Shown here piece after piece: positions 1-64,000 of a stretch of 64,000 bases of DNA. The DNA is taken from positions 2,543,675-2,607,674 of the forward strand of contig NC_087078.1 of assembly GCF_026151205.1 (NCBI RefSeq). The letters are read 5' to 3'. Origin of the DNA: Bolinopsis microptera (taxonomy: Eukaryota; Ctenophora; Tentaculata; Lobata; Bolinopsidae). The translations under genes were made by a program, and so were the position numbers. Numbering within the stretch: the first letter of the stretch is position 1; the number at the start of each line of letters is the position of its first letter. The notes beneath the pieces are model-generated. The model saw nothing but the letters and a program-made list of their open reading frames with translations. It ran no database searches and was not told the DNA's origin.

Positions 1-175
1 GCTTCACAGTCACAGTTACAGTCACAGCTTCACAGTCACAGCTTCACAGTCACAGCTTCACAGTCACAGCTTCACAGTCACAGTTACAGTCACAGTCACA
101 GTCACAGTCACAGTCACAGTTACAGTCACAGTCACAGTTACAGTCACAGTCACAGTCACAGTCACAGTCACAATC
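1..175. repeat. Hexamer satellite (CACAGT)n
   Basis: Tandem array of cacagt with ttacagt and cttcacagt variants, filling the first ~175 bases. It lies in what would be an intron of the kinase gene that follows, because the first kinase exon seen (396) opens after a splice acceptor. It probably continues to the left of the window. Confidence 0.95.
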
Positions 176-395
176 ACTCACCACAGGACTGTTATACCTC
201 AAGATGACACAAGACTGCTACTTTCACTTGGGTCATTGCCAAGATTTCTCTGGTTACCAGCTCATTTGTCTTACAAGGGCGATGAAATTCTACGGTAAAT
301 CCTGTAATGCTATGCTATTTTAATCGCTCGAGCCCAATTCCCAGTAAAATATTATTAAGTTCAATAACTTTAAGTTTTATGGACGATTTTGTCAG

Positions 396-3300
396 GTATT
401 ACAACCATAAGATGGATATATGGAGCATAGGTTGTGTTATGTACGAGATCATGACACTTCACCCCCTTTTCCCTGGTGCTAATGAAGTCGATCAGGTTTG
501 TGCTTCATTTAACCAGAAGTGTATCTTAGCAACCAAATTAATTAATCTCCAAGTATTTGTGATTCAATTTTAATTTCCTTATATTTTTTGATAATTCTCG
601 TTAGTGGTGACTTCTGCAGTTCTGCAGTGAAGCTTTTCAACAAATGAAAACAGGATATCACTGATATATAATGCAAAAACGTAAATAACAACCATTAACC
701 ATAAAATCAACTAAAACATAAAAACTTCATCTTACAAATCGGCGTACTCGAAAGTCCATCTGCTGTCCGTGTTTGAGCTCATCACCACTTCTCCGTTCTC
801 CAAAGCAAGATGATCTTCAAATCCCATGGGGATGAGTTTGGAAACAGCGCAATCTCGGGGCCTCATAGCATTCTCTTTGTCCTCGAACTTAAATTCACCT
901 CCAGTCAGATTCATGTCAGGACCGTAGGGGGTTGCTTGTGTTGTTATCATCTGCCTAGCATTCCACCTAAATCGGAGTATAGAAGCTTTGTCGTCATCCG
1001 TGAAGATCCTGCTGTTCTTACGGCTAGCCAGGGGTAATTTCAGATCGCTAGATGTCAGCGCCCAGCTTCCGGACAAACCGATGTTAAATCTTTGTGATGG
1101 GGCTTCAGGGTTGTATTTATTGGCTCCCAGCAACACATCGCTACCTTTTTTGGCGGGTATTTGGTCGAAGGAGTTTCCGCTGACATCGTTGTAGATGTTG
1201 CAGCCGTTGAGAGTCCAGGATTTAAAAACGTCAATCTCTTTAGTTCCTCCAACTATCAGCTCAAGGACGTTGTCCACTAAGTGGTATTTGGGGTAGTCGA
1301 AGGAGATGAACCTTGCATAGCTGGTAAAGAATGGGGCTGCGTTCTTTTTTTCCACCGCAATAACGTGCAGTTTACCTTTCCTGTTCTTCTTGATTCCGAT
1401 GTATTTTCCGGATTCCTCGTGACGGAGATAGATAACCATCTGGACCTTCTTGAAAGCAGGTTGTTCTCCGTTTGAACCAGCACCAAAGTCCGAGATAAGC
1501 TCGAATATTCCAGAAGAAAGGGCTGCAACTCCTTTGCAGGCTGAACCAATGAAGGCACATTTGTTCTTGGCAGTTCCCCAGTTCTTTGTATTGTTAACAG
1601 TGATGCCGTACTGTTCCTTCTCCACAAGCGTCAGCTCCAGCTCGTTCACTCCTCCCTCAATGGAAGTGAAGTAGGCATTAGCCCTGTCATAATCGTACAC
1701 AATCTTTGGGTAATAGGCCTTCTTGATGATAGCGTCAGCGCAGAGAGAACCCTTGGTAGTTTCCCAGCTGCCGTCGTCATACTTGCCCCAGTTTTTCCCG
1801 TAACTCTCCTGTATGAGCCATTTATCGTTGCTGTAGCCGATGATGGAGTTGGCATGACTGCACCCGCTGCTGCATCTCTCTCCTTCTTCCTTGCTCTTCT
1901 TGGAGAAACATGTGGTAAGTGGGCCTTCTTGTAAAGCCTCCATTGCTTTAGCTGGTGATTGAGCGGATCTTGTGCCTGCGATGATGACGAACTGGTCGTC
2001 CAGAGCGTTGACAAAGTTAGCGGGGTTCTTTTTGCCACAGTTAGCGTAGCAAGCTTTCTTTCCCTCGTCCTGCTTCACGCACGCCCTCTTTGTGTACAGA
2101 ACCTGATCTTCTGAGACAATAAACATGCTCTTCCTTGCTTGGGTGTTGACGGAATATGGCTGTACTCCCAAACACGGCTTTCCGGCGCAGTTCATGAAAT
2201 TCTGGATGGAGTAGGGGATCCAGTTCTCGGAGATGTAGGCGATCCTAGCTTCCAATGTCTGTGTCCCAGAGACCCAGCCGCAGGAACCACACATACCCTG
2301 GTTGATAGCTTTGTGCACGATGCCCTTTTCCCTGTTATCCACTACTTCAGGTAGGTGAGAAACATCAGGTTCACCAGAGTCGCTCTCCTCTTCTCCATCA
2401 TCTTCGTTGATAGGTTCGTCCTCAAGCTCCTCCTCCTCTCCGATCAGTAACTCCACTCCGGAGTAGTAGACTTCTTCATTACGAGCTAGGGCGTCCAAGT
2501 AGACCTCCTCAGAGTTCAGAATCTCTTCCATATCGTCCTCATAGTCAGCGGTCAAACTGGATACCAGGCTAGCGAAACCTCTGCTCATCGGGCCACGGCT
2601 AGTCGAGACCACTGCCACCAAAGTAAGGATTAGAAAGAGTTTCATCTTGTTGTTTCTTCGACTTCACTACTATTGAAACGATTCAAACTTAACTGCTGTG
2701 GATAAGACCTCTTATCTTTTATAGTAGCTGTATGATTCGGCTCCTCAAAAGATATGGCACGTTATTACTTATTATTGTCCTAAATTACTGAACCGTTAAT
2801 TGGTAACAATAAACTTTGGGCTGGTAATAGTAAAAAGTTCTATCGATTATCAAGTGCTCATGCTTTATCAACTGTAGAAAGATGAGGTCGGCTCCCTGTC
2901 TAAGGCTAAGCGGTGGTTTGAACAGAAGGGGTGCGGTGGGGTACATATTTAGTACTTGACTTGATGAAACAATCACATTTAGTAATTCTGACGCTACTTG
3001 GATTAGAGTTGTAATTTAACAGGGATTAGGTTTGGCAGGTGCTAACTGTTGACCGAGGACTGACTCTGGCCCTGTTCCCTAACTTTTTAGTCGGCCATGT
3101 GGTTAATTGTCTCAAATATTAATCAAATTTGGGGGCTCCATGGTACGTTATATGAAGTCAGACCTAGATTAAGATACCTGATCATCGACTGAAACAATTG
3201 ACAGCCCACCTGGGTACTAGATTATTGTCTATGGATAGATGTCTCAACAACAATTTCTCAATATTATTAATCAGTCTGTGACAAAATTTAAGTTCTCAAA

Positions 3301-5813
3301 TACACGGAGAGTACATATAATAATATTATAATGAATCCAATGTTTCCTGGGCATCAAATGTTCAACAATCTCAAACACTGATCAAAAATTGTCGGAAAAA
3401 TCTTTAATATCTAGAATATGGGTCAAAATAGTAGGCAACGGTACATGTCATACTTTTCGTTCAACCATACAGTAAATTAAGTTCTTCCACAGCTTTTTTA
3501 CACTTTCACTGGTATTTGGCTGGTTATTTTCCAGCTTCCTATATATCTTCACTTAATTATCTCAGGTAGCAAAGATCCACGACGTATTGGGCACTCCGTC
3601 ACAATCAACTCTGGACAAACTTCGCAAGTACAAGTCACGGAGTTTGGACTTTAATTTTCCGTATAAAAGGGGTAAGTGAGCACCGGTTAACGGACGATAA
3701 TTATTGCCGTTTATATTTTAATCTGGACATCTTCTTGCAATGCTCGGACTTGAACCAAAATTTCACTCCCAGAATTTCTCAGGTGAAATCCGTTCTTAAC
3801 CAACCTTTTCTATCAAGGGACGGGTTTAGCGAAGATGATACCGTTTGGTTCGAAGGACTGCAGAGAACTACTCCTTCAGTTACTAGTTTACGATCCTGAT
3901 GACAGGATCAGTGCTCGGCAGGCTGTCAGACATCCTTTCTTCAAGGAAATGAGGTACCGTTTAAAATGAGGTGTTGTAATGTTTGGGAAATGAACTGTAC
4001 CGTTATTATACCGTTTGGGGAACTCTGTACCGTATGAGTAATTGTACCCTTATAACAAGTTCTTAACAATTATCTCAGAGATTTGGAGAAGAAGCTGTCG
4101 GCGGCGGCACCGGCGGCAGAACCCGCCAAACCAACTAAAGCAACGGAAGAAGCTGAGCGAAGGAAACGAAAACTAAACAACCACAGAACCAGGCCCAGTT
4201 ACTTTACCTCTCACCAGGACAAGGTATGATTTAGCGTTCTTACTTCGTCCTTTTAAGTTCGGGGGTCGGGGTGTCATCGTCATTCCAAATTTTAAAGGTA
4301 GCAGCCACGTGAAAATTTATCAATTAAATAATTTCATGCCCCCCTATCTGTGACTTTTTCCAATGGCAGGAAGAACTAGAAAGCCCTACAGGCTTCTTTG
4401 AAGAGGGGGTGATGGTGGTAAGGAAAATCAATCGTGCTTGGTGTAACCGCAGCAAAATTAATGTTTGCGGTAGAAAGCTACAATTTGGGAAGCATACTGT
4501 TGTAACTCTTGTTTACAAATATAATTATAAGGCTTGACAAATTTATGCAAAGGTCCATTCTGGTCACAAGATTATGAACAGACCAAACCACACAAAAATA
4601 ATACCTAAACCAAACATCTAATGTAATTTTAGCATGAGTGAAATTGCACTTTTATTAAAAGTTTGTATCATGTACGTGTAGTGCTATTTAAGAGAAATTG
4701 TTTTCATTTTAGCGGGTTATTTTATTATTGTTCAAATTGGTCGTTAGAGCCACTCTGCATCAACCAGCTTCGATCCCAAATTATCCACTTTGTTAGGCCA
4801 CAAATCACTCCCACGTTTCCCTAATTAGTAATTAACCCCTAATTAGTAATTAACCCCTAATTAGTAATTAACCCCTAATTAGTAATTAACCCCTAATTAG
4901 TAATTAACCCCTAATTAGTAATAATCCCCTTGTAAACCCTAAGTAACAACTTGTGAGCTTCTAGCAACCTACAACTAACCCTTCAGTTACCCCTTAGTAA
5001 GTATCGATTGAAACATGGTGACTTCCAATTATTAATGACACGTAATGTAACTTACCTAGGTGTCGGAGTTCGCCCCTCTTCCCGCCAGTAACCTAAACAA
5101 AGCCATGAAAGTCAGCAGTCACCACTACTACAACAGTTACTATAACGCGGGTCACACCACCCTGTTACCACCCATCGACTCAAATGCTCAGAGTAAAAAG
5201 GTAGGTAAACCGAAACGCCACAGAAAGAAATAGAGCTTGTATATCTTGGTATGGAGCAGTTTAGCTTTATAGCTTAAATTATGAAACTTTGTGTTTACCA
5301 CCTTCGGGAAGATCTTTGTGGATTATTTCAACCTCAATTCTGTTTTACAGGACTTCATGTAGAATTTGTGATCGTTTTTCAAAAATATATCATTTGCAGA
5401 CGCCTTATATTTCTTTGCTGTCGTCTTAGATAGACTTATTGAGCAGAATAATGAATATTGAATATTTTATAACTTTTTGTGTGGCAGTTTGTGATCCTGC
5501 TTGTCTGTGCTGTTCTTTTGCTGCACTCTTAGTTTCAGCTCATCCCATTCACAACTTTGATCCTTTTATCTTGATACTTACGATTACCTTTTTTCCCTCC
5601 GAAAACAACATGATTTTAACCTCGCCAATCAATTCTTCTCTAGAATCCTGTTATATCGTCAACCAAGCCTTCACGGACCCGCAACAAATTAGGTAACGGT
5701 CTCTCACTCAGTGCTTACAAGAACTTTTCTCAGAAGGACCAATCAAACAAATCAATATACGACATGTCTCATTACCTGCCGAACATAAATAAGAGACTGG
5801 GCGGTGGAGGGTA
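396..5813 (+). CDS. MOK/MAK-like CDK-related protein kinase, C-terminal part
   Basis: Ser/Thr kinase of the RCK group (MOK/MAK/ICK), which act at cilia. Only the C-terminal half is present; ATP site, HRD loop and activation segment must lie left of the window. Exons read by eye: 396-495 (subdomain IX, MDIWSIGCVMYEI, then LFPGANEVDQ), 3566-3671 (KIHDVLGTP), 3818-3953 (VYDPDDRISARQA, HPFF; the conserved Arg of subdomain XI), 4079-4223, 4370-4417, 5060-5200, 5734-5813 (stop TAG). Phases agree at every junction. The exon order and sequence follow MOK closely (LFPGxNE, IHDVxGTP, YDPDxR, HPYF). The ~240-residue tail after the kinase domain is basic and low in complexity, as usual. The 3.07-kb first intron (496-3565) contains a protease gene on the other strand. 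An RFX X-box lies 17 bases after the stop. MOK rather than MAK/ICK is a judgement from the sequence. Confidence 0.85.
732..2645 (-). CDS. Secreted papain-family (C1A) cysteine protease-like protein, intronless
   Basis: 637 residues in one exon, nested antisense in the first visible intron of the kinase gene. Residues 1-18 are a signal peptide (MKLFLILTLVAVVS). Residues 35-95 form a very acidic propeptide-like stretch. The peptidase core runs from about 98 to 315: Gln116, CGSC with nucleophile Cys122, and CSHANSIIGY with His264. It departs from papain in three places. The Trp after the catalytic Cys is Gly (CGSCGWVSG), the DWR motif is DNR, and the usual catalytic Asn in the KNSWG motif is Glu280 (QESYGKNWG). 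Activity is therefore doubtful, though Cys and His are kept. About 320 residues follow that do not belong to the peptidase; phrases such as LRHEESGKYIGIKK hint at beta-trefoil-like repeats, but I do not recognise the domain. Start chosen for the signal peptide; a TATA box sits 72 bases upstream. Confidence 0.85.
   Translation of the reverse strand: MKLFLILTLVAVVSTSRGPMSRGFASLVSSLTADYEDDMEEILNSEEVYLDALARNEEVYYSGVELLIGEEEELEDEPINEDDGEEESDSGEPDVSHLPEVVDNREKGIVHKAINQGMCGSCGWVSGTQTLEARIAYISENWIPYSIQNFMNCAGKPCLGVQPYSVNTQARKSMFIVSEDQVLYTKRACVKQDEGKKACYANCGKKNPANFVNALDDQFVIIAGTRSAQSPAKAMEALQEGPLTTCFSKKSKEEGERCSSGCSHANSIIGYSNDKWLIQESYGKNWGKYDDGSWETTKGSLCADAIIKKAYYPKIVYDYDRANAYFTSIEGGVNELELTLVEKEQYGITVNNTKNWGTAKNKCAFIGSACKGVAALSSGIFELISDFGAGSNGEQPAFKKVQMVIYLRHEESGKYIGIKKNRKGKLHVIAVEKKNAAPFFTSYARFISFDYPKYHLVDNVLELIVGGTKEIDVFKSWTLNGCNIYNDVSGNSFDQIPAKKGSDVLLGANKYNPEAPSQRFNIGLSGSWALTSSDLKLPLASRKNSRIFTDDDKASILRFRWNARQMITTQATPYGPDMNLTGGEFKFEDKENAMRPRDCAVSKLIPMGFEDHLALENGEVVMSSNTDSRWTFEYADL
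2717..2723 (-). promoter_or_regulatory. TATA box of the nested protease gene
   Basis: TATAAAA on the minus strand, 72 bases upstream of the protease ATG. This fits a transcription start about 30 bases downstream and a short 5' leader. It lies inside the kinase intron, so the nested gene seems to have its own core promoter. Confidence 0.6.
4821..4930. repeat. 18-bp tandem repeat (CTAATTAGTAATTAACCC)
   Basis: About six near-identical 18-base units, in the intron between kinase exons 4370-4417 and 5060-5200. No coding signal. Confidence 0.9.
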
Positions 5814-5830
5814 GAGACGCACGTGGGCGC

Positions 5831-5844
5831 GTTGCTATGACAAC
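5831..5844. promoter_or_regulatory. RFX X-box candidate
   Basis: GTTGCTATGACAAC fits the RFX X-box consensus (GTHNYYATRRNAAC), the site that drives many ciliary genes. It lies 17 bases after the kinase stop codon and is followed by a short GC-rich patch ending in a donor-like CAGG/GTAAGC at about 5861. It may be the promoter of an unrecognised plus-strand gene whose first coding exon could be the ATG-GCC-G/gtaagt at 6230, or of a gene leading away on the other strand. Confidence 0.5.
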
Positions 5845-5862
5845 GCCGCGCGCCGCGCAGGG

Positions 5863-8800
5863 TAAGCGCATGAAATGTGGTTTCATGTCGTGTTGATATT
5901 GTATTGCGTGCTTTTTACTTTTGGATGTGTAAATAGTGTTAGGTAGTGGTGATGTTATGATGCAGCATTTTGTGCAGTGTAAAATGTTTTACTTTTACCC
6001 CGTTTTACTTTTACCCCGTGTGTTTGTTAAGTAAAGTTACATTAATGCTATTAATGCTGGGTTATTCGGTATAATATAACTGATCTCTGTCATTCGTGTA
6101 ATTAAAAGTTTAACAAGTGTAGAATATCGAGAGATTGTTCATAAATTACTTTTTTCCTGAAGGGGATCATTATTTCTCCACAATTGCAAAGTGTAAAAGT
6201 GAAAACCAGGGGCTGGGAATTGGTCTGAAAATGGCCGGTAAGTAATTGTAATACTAATAATAATATGTGAACGGTCCTTATAAAATGTGTCTGTTGCGTG
6301 TAATGATAAGCTTTTAGTAAGAAGCCGAGTCTGAAGTTTGATAGTGGCTGATGTTTGTTAAATGTGCCAAATCATCTTCAGCTCTGAGACCATGATCAGC
6401 AGAAATATTTGATTCAAACTGAAAGTGGGCATAAATGTAATGATTCTAGTTTTCAGGCTCGGGTCAAGATTAATCGACAAATATTGGGTACCTCGATTTA
6501 TATTTCAATTCGGGACAACGTGATCGTTACATTGCAGATTCTACGAACACCGTTGTCACGAGTTTAATTTGTGTGATTGCGAGAAAGATTGAAATAATAT
6601 TTTGTCTGTAGTTTGTTAAAATGTCTCTTGGGTATCAAACAACTTTATCAGAATAAATGTTTTTAAGTTTTAAGTTTAAGTTTAATAACCTAAAATTTTT
6701 GGGACATATCCACTATCCTGCTCCTGGAATAGAAGCCTGACACTGTCAATAGGGAAAATCTGTCTACTTTATGATGAGTCAGGTGAATCTGACTAGAGTC
6801 TGGTGAGAAAAATATTGTAAAGATATAAAAAAGGGAAGAGATGGAAAAGTATTGGGAATGGGTCAGCCTGAGCAAGGCGGAAGCTCGGTTCAAGACTACT
6901 ATTTTGCAGTGTGCTTTTCTGCCACTTCATCACAATCAAGATGATTAAAATAATCATGATCACTACCTCAAGTTGGCTGTTAGGGTGCTGTTACTTTCTG
7001 CTCGTTCTGGTGACACTGTCAGGCTTCGAGCAGTTGGATGTTGCCCAGTTTCTTAATTTAATTTCTGTAGCAATATAATAGCAGGTATTATCTTCTTGAT
7101 TACATCGCATAATAGCTGACTAGCTTGTAGCTAGTAGTTTAGGTTGTTTGGAAATCTTTCGATAAGTTTGTTATTGGAGTTGGCAGGACAAGTGGACCAC
7201 TGAGCACAGAGATTAAAACTTAAAACGGTCTGTTGGGATTTACCCAGTTTCAAAAACACCCTATCATAAATTATTTCCAATTTTAATTGTTCACTATTTA
7301 ATGCAAATTTGAACCATAATCTCGGTTCTGGATATAAAGGGTTTATACAATGTAGAATTGAACTTTGAATTGTGGAAAGCGGTGGGGAATTGTGAGCGTT
7401 ACTACTTGCTATTTCTTAGATTCATTGATGACACTTGTTAATCATTACAAAGTACACTTTGCTGTATAGTTAAATGCATTTATAAATTTTCTGTACAAAG
7501 TTTTACGTTTACATTTTAATCTGCGTACTTACTTCTTCAGTTTCTACCCTATATCTTTTACTTGGTGTTTCTGCCTAATATCTTCATACCAATATAATAA
7601 GAATTAAAATCACCGTTATCATTTAATCCTTCTTAACCGGATTTCTGAGGCGATGAAACTTAATGCGTTATGTGAAGTTTCGACGTAAATCGATTATTAT
7701 TATTAATGGCATCTCTTACAGCAAAGAGTCTTACACATTTCTGACAATATCATCTACTTTGAACCTAAAGTCCTAAACCAAAAATCCTAAAACCTAAAAT
7801 TTGTGACAGTGAAATTGAAGATTGAGACGTTTTCTTGCTGCACATCCTCTGGCACAATAGGCAGCTCCAGTATGGCCGTGGAACTCTCAAGATTGAAAGT
7901 GGCAATTCAACGTACAGAATTGATAAGAGTTTTTGGCTCCAAAGTTTTGGTCTCGAATTTCAATAACAAATAACTGGACTCATTTTTATAAAGTTTGGCG
8001 CTGCTTTTGAAAATTAGCGGTGAGAATTTGTTTTGGTTTGCGCGCACTGCGCGCATACAAAATATCACAGTCTGGACCGAAACCTACACTCTTGCTATCC
8101 AAAACAGCGCTTCGAAAAGCACACTATTTTCATGAAATTGCTTCTATTTTCGTAGTCATGGGAGCCGCGCTCCACGTGCCACAATGTACGTACAATTTAG
8201 CTGCCGTCCTCTAAAATCGTTGTTTTGAAAATGAAATGATGTTTAAAAGAAGAACGACAGCTTCATTTGTGAACTGATTCTCTGAATTTCCATTTACAAA
8301 ACACCATCTTGAAAGCATGTGCAGATTTACGACACGTAGAAATACACTATTATCACGTGACAAATACACTTGCCCATCACGGTAACCTTATATCCGGTGT
8401 GCACGTGTTATTTTAACACGAAAGTCATGTGAGACTAAATCCTGGATTTTCATTGGCCACATTGAAACGTCCCGCAAGGAAGCTGGCAGTTAAAACTGGT
8501 CAAAAGGTGGGGCTATTTTTAAAACAGTTGTTTAATAAACATTCCATTCGTGGTTGTACAACGGTACGTTAAATTGTTGGTGGCTTAAGGTATTACCTTT
8601 AACAGTAATGGATTGTCGTATTTTTATCCGAAGTGTATTCGAAAACTACCATTTTAATTTTTATCCAAAAACTGCAAACTGCTCCTCATTTCCAATAAAA
8701 GAAAAATAATTGGGATATAATTAAGTTATCATCACATCAGCCACTTCTATTAAGGAATAGCTAAATGCGGTGTTGCAAGGTTGTATAGTGGTGGGTACTG

Positions 8801-10500
8801 GGTAGATGAATCTTACTTTTTCTGTCAGCGATTAACCAATCAGCTTCCAGCATTAACCAATCAAAACTCAGAATCTCTGTCACGTGACGAAAAAAAATAG
8901 TTCACCAGTCCATAAAGCTGTAATTTCACGGTATCATTTGAGTTCTGAGAATTGTAGGGATGTCGCACTGAAAATAGCACATTAAAAGCGAGTAAAAAAT
9001 AAACTTCAAAATAGCTAGAAGTAGTTTTAATGTCATTATTTTAATGCCTATTTATATCACTTCAAAAGGTGCAATACAGCTGTTGTTTTTAAACTAATGC
9101 ATTTAAAGGGTCGGTAGTAACACTTTCACTTCGTGATGACTAGGCAATGCTGGAATGTAATTTTCAAACCCAGCTAAAGACCAGGCTTCAGGAATTCAGG
9201 GTTGAAATTTGAAGAATGTTGTATTGATACAAACCAAGATACAAGATGACATACATGATACAACAATTAACCAGTGTCTTGGTTTCTTCAGACAATCCTA
9301 TTTATTTCAGGACGGCATGTTTTCTCTATTTTTAGAGCCCTAAATGATGTAATTCCAGTATGATTTAATATGAAATTTGTCAAGCAAATAATCTTTATTC
9401 AATATTGAACAATGAAATCTAGTAAAACTTGTGAGTATTCAGTATTCCCGGTATTAGGCAATGAATGATCGTGATATTTTTTAAGCTTGGACGAACATTC
9501 TTTTAATTCTGTCAATGAGTTACAGTAGGTATTCAACATGGAAATCATGACACATATTTAGAGTTGATTCTTAACTTAACAGAAAGTCATGGAAATTGTT
9601 ACACTTTTAAGGTAATAATAAATAGTTTCCGCTAAAGTTGGCAGAAAGGAAACTTGGTTACATATTTGATTATAATTTTACATATTTTATTATAATTTTA
9701 GAAAGTGCCTGGTAGTCGTACTAACCCAAATCCCATACTTGCTTCCATAATTTCGGGAAAGAGGAATTTTAAACCACTTTCTTCGAAAAAGTAACTTTTA
9801 TTTCAGCCGGTGGTTGGCATGTTAAACAACTAGAAAACATAACTACATTTAGATGAACGATTAACACTAATAACAGTTAATACTACCACTTGTTAACAGC
9901 TGGTTACAGAACAAAACAGGTGGCATTTCATGCATAAGTAACCCAATTTAAGAGAATCTGACACAACTTTGTAATAATAACAACAAATTCCGACACAGGT
10001 TTGGCGATATTTTTCTAAATTTGGCCTCTAGTCATTTTACCCATCTTTTACAGTCTCTTTCATTTGGGCACAGTATTGCGTAAATTTATCGGTACTGGTT
10101 CTTTACATAACGAAAATGCACCAAGAAATTCCATCAAAAAATGTCCCTAGGCGGGCATCTTTCCAAATACTTTTCCGGATACATTTCAACCAGAAATAAT
10201 TCCAGGGGACAGAGTTTTAAAATGTGCTAGGCACAAAGTAGTTATAAGTTCAACTCTGCCTGACAAGGCTCCATTTCAAGCAAACATTCAGTTTTCAAAT
10301 ACCTGACCCGCAGCAGCAACATATTAGAGATGATTACTGATGTAGGTCTTTACCCCATATATAGAGAGGGTACCTGACAAACGCGCACAACTTGATTTGA
10401 ACTTAAAAGACGACTAAGTGGAACTGGAATCTCTACTATAATTCAGAGAATTCCCTATGTTTGTCGTTTGTACAACCGCCCACGTGCAAATAATATGAGA
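5863..10500. other. No recognised gene
   Basis: About 4.6 kb of AT-rich sequence with only short chance ORFs. The single splice-like start is ATGGCCG followed by gtaagt at 6230-6241, with no partner exon that I could find. I see no transposon ends or RNA genes. Confidence 0.5.
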
Positions 10501-10508
10501 AATAGGAA

Positions 10509-10530
10509 GTTGCATAGTAACCATGGTAAC
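10509..10530. promoter_or_regulatory. Two overlapping RFX X-box candidates
   Basis: GTTGCATAGTAAC (10509-10521) overlaps GTAACCATGGTAAC (10517-10530). Both match the RFX half-site pattern. They stand 50 bases upstream of a small open exon at 10581, which suggests a cilium-linked promoter here. Confidence 0.45.
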
Positions 10531-10580
10531 GAGAATTGTTATATACATTTTTCAATTTAAAAATCTCTACCAATTTACAG

Positions 10581-10751
10581 AGTGAACAAAATTATTGGAA
10601 CAAGGCATTTTCAGTAAAATTGCAGGGTCAGCACTCAGCATTCATGGGATCATTTGAAAAGGAAAACTCATATCCAATTTACGACTCACGTTTAGAAAGA
10701 AACAGACCAAACTTAACAAATTTTAAAACTCAAGGTACTAAACCAGAATGA
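10581..10751 (+). CDS. Small hypothetical protein or terminal exon
   Basis: A pyrimidine-rich stretch ending in TTTACAG precedes an open frame of 56 codons and a TGA stop. The residues (SEQNYWNKAFSVKL, then MGSFEKENSYPIYDSR) look like real protein rather than AT-rich noise. No domain recognised. No ATG opens this frame. An ATG at 10523 spliced through a 55-base intron (10526-10580) would be in frame, but it lies inside the X-box. Another possibility is that this is the last exon of a longer plus-strand gene. The flanking X-boxes make a ciliary role a reasonable guess. Confidence 0.35.
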   Translation, partial: SEQNYWNKAFSVKLQGQHSAFMGSFEKENSYPIYDSRLERNRPNLTNFKTQGTKPE

Positions 10752-11086
10752 TCCATGATTCAACATTATTGTTTAATAGAAATAGTACAACAATATGTTT
10801 AAAAACGTAGTAATAACACGAAATGAATTAGCAAAGTGATAAATGGGATGTCTGGTAATCGCACATATTTTCGTTAGTTAATACAGATAGATTTAAGAAA
10901 TATGTCCATTGTCCATCAGCAGAGATAACAGACTTTACTTTTAGGGATCGTTGCAACAAGTTTTAAAATCGCATCGCTGATTAATGTCTCATCAGCTTGT
11001 TAATCAGTGCAGCGCTGTTCGTTTTATTAAATTAACTGTTAATTGCTCATCAAAAAATACGAGAGTTTCGTAAAGTCAGCTCTTTA

Positions 11087-12100
11087 TTAGTCACCAATAA
11101 GTCTTTGTCGTTCCTCTTCCCCAGAATTTATTCTAACTTCAGTTTGAGTAAAATATCTCACGAGGCCGAGGGGGGCTAATATCGTCGCCATCCTGGAGTT
11201 AAGGAACTCCCTGAAGCTGTTTAGAGACAATGTGTAAATGTAGAAGTTGGACATCAAATTTAGGGACCCAATCGCATACCCAATCCTAAAAAAGTAAAAA
11301 TGCCAGAACTGGGACATCTCCGTTGGGGCATCCTTCACAAAGTAGCTAACTGCACCGCAGATAGCTCCCGGTAGATTAGCGACAGTGAAGACAGCTACAG
11401 TGAGCACCACTGTCATCACCCCCCTCCACTGGAGTCCTCCTGGTCCTCTAGCAGTGATCTTCTTAGCTGTGATGATAATCATGACATTGCTCACCATCAC
11501 AACCACCAAACTAATGAGCGATACTAATCCGATTAAGATGAAGGTGATCTTTAAGAACCAGCTGTCTTGAGATGAAGATCTGCTGAACTGACAGGTGTAG
11601 GTCAGGTAGCTGAAGTAGATATCATCTATCTTTGTCAGGGCAGGCAGCGCTGCTAATACGAAGCTGCAAATGAAGCAGACGAGTGATGAAAAATGAGCGA
11701 TCTTTGTAGAGAGATGGACAGCTCTGAACGGATATTTCAGGATCAGCAACTTGGTCAGAGACAGCGCAACAATAAGGAGAAGGAAAGTTCCTAAAACACT
11801 GTAGGTAACACAATACTCTACACGACAGAAGAGTTTGCCGAACACCCATCTGTTCAGAGCTAGTGAGACTGCTTCCGGCAAGACAGTGAAAATCACTAGG
11901 AAGATATCAGCAAGAGCAATGTACTGAATAAACACGACCATGACTTTATGAAGATTAATTGCATTGTATCTCAAGGATCCTATCAGTATTAGAGCATCGC
12001 CTATAAGAGATGACATGGCTATGGTAGAGGTGTATGCGGTTAGAAGCTGTCGTTCTGTGGCGCTGTGGATACCATACAGGGTATAGTTATCATACTTCAT
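11087..12100 (-). CDS. Intronless class A-like G-protein-coupled receptor
   Basis: 337 residues with seven hydrophobic segments. Class A landmarks are present but changed. TM1 has GD (LIGDALILIG) in place of GN. TM2 keeps the conserved Asp (IALADIFLVIF). A Cys begins TM3 (KLFCRVEYC). The DRY position reads TKL (SLTKLLILKYPFR). TM7 ends NLMSNFYIYTLSLNSFREFL, with SNFYIY instead of NPxxY, followed by a helix-8-like FREFL. N-terminal NYT near residue 5 is an N-glycosylation site. Changed DRY and NPxxY motifs suggest unusual activation or coupling. The ligand cannot be told. Single-exon structure is common for expanded invertebrate GPCR families. No other gene within 5 kb on the right. Confidence 0.85.
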   Translation of the reverse strand: MKYDNYTLYGIHSATERQLLTAYTSTIAMSSLIGDALILIGSLRYNAINLHKVMVVFIQYIALADIFLVIFTVLPEAVSLALNRWVFGKLFCRVEYCVTYSVLGTFLLLIVALSLTKLLILKYPFRAVHLSTKIAHFSSLVCFICSFVLAALPALTKIDDIYFSYLTYTCQFSRSSSQDSWFLKITFILIGLVSLISLVVVMVSNVMIIITAKKITARGPGGLQWRGVMTVVLTVAVFTVANLPGAICGAVSYFVKDAPTEMSQFWHFYFFRIGYAIGSLNLMSNFYIYTLSLNSFREFLNSRMATILAPLGLVRYFTQTEVRINSGEEERQRLIGD

Positions 12101-15100
12101 CCTAGCTCTAGAATCGTAGAAGAAGCACCAGTGGGGTTAAAATGTAAAAGAAAAATAATGAACTAACCTCAGTAACTTGCCTAGGTCATGCCTTTGCTCG
12201 GAAAACGGTATACGATAGGACAAATATGTATGATGAGTACTACAGAGTACAGGGTGTGCCGGGGGGATCAGGTACTAATTCTACTAAGTGCCGTACGTGA
12301 CGTCGACTAAGTGCAGTTTTGGACTTTACAAAAAGGACCCACCCACCCCCTTCACGGTACTAACTGCTTTTTCGGATAATATTTAGGACACCCACCCCCT
12401 TTGGGTCAATTTAGTATTAGATGATGTTGAGTTCTTAGGTACTAGTAGTAAAAAGATAGACAGTACCGACATGGACAGTACTGAGTGCAGTCTGTCTCAT
12501 ACGTAGGACAATGTTGTCTGTGCGTCAATCAAATACCGTAAATCTCCGTTAACCTTAACAAACAAAGTTCGGTGAAAGCTTTAGGAAGATACCGGAGTTG
12601 AAGAAGAAGGAGAGTCAGGAGATAACAAGAAGGGTGGATTAAAGGACACAAAGGCCGGAAAGAGAGAAAAAATGTCAGCGATTTGTGTCTGAATTCTTTT
12701 AAATGTTGAGAGCGAGGGGTGTTAACATTTTAACCAATTCTGAGCTTCTTTCTTCAAAAATGAGCTTCTTTTTTTGGGGAAACTGTGTGGAATCTGTGAT
12801 GGAGTTCACGATCGTCTAGGCATAGACAGGTCATGTGATAAACTCGGCCTTACGAGACTTTATTTCAAGCTAAAGTTCAGCTTCTATTTAGATTCAACAT
12901 CATGTATGCCCAGTGCCCACTACATTATTCTATTATCCCAAATATAGAAAGTTCCTGAATATGCAAAATGATCTGTACGAGACTATTTGACCTGGAATAT
13001 ACCGTGAACAATTTAAAGCGAAGATTATACAGAATACGTGGAACTGTTACTATGTCAAATCGTGACGTCCGTGATAAATTGAAACATCACATTTTCTCTC
13101 TCGCTTCCATTTCATAGCAATTCAGTTTAAACTGTGACGATGAAAGAATGTTCTGGAAAATTCAGACAAATTTACCAATTATATAGTTGTTGTTTGAATT
13201 TTGATAAAATCGAGTGGATATAAGACATTTAAAGTAGAGTTACGTATTTAAGAATGCGACTAGCTGCATTATATTGCATCTAACAGTAAACAGCACGTAT
13301 CCCTCTATTCACTGCACCTGCCGTACATTTCAGTAGTTACATACCAAAACAATTGGATTCCCAAGAATCCCAAGACTTAAATATACCCACTGCTAAAAAT
13401 TTAAATAAAGTAACCCAAAATTAATTTATGTCACATGTTTGTAAGATAATTTACGTTCTGCGTGTCCATAAAATGCCAGTATCTGAAGCTATTGCCACAC
13501 GTGAGGTGTGTCAACTTTGACAGCAAGATTGTGATTTGCAACGTTATTACGTTCAAGAGCTAATATTCTATAATGGAAAACACACGATCGCATAGATTAA
13601 TAACGGAGGATATTATATCAGCTGTCAAGATAGCTAAAGGATAGCTAATAAGGTATTTTACTGCCACTGGTAATTTGCACCGGTTTGAAGTTTGTCACTT
13701 CGAGATAGGCGCGGTTTGACACTTTTAACAGTAAAAACTTTGAAATTAAATAAAAAATAACTATATTTGGTTCACGTTCTCTGCCAGAGACTCAGCTTGT
13801 CTGACAAATATTTGATTAAATAAATACTTCCTGAAAATATGAAACACATAACAACATTGCAACAACCTCACTGTTCTTCATTGGTATACGGTAGTGCCCT
13901 TTAAATAAGCCTTATGTTATCAAAGCATATTTATTCGGCTTTATTCAAAATATCAAAGGATACTTAAAATTGACAATTTTCTATAGAATCAGTGGGAGTC
14001 AGTGGGATGACTTGGTAACCTAGTAACGGTCAAATGTTCGTTATAATACAGAAACTGTCGTCCTCAAAAGGTTCCCACTTCACAGGGTTAAAGTATCATA
14101 AAGAAATGACGTCAAGCAACTAGTTCATTTGAATCACAGGCTTTCTTTTATGATGCTAATCCGTTAAAAATGCATATTTATAATACGGTCCCACTACCAT
14201 TTATCTAATGGCCTTGAGAATCTAGGTTTAACTTTAAAGTATTAGTGTTTTAAATATAGTTCTGCGTTGTAAATCAAAGGAACCTGAAGACTTTATCAAA
14301 ACCTGACTTTATCATAACCTTTATATCAGTATTTTCTAAAGTCGGACCCACAGCATAGTACCTTATAGTGTACTGATTATACTGATTTATGATAGATAAT
14401 CAGAGTGCATACTGCATAGTCTGCCTATTATTGATCATTTGATCTGTTCCAGACAGTTTAATAAGCTTGTGCTCGTTAAGTGACCATAATTTGACAAAAT
14501 ATGATACACCCAAATTTACGAGATGATACACCCAAATTTACGAGATGATGACAAAATCGCACACAAAAGTAAGTACAATTAGGGCGTGTGATATGTGTAA
14601 CATTAGGCTCATAATTAGCGGGATAATACATGCGTAAGAAAGCTAATAATTAAGGGGATAATAATATGTAAAATAAGGCGTGCAATTAAGGGATAAAAAG
14701 GCGTGTAATTAAGGGGATAATTTATGCGTAATTAATTAAGGGAGTAGTGCCAAGGACCCCACCATCTCTCATATCCGGGTTGAAAGCTCGTATACACTAT
14801 ACATTGTGATCTATTAATAGTAACTCACGACACACACGTGCAGTGTGTACACAGATATCAGCTGTATATATCTTATCATAGTACATTTAGGGAGTGCATT
14901 TAGTACATTTAGTACATTTAGTATATAGTACATTTAGGGAGTGCCTTGTATTTAAAAGTAGTATCTTCCTGTTCAGATCACAGATGAGTGTACAATTTGA
15001 TATATTATACGAGCGAATGTATGATATATCATTGTTCAAGTTACATCAATTCTAGTATTAACAAATAAATTTTGGTATTAAAATGGAAAATGTTGTATGT

Positions 15101-17160
15101 TTATTGTACGAGCAGTGGTTAAGCTAACATTACAATAATTATTGTCAAGTTGTGCACTAAATGCGCAGCAAAATACACAGGTCATTGTATACTAAATATT
15201 AAGAGTATAATGTACACTGTACACGTGACTAGTAACGTGTATAATGTACTCGTGACATGATTATACTGTCACGTGACTTGTACTACACAAATCTGCTTGC
15301 TGCATCTTCGTTATCACAAGGGAGTGTACAACTATTATACAAGAAGCATCTGTCTGATAAATTTGATATGCTGGTAATGGTTGTAATGAATGCAGTCGAA
15401 TTGTTATAGTAAATACAGTTCCATACATCAGACCGTAACATTATAGTTAAATAGTAATATAGAACCTCTGTGATTATACCTTTTGTTCAGCTCAATCTTT
15501 ATCGTTACGAAGTTAAGACACGCTCGCGCTGAGTCTGTAACTTTTATAATGTAACATTAAAGTTTCAGAGATCGATCAGGAGATTGGTATTTTGGCCGGG
15601 GGCGTATTCTTGAGGAACTAGAAAAGAGAATACGCAGTTCTGGAGAAACTGAAAAAGGCTTTTTAGCAGTAAAAATACCTTTTGATATCCTCCAAATTAC
15701 GTCACTGAGCCTTTATATCGGAATTCCCACAGGCCACCAAGAAATCAGATATTTTGTCCCAAATTTCAAATCCTAATTCCTACACACTTGAAATACGAGA
15801 CTTGTTAAGACATGCCAGATCTCCTAAGATGACGTTTTATCACTGTAAAACTCGTGACAATATTACGCGTGTTGAATTAATCTGATTTGTAACAGTAACA
15901 CGGTACACCAGATGGCTGTTTTGTTCAGCTTCAGTGTGGCATGACTAGACTGTGGCATGACTGGGCCTGCGCTTTATTCTTCATATTTTCTGATATTTTC
16001 AGATTCATTCAAAGCGGCTTGAATTTCAGATTCCTGATTATTGTTTCTATTTCCCTCATCTGTACCTCAATTCAAACCCACTCAGATTGCATACTCCTCC
16101 TCGGTTAGTATTACACAGAATCCTAACAAAGATTGAAATAAAACACGGTGATTTTAAAAACTAACAAATAAATTGTCACACTCCTCTGAAAATGGAGAAG
16201 GTGTGCACGGCAAGGAAATCACATTTGAGAGGTATTATATTATATAATTCACAACATTGTCACAGATCAAATTGCATAATACACAGAGAGAAACATTAGG
16301 TTGGTTTAACAAGTACATTCATTATTGATTAAGTTACCCCAAAATTCAAATTTATATAATTAATTTTATGGTGTGATTTTAAAGGATGGGCGGTTCTATA
16401 AATAACCGGTATGTGAGTTTACATTTTCCGAATTCCAAAGCGAGATTAATTACTGTTAGAGTAAAGTTAGTAAAATCTCTGAAGGATAGAAAAGCTGCAA
16501 ATAATGTAAAATTATTTCCATATCTCGAAATTGACTGAGAACGGCCATTTTAAATGCGATAATATGCGAGGATTCAGATTTGAAATAAGTACAAGCAAGT
16601 TAAACTCAGCAATGTGAACGTACAATAATGTCCTTTCTATAATATGATATCAATATCGTTAACTAATTGTTAATCAAAACTTGAAGATGTTCCCCTTTAC
16701 ACAGTCTCTAATTTAACTGTATCAAATCACAATCATCATGTAAATAAATAGCACATTATATATTTACAATTTAATTACTCGTACAAAATTATACTACTTT
16801 ATCATTATAATTAACTCATCTTTCCCCTCAAACTTACTCTAATCATAATGTATCTAACGCGTGGAAGCTTCAAGAGGACTAGAACTTTCTATCAGAATCT
16901 CCTCAAGTCAATTGATCTAAACCCGATGTAATGAACTAAGTTGATCTACCAACTATTTAAATCTATATCCACAGCAACGATTAGTAGCATCACTTTTTAC
17001 AGTAGAAAAATAAAAGAGTAGCAAATGCAGCGAAGAATATAATAACAGTTGAAATTATGTAAATAAGTTCCCGGTATCTAACTAATTTAGAAACTTAACG
17101 GTGTTATTTACTGTTAAACTATCGTCAAACACGAAATGAACAAGAGCTCTGAGCTGAAAT
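12101..17160. other. No recognised gene
   Basis: About 5 kb of AT-rich intergenic sequence without an ORF that reads like protein. It holds degenerate repeats of aattaaggggataat at about 14600-14750 and of acatttag at about 14880-14945. Confidence 0.55.
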
Positions 17161-17320
17161 CACATGATGGAGTCACATGGTAACATTTCCTTATAAGGTA
17201 GTGCTACAATAGTAACAAGACCTTATATGGTGACGTAACCAAGGTAACATTACCTTATACATATATCGGTAGTGTTACCATGGTAACATGACCTTATATG
17301 GAAGTGTCACCATGAAGTCA
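17160..17320. repeat. Degenerate ~40-bp tandem repeat carrying GTTACCATGGTAAC
   Basis: Four to five diverged units of the form gtagtgttaccatggtaacatgaccttatat. The best unit contains the perfect palindrome GTTACCATGGTAAC at 17274-17287. It lies about 550 bases beyond the 3' end of FZR1. Confidence 0.6.
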
Positions 17321-17853
17321 AATGAATTTAAATTCCAGTCTGAATAATATCTATAATTATTACTGATCACATGATAATATTTCTAACTCTCAAAAAGCTT
17401 CAAATTGCCTGGTTCGGCAAACAATATATCATTATATTAATAATATATTATAACAAAACACAAATTTGTAACGAAAACAATGATTGATTAACGCAAAATA
17501 ACGAAGATCCGACCTGAGACTTCGCCCGAAGATACATAAGTCGTTCATAAGCGTGTACAACTAATTTTTAAGTGATTGTAATAATGATTTTGATGATGAT
17601 GTACACTTTTTAGTCGAACCTCCGTTACAATGGCCAGCTAGATTGACAAAATTCTGCAATTAACACACACGACTTAAGTTGTAAAACACTGAACATTAAA
17701 CGAATTTCCTTAAACTGTCACAATCCTATTATAAGACCTGAGCATCCTCAAAATGACGTCATCAAAGCCTTCTATGACGTCATACACCACATCACTTTAT
17801 ACACAAACGCAAGATATCTAAGAAACCCCGGAGATCCCTATTTCCAGTCCATT

Positions 17854-20800
17854 TCAACGGATACTGGAGAATAAGTTGAGCGCTGACCGGGACTCTTTCT
17901 GAAGTCTGGACTTGTTGAAAACGTTCCAAAAGCGGAGAGTCTCGTCGCCAGCACCTGTAACTATGGACTGTCCGTCCGGGGACATGGCTAGGTAGAGGAC
18001 TCGGCAGTGGTGTCCGGTTAAACACACAACCTGGGGGGAGGAGTGTGTTAGTGGTGAAAATTATATATAATAGAAACTATATTTATTCAGGACGTTACAG
18101 AAGGAATATATATTTAATGTAGTTTGAGGAGTCCTCACTCTCCTCACGTCCGACAATGGCGTTTCTCTTGTCGCTACGGCTAATATGTTACTAGGATTGA
18201 AGAATTATTATCTTTAAAATGGAATGAATTCGAGTGCTGGAGATTGGGGAAAACCCTAATTGGGTAGGCGCCTTATTCCTAAAAACTTGTACTTCATGTA
18301 CGCTTATAATTGCAGAGTTGTTATCTTGAATTTGTTATCTAATATTCTATACGTCACCAATATCAGTTAGTTTTATTACCAATTAAATTTAAACGTGATA
18401 AAACCATGACACTGCTACGTTCAAAGGGCTCTGATAACAACATTTTAACAAACCGTAATTAACATTTGCTGCAACTGTTGCATCACCAAAAGATAACACG
18501 GAAACAGACAGAGATAACTCGCTCTAATTTTAATGCAAATGCAGAAGTGTGTGTAGCAACATATTCTACACTCAAACTTTAGTTTTACGGTCAGTGAAAC
18601 TATTTAACTCTATGATATGGGAGGCCGTTATACTTTAGCGACTTACGAATTCAATTTAATGATATTTGTACCCTTCAGAGCACACTAAAAGTTGAATTCA
18701 GTGATATTTGTACACCGATTTTATATTCAATTAAAGGTGAGTCCTCAATAAATAACTGCCACTGTCCTGGATTTACATCACAACTGAGTGCTAATAAACT
18801 GATATTGCCAACCAGTGAAGGTATAATTCGGTAACACGACATCTGTCCGACAGCGACATCTGTCCGACAGCACTATTTTCGTGTGTTTGAAGTGATACCT
18901 CAAATTTGGCACATAGAAATTTATCCAAACTTGCACAAATTATTTGTCTTAAAGCTATCTTACTATCTAGAAAGTTTCAAGAAAATCGTATCGTTGGATC
19001 TCCAGATATATGCTTTGGAACCACTGAAAACCACCGAATGTGTGTAGCAACATATTCTACACTCAAACTTTAGTTTTACGGTCAGTGAAACTATTTAACT
19101 CTATAATATGGGAGACCGTTATACTTTAGCGACTTACGAATTCAATTTAATGATATTTGTACCCTTCAGAGCACACTAAAAGTTGAATTCAGTGATATTT
19201 GTACACCGATTTTATATTCAATTAAAGGTGACTCAATAAATAACTGCCACTGTCCTGGATTTACATCACAACTGAGTGCCAATAAACTGATATTGCCAAC
19301 CAGTGAAGGTATAATTCTGGTAAATGTACTGGTTCTAAAACCTGTTACTTTACGGAGAGTTATACACGATAAGTAGTAACTGTAAGTTTGTAGTGTGTAT
19401 CCTGTGTGTAACTGCTCGTGTTTATCCAATTAGTTAATTAGACCACCGGTAACTCTAGCACATAAGCTATATGTAATACGGACAAGCTAAATGTGCCGGA
19501 ACCTATTTTAGAACTCCTCAGCAAATTGTATGTCACGTGATCATATAGTCATGGAAACGAGGCAGATAAATGCTGCAGGTAAAGGGATGTGGAGTGGTGC
19601 AAATGCAGCGATCTAATTGGCTTATTTGTGTCACGTGCTACAAACACAGGTACATCACAGGTTGATCTGTGTGAGGTAACACTGGGCTGGGCAGCAATAA
19701 AGCAGTGCACTGAGACAAGCTCCTGCTTCCATTGGTCGTTCTTTCTGACACGTGGTCTGACACGTGGTCACGTGATACTGTAAATTTACATATAATAGCT
19801 CATGATTGCTCTCCGGTGGTGCACAGTTGCAAAGAGCTGCACACTGTGCACAGCTCCCCTTAGGGGTAAACATTGTCTCTATAATTTATACTGCACCTGG
19901 CTTTATACGTGTAATATATAATGCAGGTAAGCTCCTTGCTTTATGTGTAATGTGTATGTATTAATAGAACGTTAGTGAGCTTTACTGGCTCAGGTAGAAT
20001 TCTGGGAGCAGAAAGCCCCCTCAGGGGTGATATGGACTGGTTAATTTACTGGTTAATTTACTGGTTAGCACTTGGTTGCGAGCATTAATGAAGATCTACG
20101 AAATATAGCGGACTAAAACCTAGGAATGGCAAACAGCTAAACAATGAGACAAACTCAGATATTGTCAAATAGATCACGGAGAGGTATGCGATTATATAAA
20201 ACAGTAACATAAAGAAACCCACAGAGAACAAACAAACACACGTGACTTGTTTAAAGAAACCCACAGAGAACAAACAAACACACGTGACTTGTTTAAAGAA
20301 ACCCACAGAGAACAAACAAACACACGTGTTTTAACAAACCTGCTGTAACGAGGGGTATTTCCAGACAAGGATCTGGTGTTGAGAGTAACCGTGTGTACTG
20401 ACAAACTCGTGGGTAGTCTTAGACCAAGCTAGGTTACATACCTGAAATATTATTATTTGTTATTTAAGGGGAAACTTACTTCGTAAAACTTAATAACTTT
20501 TTTTAAATGCTGGTGTTTTATGAAATTTGTCCTTTTAAAGATTTGTATTGAAGGCTTAGTACTAACACAATTTCAATAACCCAGTTTTCCCAGAACCTTC
20601 AAAATATCGCCGTCACTAACTGTTAACGGAGGGACTGCTTTTTAAACCTTTTATGGGAAACAAATTCAGACTAGGATTCTAAAAATAGAAGCCAATCAAT
20701 TAGAGATAGTTTTGAGATAATCTCCCCCCCCACGCTTTTTGATCTTTCCCATGGTTAAAGGATCACGCTCGAAAGCTTTAAACATCAAAGAATATCCAGT

Positions 20801-23800
20801 TCTATAGTATAATGAGAGTTCTACTCTACGCTATATTGTAGATTGTAGTTATAAGGTGGGAAATCGTATTAGAGTCGTACAGTGTACCATAAAAGGAGAC
20901 TTCCACAATGAGAATTGTGAACTCTAATCAATACCTCTGGAGCTCGAAGATAACAGATTCCAAGTCTATGGGATTTAACTGTGTGTCCACTGTCCATTGT
21001 GGTTTAAGCGACCATCTTGTCCTCTGTAACATTTCTCATGGACACACCCGTCACTCTGATGCTAACACCAGACCAGGTTGCAGAATGTTCCCATAGTTCG
21101 ACTAGACAGTATGACGTCATAATACTTATTTAATAGAAGTGGAACTATCTGCGCTGGCGACGTCATGATGGAGCAGGAACACCCTGTACTCCACAAGTAC
21201 TGCTCCTTCATAATATTTTGTATCATTATATCTCAAAAAGTCACACTTTCTGTGGTACACCCTGTACACGTATGAAGCTGTGAAGTGGAAGTTTTTGCTG
21301 GAATGCTTCCAAAGAATTAAGATGGTTATCAACCCTATCAAGCTGTAGATTTGACAGGTTCGACCGGATGGTTAAACGGTGTGGTGTGTCAACTTGGTGC
21401 TTATCTGGCACCTTTGATCTTGACTAACTTTTCATGACAGTGGAACTAGAAAGATGATACTGATTTTGCAAAATATTTTAGACACCTCTTCATGAATGGA
21501 AGTTAAAGCATGAGGCTAGGAGAATTTTAGTGGAAGTATCAGACAGAATGAATGATTTAGGTGCTAGAATAACTTTTTTTGTATTTCATGAACAAAAATT
21601 AATCGGCTTCATCATTTTAAATTATATCGTAGATAAAGCGACTTTATATGAGCTCAAAAATGAGTAATGACGTCGAACACAATCTTATCTCAAAATTGGA
21701 TGCTCCCGTGAGAAAATTCTCACATGGTGATAATAAATAAATGATAAATACTCAAATCGAGATTATGATAGGATCCCGGAAATGATAACATTTCACGTCA
21801 TCAGTCTTGCTAGTAAGGGAGAGGGAATTGGGAATCACAAGATTGTTTGACGTTATAACTGACAGAAATCAGGCAGATGTCCTAAAATTGGTTATATTGG
21901 AGAATTCGGCATATCGGTCATAATATTATATCAAATGTGAGGGCATATGCTAATTTGTTGCATCCTTCAACCTCAAATTCCCCTTATGACGTTCCATATC
22001 CCCTGCTTCCAAGAAACCAAGTGCCGCTTGTCAGCTAGCACTTAAATCCAATTAAAACTGTTTAACGTTAACGTCATGCAAATTAAGGGCGTTGCCATTT
22101 TTGATACTTGTGCAACCAAAGCAGCTTAATGAACACTGTCGCTTCTGCTATCGCTCCATTCACGTAGAAGACTTTCTTAGGCGTTTTTTATGGTGGGTCA
22201 CACTGACACAAGAGTAAGATCGTACGTGGTCAGGAATGTGAGTTGGTCACTTAAATAGTAGATATTTATTAAAGCAAGGAAACAGTATTTACATATTTTA
22301 TTATTTGGAAATCAACGGAAGATATTGCTAGCACAAGTGCATAAAAAGAGCTAGTACTGTAATTTGGTTATTAAGTTTATTAAAACTTTATACTTGGGGA
22401 GTGGAAGAAAATATTTGAAATTTAACCTTGAAATATCTATTATCTACAACTACAAGGATTTAGTGACTTATTACTAATAAATTTACATATTTCTAGAAAA
22501 TTGGATAATTTGAGATCTGTCCCGACACGTCAATGAAAACCCCCCACAAGTCACATAATAATCAGATCTGACAACCTCCTAATTATTACAACATATTCTC
22601 AGCCACGTACGGTCACCTAATCACAATCAGGGCGAGTCTTATCAGCTGTTCTCTAGGTCTTCATATGACAGTATAATATAAGGAAGGTTGTGTTATTTGT
22701 AATACAAGAAGAGTTCTCCGACACAAGAAACAGTGAAAATAAGATGAAACAAGACCTCCGCAAGGCATATTCTGTTCTTATCTCTGGCTTGCTTCCTATT
22801 ATCAGCGAGCAGATGTTTGAATTTAAATTTGAATATTCCCGCTCAGAAATTAACGAATATTAGATGCAAGAGGACAGGGTGATAATTGTGGTCCGGCTTG
22901 AACACCTGCCCCAGTAAACAAGATGTTGTGAGCTCTACTGTCAACTTGTCAAGATACTCGGCTGTGATTGGTCCAACAGTTTGGTGATGATCAAAAGCGG
23001 TAAATTCAAATTTGAAATAATGCAAGACTTGCCGAGAGTAGAACTAGTTCAAGTAGAACTAGTTTCTAGAACTAGAGCGTTTACATGATATATATGGAAA
23101 TTATACTTTCCTGGAAGCAAACTGGAAACTATAAACTAAGAAATAGGGCAGAGAACATAAAGTTTGACCATTTAGCGGAAAGACTGGGAGATAAAAACTG
23201 AACAGTGACTAAGGTAAAACTTAGCACCCTAGTAACACAACAGCGCGATTTTCAATCTTCAGATCCTCTTCTACCCAAAGATAACCGATTTTCAGATTAC
23301 AATCCTCCAGGGATGAGCAGTAAGGATTCAATTAACACCTAATTAAGCCACCACTTTAAACCTTACATTTTAAAGTTAAGTTTAGGGTTAATAGGGAAGA
23401 GTTAAGACTTCAGGGACCATAACCTTAAACCTTAAAACCATTACTCTATGTCTACCAAGTGGTTGGGCTTCTTGGATAGTGGATACTGCCCCGTTTCCCA
23501 ATATCACAACCCTGGCCCCTGACCGAATTAAGTAAAGACACCTTTTATCCCCATTTGGTGAGTAAATTTATCGAATACCAAGACAGCTAGCTGATTTGAA
23601 CAGTTGAAGCACTAAAAATTGTAGACTAAAACCAAAAAGTAAGACATATAAAAAGTAATATCACAAATATGACACAAATACAAATGAGGCTAATTCTATG
23701 AGAAGAAGACTGATAATATACAATATTATGAAAATACTATATAGATAAAAATGGGACTAATTCCAACCTGACTGCCAGTGTGAACTGACTGGAGAGGTTG

Positions 23801-26800
23801 CCCTGTGAGAGTGTTCCAGAATCTGATATACTGATCAGCAGTGCCCCCTCCGCTAGCTAATAGCCCGTGTTGATGGGGGGACCATGCTATTGCTTTAACT
23901 GCTGCTACGTGATCAGAGTATCTGAGAGGGGGTTTGTTGTAAGATCAAGGAATAAGTACAAGTAAGACTGACTCGAGATTGATTTGATTGACACTAACTC
24001 TGTGGTCGTACAAGTAAGAGATTTATCATATATTATTGTGATATTGAAGCTTAAGAAGAATAAGGCGCACTCACTTTTGAACAGGGGACAAGCTGGATTG
24101 GTTCCAGACGAATAGCTTATTATCGTTACCACCACTCGCAAGATGTTGCCTGTCAGGAGACCACTTCAACCCACACACCTGCAGGGCACGACAGTTTAAA
24201 ATATGTTTAATATGTTTAATATGTGTAGCAATATTGTGAATCATATCCAGTTCAATTACTCGGTAAGTTCCATGTTTTCTAAGTCTTATAAAGTTAGTAT
24301 TTCGACCATGACTGTCAACAAAATGTCATTCCGACATGGTCATGGCTAAGGTCGTAATTTTGTAGCCATTTAACAAGATGGTTAGTGGTTACTCAGGTAC
24401 CAAACCCCTTGTGTGAAATATTGACCAGCAAAGTAAGAGCCATAAAGCCGGCCCTGGTAAGTGGTAACCATTTACTTTTAATGCGAAAAAGCAGTTTAGG
24501 ACATTCACCCTCATGCTTTATGAGTTTCCTCACCGTGTACACACGGTACTATACCTATTAGCTCACTAACTCTAAACAAGAGCTTTAGCCTTTAACTACA
24601 CAGAACTATTTTACTCCTATAAAATGCACTTAGTACTGAACTGATAATTACTCATTTAGAATTATATACCAGATACCTTATATTTATAATAATCATATTA
24701 TGATTGGCTTTTCTGGTGCAAGTTTGGTTCTACTTTAGCCTATATAAATTATAATGTACAGATTAATAATTTACCAAATTGCCTTATAACCTCTATCCCG
24801 AAAGTGGTAGTTGACTTCAGAGTGAAAGTGGTACTAAAATTCAAAGTAAGATTCACTGGCCAGAACTTTGATTATACGCGAATCAGTTTATGACATTTAA
24901 ATGTATTAGAGTTAAGCGGTACAGAGCATATAATATATAAAATAGGAGCTACCTTTCGGATACTTAAACGACTACCACTTCAGGTTTGGCAAGTGATAAT
25001 CAGAAAATTGTGGGTATTACACAATACTGAACTAGAAACACGCTCAGTGTCATCCTTGTCTAGTCAAACCTAATTTAAATCATATAAAAATGTCAACCAG
25101 CGAAGAGCATCATTGTAAGCATCATGAGGCGAGGAGACTTGCTCCCTCCGATATTTAAACTAGTTAATCACTGGGCAAGCCTTATCCACTGACTGTGATG
25201 CGGTCCAGACGGTATTTCTAGTACCACCGTACTACACACTGCCCTGCCCGATAAATACGAGATAGCTAGCAGGATTAATAAAAGGAGCTATAATTTGAGA
25301 ATGTAGGCTTTTACGCTCTGAAATATATTATAACGATAGACAGTTCTCCATCGTCAAATAACCTTACATTTAACATGTATTCTCAATAAAAGGATTTAAA
25401 ACTGATCCCGGAGTCAGGTAATGAGTCAGGTAATGAGTCAGGTAATAATTGTAAATCTCTAAATGTTGAACCCACCTCCTGTTTGTGTCCAGTAAGTTTC
25501 TTGAACTGGTGTGGAGGAGTCCTGATGTCTCGCTGGATGATGAACCTGTCTCTACTGCCACTACATAACAGATCCCCGTTCCAAGCGAGCGCGCCCGCGC
25601 GGGACTCGTGAGACTCGAATATTGCTGTTCGTTTCTGGGCCTGCCGGAGAGTTTGGGTAACTCAGTGATAACATAACAGTCATCATGTGAGTTATGTTAT
25701 AGTGTTATGTTATTAGGGTGTATCACAAGTTTGTTGAGACACATTACAATTACAAATACAAGGATAAACCAATCGGGTTTCAGCATCTGCCAATGATATT
25801 CTTGTATTTTCTGACACTTGTCGAAACTCGAAACAAACTTGCGCCACCTTGTATGATATGCTTGTCTGTACATGTGGAATGCTTGCTAACTAAATTTATT
25901 TAAAGGTATTATCAATCATGCTTGAGCCCTTTTATTTGAGCCAGGGAAAAATAAACAAAGTAAATTTGTTTATCGTATCGGATGTGGGCGTGTGTTAGCG
26001 TGCATCATAACCAGCATCTTACCTCGGTGTGATAAGCGAGCAAGACAATCTAAAAATGCTCAAATCAAGCACAAAAATTCAGAATGACAAGCAACAAAAA
26101 TTTGCGGGAGTACTGAGATTTTTCACTGTCCCGGAGATGGATACATGTTATGACAAAGATCTAGTGCAATACTTATACTGTTTAAATAAATAATAAAGTT
26201 TAAAAATATACAGTACAAGGAATGCTGTCAATAATAACAGTGGCAATCAGGATTAAATGCAAATCTAAATTTACTTAGATATCCAATAATAGAATAAGGA
26301 CATACAAAATCATTAAATAAAGACGCTAAAACTACTATAATACTGATATCTGGATAATATCCGGTTGGAAGAGACAAGGACAAATGAAACAAGGAAGTTA
26401 GGAGTAAGGGCAAATTTTCGGCGTCAACGCCATCTTCAGGCTAAAATTGGTATAAATGTTAGTATATAATTATAAATGCTTCTATACTAGTTAAAATGCT
26501 AAATTGAAATTACACACACTGAATACAGGTTACATCAATGTAACCTTGATGTAACCTGTATTCAGTGTGTGTAATTTCAATTTAGCATTTTAACTAGTAT
26601 AGAAGCATTTATAATTATATACTAACATTTATACCAATTTTAGCCTGAAGATGGCGTTGACGCCGAAAATTTGCCCTTACTCCTAACTTCCTTGTTTCAT
26701 TTGTCCTTGTCTCTTCCAACCGGATATTATCCAGATATCAGTATTTCAATCATGAGACTAATAAACAGCGAACTATTCCGTTATTTGATAAACTACTATA

Positions 26801-28122
26801 ATATAGTAAGTATATTAATAATTACTGCCAGGTACCTGAGTATCCCAGAGTTGTACACAGCCCCTGTTAGTTCCCACGGCTAGAATGTTGCTGCTCCTAT
26901 CTGACCATCCTACACTGGTTACTGTATCTCCTTCACATGACAAATCACACAGTCTTGTTACCTGAGATTTAGGATATTAGAGCAAATCTGCAACAATTGT
27001 ACAATTAGATACAATTATCGTTGTATTGTATCTTAGAAATCAAAAAGACTGTATTCGTAGTTATTAGCAGTGATGAGAACATATTAAGAAAAACTTAAAG
27101 CAAGTTTCTAGACTAATTGTGGCTACTAACCTGGCTAGTACAGGCACTCCATAGGTAAACACTAGCACTGAGTCCCACTGTTAACACGTTAGAGTAGCTC
27201 CAGTCAACAAGGTTCAGATAGAAATCATCCTGCAGTTCTGGTGCATCTAGCACTTTGTAGGGCAATCTGGGAATCTTGCGCAGGGACTTCTTGGGTGAGG
27301 TCAACAGCTTCTGACTTTTTCTGCTGACAGGGGAGAGTGAGTAGCCATGGTCCTGAGGCTCCCTGCTGGGGGACTGATAGTGGAACAGTCTCCTCTTGTG
27401 GGGTGTGCGCTGCAGACCACCATCCTCACTGCTCAACCTTATGTCGTCTATATCTGCTCCCAATAACTCGTTCTGTGAAATAACATAGTAAGCATACAAT
27501 ATGATCTCATTGGGCGCCAGGATTTTATGAAAGGCTGTTAAAGTAATGTTAATGTCTAACTTGGAAGCTGTATAATATCTCACAAAACTAAAAGAAAGTA
27601 CCTGTAACAAGCATCTGTATGTGTGCTGTTCACGTCCCTCGTCTCCGTTCTCACTTTGAGTCTCTGGTGTCAGGGAGAAGGAGTTTTCCCATTTCGCTCC
27701 ATTTCGTGTGGGGATAAATCTGTCGCAGCTTTTCTCCTTACTTGGTGATCCAGTGCCACCCTGATGGTTGTGGAAAATTGTAAGTTAAGATATGTTATTT
27801 GAATATGAAACAGTCTGAGTAAGGTCTGCATTTAAAACATAATATACTTAGATTCCTAATTGAATGAGCACAGTTACCTCATAGCAATTAAGGAAAAAAT
27901 GTTTCACTTCAACTCCGAATCAACGAAGCTCAGTAACAATAACAAATAAGCAATTTGAAATGCAATATGAAGTTTTCATATACTTACAGCAAGAGAATGT
28001 CTCAGGTGGGGTGAATAATAACCGTTTCCTTTGTTTTTCCGGTTTTTGGTTGGTGTTTGAGGCTCTGGTGTGCTCGCTGTTTTGCACTCTGTGTGAATTG
28101 GGCTAGTTGCCCCACTCTCCAT
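17854..28122 (-). CDS. FZR1: Fizzy-related / Cdh1, WD40 co-activator of the anaphase-promoting complex
   Basis: Activator subunit that brings substrates to APC/C in late mitosis and G1. Nine exons, read on the minus strand: 27988-28122 (ATG), 27602-27760, 27131-27472, 26836-26961, 25476-25640, 24075-24178, 23768-23921, 20340-20441, 17854-18030 (TGA). All phases agree and give 487 residues, close to the ~495 of animal Cdh1. The C-box DRFIPTR lies in exon 2. Exon 3 carries [11 protein letters not shown] and [18 protein letters not shown]. Seven WD repeats follow, with [36 protein letters not shown] and [19 protein letters not shown]. The protein ends in the Ile-Arg tail that binds TPR subunits. 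Identity to Cdh1 rather than Cdc20 rests on the exon 3 and exon 9 phrases. Introns 7 (3.3 kb) and 8 (2.3 kb) are long. Confidence 0.95.
18549..19322. repeat. Direct duplication of a ~285-bp segment
   Basis: 18549-18834 recurs at 19040-19322, an offset of 491 bases, with only a few differences. Both copies start at gtgtgtagcaacatattc and end in aaggtataattc. Between them lies a 17-base doublet (cgacatctgtccgacag). All of it is within intron 8 of FZR1. No coding content recognised. Confidence 0.85.
20211..20328. repeat. Three tandem ~42-bp units next to an FZR1 splice donor
   Basis: Units of aaagaaacccacagagaac plus aaacaaacacacgtgacttgttt, almost identical. They begin just downstream of the donor of FZR1 exon 8, whose low end is 20340. 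Each complete unit carries a CACGTG. Confidence 0.85.
20442..23767. other. FZR1 intron 7, no gene seen
   Basis: A 3.3-kb intron. The ORFs in it are short and read as noise. No transposon ends or RNA genes noticed. Confidence 0.5.
26339..26745. repeat. Perfect 200-bp-arm palindrome with a 7-base loop
   Basis: Left arm 26339-26538 and right arm 26546-26745 are exact reverse complements by eye; the spacer is tgtaacc. It lies in intron 4 of FZR1. The arms contain gatggcgttgacgcc. Transcribed, it would fold into a 200-bp double-stranded hairpin. It may be the tail of a transposon joined head to head; no flanking target duplication was found. Confidence 0.95.
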
Positions 28123-28404
28123 TTCTCGACAGCAATCAATTACACATTGTTGCCATGGTGAGTGTCATCTTCAATAATAAATGGTGGGTAAACTGGTAAG
28201 GAAGAACAAGTAAAAACTATATGTAAAAACTATACGTAATTATATTCAGCCATTTTTGGAGAATCATGTGCAAATTGGAATGGCAAATAAAAACAAGTTC
28301 CATCATTGATCATGGGAAATAGAAACAACACTGACTGAAAAGATTTACCTTCCAAAACCTACTTTACTTTGAAAACTTTTTAGCATTGTGATTTGCTTAT
28401 TTTA

Positions 28405-28520
28405 AACTTATACTTATTTTTAACTTATACTAATTTTTAACTTCTACTATTTTTAACTTCTACTTATTTTTAACTTCTACTTAATTTAACTTATACTTAT
28501 TTTTAACTTATACTGCTAGA
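28405..28520. repeat. ~17-bp AT-rich tandem repeat
   Basis: About seven units of tttttaacttatactta with small changes, upstream of FZR1. The rest of 28123-29120 shows nothing recognisable. Confidence 0.8.
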
Positions 28521-29123
28521 TGCAACAGGCCATTCTCACAGAAATGTTGGCATAACTCAACAATAACAGTTCTAAATAAATACAATACAAAGAAGTGTCC
28601 AAAACGGGACTAATTTTTGGCTAATCACATGAAGCTTAAGGTTAAATAGGTTACATTGGGAATATTCAGTGTGGATCGTAAATTTAGATGTATTCAGAAT
28701 CACAAGAAATGAAAGGAGGTGAAAGCAGTTTTTGCCTCACCCATGTCGATAATTAGCATTATAAAATATATAGACTGAAGTTGCAGATAACAGAGTAACT
28801 CTTCTACACGTAACTTGAAAGTAACATGACCTGAAGACAAATCTAAGTTTGAAGTACAACCATGATTATCAAATTGTTAAAACTACACAGTGAAAAATTA
28901 CATAATTATACCAATTCAAGTATTGTGGAACTAAGTTATACGTGTCACTACTTTACTAGAACCTTAAATCCACAATTGCCAATGAATAAGAATGTTTTGA
29001 AGGAAATAACGATTTTTAGATAAGAACAATGCAAACGGATAATAATCAAACCTTCAGGTAGAAAATATTTCAGAAACTTTTGTATTTGAAAATATTCGAA
29101 AAGCTACACTGCAAAGTGAATAC

Positions 29124-29196
29124 CTTGGACTCTTCGACGGTCATTGTGCATAGGAACAAGTATGTAACGAGTATCACCCGTTAAAGTCAAAACTGC
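29124..29196 (-). repeat. Solo end of the TTAACGGGTGATAC repeat family
   Basis: Read on the minus strand from 29196, this begins TTAAcgggtgatactcgt and goes on to gaccgtcgaagagtccaa, the same terminal module as at 29697, 31303 and 32158. No partner end was found to its left. Confidence 0.55.
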
Positions 29197-29696
29197 ACCG
29201 AGTGTGTTAGTACGTATTGGCAACAGAAGCCAATTTATACTATGTCTCCTTAACTTGAATTGGAGCCAGCTTGAATTATACCCGGCTTAAATTGAACCTG
29301 GGTCCCTTACAAAGTACACATGATTTTACACTGCACAGCAAGAAGATCAGAGATAATTTTAACAAATTAAGAATTAAATGTTAAAACTGAACCAGTGTGG
29401 CCGACTATGAAATTTCATTAACAATTAAGATGCTTGTACGGCTTCGCATACACCTCTCCACCGTCTCCTATTCGATGATATGAGTTGATGTGCTACATAC
29501 AGCGTCTGACAATAAGATATTTGATTAGAGTTGAGAAAATCGATCTATTCAATTGTTATCCAACTTAATCATTTAAATAAAAGTATGGCCAGGTTATATC
29601 TCCACCGAATGCACACTTCTCAATCATCAATTAAATTGCGCAAATTGTGGTAACTTCTTTTAAACTTCATGATATGATCAAATCAAATTCAAAATT

Positions 29697-31303
29697 TAAC
29701 GGGTGATACTCATAAAATATTTGTTTCAAATATTATTTCGAGACCGTCGACGAGTCCAACTCGGTCCGCGTCTTGGTAGGTTTTGTAGCGCGATCTGTCC
29801 ATTGTTAATTGACGATGTCAATTCTTCGCAGCTCGGCGAGGCCCAGTAGCGCATTTCGCCGATCTAACGGTTGCGAGAAGCATAATTGAGTGCGCGGCGC
29901 GGCCCAGTAACGCATCGCACTACAAGTTTATTGTTAATGGACTAGCCTAGAATTTGCCTCGGGCTAACATTTCGAGAAGAAAGCGGCGCACGCTACTACA
30001 TACTACGAAGAAATTTAGACGAGTAACATCATCTAAGCGCGATGCACTATATACTGGGCCGCACCGTGCATCTTCTCGCAACTATTTCTTCGGTTGATCG
30101 GCAAAATGCACCACTTGGCCTCGCCGAGCTGTATGTGAAGGATTGACATCGTGAATCAAGGTAGGTTATAAACCTACAAGATCAAATATTTCGCAATGTA
30201 TTTGTCATGTAGTTGCTCTATCCAGATAAGAGCCCTTGCGCTTGCAGTGGGACTTGGCAGTGGCTTGTGAAACAAGCGCACCCGCATGCCGCAGCGGCGC
30301 GAAAACACATGGTTCTATAAGCAAATATGTGTAGCGTGATGCGTTACCGTGTTTTTTATGGACACAAGGTATAAGCATTTGCTGAAACCCTAACCCTAAC
30401 GAAGAATTGAACCGACTTCCTTATACGGGTCATATCACGTGATCGCCAGGGCACAAGGGAGCATTTTAACTTTATGTCATAAGGGGTGATTCGGAATCAT
30501 GTCAGCGTCCGAAAATATATCTGATATCGTTTCAACATTCAAGTTGGTTTTTACCTGGGGAGTTCACATAGCCATGTGTCTACGCGTACTGCGTGACGCG
30601 CTTGTTTCGGCGGTCGCGCGCTACTGCAAGCGAGAGGGCTCTGGTTAGAGCAACCTGGGGAGCTCAGCTGCTATTATATTATTATTTATGTTCATAAACA
30701 TGATAGAGATCATAATCATAAATGTATAGAGATCATCTTTATTCCGCCGAATAGAGATTCGGTGGAATGACAGGCTGAGCGTTTAGTTGACATACGTTGC
30801 ATGTGAATGCCACTTTTCGCGCAAGAAGCTGAGCGCCGCCCAGTAAATTGGTTCCAACTGTCGGGGGGCCCGAGTTGCGAGTGTAAAGTAATTTATTAAC
30901 ACACTTGAAGAATTTGCAAAATTAAAGTCCTAGTTGCGCACTTTTAGTTTTATTTCGTTCAAAATTAGACTATTTGGAATATAAATCTAAATGTACATAT
31001 GACATGGTCTATCTACAATCTATCATAATAGATTTGCATTTTATCAAAATGACCCGCCGAGTGCGCGGCTCCCCTGTAGCGTAGAAAAGCTCTACAGGGG
31101 TAGTGAAACGACCGTGGGGGTCACGACGTGATACAACATTTTACAAGGCCAGGTCTATCAATCTACAAATCCAAAATTTTGCTTTTGGGGAGCTAACGTT
31201 ATTTTAACATTTCGCTAAAAACTTGACACACGTGTTTTAGGTTTATAACCTACCAGGACGCGCGCCGAGTTGGATTAAATATTTTACGAGTATCACCCGT
31301 TAA
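29697..31303. mobile_element. TTAA-bounded element with terminal inverted repeats
   Basis: The left end TTAAcgggtgatactcataaaat (29697) is matched inverted by attttacgagtatcacccgTTAA ending at 31303. TTAA on both sides fits a piggyBac-type target duplication. The ends go on with gaccgtcgacgagtccaactcgg and cgcgtcctggtaggtt; the right end lacks part of this. The interior (1.6 kb) codes for nothing I can see. It is rich in GC hairpins and in modules such as ggaatgacaggctgagcg and gcccagtaacgcat, which recur elsewhere in the window. Non-autonomous, or a composite of several insertions. Confidence 0.55.
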
Positions 31304-32060
31304 CACACGTGACACGCTGTGTACCCCTTTTAGTGCTGCTCGGCTATATAAAAGGCCGCTAAAATCTTTTCTAATTTTTTCTAAAAGAAAAGTCTTTCCT
31401 AAAATCTTTTCTAAGAAAACATAAATAGGTATTCTTAGGGGGTGCACCATAAAAATAAACTTGCTCGGATTTTAAAATTTTTTGTACCATTGTTTTCTAG
31501 AGACTGTGAGAATTTTCACAATACTAAATTTGAAATTTGTCATACCTTTTTTGGAAAGATCAGTGAGTTTCGCCTAGGTGCCATATTTGATGGTGCGCGG
31601 CTTTTGGAGCAAAATTAGCTGTAAAACTCGCGTAATTTGACCAAATTTGACCAAATTCGTTGATTTTTGTCGTATTATTTGGATATATCTTCAGTTCCTT
31701 GAATGAGATCATTCTGAAAATTGGCGAAGACCTTCCAATAGGGCTTTCACAACTGTCCGAAAAATTTGGTGGATATCGGAGTTGATATAGTGATCAAAAT
31801 GGAGCAAAATACGCTGCTTTTAGCTGTAACATAATGTCTGATGGTTGGATATGCTTTAAACTTTTCGGACACTTTCCTTGTAAGTCTATGAGTAAGCTTA
31901 CCAACTTTTGTTGCAATCGGAGGTCGGGAAGGATACTTAATATCTATTTGTTTGAAGAAAATTGTGCTGGCCGAAATTAGCGCTAAAAAACCATCCTACA
32001 GTCGGCACGCGCGGCTCACTGTCGATGGCGCACCACCTAGTATTCTCAATAAATGTAATA

Positions 32061-32430
32061 GATTTGTAGTGTTGTAATTAGTTTAAACTATGATAACTCT
32101 GTTTGATTTGTAGTGTTGTAATTAGTTTAAAACTATGATAACTCTGTCTGGTTTGTATTAACGGTTGATACTCGTAAAATATCTGTTCCATATATCAGGA
32201 CCGTCGACGAGTCCAACTCGGCGCGCGTCCTGGTAGGTTGTAAACCTACAAGATTTGTAGTGTTGTAATTAGTTTAAAACTATGATAACTCTGTCAGTCT
32301 GTCTGATTTGTAGTGTTGTAATTAGTTTAAAACTATGATAACTCTGTCTGATTTGTAGTGTTGTAATTAGTTTAAAACTATGATAACTCTGTCTGATTTG
32401 TAGTGTTGTAATTAGTTCAAAACTATGATT
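32061..32430. repeat. ~46-bp tandem repeat, invaded by two elements
   Basis: About six units of gatttgtagtgttgtaatta plus gtttaaaactatgataactctgtct. A 94-base copy of the TTAACGG end module (32158-32251) interrupts the array, and the foldback element at 32437 cuts its last unit. A remnant of the unit reappears at about 33910. Confidence 0.85.
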
Positions 32431-32436
32431 AATTAA

Positions 32437-33835
32437 GGGGAGATACACCAAAAACGTTTTTGCTCCGAACATCGATTTTATTTTATATTATGGTTAAATA
32501 GACAAAAAGAATAAGATTGCACACCTTCAAAATTTTCTAAAAATATTCCCTCATCGAGAAAAAAAATATTTGTCTTTTTCGAAAATTTTTAAAATTTGGA
32601 GAAGTCTGTCACTGTAATACCGATAACTCGGCCATTTTAAAAGTTTTTGGCTGATTTTTTACTGAACATTACTTACACTCCGTACAAGACAACCCATTAA
32701 AGAATTATATAATTGAACAATAAATGACCAAGTTACAGACCAAACAAGGTGAAAAAAGAAAAATTGGGATTTTTGCCTACCACCAAAGTTGTACATTTTA
32801 CAACTCGCCCAGGTCATCGGATATCGCTTCAAAAATTTTTGTGAGTGTAGCTGATGATCATATCAAACTTTTTGGAACAGGATTTCTCTCAGTTTTGAGT
32901 TTTAAGGTATGAAATGTGGCCTAAACGACTTAGTAAAATTCATCGTAAAAAAGGGCCAAACATGGCAGATTTAAGGCTTAAAATGCCTATAACTCAAAAA
33001 GTATCAGTTTTTTTGTAATAATTTTTACAGAATCGTAATCAGCTTGAGAAGACGAATCTTTTAGTACCAAATTTATAATGGTTAAAGACACAAAATTTGT
33101 AAAAAAATGTGTACAATTTGTACAAAATTTATACAAGGGGGGACCCTTGTGTTCGAGCTGGAAAATTATTTAAGACAATTTGTCTTCTAAAATCACCTAT
33201 TTGGTACTAAAAGATTCGTCTTCTCAAGCTGATTACGATTCTGTAAAAATTATTACAAAAAAACTGATACTTTTTGAGTTATAGGCATTTTAAGCCTTAA
33301 ATCTGCCATGTTTGGCCCTTTTTTACGATGAATTTTACTAAGTCGTTTAGGCCACATTTCATACCTTAAAACTCAAAACTGAGAGAAATCCTGTTCCAAA
33401 AAGTTTGATATGATCATCAGCTACACTCACAAAAATTTTTGAAGCGATATCCGATGACCTGGGCGAGTGGTAAAATGTACAACTTTGGTGGTAGGCAAAA
33501 ATCCCAATTTTTCTTTTTTCACCTTGTTTGGTCTGTAACTTGGTCATTTATTGTTCAATTATATAATTCTTTAATGGGTTGTCTTGTACGGAGTGTAAGT
33601 AATGTTCAGTAAAAAATCAGCCAAAAAACTTTTAAAATGGCCGAGTTATCGGTATAACAGTGACAGACTTCTCCAAATTTTAAAAATTTTCGAAAAAGAA
33701 AAATATTATTTTTCTCGATGAGGGAATATTTTTAGAAAATTTTGAAGGTGTGCAATCTTATTCTTTTTGTCTATTTAACCATAATATAAAATAAAATCGA
33801 TGTTCGAAGCAAAAACGTTTTTGGTGTATCTCCCC
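32437..33835. mobile_element. Foldback element with ~640-bp inverted arms, TTAA-flanked
   Basis: The left arm (to 33072) and right arm (from 33199) are reverse complements with only a handful of mismatches; the spacer is about 126 bases. The outer ends read TTAA-ggggagatacaccaaaaac and its inverse, so TTAA stands at 32433-32436 and 33836-33839, as in piggyBac-type insertions. The same 62-codon ORF appears in mirror image in both arms, but it looks like a by-product and matches nothing I know. Sharp ends and high arm identity suggest a recent event. No transposase, so non-autonomous. Confidence 0.85.
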
Positions 33836-34347
33836 TTAATGAGGATCAACGTGTTAATCATATATTCCTCCAAAGAGTCAATATTGAATTAGAATTAAAC
33901 TAATTATATTAGTTTAAAACTATGATAACTCCCTCTGATTTCGCAACTTCTAGAGTTTGAAGGAGCTTGTGTGTGAACTGAATCGGGTCTTAAACTTAAA
34001 GGTGTTTTCAGTTAGCTCGATGTAAGAACACAAATAAAATTCTGGAATTAATGCAATGTTTCCTTTTGAATCACAAATATTATAAACTTTCTGTCACAGC
34101 AAGACTGCAATCCACAATAGCAACTCCAAACAGAACCCTCTTTAAGTCAACAATTTAAAACTCATCCGAACTAACGTCTAGCATTTTGGTGTGTGCAAAA
34201 CCTTTCGGGCCCGCGCATTCCTTACTCGGTTAGTTGTTTGTCCTTCCACGCAGCACTATCCGCAATCCGATTAGCAGTCAAAGATACAAATTCATGCATC
34301 AAATCGACATTTTCTTTATCGTTATGTTTATATTTAAGTGAATTGTA

Positions 34348-34391
34348 CCTAAGAGTATACCCAGTATCAAAATGCTGGGTATACTCTTAGG
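34348..34391. repeat. Perfect 17-bp hairpin
   Basis: CCTAAGAGTATACCCAG at 34348-34364 and its exact reverse complement at 34375-34391, with a 10-base loop. It is intergenic, about 170 bases past the zinc-finger stop. Function unknown. Confidence 0.8.
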
Positions 34392-34563
34392 CAAATCGTT
34401 CAGCTTAATTTTTATGTTTTTACATTGGGGGCAGTGTGTAAAACTGCTGATAGTTTATTTTATCGTTTGTAATTCCCTCTCAGATTAATAACTATAAGAT
34501 GAATGTAATTCCAAGGGGGACTCCATTATAAGCGAATAAGTAGCAGACTATGCCATTAGATTT

Positions 34564-36312
34564 TTACGTCCCATGGTCGCTGTACTGGCAGGAAATATGA
34601 GAGGGAGAAGGAAACGTTGTAGAGTAGGTAGGTGAGATAGTGGGATCAGCAGGTGTGACAACAGATTCACCAGGTGAGAAGGTGAGAGGAGCTGATGGTT
34701 GATAATTGGGGAAGAAACTGGGAAGTAATCTGGAACTGGAAAAAAAGGGGTCAGCGAAATTCAGGGGCTTTACAAATGTGAAAGGCTTCACGAATGGCAG
34801 AGGCTTAACAAAAATAGGTCCTCCAACGCAACTGTTTTGGACGTAATTCGAAGCCTGACTGAAACTGCTTTCGTGAGAATGATGTGATTTCTCTTCGATA
34901 TCGTTCCGCTGATACGGTTTTTCGCCTGTATGAGTCATTTGATGGTAAACCAGTGTTGATATGTGGCTTGCACTGTACGAACATTCAGAGCATTTATACG
35001 GTTTTTCGCCTGTATGAGTCATTTGATGTTTAACCAATTGTGATTTTCGGATTGCACTGTAGGAACATTGAATGCATTTATACGGTTTTTCACCGGTATG
35101 AGTCCACTGATGATTAACCAGGTCTGATTTTCGGCTTGCACGGTAGGAACATTCAGAGCATTTATACGGTTTTTCACCGGTATGAATCCGCTGATGTTTA
35201 ACCAATTGTGATTTTAGGATTGCACTGTACGAACATTCAGAGCATTTATACAGTTTTTCACAGATATGAGTCCGCTGATGTTGAACTAAGTTTGATTTTT
35301 GGCTATTTGCACGGTAGGAACATTCGGAGCATTTAAACGGTTTTTCACCGGTACGAGTCCGCTGATGTTGAACCATGTCTGGTTTTTGGCTTGCACGGTA
35401 GGAACATTCAGAGCATTGGTACCATTTTTCGCCTGTATGAGTCATTTGATGTTGAACCAAGTTTGATTTTTGGCTTGCACGGTAGGAACATTCAGAGCAT
35501 TGGTACGATTTTTCGCCTGTATGAGTCCGCTGATGTTTAACCAGGTCTGATTTTTGGCTTGTATGGTAGGAACATTCAGAGCATTTATACAGTTTTTCAC
35601 AGATATGAATCCGCTGATGTTTAACCAATTGTGATTTTAGGATTGCACTGTACGAACATTCAGAGCATTTATACAGTTTTTCACAGATATGAGTCCGCTG
35701 ATGTTGAACTAAGTTTGATTTTTGGCTATTTGCACGGTAGGAACATTCGGAGCATTTAAACGGTTTTTCACCGGTATGAGTCCGCTGATGTTGAACCATG
35801 TCTGGTTTTTGGCTTGCACGGTAGGAACATTCAGAGCATTGGTACCATTTTTCGCCTGTATGAGTCATTTGATGTTGAACCAAGTTTGATTTTTGGCTTG
35901 CACGGTAGGAACATTCAGAGCATTTGTACGATTTTTCGCCTGTATGAGTCCGCTGATGTTTAACTAGGTCTGATTTTTGGCTTGCACGGTAGGAACATTC
36001 AGAGCATTTGAAAGGTTTTATGCCGGTATGAACGCCTTGATGGGAAACTAAAGACGTTTTTCTGCAAGCACTGTAGGAACATTCAGAGCGAATGTAAGCA
36101 TTTTCACTGGTATAAACCGATTGGTGTGGAACTAATGCTGATTCCTGATTGGGACAATACAACTGAGAAACACCATTCGAATACACTTCTGATTTAATAG
36201 ATAAGTTATCTTCGGACTCCTTCTTAATCTCCGTCTTGATCAATTCTGGTGGAATACTTTCTTCTTCCATCTTCATCTCATCTTTAAGGTCTGGAACATT
36301 TTTCTGCTCCAT
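34564..36312 (-). CDS. C2H2 zinc-finger protein with internally duplicated finger block
   Basis: 582 residues, one exon. The N-terminus (1-60) is acidic and has three PsiKxE-type sumoylation motifs (IKTE, IKKE, IKSE). From about 73 to 460 lie 14 finger units of the type CSECSYRASQKSDLVKHQ with TGEKP linkers. The first lacks its first Cys and one has lost its last His (HQRTR), leaving 12 with all ligands. Five consecutive fingers occur twice with a period of 141 residues, including an odd 29-residue finger (RANSQKSN) and unusual HICEKL linkers in both copies. The Pro/Phe/Ser-rich tail (about 480-582) carries repeats of FVKP. Likely a nuclear DNA-binding factor; target unknown. No KRAB, SCAN or BTB domain seen. 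Confidence 0.9.
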   Translation of the reverse strand: MEQKNVPDLKDEMKMEEESIPPELIKTEIKKESEDNLSIKSEVYSNGVSQLYCPNQESALVPHQSVYTSENAYIRSECSYSACRKTSLVSHQGVHTGIKPFKCSECSYRASQKSDLVKHQRTHTGEKSYKCSECSYRASQKSNLVQHQMTHTGEKWYQCSECSYRASQKPDMVQHQRTHTGEKPFKCSECSYRANSQKSNLVQHQRTHICEKLYKCSECSYSAILKSQLVKHQRIHICEKLYKCSECSYHTSQKSDLVKHQRTHTGEKSYQCSECSYRASQKSNLVQHQMTHTGEKWYQCSECSYRASQKPDMVQHQRTRTGEKPFKCSECSYRANSQKSNLVQHQRTHICEKLYKCSECSYSAILKSQLVKHQRIHTGEKPYKCSECSYRASRKSDLVNHQWTHTGEKPYKCIQCSYSAIRKSQLVKHQMTHTGEKPYKCSECSYSASHISTLVYHQMTHTGEKPYQRNDIEEKSHHSHESSFSQASNYVQNSCVGGPIFVKPLPFVKPFTFVKPLNFADPFFSSSRLLPSFFPNYQPSAPLTFSPGESVVTPADPTISPTYSTTFPSPSHISCQYSDHGT

Positions 36313-37074
36313 TCTGATTCACTAAAACGACCTAACTAACGGTGCCTTTGAACAAACGTCACTAGAAAACAAAATGAATATAAGTTCGAGATATCTCCTC
36401 TCCAAAACTAAATTCCAGTGTTAATTTAGTTACATAATAGGAGGAAACAAGTAGTAACCCAGAAAATAGAAAATAAGCGAAGAAGGTTACCAAATTGGAT
36501 ACAAGTTTGGCCAAAGCAGCAGTGAGCAACTGCAGGCATTGACACCATGGAGGTATTGCTGATAATGCAGCTCATGTTACCAAGGTAACACATATTGTGT
36601 CATGTTACCTTACCACGATGAATGATGATGTTATAACAGGATCATAGCAACCGAGTGTAGCTGTGATAGTAATTATGTAGTTAAGCGTAATAATCTTGTA
36701 TAAACATAAATTGAAGAAAATGACAATGAATTCAATAAATTCAACATTTATTATACATTCATCAGATTTTAAATTCAACAGATTTTCCTAATTTCAAAAT
36801 TTCTGTCATGAATTACTAAAAACATGACTTAGTAATCAATTTTTAAAGGTTTTTTTGGGTAATCAATTTTTAAAGGTTTTTTGGGTGCAAACTGCAAAAG
36901 TGTTTTTTCAAAGATTCCTAACTTTGTGCAGTGGAATATTTGGTAATTCATACCCAGCCCCATTCTCTCCGTAACAAACCGTTAGTTAAGTTACAGTTAT
37001 TTGTTATAGATTTTGAGTTACTCAGTTACATATACCCCATATAATTATAAATATAAATTCTGGTGAGCCATTTG

Positions 37075-37167
37075 TTAGACACGTGTCTAAATTCGGTTCG
37101 GTCCCGGTCAAAATTCGGCATTTTAGCCGGGATTAAGCCGGGATCCCGGTCGAACCTTAGACACGTG
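37075..37167. repeat. Short inverted-repeat element around CACGTG
   Basis: Starts with the palindrome TTAGACACGTGTCTAA (37075-37090). The inverse of cacgtgtctaaggttcg returns at 37145-37167, so the ~93-base unit folds back on itself. The inner gatcccggtcgaac is shared with the repeat near 50055. Probably a miniature transposon. Confidence 0.55.
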
Positions 37168-37262
37168 ACAGTGATACTGGGTTTTTATCGGTCAATTATA
37201 GAATTATAGAGGACACTGATATTGGTTAATTAAAACTATTTAATCAGTGATGTTTCCAACAG

Positions 37263-37412
37263 ATGCCGAGTAAAGCCGCGCTGACAACTCTGACTTCCAT
37301 CTCCCTCTCTTTCCTGATCTTCACTACCCCCACCTTCGCTATAGAGTCCTTCTTCAGACACTTTGCAAAGGTTATCCATCTAGGCAGAATTGAAAAAACC
37401 AATAATACATTC
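37263..37412 (+). CDS. Possible first exon of a secreted or membrane protein
   Basis: ATG opens a hydrophobic leader (MPSKAALTTLTSISLSFLIF, then ending TFA) that reads like a signal peptide. The frame runs to FLG and a donor-like G/gtaaaa after 37412. No downstream exon was identified, and TTTCCAACAG before the ATG could equally be a splice acceptor. Weak call. Confidence 0.25.
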
Positions 37413-37831
37413 TTAGGTAAAAGCCCAATAATCATTTACCTGTAATATTTATTAATTACACTTTAATTAATCAATAGGTAATTAAACTTATTAATCATTC
37501 TACAACCCAGGTAAGATTCCCTCATGGTATTTTGTGACGTACAGATTGACCATTGTATATCTGATGAAATATTAATAGGTCTGTATATTCAAACTAATGA
37601 CGGACATTATTAATAATGACGGGTACCCTCATATAATTCCTCATACACTACTGACGGGTGAACGATTTATGTTCAAATTCCGGATTATTATAGAACTATA
37701 CGTACTGTGTTAATGAGTGTAAGCTATCAGGCATCTTTTTCAAATATTAGTACTACATTCACTTGCAAGAGCTACCTGGAATACCAATCACAGTATTTTG
37801 ATAATAGCGATATATGTAATATTTGCTTTTA

Positions 37832-38196
37832 GGGGTCGTTCACATATTACGTAATCAGCCGAGGGGGGGGGGGGGGTTTCAAATGCTTACGGTTGATTAC
37901 GGGGGGGGGGGGGGGTTTTGGTCGTTGATTACGTAATCAAAATTTTAATTTTTTACCGATTTTCGAAATACCAATTGGACAATTTTTGTTAATTATGTAA
38001 TCATAATTTTCGTTTTTTAAACCAATTTTCGTTTAGTAAGTGCTTTGCGATTATTTCATCCATTAATCCGTTGTGATAGCTTTTAATAAATAATAACGTA
38101 ATATAGGAGGGGGGGCCGGGGGTCAAACCTTGATTACGTAATATAGGGGGGGGGGGGGGGGGGGGGGGGGTTCGGTCGTAATATGTAAACGACCCC
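37832..38196. mobile_element. MITE with 20-bp TIRs, TTA target duplication and poly-G tracts
   Basis: Left end ggggtcgttcacatattacg and right end cgtaatatgtaaacgacccc are inverse with one mismatch. TTA flanks both sides (37829-37831, 38197-38199), as in PIF/Harbinger-like insertions. Inside are three G runs of about 14 to 27 bases beside attacgtaatc motifs, so the strand could form G-quadruplexes. No coding capacity. Confidence 0.8.
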
Positions 38197-38472
38197 TTAC
38201 TTTTAGGAAGATATTGATATATCAAAATAGAAAATTTAGCACGTTAACTCTGCAAGAGCTGAAATCTTTGCTTGGATCGTATTGAACTAACATTTCAACG
38301 ATCTCGATCAGCACCCAATCAATGAGTTACAGATTTATAACAGACAATCGAGGTTACTCTCAGCAAATTGGGATAAAGCTAGAGCAATCTTTGGAGCCAA
38401 TCAAACACAGAATGAAATTAAGTATTGCAAACAGTAATTTCAGACAACTAATAATTATAAAGAGCGCCTCAT

Positions 38473-38568
38473 CACGTGACATAACACCCACGTGGGCGCC
38501 CACGTGGTCAAGTGGCCGCCCGGAGCTGATTTGGTGCAGGGAAACAAAGCAAGCTAAAAGGTATAAAT
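38473..38568 (+). promoter_or_regulatory. Promoter with three CACGTG boxes and a TATA box
   Basis: CACGTG at 38473-38478, 38489-38494 and 38501-38506, evenly spaced, then TATAAAT at 38562-38568. The TATA box is 91 bases before the ATG of the peptide gene. The E-box triplet suggests control by a bHLH or bHLH-Zip factor. Confidence 0.6.
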
Positions 38569-38658
38569 GTGGCAGATTCTGTAGCACTGCCTCACTCTCA
38601 AAGTTTGACTCGGTGATTTTACTACAGAATTTCAAGTTTCCTCAATCACCATCTCATC

Positions 38659-39210
38659 ATGATCAAGTCCTCAGTATTCTTTCTGCTAGCGTAAGTTATC
38701 ATCATACTGATACAGTATATTCTCGATTTACTGGGCCTGATTTACTTCGCCAGTTATGGGTTTTATATGTACCGGCTGTTTTGAAATTCATCGCAAATGG
38801 ATCACCAGTCCAAACTGCAAGTTCATTACCTTACAATTCTACAGATCTGAAATTTACCATCATTTCAGTTCTCTGTTCCTGGCAATGATAGCGGAGTTAG
38901 TTTTAGTGGAATGTGGTGTAATAACCGGCGGTGAGGAGAGTTTGCATACACCCATTCTGGGATCTGAAGAGGAGCAGTGGCCGGCATGGCCAAACTGGTG
39001 GGGACGGGGTGCAAACGGGGTGAGTTTATTTTAACTAAACTTATTAAACAACCATCCTGATCCAGTGATAATGTTTTATGTTGTTAGTGTTACATAAATA
39101 GAGTGGCTCTACCATATCTTAGTTCGTTTGATAATGATTGAAGCCGGAGGTCCCCAGGTTATGTAATGTTATAAAATGTCATACATTTGCAGGGAGCTAA
39201 CCCGCAATAA
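38659..39210 (+). CDS. Small secreted precursor, candidate amidated neuropeptide
   Basis: Three exons: 38659-38690, 38869-39019, 39193-39210 (TAA); phases agree and give 66 residues. Residues 1 to about 27 are a signal peptide (MIKSSVFFLLASLFLAMIAE). The short mature part holds SEEEQWPAWPNWWGRGANG. Gln after a run of Glu, then Trp-Trp-Gly-Arg, is the layout of a peptide with N-terminal pyroglutamate and C-terminal amide: Gly gives the amide and Arg the cleavage site. Cleavage at acidic residues before Gln is typical of cnidarian neuropeptide precursors. Only one copy is present, unlike most cnidarian precursors. The promoter has a TATA box and three E-boxes; AATAAA lies at 39457. The family is not one I recognise. 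Confidence 0.6.
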
Positions 39211-40033
39211 GGACACTAACTGTCGATGAACGATAACAAAGTGGAAGAGAAACCGAAAGAAAAACTAAAGGATTATTCATTTGAACCAGCCTGTTTATGC
39301 AAGCTCAACCTTGTGATTGTGATTGTGTATATAATGTGGAAGTTTTGGTTTGAATCAATATGAATTATGTGTTTCATTTATTGATGTTTTAACATCTGTA
39401 GTGATGAACCATGAAATATAATCAGATTCTGGACTTCTGTGCTCACACAAAACTAGAATAAAATAAAATACAACAATTAAATTATCGATTCAGAATAAAT
39501 CAGATTTCACTCTAAAATAAGTTCGGTGGTTGTGACTCAATCTTATGACATGTAATCCCATTTTTCTCAATCTCACTTGCGTGCTATTTGCTGTAATCGC
39601 GATCAAATCACAGTATTTTTCAATCTAAATCATGACCTATCTGGATCATGATTAATAATCCGATTTTTAATAAGTTAATCGGGCGACGCCAGCACCCCTC
39701 CTCGGACAAACATTTCCCAATTTCAAATTTCATCTTCCGGGATTATTGATCATAACGTCCATTCCCCATATCAAACAGTAGGTTTTCCAGGTAAGTGGGA
39801 AAGTGAAGAGAACAGCAGCTAACCACGTGCACCGGGAGAATGCTAACTGAAAGTGAAAGTGAAAGTGATGATAATTACTGTTAGTGTTACTGATCATTAA
39901 ATTGAATGTCGCTGATCAGTAAATTTATAATTACAATTTACAGGTAAATATTGAGTACAGAAAGTCCGATAATGGCAAACTCCTATTTTAACCATGAATT
40001 AGCATTAAATGGCACTGTTCCAACAATTTGGCT
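39211..40033. other. No recognised gene
   Basis: AT-rich stretch between the peptide gene and the TSPO-like gene. A last TSPO exon was sought here on the minus strand and not found. Confidence 0.4.
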
Positions 40034-43000
40034 CTATATTACCAAGGTGAGCATAGTGAGGGTCCAGGAGCCAATGAGAACAACTATCCCTGCCATTGTA
40101 AACTCGTACCCAAAGAACGTCGGAAACCAAGCTAGAGTACAAGCGTACTGGGAGGGGAAATGAAACTATTAGTATTATTCATATTATATTGCAAATTGAT
40201 GGAATTAATATCATAAATATAATTCGGTCGGATAAAAACGGACGTGCCAGTATGAATAAGTTCAAACTCCCCCACAAATGACAATCGGACGCCAAATGTT
40301 CACACATAATTACGATAACAATTTATTGATATTATGAAAATTGAATTGGGGGACAGTAAATCCATCCACAATCCATTGTTGATTGTTTTATTCGTGATCT
40401 CTACCAGCACCAAAGCTTGATTCAGCTAATAAGACTCCATTATAGAGTTGAATACTTTCTCCGTGTAGTTTTACAGAAAATATAACGCGAACGTAGTTTC
40501 AAATTCAGTATGAGTTTGGAGTTTTTGAACACGTTAACTTTATCAACCTATTAGGTAATTAGTTGTAAATAATAAATGAAATTAATATCATAATTCGGTC
40601 GAATAAAAACGGGCGTGCCAGTAACTCAAGCATCAAGTTTAACTTAATGCAATCAGACGCCAAATTTTCACACATAATCACGATAAGAATTTATTTATAA
40701 TTATATTAATATTATGAATTGGGGGACTGTAAATCCATCCACAATCCATTATTTTATTCGTGATTTTTACCAGTACCAAACTTTGATTCAGCTAATAAGA
40801 CTCCATAGGGTTGCAACGTTTATTTTTGTAGTTTTACGAAAAATATAAGTATAACGCAGTTTCAGTAATTCAGTTAATGCGCTTAGAATTTTGAACATGC
40901 CAACTGTATAACCTATTATTCGTTAAATTTGTTTGTATGATCTGATATTTAAATCATAGTCAGATCCGATATGATTCGAAAGCTTTTTTCCTTTTGAACA
41001 GCACGTTCAAAATATTGAGTGATGATTAATAATTAATATTGAAAACTCGGCAATTGTGAATTTTTTATAAAACTTAACTTCGAAGGCAGAGAGTTTTTTG
41101 ACATGGTACTTGGATTCATCTTCTTAATAGCTTCAGTGTCGAGTACTTGCACTCCGCCCAGTAGAAATAACAACATCGTAAGTTAAATATTGAACTTATT
41201 ATGGTTTCTTTAGTAGTAGTTTCAGATGCAGAAGCTAAAAGCTATTTTATCGTTAAATAGCTAATATTTCGTATTCTTGTTAGTACAATTTCTCAATTCA
41301 TATCAGTATTTAAAATTTCAAATCTAACCATGAACTGTGCCTATAACATTGCCTATAACATGTCTACAACATGTATAACCCTGTTTATCCTCGTCAAATT
41401 TTAGAACGAAGACGATGTGGCTGACCTCAAGGATTTGCTCCACTCATCGATGCAGAGCATAGTCTTACTGGACGACTTGGTTACCAAGCTCACGGAAAAA
41501 GTCGCTGATCTTACCATCTCGTTTGCCGATACCAAAGCCGATATGCGAAACCTGAAGACCTCAGTTGAAGAAGAAATAGCGGACTTGAAGACATCAGTTG
41601 AAGAAGAAATAGCGGACTTTAAGACATCAGTTGAGGAAGGTATGGCGGACCTAAAAGCTACCCCTCGGGAGGTGATGATAGTGAGCGGGGAGGAACAGCC
41701 GGGGGAGGCTAGATGTGCTCGAGTATGTGCTGGAACGACTGGTCGAGGCACCACCACCTGGAATGATGTTTCCTCTCACGGAGTTAAGTTGAGTGTGGAC
41801 ATCAGTAAGTGTGGGTTTGTCAAGGTACCAACTGTCACCACCTCGGTGGAGGGGAAAAGCGCTCAGTGGAGAGCTACCGGTCTTGCTGCAGTCTACACCA
41901 CAACCACAACCTCTTTCATTATGTGGGTAGAGGGACTACAGCACAGTCCTCAGAGTGGAAACGCTGAGTCCTGGGGTTGGAATGTTGAATGGGTGGCTGT
42001 TGGATACATTTGCTAATTCAAACTGAACAAAACTTATTCTGGTGGGATTGTTTGATTATTGACTTGGCGAATATCCTGATCAAAAGGGTTTTTATCGTGT
42101 TTCTTTCTTGCATGATATAATCTATGGGGCAATGACCTATCTTCCTTCATAATTATATCTAATAAGTATTGCTGGATGAAAGTAGTTGCTGGCCGTCGCA
42201 TTTAATTACTTTCCATCGCTTCATTTTTTAAGAGTATCATGTTTAAGTTTTTATTTTACGGAACAGCAGACATTTATAATTTGTAAAATGTTTAGCTAAG
42301 AGAAAGCACAACGAACTTTTAGTGTCGATCTTAATAAGTGAATCCTACTTGAAGTACAATCATATGAATAAGTTTAACTGGCGATCGTCCCAGCACTAAT
42401 TCTGTTAGTTGTCTACTGTCTAGTTAAAGTGGTTTCGTTGGGTTATTTTATAGTCTGAAAATTTGCACCTGAGCACAGTAGATGAGGATATGCTGATAGC
42501 TATGTTTGAAGCCGTTAGAATACCACACAAACCAGGCACTCAGTGACTCCAACAGGAAAGAAAGTGTAAATACTGGAGCTATCACCCAGACAGCCGGGGC
42601 ATAGCTGGGGCGGGTTAATCCTTCATACCTGAAATAGGGGGACAAATCAGCTGTCAGTATTGACTATTCAGCTGTCAGTATTTACCAATCAGCTGTCAGT
42701 ATTTGCCAATCAGCTGTCAGTATTGACCAATCAGCTGTCAGTATTTACCAATCAGCTGTCAGCCTTGACCAATCAGCTGGCAGTATTGACCAATCAGCTG
42801 TATATTTACCGATCAGCTGTCAGTATTGACCAATCAGCTGTCAGTATTTACCAATCAGCTGTCAGTATTGACCAATCAGCTGTAAGCCTTAGCCCTTAAA
42901 CATTAACCAATCAGCTCTATATGATTTGCTTCTAAATCAGGTACAACTGTAGAACTCTGTGTAATCTTACCTGTACCAGTAACCTACCACTTCTCATTTT

Positions 43001-43106
43001 GAAAACAGGAAATGACCACACTTGCTCCAATCACACTCCCCCCAACAATCACTAAAAATACCATGAACTTGACATAAAACGGCTGGTAAAGTTGGTTGTG
43101 CGACAT
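40034..43106 (-). CDS. TSPO/MBR-family membrane protein, C-terminally short
   Basis: Translocator-protein (peripheral benzodiazepine receptor) family, which in animals sits in the mitochondrial outer membrane and binds porphyrins and cholesterol. Exons on the minus strand: 42988-43106 (ATG), 42469-42628, 40034-40147 (TAG); phases agree, 130 residues. Landmarks: EKWYEGLTRPSYAPAVWVIAP matches the WYxxLxKPxxxPP signature after TM1, and ILIYCAQ with LAWFPTFFGYEF matches the LYxxQxxxNxxWxPxFFG stretch of TM3. The frame stops just after TM4 (TLTMLTLVI). The fifth TM of TSPO is missing. Either the gene is truncated or it splices at TTG/gtaata (40043) to an exon I could not find. Intron 2 (2.3 kb) holds a complete gene on the other strand. 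Confidence 0.7.
40198..40925. repeat. Diverged tandem duplication, ~370-bp unit
   Basis: About 40198-40560 recurs at about 40573-40925 with clear but incomplete identity (for example gtaaatccatccacaatcca and gattcagctaataagactcc in both). Inside intron 2 of the TSPO-like gene. No coding content. Confidence 0.75.
41103..42016 (+). CDS. Secreted protein with coiled coil and a Cys-containing C-terminal domain
   Basis: Two exons: 41103-41177 and 41405-42016, same phase, 228 residues. Exon 1 encodes a signal peptide (MVLGFIFLIASVSS). Residues about 28-105 form a coiled coil with a tandem 11-residue repeat (LKTSVEEEIAD three times). From about 110 comes a domain with RCARVCAGTTGRGTTTW, SKCGFVKVPTVTTS, SAQWRATG and a final WNVEWVAVGYIC. 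Sequences of this CAGTTGRG type occur in secreted proteins of many marine invertebrates, as I recall it; I know of no settled name or function. The coiled coil suggests oligomers. The gene lies wholly in intron 2 of the TSPO-like gene, on the opposite strand. Confidence 0.8.
42649..42912. repeat. 21-bp tandem repeat (CAATCAGCTGTCAGTATTGAC)
   Basis: About twelve units, each with an E-box CAGCTG. Lies in intron 1 of the TSPO-like gene. The ORF through it is just the repeat translated. Confidence 0.9.
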
Positions 43107-43408
43107 ACCGGCGGACAAAGGGACAAATGTACAAATGTACAAACGGACAAATGTACAAACAGAACACAACTAAAAAGTACGGCTCCACTAAGTGGAGACT
43201 TTTCCACTCCCGACTGTATTGATCCTTGCAGTTATACAAATCAGAAAGAAGTTCCTCGGGTGAGAAAATAATAATTCCCCTACAGCCCAACCCCTAGTAC
43301 TCAGTAGTAGTACGTACGATGGAAAATCATTAATTGTACTGATTGCTACTGATATGAGTGACTGCTACTGATAATAACATAAACCCGCCACGCAAAGGGT
43401 TTATATAA

Positions 43409-43438
43409 CAGATCATCCCGCGCTAGCGGGATGATCTG
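43409..43438. repeat. Perfect 13-bp hairpin (CAGATCATCCCGC)
   Basis: Stem cagatcatcccgc, loop gcta, inverse stem. It starts a GC-rich stretch (to about 43600) that shares ggaatgacaggctgagcg and gcccagtaaat with the repeat block at 30.7-30.9 kb. Transposon-derived. Confidence 0.7.
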
Positions 43439-43722
43439 ATAAACACATACGAGTGCGCGCAGCGCACGAGTTTTGTGTTAATATGTAATCCCGAATTACC
43501 TGAGGACCCCAGGCTATTATGTTCATTAACATAAAGATTTGGCGGAATGACAGGCTGAGCGCGGCCCAGTAAATCCCGAAGCGCCAGCTGAGGGATTACA
43601 TTTATTCAGCCCTGAGCGTGAAGTGTTTATGGATTATAATTATCTCCGGCGATTTCGACAAGGGATTTATACTTTAGAAGAGAGTGATAAAATAGTTTTT
43701 ATTTCGGAATACGGGTCTGATT

Positions 43723-43989
43723 TTAGTAATATTTTCGGTTTAAAGCGGTAAAGACAGAATACATAGTCTTCATCTTCAAGTCAAATCCAACAGAAACAAG
43801 AAAGCACTCTAAAATGTAGTTGAGTCGTTGAACAGGAATTTGGTCAAAGTCATTGAAGTCACGAGCAAATCTGGATGACTGAAGCCAAGAATTAAATTTG
43901 TTTAGAGCCCAGTTGTTGACTCTAACTGTATTGTCCGGAACACGATTGGAAAGCAGTTCATCAATCTGAATGTCAAACCGATCTGTCAT
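43723..43989 (-). pseudogene. Fragment of a tyrosine-recombinase-like protein (Crypton/KIAA1958 type)
   Basis: 88 residues from ATG to a stop, with NTVRVNNWALNKFNSWLQS and RLNYILECFLVSV. This resembles the N-terminal core-binding part of Crypton-derived proteins (KIAA1958, ZMYM, QRICH families). The catalytic part with the Arg-His-Tyr residues is absent. Probably a relic of a transposon, or a single exon whose partners I could not see. Confidence 0.45.
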
Positions 43990-44211
43990 AGTGGAGCAAT
44001 AGCTTGAACGTTAGCAGGAACAAGAGCTGGAAGGAGAGCAAGCAAAACAATACTATTTTTAGGGCACGGACAAGGGTAGCTGGCTAGTCGCCAACTTCTC
44101 ACGCCACGCGTTGGAGAAATTCCAAGAATTAGCTGTTTTGGCAACGTTCCCAGGAATTTGCGTGTAAAAGAAGTGGACGGTTACGATGTTTCATAATCAT
44201 ATCACGTGGTG

Positions 44212-44290
44212 CGCTTTCGTGTCACGTGGTATAGACTCGGCGTATGCTATTGGTGGCACGTGGTACGCACGTGACGCGCCCACGTGATCG
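44212..44290. promoter_or_regulatory. Cluster of CACGTG boxes
   Basis: Several CACGTG and CACGTGA/GGT motifs within 80 bases (tcacgtggt, gcacgtggtacgcacgtgac, cccacgtgatc), upstream of the LINE ORF1 remnant. Similar clusters occur near 19.75 kb and 38.5 kb. May be a repeat-borne or true E-box cluster. Confidence 0.4.
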
Positions 44291-44812
44291 CGCGTCTAAC
44301 TGTTCTACTATTATCGAGTTCAAATCAGCAGTATCATTGATTATTGTAAGTCGGAGAATTGAATGATAAACATCAGTTACGACTAAAAAGCGGGCCGGGT
44401 TTATACAAATTTCCGGGGCGGGATGATATCACCTTGAGATGTTTATCTAACAGCGGGCCGGGCTGAGTGATAATATGATCCCGCGTCGAAATCCCGGAGA
44501 TATTTATATAATATGAGTGATTGCTAGTAATATGGGTGTTTGTTAGTTATATGAGTGACTGCTAGGGAACATAGCTAAACGCTTAAAGTGATTTGACACT
44601 ATCATTTCGGTATAACTTGTAAAATCCCAATATTTTTTTGCCGAACACGAAATTAATGGCTTTGATATTTAATCGGTAAATCTTATTTATCGTTCTTATT
44701 TAATCGTATGATCTTTTAGCTTGTGTGTTGATAACAGTTGCTCTCTTATCAGTAAAATCGTTTAATTACACTGCGCTCACCGTGTAGCCTTGTAATACAA
44801 GTTACGTACATC

Positions 44813-45691
44813 ATGGACGATATGGAGTTATTAGAGCGTGTGTCAGCTCGCTCTGTGTATTTGACTGAAACGCATCAGGATTTCCAGTCTTGGATTACAG
44901 AACTTGAAGAAGCCTCAAACTGTGATGAATCAGAGTTCTCAGCAGAACAATTTGAAAAACCAGGGAAACCGACTAAGAAAGTTATGTCAAATTTATTGTA
45001 CAGTGTGTACAGGCATATGAAACAATTTGTAGGAGAAGCTGTCAAAATGAAAGAAGATGTGGAGGAGTTGAAGAACTCTCTTATTCGATCTCAAAATTCG
45101 GTGATTAAACTGCAGAGTGAACTTCTTGAGGGCAAATCAAAGCAGTTGGAATATGTTCAGACCACCGTTAAATCTGCCGTTCAGGAAAGTGTACAAGCTG
45201 AGATCAGGTCATACAGTAAAGCTGTTTCGAAGGTCCCGCCGGAAACTGCAATGACAGAACAGAGCTTGAAAAAGGTAGTTCAGAGTGCTGTATCGAAAGA
45301 GGACCGCAGTAGGAATTTGGTCGTGTTTGGTTTAATGGAGACAGATGATGAGAAACTATCCGATAAAGTAGACGAACTGTTTGAACAAATCGAAGTAAAA
45401 CCACGCTATAAAGCTGTCAGGATTGGAAGGACATTAGCCGACAAGACCAGACCTGTCAAAATATCGGTCTCAAATACCAACAATGTCCACGAGATATTAT
45501 TGAAATCGAAAAAACTGAAACTGAGTCAGCACCACAAAACAGTTTTCATTTCTCCGGATCGGTCACCTGAGGAGCAAACCAAACACCATCTGCTGGTATT
45601 GGAAATGAAACAGAAGGCTAAGGACGATTTGAATAGACGCTATTATATCAGAAGTGGTATTATTTGTTGTGAGGACAAGATCCTAGACTAA
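44813..45691 (+). mobile_element. LINE ORF1 protein (CR1/L2-like), ORF2 missing
   Basis: 292 residues: N-terminal part, coiled coil at about 70-115, then an RRM-like domain with DRSRNLVVFGLMETDDE, a VRIGRT strand, RPVKISVSN and VFISPDRSPEEQ. This is the standard plan of ORF1p in CR1/L2-type LINEs of invertebrates, an RNA-binding chaperone. The ORF is intact, but the reverse transcriptase (ORF2) is absent: 130 bases after the stop comes a 3' end with the CATTT repeat at 45826-45848. The copy has thus lost ORF2 or is a non-autonomous derivative. Confidence 0.8.
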
Positions 45692-45848
45692 TTTAAATTA
45701 TTTACGACATTGTCATATTCATTTCCACGCTTGTCTTTTTCACTCACCCTTTAGAGCCGCTCTGACATGGTTAGTAGCTGGCACTTGTGCCGGCAGCTAA
45801 CCATATGGGCGGGATATAAGCACATTATTTCATTTCATTTCATTTCAT
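45692..45848 (+). repeat. LINE 3' end with (CATTT)n tail
   Basis: After the ORF1 stop: a hairpin-like ggcacttgtgccggcagc, then gggcgggatataagcac and a tail cattatttcatttcatttcatttcat. Typical of the 3' end of CR1/L2-type elements. Confidence 0.65.
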
Positions 45849-46266
45849 ACTTCAACATGTTTCGAACTGACGAGTTAAAGTGAAGTTTCCTATTCAAAGA
45901 GCTTTAGAGCTAGCTAACTAGGTATGTCCTGCTCAATAATTATGGAAATATTTAAGGTTTATTTAGTAATATTACGTGGCATGAGACCATTTCACATTTG
46001 ACCGCCATTTCTTTTAGCATTTTTAGTGCCATCGTTATATTTCCTCTGGGAGCTAAAAGTAAAATATTGGTTTGATTTCTTTATTTGCTGAAAAACTAAA
46101 AACATATTGCACCATTTCGGACCTAACAGTTTATTATAACAAAAAAGCATTTCCACAGCGAGCGCAACAAAAATAGAACAAAGAAAACATTTAAAACAAA
46201 TAAAACATTTAAAATTAAAACAAAAGATTTTCCGTGGAGCACTGCATTGCCTCACCCAGCAAAGAC

Positions 46267-46274
46267 TATAAAAA
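46267..46274 (+). promoter_or_regulatory. TATA box of small peptide gene
   Basis: TATAAAAA, 64 bases before the ATG at 46338. Same arrangement as the protease and the 38.7-kb peptide gene. Confidence 0.6.
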
Positions 46275-46337
46275 GGAAGTTTTTCACAGAGAAATTCAGT
46301 TTTCTACTTTAACATTTAACATTTAAGCAATCACAAA

Positions 46338-46806
46338 ATGACGAAGTTGTTTTTGATCGTACTGATGTTTGCCGTCATTTTTATTTGTGATGCAGATGGA
46401 GAGAAAAAGAAAGGGAAAGGAAGGAAGTTTGTTCTCTTCGACAGAGAATTGGAAGGTAAGTGTAAATATAAATTCGTCCGGGTGTTTTATTTGAATAGTT
46501 TTACAAAATCTCGTGATGCAGGCTAGTTGAAGAAATTTGCAAATTAGTAAAAGATTTACTTTTAAAAACAACGCCCAAGTCTAATCTGTCCTTAAAAACA
46601 ATTAACTAAATATCAAGACTTCACTGTAGGTTCTCTTTAGCTTTGATCTTATAGTAATATTAATAATCAATTTATTTAGATCTTCAGCGATTTTTGTTTC
46701 AGATGGTTTGGGAGAAGGAAATACAGCTGGTTCGGATATTGTGATGAAGAGAGATGCTCCTGGCAGGAAAAAAGGGCATGTTTTATTTGACGGAGAAGAA
46801 GAGTAA
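46338..46806 (+). CDS. Small secreted Lys-rich peptide precursor with an internal repeat
   Basis: Two exons: 46338-46455 and 46703-46806 (TAA), phases agree, 73 residues. A clear signal peptide (MTKLFLIVLMFAVIFICDA) is followed by a basic segment. The motif GRKFVLFDRELE recurs as GRKKGHVLFDGEEE at the C-terminus, so two related units are separated by a linker with a dibasic KR (VMKRDAPGRKK). Candidate processing sites are KKK, KR and RKK. It has a TATA box at 46267 and AATAAA at 46845-46850. It could be a neuropeptide, an antimicrobial or a structural peptide precursor; no family recognised. Confidence 0.65.
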
Positions 46807-47351
46807 CTGTAAAATTGTTTTTGAAACAAGAATCACAATATCGTAATAAATCAGCCGGTTGGTAGAAATAATCTCTAGAAAATTGGACTGATTTATATTC
46901 ATTGTTTGGTTTTATATTTATTTGCAAATCTCGTAAATACATAAAATATTGCAGTTTCACTTAGTTTGGTTAATTGAAGTACTGGAAGTCAAAATTGCCG
47001 AAAAAATGGAAAAATCATAATTTCTAATTTTTTGTCCCATTTTCAGTTTTCTAAGACGAAATTTCCCCGACCGAAATTTTACAGTTTTTACCGAATTTTT
47101 CTCCACAAACCAATTAGTCACTCACCTATAGATGGCACATAACACAATTGAGGTGCTGGAAGTTTGATTCCGGTCGGAGGAAGCTTCCTACAGAAAGTTT
47201 AACAAAACGAAAATTCATATTTTCCAAATTCTGTCCCATTTTCAGATATGAAATTGAAAATGTCTGAGCAGTAATTTGCCAGATTTTATGGACTTTTTGC
47301 CCAGTGACCAATTAGTCAGTTAACTGAGGATGGTATGACACCAAATTGAGG

Positions 47352-48638
47352 GGTATAGGACGCAGCGGCGGAAGTCACTGCGGCGGTGTACAGTCCGGCG
47401 GAGGACGGTACAGCGGAGGACGGTACGGCGGTAGTTTCCAAAAAGGTTGGACGGTACGGCGGATCACATGACACCCACTTTACTTTGGACAGTACGGCGG
47501 TACTACTACTACTAATTACTAAACTGTACCTATAAGATAGACCTAGCACTGCTAATATAACAAAATCGATTAGCTTTAAAAAGGTCTATTTTCCTCTTTG
47601 TTACTTCGAAATTAATTTTAATTAAAATTAAATTTGATAAAGTTTAATATATACATTGTGATTACTAAGAGCAGTTCTTGTTCCACTTTCTGGTTCGTAT
47701 CAGATCGCGTCCGGTCTGCACAACGGTGGTTAAGCGAGTGCACGATGAGCTTGTTACGGTGAGATCTCATATCACTGCGCCGAGATGCAATGGGTAATAA
47801 CAAGGGCATGAGAACACGTCACGAGGGATCAAATCCAGGAATCTGATCAACCGTAGCCAAGAAGAGAGGTTGCTCAGTGAAACGTAGATAATGATAGAGG
47901 CAAACAGTATATAAAGCGGATCAAAGTTGAGGAGATTATCTCATTAGCACTACCATCTCCACTCTCCAGTACTGCAACACAGTGCCGACATAGCTGACCC
48001 AACCATCTACAATTTCATCACAGCACTTCAGATGGAGCAGAGTTCAACAGATGGGAAGCACGCAGTCTACCTGGTCGGAGAGAACCCACCGAAGAGGAAG
48101 AAAGCTCACAGCGATAAGGACAGGAGGATTCACCGCATCGTGCAGAACTACCACTCTTACGAAGAGGATGTCTTGACTTACCTGGATCTGCTCAGAAGTG
48201 TTACGTGAATTATTGATTGCTGTAACTTCTTGATAATGATTTGTGGGATTTAGATATTGCTATTGAGTGTGTCAAGTTATATTAACTTTTTGATTTTCAA
48301 CAACTCAATATTCTCGATTTACATTGTCTGCAAAGCCCTGAATAAAAAAAATGAACAACTAAACTAACAAGAATTATACAAAATGATAAAGAGAAAATAA
48401 AAAATAACTTATAATGCGAATCTAGAACAAAACTTAGAAACAAGTTGAATGTGTAAGTTCTGTCTTAGGTACAGTTTCTAGTAGTAGTACCGCCGTACTG
48501 TCCAAAGTAAAGTGGGTGTCATGTGACCCGTCGTACCGTCCAACCTTTTTGGAAACTACCGCCGTACCGTCCTCCGCTCTACCGTCCTCCGCTGTACCGT
48601 CCACCGCCGCAGTGACTTCCGCCGCAGTGACCGGTTCC
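47352..48638 (+). mobile_element. Mutator-like (MULE) element with long TIRs and 11-bp target duplication
   Basis: 1.29 kb. Long inverted ends (about 47352-47515 and 48480-48638) share gcggcggaagtcactgcggc, gacggtacggcgg and ccactttactttggacagtac in inverse order. Both sides are flanked by the identical 11 bases CCAAATTGAGG (47341-47351 and 48639-48649), the length expected for MULEs. Inside, a short plus-strand frame (47996-48208) encodes the C-terminal end of a MULE/FLYWCH-type transposase. A deleted, non-autonomous copy. Confidence 0.85.
47996..48208 (+). pseudogene. MULE transposase C-terminal fragment
   Basis: 70 codons: DPTIYNFITALQMEQSSTDG, LVGENPPKRKK, then DKDRRIHRIVQNYHSYEEDV and a stop. 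This is the tail pattern of MULE transposases with FLYWCH fingers (xPTIWxFIxxLxxEQ ... GxxPPKKRK ... Y...DYL). The catalytic DDE part is gone. Confidence 0.75.
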
Positions 48639-48856
48639 CCAAATTGAGGTACTGGAAGCCAAAATTGCCGAAAAAATGGAAAAATCATATTTTCTAATTT
48701 TTTGTCCCATTTTCAGTTTTTTTAAACGAAATTTCCCCGACCAAAATTTTACAGTTTTTACCGAATTTTTCTCCACAAACCAATTAGTCACTCAACTATA
48801 GATGGCACATAACACAATTGAGGTGCTGGAAGTTTGATTCCGGTCGGAGGAAGCTT

Positions 48857-49711
48857 TTGACCATTGTTAATGGTCTGGCCTAAGATGAGAAGTATGTATC
48901 ATACGTACTTTTCAAAGTATCGTACAAGTACGTACTTTTAAAATACTGCGGAAAAGTATGCAGATACAATAATGTAGTGCACGTGTCGGCACGTGTCAAA
49001 CTTTCGCACGGTTTTTAAAATTTGGATTCGTTGCAGAATCTACAAAATCCTATGTTGTATTGGAGATACTATAGCCCACAGAGTTATGAGGTTCTCCATT
49101 TGATCGCTAGAAAAGTTTTTAGTGTTCTGACTTCTTCCTCAGTCTGTGAACAAAATTTTAGAGACATGGAGTATATCTACTGCAGTAGAAGACTACGCAC
49201 TAAGCCTGAGAGATTCAACAAATTGATCTACATCTACTCTAATGCAAAACTAAAACGTTAAAGCTGAAAGTAAATTTGATCTGTTGAAATGATGATGCTA
49301 GAAAGTTCATTGTTTTTTGTTTTGATGAAATGATGAAGCTTATTAAACTTTCTTTGTTATCTGCGATTGAGTGTTTCTATTATCTCCACGAATATGGCTT
49401 TCAAAACCATCATGACAATTAAATTTCAATCGTGGAAGTCGGGAGTTTCCAATAAATAAAACGTCGGATTTAAAAAACGTTACATCGCGCCTGTGAAAAT
49501 AAGTTTGAAAATTTTTTGAATCGTACACTGAGGTATCATACGTACTTTTCAAAATAAAGTACAAGTACGTACTTTTCGCCCGGTATCATACATACTTCTC
49601 ATCTTAGGGTCTGGCCCGGCGCGCGCTACTTCGTAGCACTTGCCATGCGTTTCGAGAAGAACGCAGCGCGCGCGCTACTTCGAAGAAATTTAGACGAGTA
49701 ACATCCGTCAA
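48857..49711. mobile_element. Small TTGAC-ended element with 9-bp target duplication, host of the hAT copy
   Basis: Starts ttgaccattgttaatgg and ends agtaacatccgtcaa. AGGAAGCTT flanks both sides (48848-48856, 49712-49720). Without the nested hAT copy it is only ~120 bases. Its inner part (gcgcgctacttcg, gaagaaatttagacgagtaacat) also occurs in the repeat block near 29.9-30.0 kb. Confidence 0.65.
48881..49608 (+). mobile_element. hAT-type element, deleted, with transposase C-terminus
   Basis: Inverted ends taagatgagaagtatgtatc and its inverse at 49589-49606, with the 8-base direct repeat GTCTGGCC on both sides (48873-48880, 49609-49616), the length expected for hAT. The frame 49022-49261 encodes the hAT dimerisation domain (NPMLYWRYYSPQSYEVL, then SSSVCEQNFRDME and SRRLRTKPERFNKLIYI). 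Rest of the transposase absent. It is nested in the TTGAC element, itself nested in the tandem repeat. Confidence 0.8.
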
Positions 49712-50060
49712 AGGAAGCTTCCTACAGAAAGTTTAACAAAACGAAAATTCATATTTTCCAAATTCTGTCCCATTTTCAGATATGAAAATTTCTGAGCAGT
49801 AATTTGCCAGATTTTATGGACTTTTTGCCCAGTGACCAATTAGTCAGTTAACTGAGGATGGTATGACACCAAATTGAGGTACTGGAAGTCAAAATTGCCG
49901 AAAAAATGGAAAAATCATGTTCTCCCATTTTCAGTTTTGAAGACGAAATTTCCCCGACCGAAATTTCACAGTTTTGACCGAATTTTTCTCCACAAACCAA
50001 TTAGTCACTCAACTATAGATGGCACATAACACAATCGAGGTGCTGGAAGTTTGATCCCGG

Positions 50061-50626
50061 TCGAACTTTGGCTCGGCCTTCGGGTCTCTACTGCAAATGT
50101 AACGATTATGTCGAAATAAAATTCTTTGTTTGAAAAAACAACATAATTAACTTTTTAAATAACTACTATAATTTTCTGAACCACAGGTACAATTTATATG
50201 TTTATGGAATTAAATCAAATTTAAAGAAAAGATTTGATAAAAGATTTGAAGCAACACTTTTAACTTTAAGTTCGGAATTCTAACATTCAAGTAAGTTTTG
50301 CTAAGTAACGCACACAATGTTATTGTATATCAAGTAAAATTAAGAAATAAGTTCAAGTAATTAAATAAATAATAAAAATATGATAAAAAGTATTTAAAAG
50401 AGTTTAACGTCAATTGAAGTATAAACATTAACAAGTCTGAAGGAATGAGTAAATTGTCCAAAAAAGCAATCTTTATGTCATTCCCTGATTTTAAAAAACA
50501 TCGATATCTTAAGTCCAATACCATGCTGCATCACATTTACTGTAGCTCTGTAGCTCCAGGTAGTCTTTCAGGTAGTCAAGCTGTGTTCTTTGAAGAACAC
50601 ACAATTATTACAGAGCGGGAGATGGT
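50061..50626. other. No gene seen
   Basis: AT-rich stretch between the tandem repeat and the 3' end of the F-box gene. Short ORFs only. Confidence 0.5.
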
Positions 50627-53600
50627 TCAAGTTGACCCTGACATCCTGTGCAATCTGTTAGTCATAGCAAACTGTCTCGGGGACATAAGATCAAAGTACT
50701 TTAACATCTTGGTGGTCTTGGGAGAGCAGCCCAGGTCTCTGTTATAAGCGATCTGTAAGTCAGGTAGTTGAGCAGCCACAGCGAGCAGGTCCTCCTCTCG
50801 GATACGAGAGCAGGATATTACGTTCAGATGGGCTAGGGAGGGGGTGTAGAGGGGGATTAGGGCCACCAAGTCACACAACTTTGGGACGCTCTGTAGTTTT
50901 AGTACCTGTTAAGATTTCATCAGTATGCTAAAAGTCATCCGTGCGGTACTTTCAAAACGTGCTTGAAATGACACAAAAACGCTGTTCATTGTATGAACAG
51001 GATATTTAGTAACCTGGAGTTGAGAGGGATTTTAACTGAAATTCAGGAAATTTAAGTTTGACCCATATCTATAATCTCTGAAATTTCTGTGCAATTCTAA
51101 GAAGAATTACGTGAGTTATTAAAGGGTTGCGTGTGGGCAGTTACTTCTGAGCCACCCTGTATATTGTAACCTGAAGTTGAGAGACTCTCTCCAAGAAGCA
51201 GATCATACCATCGTCCGTAACATTCCTGCACCAGGAAATGTTCAGATCAGTTAGGTTGGGACAACTCCTACCAATAGCTGTCAGACTCACATCGTCCAGC
51301 CCGCCTGATAGGGTAGTAATGATAAAATCAGAATAATCTATATTATAGTTCGCAAGTTTCTCTTTGTCTGTCTGTCCGACCGCCCTAATATAAGTATAAC
51401 CCAATCGCTAAATGAAGCATAATTTGCTAAAACACTAACCCTTACGAGAAATTAATTAACCTTATAAGTTATTGTATCACGTGGTGACCCCTACTGTCGC
51501 TTCACCCCTGTAGAGTTTCTACGATACAGGGGGAGCCGCGCACTCGTGCGCGGCGGGTCATACAACGTATGACAAATAAGTTATAATATAAGATTAATCA
51601 ATTTCTCGTAAGGGTTAGGGTTCTCATATGGTCATGCCACGTCACCACGTGATCGAAACAGTTTTTCGCCGATAACTCGCCAGGGGAGTATTTTAACCCC
51701 ATGTCTGTCCATGTCATGTGGGGTTATTCGGAATTAGCGTATTCAAAGTACTTAGTACATCGATTAATTGAGGTTTCAACGATCAATAACCCCTTTATAA
51801 ATACCTCGAAGCTCCAGTACACAGTAGTATTAAAATTCAATCAGACTGCAAGTCATAAGTACTTAATACTTATCTATATTTTAATGCTAACTTTTAACTA
51901 ACTTACCAGTACCATTGCTAACTGCACACTAGTTATTTTGAGAGACTATCAGTATCACTAAGGGCGACTGACATGTTTTCAAGAGGCTTCCACTTAAATA
52001 AATGTAAATTAACAGTAATATAATATAACTTAGCAGACACAACGGGGTCAGGTCTGGAACAGATAATTGCTAGACCTCACGTGACCAAAGTGACCATCAG
52101 AGAGCACTTCTAAAGCTCCCTCACGAAAAGGTGTCTCAATACATCAACTACTCGACTACTCGAGTAAGGTGCTCATCAACGAAATCTATTTACCCAAGTT
52201 CATTTAATGGTCACTTACTTAAGCTTTGCGTGGTAACCATGATGCTCAGATATGGTTTGATGTTCTGTTATATTAGAAATAATAGGAATACAACTTTTGG
52301 CAACTACGATTAACGGTTTGAAAAAAATCGATATATATTTCAATATTGATTTACCGCGTTTATATTAAAAATCGTAATTAAAAATAACCATCGTTAAAAT
52401 ATAATCATTTAGGATCAAGTACAGATATTTTTCCGTTTTGTGGATAAATATTGAATATATTAATATTTTTCGATCCATTACGCCCCTCAGATATAGTTAC
52501 TCGAAAAAACACTAATAATCGCTTTGCTGAAGTATATGTCGATCAAATTTGAATCGATTACGGTCATGATCGATTACATTTCCAAACCGTTTATCGTAGC
52601 TACTAAGATGAAAGTTTTCTTGGTTCTCCTGTTGATTCTGCCTGCTGTGCTGGCTTGGACTACCCCCTCTCGCTCCCGGACCCGAGCCGAATTGTAAGCG
52701 GTACCACAAGCTTTTATTCAATCCTGGCAAATGTTTCAAGGAGGGAAAATACCCAGATTTCCTACCATGTGAGGCAGGAAAGACAACGAAGCAAGCCTGG
52801 AAATCTAAATGCGGGAGGGCGTGGAGGAAGTTACAGAAGTATTATAGACGTTACTCTTCCTGTAACGACCCTCGGCAGATATGCAAGGAATCCGCTTAAG
52901 ATACTGCTCTTTTAACTGAAGGACGTGCAATTTTGCACCTCTGGTTTTGAGATGGACGATAAGATACTCTTTAAAGTTTTCTTAATTTTAATGGCTTACT
53001 CCAAAGGATGAATATTTGGTAATTAATGAACGTATTTTAATCAATATTCTGTTATTCTATAGATAACTATTTACGCATTTAAAAATATAATATTGTTTAA
53101 CCGACTATTACTATCAGTCTCTAAACCGTATCACCGTAAAACTTCGCCGAAGTATGATCTGAAAAGTGACGATCAGCTCTCGAAGAGCTCTACTGAGAAG
53201 CTTTAATAAAGGTCATACAGATCATTTGGATAAGAATACTCACTGCACTCGGTGATTTCCACTATTCTCATGAAATGATGAGGTCTGGAGAAGGCTCCAA
53301 CAAACCCGGTAGTGGAGAAGGAATGAGCTCGAGTCAGAGACAACTCTTCTAAGTATAGGAGACTGTGGAAGTCAAGGATAGCGTCGTCAGTTAGATTGTC
53401 ACAGTACTGAATACGCAGTCTTCGTAGATACCGTAGCTGGAATTGGGGGGTTCAATTGGGAAATGGGAGGATATCGATGTGCACATGGGAGAGTATTTCA
53501 ATAAATGCTCATTGATGACAATGAGCATTACAAAGTAATCAATAATCATGACGTCACATTACAAAGTAATGATGACGTCACATATTCACCTCAGATAACA

Positions 53601-55612
53601 TCTCGACACCCTCGTCAGTCAAATTGCCCCCATCGAGCTGAAGATCTGTAATCGTGTTGCACTTTTTAGTAACTATCCTGAAAATATGTCAACTTCAGTC
53701 CGATATTATCCCAAATATCCCAAATATGCCAACTATACTATCTACAGAGAAACAAGACACGACAGTTATTAACTGTTAAGGTTTCCGCGTGTCTCAAAGT
53801 TACTAAATAACCTCCTTCAGCAACCTGTCTTTCCAATTTTAGAGGACGGATATTTCATTAAAAACTGAGTGATTTAGTTAAGTCATCTTTATTTTATTAT
53901 TTGGAGAAGTTCCAGATGGTGGTCGTCTCATTCTAAACAGTAATCTTAGCGGTTTATGTAGTTAAGTCATATCTATTTGAATTTTGGAGAAGTTCCAGAT
54001 TAGGCCATACTGCTAGTAACAGTCTTACTAGCAGTTAGACCTTAGTAAGAGTTAAGACTGGTTCGAGTTTGGGTTTTGGAAGCATGACAAAAAAATAGGT
54101 ATTTCTAATTCCCTGCCCAGAAACTATTTTTATGAGAATCAGACGACTTGTTACTAAGATACTGTATGGCCTATTATCAATTAAAAAGCTTATAAATTAT
54201 AGCCTAAACATACAGCCGATTATACTTGGCCAATGCACGCTTACCAATAATGATAACCAATAATAATAACTCACATCTCAATAACTTCGTCATGTAAAGA
54301 CAACACTCCATCACATAGAACTGAATTAAGTTTTGGTAGAAAGGATGTCATAGCGTTTACTCCGAAATCTGTAACAGTCTCACACTCCGAGAAATTCAGA
54401 TGTCTCAATTTCCTGCATCCTGGATGATGAAAGGGAATTAACTTTTGCAAAGGTATTTTGTGAAATAAAAACGTCATTTAAACCAAAAGATAAACTTGTT
54501 AAACTTAAAGCCCAAAGGCCGAAGGTAATATATATAGTTGGATAATCCATATTAAACACCTGTTAGAATGAGAACACACTCGTTATCGAATCCAGTACAC
54601 CCGTTCACATTGAGATGTCTCAGTTTCTTACAGAATTGGACAATGGTACTAACAATTCTGGAATTAACCTGGAAATGAAACTCGTTACGGTAACCGGTAT
54701 GCTCTCACTATATACTCTAAACATTCAACTTTTCCCTTGGATACTGCATACTATAAAGCATTATATATTTCCTATTAATTATAATTTTCCCATATTAGCA
54801 AAGCATAAAACATGTCCAGTGTCCACTGAAGAGTTTAAAACTTGCCTGTGGACAATGGCTCAGATCCAGCGCTCTCAGGTTCTTGAGATGAAACACGCAC
54901 CAAATCATGCTTCTCTCACTCAAGTCCCTCCTGTATCTGAGAATTAGTTTCCTTGTGGAGCAGTGAAGCCACACTATTCTCCTGAGCTGGTTCTCAGATA
55001 CCTCAAGGATTACAAATTGTTATAGTCAAATCGTTATAGTCAAAATAATATAATGGTCGTATAAAGTAAATTATTATGGAATGCATAATTCCAGCGAATG
55101 GTATACGCTTTTTGAAAACATTGTGTAGTATTAGTAAGAAGGGTTCTTTATTTAGCTATGTTTTTACCTCGTGATGATGGTGAAGATCCAAGGTGTCCCA
55201 TACTTTAGAGTCGTAGGAGAGGTTCCTCCATTTCCTGCAGACTAGAGGGGTTTGACCCACCAACTCCTGGAACCAATTGTTATTCGATTAACTGGGAGCT
55301 TGTTTTTAAATGAGGGGGTTTGTGGCGGAATGTTTAGTCGGTTTTGTAGAAAAGACTTCACACATTAATAACATCAGATAACACACCACAAAAATTAAAA
55401 ACAGCACATCACTAGCGTTTATAGTGCTCATCTTAATTGTTGAGGTAGGGTGAGTAGAATACAAACAACACCACAAACCCCATATTAACCACCCGAAACC
55501 ACCAAGTAATATGCATAACAAACCACACACAAACCACATTACGTACCACAGGGGAGAGGTAGCCAAATACTTTAACAAGTAGCTCGTCCGAGAGAGTCCG
55601 TATTGTAACCAT
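50627..55612 (-). CDS. F-box / leucine-rich-repeat protein (FBXL type)
   Basis: Substrate-recognition subunit of an SCF ubiquitin ligase. Nine exons: 55547-55612 (ATG), 55168-55266, 54846-55001, 54560-54668, 54275-54419, 53590-53677, 53244-53436, 51171-51304, 50627-50905 (TGA). All phases agree; 422 residues. The F-box is at the start (LSDELLVKVFGYLSP, then PLVCRKWRNLSYDSKVWDTL), which binds Skp1. Cys-containing LRRs follow: LRALDLSHCP, LRHLNVNGCTGF, LRHLNFSECETVTDFGV, LRRLRIQYCDNLTDDAI, LTDLNISWCRNVTDDGM, LAHLNVISCSRI. The third intron uses a GC donor (CCACAG/gcaagt at 54846). A small secreted-protein gene lies on the other strand in intron 7. Which FBXL it matches is unclear; substrate unknown. 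Confidence 0.88.
51437..51760. repeat. Repeat related to the 30-31 kb block, with inverted ends
   Basis: aacccttacgagaaattaat (51437) is matched inverted by atttctcgtaagggtt (to 51616). Between them lies a GC hairpin with cccctgtag and gagccgcgcactcgtgcgcggcgggtca, whose inverse occurs at 31046-31115. The part after 51640 (cacgtgatcg, ccaggggagtattttaac, ttattcggaat) resembles 30430-30505. In intron 7 of the F-box gene. Confidence 0.6.
52608..52899 (+). pseudogene. Small Cys- and Lys-rich secreted protein, frameshifted
   Basis: ATG at 52608 starts a good signal peptide (MKVFLVLLLILPAVLAW), but this frame stops at 52695. A second plus-strand frame, offset by one base, runs open across that point from before 52693 to TAA at 52897. 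It encodes about 68 residues rich in Lys and Arg with six cysteines (CKRYHK, GKCFKEG, LPCEAG, SKCGRAW, SSCNDP, ICKESA). The two parts look like one secreted protein split by a 1-base shift near a C/T-rich run at 52670-52680. It may be a pseudogene, an assembly error or a false join. No family recognised. It lies in intron 7 of the F-box gene, antisense to it. Confidence 0.5.
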
Positions 55613-57239
55613 GTACTGTAAGTTTAGTAGCGACCCGCGCTGTTAAGAGGGGTGGTGGTGGGCGGGTGCTCTCCTCTTTTTTAACTGTTTCTTTTTCTAC
55701 TAAGTACAGTGTTAGAGATGAACAGACTTCAATTTTATCTAAATTTTATCAATATGATTCCAGTTTTTGGGAACGCTGCACATAGATGAGGTATGGCTTA
55801 ACTTTCAGGCTAATTACTATTAGGGGCCATCGATAAATTACGTCGGTGGATTTGGCTTATTTTTGTTACCAAAAGTCATAAAACCGAAAACCCCACCCCT
55901 TGTTTGACGACGTAATTTATGGATGGTTTCAAATTGCTTAAAAATTCATGAATATTGATGAACAAGTTGCACACAAGTACGACAGGAAAAGGCCTGGCAA
56001 GCTTCCAAACTATGCTGCTCTAATAATACAAGATACTACATGGCGGATATGTTTATGTCATGGTTTATTTTGATAAACTGTTAATGTGGCAAACACAAGG
56101 CGGACGAAAATAAGAGCACGGGTCAAACCACTACTGACAGTTAACTAAGTTCTGTAATAGATTACCATTGCAGTGGAAATGTTGCAAATACTGGACCTTA
56201 TACTATAACACAGTACTCATCCCATTATTAATTGATCCTAAAAGAAAGACAGACCAACAACCAAACAGTAAGCTCATTAACAAACACTAACAAGAAGGAG
56301 CGGATTTAAGGCGCGACCTCTGGGATGCTGATTGCTGATATTGAGGAGGCATCACGAGTTCGCCGGACTACATAATAGTCGATGACAGATACGACCCATG
56401 TGATCCGGTATAATTACTACAGCTTGAAGCGAAAACGTCATATGTGCGGGAATTAACGCATACAAATCACCACACTAATATTCACTGTCACCATTGATAA
56501 TTCGGAAATTCAATTTACACAATTGTGGTTAAAACATGGGATCATAAAATCTGCTGCAAAGGTTCTGGGATATTCTGGACTGTTTGGTAAAAGGGGTCAA
56601 ATATCTGCTCGTGCCGGAAACAACAGTGCAATGCACAAATTTGGCTCTCTAACAGGGAATACTGTAATTATTGTCTGTAGAAATTGAAGTAAGACTTCTG
56701 GAAACTGGCCAAATATGTGTCTCAAAACTTGTCCGTGGAGGGGGTCGGGTTAAACTTGAAGCTGAATAGTGACAAAATAAATGTTAAAACTTTCCCTTAA
56801 AAATTAAACCCAGAAATATCAAAAATAACTCGATTTAAAACAATTTAATTAACAGTATAAATTTGTCTAATCTTTCCCTAAACGAATGAATAAATGTCAG
56901 ACTAGGGCGTTTTCAGACTTGCAGGGCGTTGTTTTTAACTACCCCTTGTTTAGAACTATTATTTAATAATATAAATTTCGTTCCAAGTTCATACAAATCA
57001 TGCACAATTAGTGAGATAAGATTGATCTGTGGTAAGTTTAGAGTGGTAAAAACAAGGGAAGAAACCGCCAGATGGGACAAATCAACACATTTATTTAAAT
57101 AGTGGCCAGGCCAAAGCGCTGTTCGTGATTTTCTCGTTCTGAGTTATGATATCAGTTAATAATAATACAGGAATTCGTATGCTGTCAACGAATCAATACA
57201 GCGTTCTTGGGACTATGCCACGATTCTGTCTTATGTTAC
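55613..57239. other. Intergenic, F-box upstream region
   Basis: A GC-rich patch at 55625-55675 just upstream of the F-box ATG may be its promoter. The rest is AT-rich with no ORF that reads as protein, apart from the MITE at 55823. Confidence 0.5.
55823..55926. mobile_element. MITE with GGGGCCAT..AAATTACGTC ends
   Basis: ggggccatcgataaattacgtc at 55823 and the partial inverse gacgtaatttatggatgg at 55909-55926. The 104-base unit is non-coding. The right end lacks the last bases, and no clear target duplication was seen. Similar in style to the MITE at 37832. Confidence 0.6.
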
Positions 57240-57532
57240 TCAACATTTATTATAGAACAAGATAGAATGTTCACATCGAATTCCAGTCATGACATAAACA
57301 GTCATGCACTGAAGCTGGCAATGCTGGCACACACCCAAGATGCTTATTAAGAGACGGTAGAGAGCAGCCTCCTTTAGTGGGGCGAGGCGCTGCACTTGTC
57401 TCAGTTCGGTCATATGATAAACAATGCTCTCAGCATTCTGCACATAACTTTAGGAATATTCTGAAAATCACTGACGAGAAAGTCTATTTTGTTATGTTCA
57501 TTACACCAGACAACAAATTTAAATGCGACAGT
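57240..57532 (-). other. 3' UTR and poly(A) signal of the Maelstrom paralogue
   Basis: Lies directly downstream of the stop at 57533 and contains AATAAA on the minus strand at 57246-57251. A 67-codon ORF across it is probably chance. Confidence 0.5.
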
Positions 57533-59923
57533 TTATGAATTAGGTTTTCTTGGAGGTGTCCTGTATGCTGTTTTAAGAAAACCCCGTCCTAGACCCACTC
57601 TCCTGATCAGTATATTGTCTGATTCCTGGGTCTGCTTATTAGTTTGAGTTTGAGGCGAAGGCGAGCTGTTTGTCCGTGTTTGTTGAACTGTTTGCTCCCT
57701 ACTGCACTGATCCGGGTTAGTTTGTCTTTCAGTATGGTCACTCCTTGAACACTGAGGTCTCCGTAGTGGTTGAGAGTTACTGAAGTGCTTGTTTTCTGAG
57801 TTAGTCCTGCTAGATATCTGTGTTTCGTTGCTCTGGAAGATTTCGGGGAGGGTGAACACAGAATTCACGCTGTCGTCATCGTCAGAGTCACCAGAAGTTC
57901 TACTGGATTGTTTATCAGGTGATAGTTTTCTCTCCGCTGGTTGGCTATTCTTATGAGGAGTCCCGTGATTACTATGTGAAGAATCTGACTCAGCGAGGCT
58001 GCATTTTTCGAAGGAATGTAGCATTGACTTCTTTAAAAGAATTCTGGGCGTAGGATCTGGGCTCAGGGCTAGTTTCGTTCTGAAAGGTCATGCCGGGTTA
58101 AATTCTTCAATACAACTTCTTTCTTACATTACTTTGAACTGCACAATAGTAACTAACAATCCATAATTTGATTAATTAGTGAAGTCAAAACGTGGTTGCA
58201 AATAATGGTACTGGAAAGATTTACTTACAGATGATTCCAGAAGTATTTCTGAAGAAGTCCATGTGTTGCTACAGCTTGTCTATGGCTAGTACTCAACGCA
58301 CAACTGAAATTGCAGCGATTTACTCGAAATCCAATTTAGTTCCGGAAAAAATCCTCCCAATTCTAATTAAACATGTCAGTGTGACCAGTTCAAACACTGC
58401 ATCCTAGAAAATCTTTACTGCTATTAGCCTTTATAGTGTTTAAAACACTATAAAAGGCGGAGTTTTGAAATATAAAGTAGCTCTTCACTCACATGGGAAG
58501 ATCTCTTATTGCGTGATAATCACATCCAATATGTGTGACATGTTCCAGAATCTGCGGTCTCAGTTCGTCCCTCAATCTGAGAGAACTACTTATCTCCCCA
58601 GTTGCTAGCAGTATCAGTTCACTGGACAGACTCTCCAGAGGCAACACTATCAGCTTACGTCGGGGCTTTGTTTCTGTGGGGATTGATTCATTAATCTCTG
58701 GAAATGGAAAATAAACGGAAAAATAACAATGGGGTGAACAGCTGTAATCTAGATACATTACTAAACTTGTAAAATGATAATAATGTAAAATGTTATATTT
58801 ACCCGCGCTTCCTGCTATCCAGTCTAAACCCTCCTGAGTGTAAGTCACTAGGTTTGAATGGGTATACACCACCTGTAACACAAGAGGGGAAATATTATTA
58901 AACAGTTTTATTTAAAGCTTTAGGTAATAAGATATACACTGTTTGCATGGTACTTATATCCGTTTGGCTGGCAGATCAGCTGGCAGATCAGCTGGCAGCT
59001 AGCAGCGCGCTACTCTGCCAGCCATAGGAGGCTCAGTGCAGTTAACATTGGTTAGATTCGTTACTTGTTACCTTATCAGTTTTTCAGTCGGAGAGTGTTG
59101 TTAAGCTTTACTCACGTTGGTAGAATCTATAAAGTTGATGATATCATTGTACACACTTTTACAATCTGTAGTCTTCTCCTGGAAATCCAGAACTGGAATT
59201 TTGTGCGTTTCTGAGTGAAACTGGGCCTCGTGCATAAAACCTGACGCATATTTTTGGGTAAAATTTAGAATTTAATCAATACCCGCTCATTCTCAAAGAT
59301 ATAATGGCTGAAGATTCTTTGGTATGTTGATTGTTAAAATGCACTTGCAATTCTTATTACAATCTTAAAATAACTGGATTATAGTTTGTGTTCAACTGTT
59401 CAACAAACCAAACTTAACTTGCCCGCTCACCTCTAGGTAGAGAGCCCGGATCAATAAAGGAATGATACTTCTGATCCAAGACTCCCAGATCTAGGGAGAA
59501 CTTGACGACCCCAATCTCCCGAGGAGTTGGTTCCTGGTTGAGGTGGGGAGGCAGGACTGACTCTATGTTCAGGGTATAGAGGAGGGTGCTGCAGGCGCTG
59601 GCCTCGTCTAGTGTACTGACGAAACTACCCACCATCTCTCTGGAGACAGTTTGTATTTAGATCACAGTCAAACTGAAGATATCTCTTAGCCTCGGACGCA
59701 AAGCAGTATAGAAAATTAAATTTGTTTCAAATGTAAGATATCGGTCCATCGTTATTCCTTAATTGTTAAAAACTCTTCTAAATTTACTTCATCGCAGTCC
59801 TTGTAAACTGACAAGTTACCTCAAAGTGTCGGTGGAATAGCTGGAATTCTCCAAGTTCCTACATGAGGGATTGGGAGGTTTTTGAGGGGGAATTTGTGCC
59901 CCAGCTGGGATAACAACGACCAT
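57533..59923 (-). CDS. Maelstrom-domain protein without HMG box
   Basis: Paralogue of the Maelstrom gene next door, which acts in piRNA-guided transposon silencing in the germ line. Six exons: 59820-59923 (ATG), 59431-59639, 59116-59240, 58803-58872, 58493-58697, 57533-58079 (stop). Phases agree; 419 residues. The MAEL domain is clear: REIGVVKFSLDLGVLDQKYH, SFIDPGSLPRGFMHEAQFHS, THKIPVLDF, then IGCDYHAIRDLPI. Unlike typical MAEL it has no HMG box in front; the first ~40 residues are unrelated. The domain breaks off after the CxxH pair, so the last Cys and the closing helix are missing. About 180 Ser/Gln/Asn-rich residues follow, ending in RVGLGRGFLKTAYR. Sits 409 bases downstream of the larger Maelstrom gene, same strand. 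Confidence 0.82.
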
Positions 59924-60332
59924 AGCCAAGTAGCGTTCTTACTTCACCTTTTACATCCTGCAAAAGAACACGGGCAAAGAGGGGACGGGCAAAGAGTTTA
60001 TAATCTAGACGCTGGTTCAGGATATTTTGCTTTTTATGAAATAGCATTAGTATTTAAACATCTACCGCAACTAGGTTTACGTGTCTCATTCTGAACTTTC
60101 GCACTAATAAGTTAAACACATCTTCTGATAACATCATAACTTATAAGAACAAAACAATTCAAACAATCCATAATATAAGTCATATATCTGAAGAGATAAT
60201 AGCAAAACAGCAGATTTATCCAGTGTTAAAGGTTATTAACAAACAATTGCTAAATTTAATCCATTTACTTTTACGCTCGGTTACAAGGTTCAAACAGCAC
60301 AACTTTCGAAAACATAATTTATTTAAAGTTTA

Positions 60333-63300
60333 TTATTTACTATTTTTACTCTTTACACCGTACTCATACGCAGTCTTAGGTCTACGAGGTATACCAGTAG
60401 TACTACTAGGCAAGGATCCGGTCCCCCGACCCCGACCCCGTCCCATACTAACTACTGGCCTATCCTCAGTCTCAGGTTTGTAGCCCCTGGCCCTGCTCCT
60501 TCCCACAGAGGGTGCTGCACTTCCAGCCATACCACCTGGTTGCCTGAATGGTGAAGTCTGGGGCGAGGTGCTAGGTGGGTTATTTGACTGATTAAACGAA
60601 GATGGTGGATTATAGGGAGATGGTGGATTGTAGGGAGATGGTGGATTGTAGGGAGATGGTGGATTGTAGGGAGATGATTGATTGTAGGGGGATGAACGTT
60701 GTTGATATTGGGGAGGGCTAGAAACTGATTGAGGAGACATAGACCTCACCGTACTGGGAGAAGAGGTGAACGAGTTAACAGGGGTGGAATAGTTGTTGTA
60801 CTTGGGGATGGGCTCATTATACGGCTTATCGTAAGTAAAATCTTCTTTGGAAGGGATATTGGGACGTCTGGGGTTTGAGTGAGAGTGGCTGGCAGAGGCT
60901 CCAGAGTTGCCGGGTGAGTTAGCCGAGGAGAAGGAGTTCTCAGAGTGGTTGGAGGAAAAGTGAGTGTTGGCTGTAACGAAACTGTTAGCGGAGCCGAAGG
61001 AGTTGGTGTTGGAACCGATGCTGAAGTTGCTAACTTGACTCAAAAGTTCGGGGGTTTCTGCTCCCATTTTTTGCTTGGCAGAATACCCTGTATCGTACGT
61101 TGGTCTCCGGGGTGGATCAACATTTCTCTTATGCTGATAGGATCCCACTGAGAAGCTTGAAGCTACTGAGGTGGTATCCTCAAAGTCTTGATCTCTGTCT
61201 CCTGCAACTGAAGACATGACACTGTACGTAGAAGCAGCGCGGGAGGCTGCACAGCTATTATCAAATCCTCTGGGGTAGTGGTGACCCTCTGCGATATCAT
61301 ACTGGTAGTAATCGTACATTATTTCTGAGAGAAAGTAGAAGTATTTTCTGACGTTCCCAATAGCGCAGGCTATCTTGTTCGTTTGGCAATGAAAGTCACA
61401 CCTGTTTCCTTGAACAAAATCGAACTTCGTTTCGAAGAGGAGTCGTCTGATTTGAGCAAAGGTCGGTGGAGTATTCTTAGTAAATTTTACTAGTTCTTCG
61501 ATGAAACTCTCGAGTTCAAATACCCTGACTTTGAATTCTTGCTCTACCCTGGACCCCAGCCATGCCAAACAACTTTCAACTTTCTTGGCTTCACTCGATC
61601 GAGCAAATACCAGCGGTCTTTTGGGGTTGTTAGCTCTCATTAATGTTACCAACTTGCTGACATCTCCCTCATAGTCACTGCTAGCCAGTGGGAAATCCTT
61701 TGGCTTGATTTCGTGCTCTAGTTCGCATCGTTCTAGAGCCTCTGCAAAGTGACCAGGTCTGAAATAAAAATAAGCGCTTAAAACATAAGTAAGTAGTTAT
61801 ATTGAAGAAAACTCAAACATTGAGCTACGAGACCACGTGACTTTTAACAATTGTTACCAATAATTGTAACAGAAAATTGTATAACATTTTATTGAATGTC
61901 AAACGAACCTAAGAGGACCAGGATCAGGGAAGAAATGATATAATCCCAAAATTCCGCCCCTAATTGAACACTTGATGACTGCTATCTCACAAGGTACACA
62001 TTCACCATCTAGATAGTCCACTATTGACAGAGCGTCTATCACATAAAACTCTTTGTCAATTACTTCCTCACAACGTTCTAGCTCATCACGGACCAACTGC
62101 AGGGAGCACAGGCTATATCAAATTAATAATCTAAATCAAAATTCATATCCAATTAATAATTTATATTAAATATTTTATATTAAATATACTAAAAAAGATG
62201 AAATACAGTGAATGCGCTGTGGGTACCAGAAATTCATGAGAAAGTCGGAGTTAAATAAAAAGATTTAAAATTTGGATTCAAATAATTTGATGCGACTCCA
62301 ACCTGCCTCTCCCGTTCTCGACGAGATGACTCCGCTTTCTCAGCTTGATTCCTTTCAGAGATATACTTCCTGTTACAGTCCATCCTGAGAGACGGGTCCC
62401 CGCCGTTCACATTCCTTCCCAGCTGTCTGGCATGTTCTTCTTTAGCTTTCTGGTTCCACATCCTCTTCTCGTCCGGGGTCAGCTTCCTCCAAAGTGGGTC
62501 ACACAACTGCACAAGCATCTGGGGACCTGAGAGGAGGATTTTAAAAGTTCTGAAGATTGTTGTAAGTTTTAAGGGATACAGGAACTCGACGATATGAAAA
62601 TCTCTTATATAAGCTATCTATCAAGATTTGAGTAAGAATAAGCAAAACACTCATTCGAGCTCACTGCTTAAGGTAACATCTTTCCTGAACCTAGCAGTTC
62701 CGATCCATTATTTTTGAGCTTGTTCAGGCATGTTTAGATCGACTGATCGCGCGTTAACTGTCTCAGCTCACAAGACGCTCGCGCGCTGCGCGATCGACTA
62801 TATTATACTGTTTTAAATAGAGTATTTCAAAATGGCTTTCGCGCGTTACAGATCAAACTATGACAAGTTCGATAGCACCAGTTTGGCTGGCAGGAAGGCT
62901 GTCAGAAAACAACAGTGAAATACAGACAACAAGTTGCATGACTGGTCATAGGAACAACACACAAGCTAAAAACTATTATTTCTATCTATGAAACCGTTTC
63001 ATTAGACTAGAAAGTCATTATATAATATGTGGAATGTGGAAATGTATTATATATTATGTTTGGTGTGAGAAAATGCGGACAAGCGCAGCTATCTCACTGA
63101 CCTACGTGTCCTAAGAAAATAGTTCTCGCAAAATTATGAGTAATATCGTAAACATGCATTCGTTTATATGGAGTGAGTTTAATGCACTTAGGTAGAATAG
63201 GACACAATGATAATGAATGATATGTGGTTTTATGCCTCTGTGTGAATACATTATGTATTGCAGGGTGTGTAATACGGTGATAAGGACCAGTACTCTGTAT

Positions 63301-63954
63301 TAGTCTACTTAAATTCCTCAATATATGCATTATACACTGTGCACCAGTTTCTTAAGAATACGCTGCCTCTGATCAAAGAACCGTATATTGTTTGAGCTGT
63401 TTTATCTTGAATTATTTAACATGGAGGTGATAAGGAGGTAATATAATAAGTGACCCAGAAATTCTTGATAAACACTGCACGGCTTTATTTACTACACCAA
63501 GTAGATTCATGTAATATCCAAATAATATAATATCCAGTATACACCAGAAAGAAATATCAGTTGAGTAGCATCGGCTCCAATGGATGAATCATTGTTTACA
63601 TAATTTGTTTACACAAAACTTATATATATATTATTATGTAGACACTAGAATGGCTCCATAAGTAGGTGGCAAGACAATTAGGGGAAGGTTCACATTCACC
63701 ATCTAGATAGTCCGCCAGTGTAGGTTAAAGTTAGATTTCGTCTTATATTATAAGGCTTGGCCTCAGAAGGCACAAAAACGGTGGCTAAAACTGACAAACA
63801 AACCTCTGATATCATACTGCGGAGCAAGTTTAGGTTTCTGAGCATTAGCAAAACAAATGAAGCCGTTAGGTTTGTTCTTCTGGTTGTTCTTCTTGTTCCT
63901 GTTGCCCATCTTGGGGAGAGGCATAACTTGTTCCCCTGGTAATGATATCTCCAT
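60333..63954 (-). CDS. MAEL: Maelstrom, HMG box plus MAEL domain
   Basis: Germ-line piRNA-pathway factor. Exons: 63804-63954, 62303-62526, 61909-62096, 60333-61758 (stop); phases agree, about 662 residues from the ATG at 63954. The frame stays open to the window edge, so the true start may be further right; MPLPKMGNRNKKN at 63924 is another option. The HMG box spans exons 1-2 (NKPNGFICFANAQKPKL, then DPLWRKLTPDEKRMWNQKAK). The MAEL domain follows: DYLDGECVPCEIAVIKCSI, YHFFPDPGPLRPGHF, and RCDFHCQTNKIACAIGNVRK with the Cys/His residues of its zinc-like site. The last ~330 residues are an extension absent from human MAEL (434 residues): Ser-rich, with SPYNPP repeated about four times and Arg-Gly motifs (GRGRGRGTG) that could be methylated and bound by Tudor proteins. 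Confidence 0.88.
60603..60690. repeat. 18-bp coding repeat in the Maelstrom tail
   Basis: ggtggattgtagggagat repeated four to five times; on the minus strand it encodes SPYNPP units. Such repeats change length easily between individuals. Confidence 0.85.
63685..63715 (-). pseudogene. Relic of Maelstrom exon 3 inside intron 1
   Basis: 31 bases match exon 3 (61991-62021) with two changes. On the minus strand the frame would read DYLDGEC again. No more of the exon is recognisable around it, so it looks like a partial duplication left in intron 1. Confidence 0.6.
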
Positions 63955-64000
63955 CTCCCTCCCTATAAAGCCAGTGCATTTCTTTAGTTTATTTAAAGAT

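What the first reader, a model, noticed from the sequence alone, without database searches (positions are those of the whole stretch)
38659..39210. Undescribed-looking amidated neuropeptide gene (Gln-Trp-Pro...Trp-Trp-Gly-Arg)
A 66-residue precursor has a strong signal peptide and one short mature region. Seen: SEEEQWPAWPNWWGRGANG. Known: in cnidarian and ctenophore precursors, Gln after acidic residues gives pyroglutamate, and Gly followed by Arg gives a C-terminal amide. Inferred: a product of the form pGlu-WPAWPNWW-amide, which I cannot place in a known family. TATA box and three CACGTG boxes support a tightly controlled gene.
Basis: partly seen in the sequence, partly recalled or inferred. 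Interest (0 to 1): 0.8.

Follow-up and report, generated by a model that had tools for sequence, protein, structure and literature searches.

The report
Trp-rich comb-jelly amidated neuropeptide gene
A comb jelly, most likely Bolinopsis, carries a small three-copy gene that looks like a precursor for a very short tryptophan-rich nerve hormone of a kind already proven in comb jellies, though this particular peptide was not found in the papers I could search.

Summary
In detail: window 38659-39210 encodes a 66-residue precursor in three exons with GT/AG introns, a hydrophobic leader, an acidic spacer ending EEE, and QWPAWPNWW-G-R. The genome is a ctenophore related to Mnemiopsis, most likely Bolinopsis microptera. 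New evidence: (1) two further intact copies lie 6.4 Mb away on the same chromosome; both keep EEE and NWWGR but lack three codons (WPA), encoding QWPNWW-G-R. (2) In the same genome, the genes for two mass-spectrometry-proven ctenophore peptides, VWYa and NPWa, have the same layout (62 and 68 residues, three exons, leader, acidic spacer with EEE, one C-terminal amidated peptide). VWYa's proven start follows EEE directly, as predicted here. (3) A PAM amidating enzyme is encoded. Best reading: pGlu-WPAWPNWW-amide, a new member of a known kind. Conservation is only suggestive, because the copies are young. The precursor resembles NPWa beyond shuffled controls, but intron positions differ, so kinship is open. 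Expression, processing and orthologues in other ctenophores were not testable, and published supplementary peptide lists were not readable.

The parts
38659..38690 (+). coding exon 1: start of the hydrophobic leader (MIKSSVFFLLA), ends in phase 2
   Evidence: identical in both paralogs
38869..39019 (+). coding exon 2: rest of leader, acidic spacer, peptide block SEEEQWPAWPNWWGR, GANG
38975..39001 (+). predicted mature peptide QWPAWPNWW (pGlu at Q, amide at last W)
   Evidence: letters checked; processing inferred from VWYa and NPWa
38978..38986 (+). nine bases TGGCCGGCA (codons WPA) absent from both paralogs; the TGGCC direct repeat suggests slippage
   Evidence: exact placement within the repeat is arbitrary
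39002..39007 (+). Gly (amide donor) and Arg (monobasic cleavage site)
39193..39210 (+). coding exon 3: rest of the tail (GANPQ) and stop
38562..38567 (+). TATAAA, 97 bases before the ATG, kept in all three copies
38473..38506 (+). three CACGTG boxes, kept in all three copies
37651..40015 (+). segment shared, in pieces, with the paralogous loci at C7 9.0 Mb
37832..38196 (.). about 0.36-kb element with inverted ends GGGGTCGTTYACATATTACG, absent from both paralogs
   Evidence: empty site printed for one copy; both copies by BLAST

Best explanation
The locus is a working neuropeptide gene of a lobate ctenophore. The leader sends the precursor into the secretory pathway (inferred). A protease that cuts after acidic residues cleaves after EEE, exposing Gln, which cyclises to pyroglutamate (inferred). 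Cleavage at the Arg and trimming leave a C-terminal Gly, which PAM turns into an amide (inferred). The product is pGlu-Trp-Pro-Ala-Trp-Pro-Asn-Trp-Trp-amide ([M+H]+ 1252.569), released from peptidergic cells to act on an unknown, probably G-protein-coupled receptor (inferred). Two paralogs would make the shorter pGlu-Trp-Pro-Asn-Trp-Trp-amide ([M+H]+ 898.400). Shown here: the gene model by sequence, three intact copies, the shared layout with the VWYa and NPWa genes of the same genome, and a PAM gene. Not shown: transcription, processing, neural expression, receptor.
For: Gene model. Three copies found by protein search at E up to 10 and by DNA search, all with intact CDS of 201, 192 and 189 nt. 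Coding differences between the window and copy c9004: 4 substitutions in 192 aligned bases (1 silent, 3 amino-acid changes) against 20 of 348 in introns, Fisher p 0.051; none of 36 aligned bases of SEEE..GR differs, against either paralog. VWYa gene at C4: MKCFVVMVTLLVLSQSASLNSRESMDETIMENVEQEVEAGEVAEEE|ARVYKGYNGGNRVWY-G-stop. Its peptide equals the mature B. mikado peptide given in PMC9525235, so EEE directly precedes that start. NPWa gene at C13: 68 aa, three exons, ending NPW-GRK-stop. PMC9525235 section 6 reports acidic residues as major cleavage sites, and pyroglutamation. A gene with both catalytic parts of PAM in one frame lies at C8. No Pfam match for the precursor at E 0.01.
Against: No transcript or mass spectrum was available. 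The selection signal is weak, and the 5' flank is as conserved as the CDS (10 of 462). Both coding indels are multiples of three, but so are 5 of 9 non-coding ones between the window and c9004. The peptide itself changes length between copies. The Arg is a single basic residue, whereas NPWa ends GRK. No glutaminyl cyclase was recognised among the four M28-family matches: two are glutamate-carboxypeptidase-like and one aminoacylase-like by PDB search; the fourth was only read by eye and looks nicalin-like from recall. A split gene could be missed. The leader was judged by hydropathy only.
Confidence: 0.72

Rival explanations
1. The gene is a diverged paralog of the NPWa precursor, and its mature product starts like NPWa (IGSDIK...), giving the 15-residue LGSEEEQWPAWPNWW-amide rather than the 9-residue pGlu peptide.
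For: The two precursors align over their whole length (31% identity over 67 columns, 25 bits), with LGSEEEQWPAWPNWWGR against IGSDIKLAPGGGNPWGR. Score against shuffles: P 0.0005 (local) and 0 of 2000 (global); P 0.0016 and 0.0014 of 5000 shuffles with EEE and WWGR held fixed. The window precursor shows no such signal with VWYa (P 0.13 and 0.53).
Against: Intron positions differ: phases 2,0 here and 2,1 in NPWa, whose second intron lies inside the Gly codon before SDIK. The spacer alone is not significant (P 0.12). NPWa against VWYa, with no claim of kinship, also reached P 0.014 in one of four tests (global, full length), so shared layout alone can lower P. Genome searches with either precursor do not find the other.
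Confidence: 0.22
2. It is a small secreted protein or peptide that is not an amidated neuropeptide (for example an unprocessed acidic peptide of an epithelial, mucus or adhesive cell, or a defence peptide), and Gly-Arg is incidental.
For: Trp- and Pro-rich short peptides also occur among defence peptides (recalled). No neural expression is shown, and layout alone does not prove processing.
Against: The predicted product carries no positively charged residue, unlike cationic Trp-rich defence peptides (recalled). EEE before the peptide and Gly-Arg after it match proven precursors of the same genome.
Confidence: 0.15
3. The real coding frame is another one: the 200-codon stop-free stretch 38286-38888 on the + strand that runs through promoter, exon 1 and intron 1, and the peptide gene is a by-product.
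For: Long stop-free frame with an ATG at 38322 (188 codons).
Against: In both paralogs the frame shifts in intron 1 and stops after 143 codons, while the spliced peptide CDS stays intact in all three. The frame runs through the TATA box and the E-boxes.
Confidence: 0.03
4. The locus and its copies are decayed or silent duplicates with no function.
For: Recent local duplication, and indels inside and beside the peptide block.
Against: Three of three copies keep frame, stop codon, GT/AG splice sites, TATA box and E-boxes, and introns differ more than the 5' flank (p 0.0085) and, marginally, than the coding part (p 0.051).
Confidence: 0.06

Closest known systems
VWYa precursor of ctenophores (ML02736a in Mnemiopsis; ARVYKGYNGGNRVWYa of Bolinopsis mikado, PMC9525235)
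   Same: In this genome: 62 aa, three exons, leader, acidic spacer ending EEE, one C-terminal peptide, Gly amide donor, aromatic C-terminus.
   Different: No sequence kinship above strict shuffles; longer peptide without N-terminal Gln; Gly is followed directly by the stop; intron phases 1,1.
NPWa precursor of ctenophores (ML215411a in Mnemiopsis; IGSDIKLVPGAGGNPWa of B. mikado, PMC9525235)
   Same: In this genome: 68 aa, three exons, leader, acidic spacer with EEE, single C-terminal Trp-amide peptide followed by GR; weak full-length similarity.
   Different: C-terminus NPW, not NWW; intron positions differ; one locus found; product of 16 residues in B. mikado and, by the genome sequence, 15 here.
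Cnidarian pGlu/amide neuropeptides such as Nematostella QWamide (named in PMC9525235; structure recalled)
   Same: Acidic cleavage sites, pyroglutamate and amide as the general processing style.
   Different: No sequence relation was tested here; PMC9525235 reports that its cluster analysis found no similarity of ctenophore precursors to cnidarian or bilaterian ones.
Myoinhibitory peptides / allatostatin B, W(X6)Wamide (recalled)
   Same: The window peptide has Trp at 2 and 9 with six residues between and a predicted C-terminal amide.
   Different: Single copy, N-terminal Gln, no dibasic flanks; the paralogs lose the spacing. With four Trp in nine residues such a match is expected often.
Adipokinetic hormone / RPCH, pGlu...PNW...amide (recalled)
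   Same: N-terminal Gln, PNW at positions 6-8, predicted amide, nine residues.
   Different: In AKH the peptide follows the leader directly (recalled); here it follows an acidic spacer, and the paralogs lose the spacing.

Membership tests
Ctenophore amidated neuropeptide precursors (as a kind) | Signal peptide | tested here: inconclusive
   Strong hydrophobic stretch by hydropathy; no signal-peptide predictor was on hand.
Ctenophore amidated neuropeptide precursors (as a kind) | Acidic or basic cleavage site directly before the peptide | tested here: met
   EEE|Q, as EEE|ARVYKG.. in VWYa of this genome, whose mature start is given for B. mikado. The site is present; the cut itself is not shown.
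Ctenophore amidated neuropeptide precursors (as a kind) | Gly amide donor followed by a basic residue or the end | tested here: met
   WW-G-R in all three copies.
Ctenophore amidated neuropeptide precursors (as a kind) | No other protein domain | tested here: met
   No Pfam match at E 0.01; no PDB sequence match at E 10.
Ctenophore amidated neuropeptide precursors (as a kind) | Amidated product detected, expression in peptidergic cells | not testable with these tools
NPWa family | C-terminal NPWamide | tested here: not met
   NWW in all three copies.
NPWa family | Sequence similarity of the whole precursor | tested here: inconclusive
   P 0.0014-0.0016 against strict shuffles, spacer alone P 0.12; NPWa against VWYa reached P 0.014 in one test.
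NPWa family | Shared intron positions | tested here: not met
   Phases 2,0 against 2,1; the introns lie at different places.
Myoinhibitory peptide / allatostatin B | W(X5-7)Wamide | tested here: inconclusive
   Present in the window copy, absent in both paralogs; definition recalled.
Myoinhibitory peptide / allatostatin B | Several copies with dibasic flanks | tested here: not met
   One copy, flanked by EEE and GR; definition recalled.
Adipokinetic hormone / RPCH | Peptide directly after the signal peptide | tested here: not met
   About 20 residues of spacer lie between; definition recalled.

The most novel reading that the evidence does not exclude
A lineage-specific, Trp-rich ctenophore neuropeptide family that arose from an NPWa-like precursor and is still expanding: local duplications within one genome have already produced two different mature hormones (9 and 6 residues) by an in-frame slippage deletion inside the hormone itself, making ligand diversification visible at its start.
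Probability: 0.22. Interest if true: 0.58.

Novelty: new member of a known kind. Interest (0 to 1): 0.42.

Why it matters
Few ctenophore neuropeptides have been proven: the peptidomic survey I could read reports 13 precursors in B. mikado (PMC9525235, section 6). Such peptides bear on whether nervous systems arose once. A further candidate with exact predicted masses, three gene copies and two ligand lengths is directly testable by re-searching published spectra, and the paralogs offer a natural case of a hormone changing length after duplication.

Tried and rejected
Literature: full-text searches for PNWWG, PNWWamide, NWWamide, WPNWW (one hit, a fish SNP paper seen only as a listing) and for QWPNWW, QWPAWPNWW, WPNWWa, pQWPNWW (none) found no description. 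These cover only the main text of open papers. Supplementary files were not readable, and PMC9525235 section 6 names ten precursor genes of the 13 it reports for B. mikado, so the other three may include this gene. The Mnemiopsis survey (Curr Biol 2021) is not held. Papers: PMC9525235, sections 6, 9, 13, 21, 25 and passages elsewhere; PMC10826244, PMC7617566 and PMC10232365, passages only; all others as search listings.

Promoter: the bacterial promoter/terminator scan does not bear on an animal gene and was not used. CACGTG as a mark of tight control was rejected.

Controls that failed or were weak: the 16-residue VWYa query found nothing as a protein, because an intron splits it; a DNA pattern found it. 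The NPWa query alone gave only E 0.353 and was accepted after reading the exons. A pattern for RWFa gave one hit, which proved to lie in a repeat, so RWFa was not found. A pattern for further [DE]QW..WWG[KR] blocks gave five matches, the three copies and two others, one a tandem-like repeat; the backward control pattern also gave five (2+3), so beyond the three copies nothing exceeds chance. FGLa, WTGa and the other named peptides were not looked for.

Rejected readings: the frame 38286-38888 (broken in both paralogs); a cationic defence peptide (no positive charge); membership in the MIP or AKH families (layout, and the paralogs lose the spacing).

A mended count: one search set the peptide-block bounds three to four bases off (38967-39008; 0 of 33). 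One search recounted 38963-39007: 0 of 36 aligned bases against either paralog, nine gapped columns set aside.

Full report
What is there. The window lies at C7:2543675-2607674 of a 264.65-Mb genome in 232 contigs. TATAAA lies 97 bases, and three CACGTG lie 158, 170 and 186 bases, before the ATG. The motif acid-Gln...Gly-basic occurs 18 times in the six frames of the window (3-10 in 12 shuffles). Below a strongly hydrophobic stretch it occurs only here, and in none of the 12 shuffles; that filter was set after the fact.

Whose genome. The genome is a ctenophore. The ligand-binding part of one of its ionotropic glutamate receptors matches the Mnemiopsis protein ML032222a with 433 bits; the next different molecule scores 225 bits. 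The alignment shows many differences, so it is a relative and probably not Mnemiopsis itself. Two other receptors of the genome scored best against kainate receptors. The NPWa peptide of Bolinopsis mikado is present with one substitution and one residue fewer, and the VWYa peptide letter for letter. Chromosome number and size fit Bolinopsis microptera (13 chromosome-scale scaffolds, about 254 Mb by k-mers; PMC10232365, passages). The species name is an inference.

Paralogs. A protein search at E up to 10 and a DNA search each list three places: the window, C7:9004345-9004892 and C7:9010829-9011373 (gene ends computed from the offsets). The tool calls such counts lower bounds. The two latter copies are 99.6% alike over 2.3 kb and about 6.5 kb apart; the window copy is 92-93% like them. 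The shared segment is about 2 kb in pieces (within window 37651-40015), that is the gene with its promoter, introns included, so it was copied as DNA. All three copies keep frame, stop, GT/AG sites, TATA box and CACGTG boxes. Both other copies lack nine bases inside the peptide, changing QWPAWPNWW to QWPNWW; one of them has also lost three bases in the spacer (PIL to PM). The nine bases lie between two TGGCC repeats, so a slippage deletion from the long form is the simpler history (inference).

Selection. Window against c9004, gapped columns set aside: coding 4 of 192 differences, introns 20 of 348 (Fisher p 0.051), 5' flank 10 of 462 (coding against it p 1.0), 3' flank 15 of 339 (p 0.22). SEEE..GR has 0 of 36 against either paralog. 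The coding changes are one silent and three amino-acid changes (G to S, H to Q, A to G), all outside that block. This is suggestive at best. The 5' flank is as conserved as the coding part and more so than introns (p 0.0085), which may reflect a constrained promoter or uneven conversion. In-frame indels add little: two of two coding ones are multiples of three, but so are five of nine non-coding ones.

Same layout as proven genes. I used the same genome for positive controls. VWYa (C4) is a 62-residue, three-exon precursor, MKCFVVMVTLLVLSQSASLNSRESMDETIMENVEQEVEAGEVAEEEARVYKGYNGGNRVWYG. Its mature form ARVYKGYNGGNRVWYa is given for B. mikado in PMC9525235 (section 9), so that start follows EEE. 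NPWa (C13) is a 68-residue, three-exon precursor ending NPWGRK. Both gene models are my own splicing of genomic DNA. A third control, RWFa, was not found. The window gene, with EEE before Gln and WW-Gly-Arg after, fits this mould. PMC9525235 states that acidic residues are major cleavage sites in B. mikado and mentions pyroglutamation (section 6). A gene with both halves of the amidating enzyme PAM in one frame is at C8. No glutaminyl cyclase was recognised among four M28 matches, so the pyroglutamate step rests on analogy or on spontaneous cyclisation.

Kinship to NPWa. The window precursor aligns with NPWa over its whole length (31% identity, 25 bits). It scores above shuffles at P 0.0005 (local) and 0 of 2000 (global), and at P 0.0016 and 0.0014 when EEE and WWGR are held fixed. 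Against this, the spacer alone gives P 0.12, NPWa against VWYa also reached P 0.014 in one test, intron positions differ, and neither genome search finds the other gene. I leave kinship open; if it is real, the mature peptide might begin at LGSEEE.

What does not hold. CACGTG occurs 39 times in the window against about 7.8 expected, with two other triplets within 30 bases; under uniform placement at that density any such triplet had a chance of 0.0073, so clustering is general here. The boxes are kept in all three copies but do not by themselves show tight control, and neither control gene has one within 400 bases upstream. Resemblance to W(X6)Wamide and to pGlu...PNW hormones is recalled and fails on layout and on the paralogs.

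Verdict. The best reading is a ctenophore amidated neuropeptide gene, a new member of a known kind. The peptide was not found in open main texts, but supplementary lists were out of reach, so it may already be listed there.

Noticed in passing
window 37832-38196: About 0.36-kb element with inverted ends GGGGTCGTTYACATATTACG and long G runs, absent from both paralogs: probably an insertion just upstream of the window copy after duplication.
   Followed up: partly
window, whole: CACGTG is about five times over-represented (39 against 7.8 by a first-order model); some lie in tandem repeats. Cause unknown.
   Followed up: partly
window 735-2663, - strand: Papain-family protein (Pfam Peptidase_C1) in one open frame of 643 codons, with a motif read as CGSCGW where papain has CGSCW (recalled), and about 340 C-terminal residues without a Pfam match.
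   Followed up: no
window 11090-12136, - strand: Rhodopsin-type GPCR in one open frame, nearest solved structures opioid and somatostatin receptors; a possible peptide receptor 26 kb from the peptide gene, no evidence of pairing.
   Followed up: partly
window 60336-61796 and 62237-62617, - strand: Maelstrom domain with an HMG-box-like exon upstream (by eye; no Pfam match at E 0.01): a likely ctenophore Maelstrom gene.
   Followed up: no
window 34567-36318, - strand: Array of C2H2 zinc fingers in one open frame, with 84-base repeat units about 84% alike.
   Followed up: no
G000 C3, C6, C8, C12: Many ionotropic glutamate receptor genes read in long single open frames, several in clusters (32 matches listed, frames up to 989 codons).
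   Followed up: no
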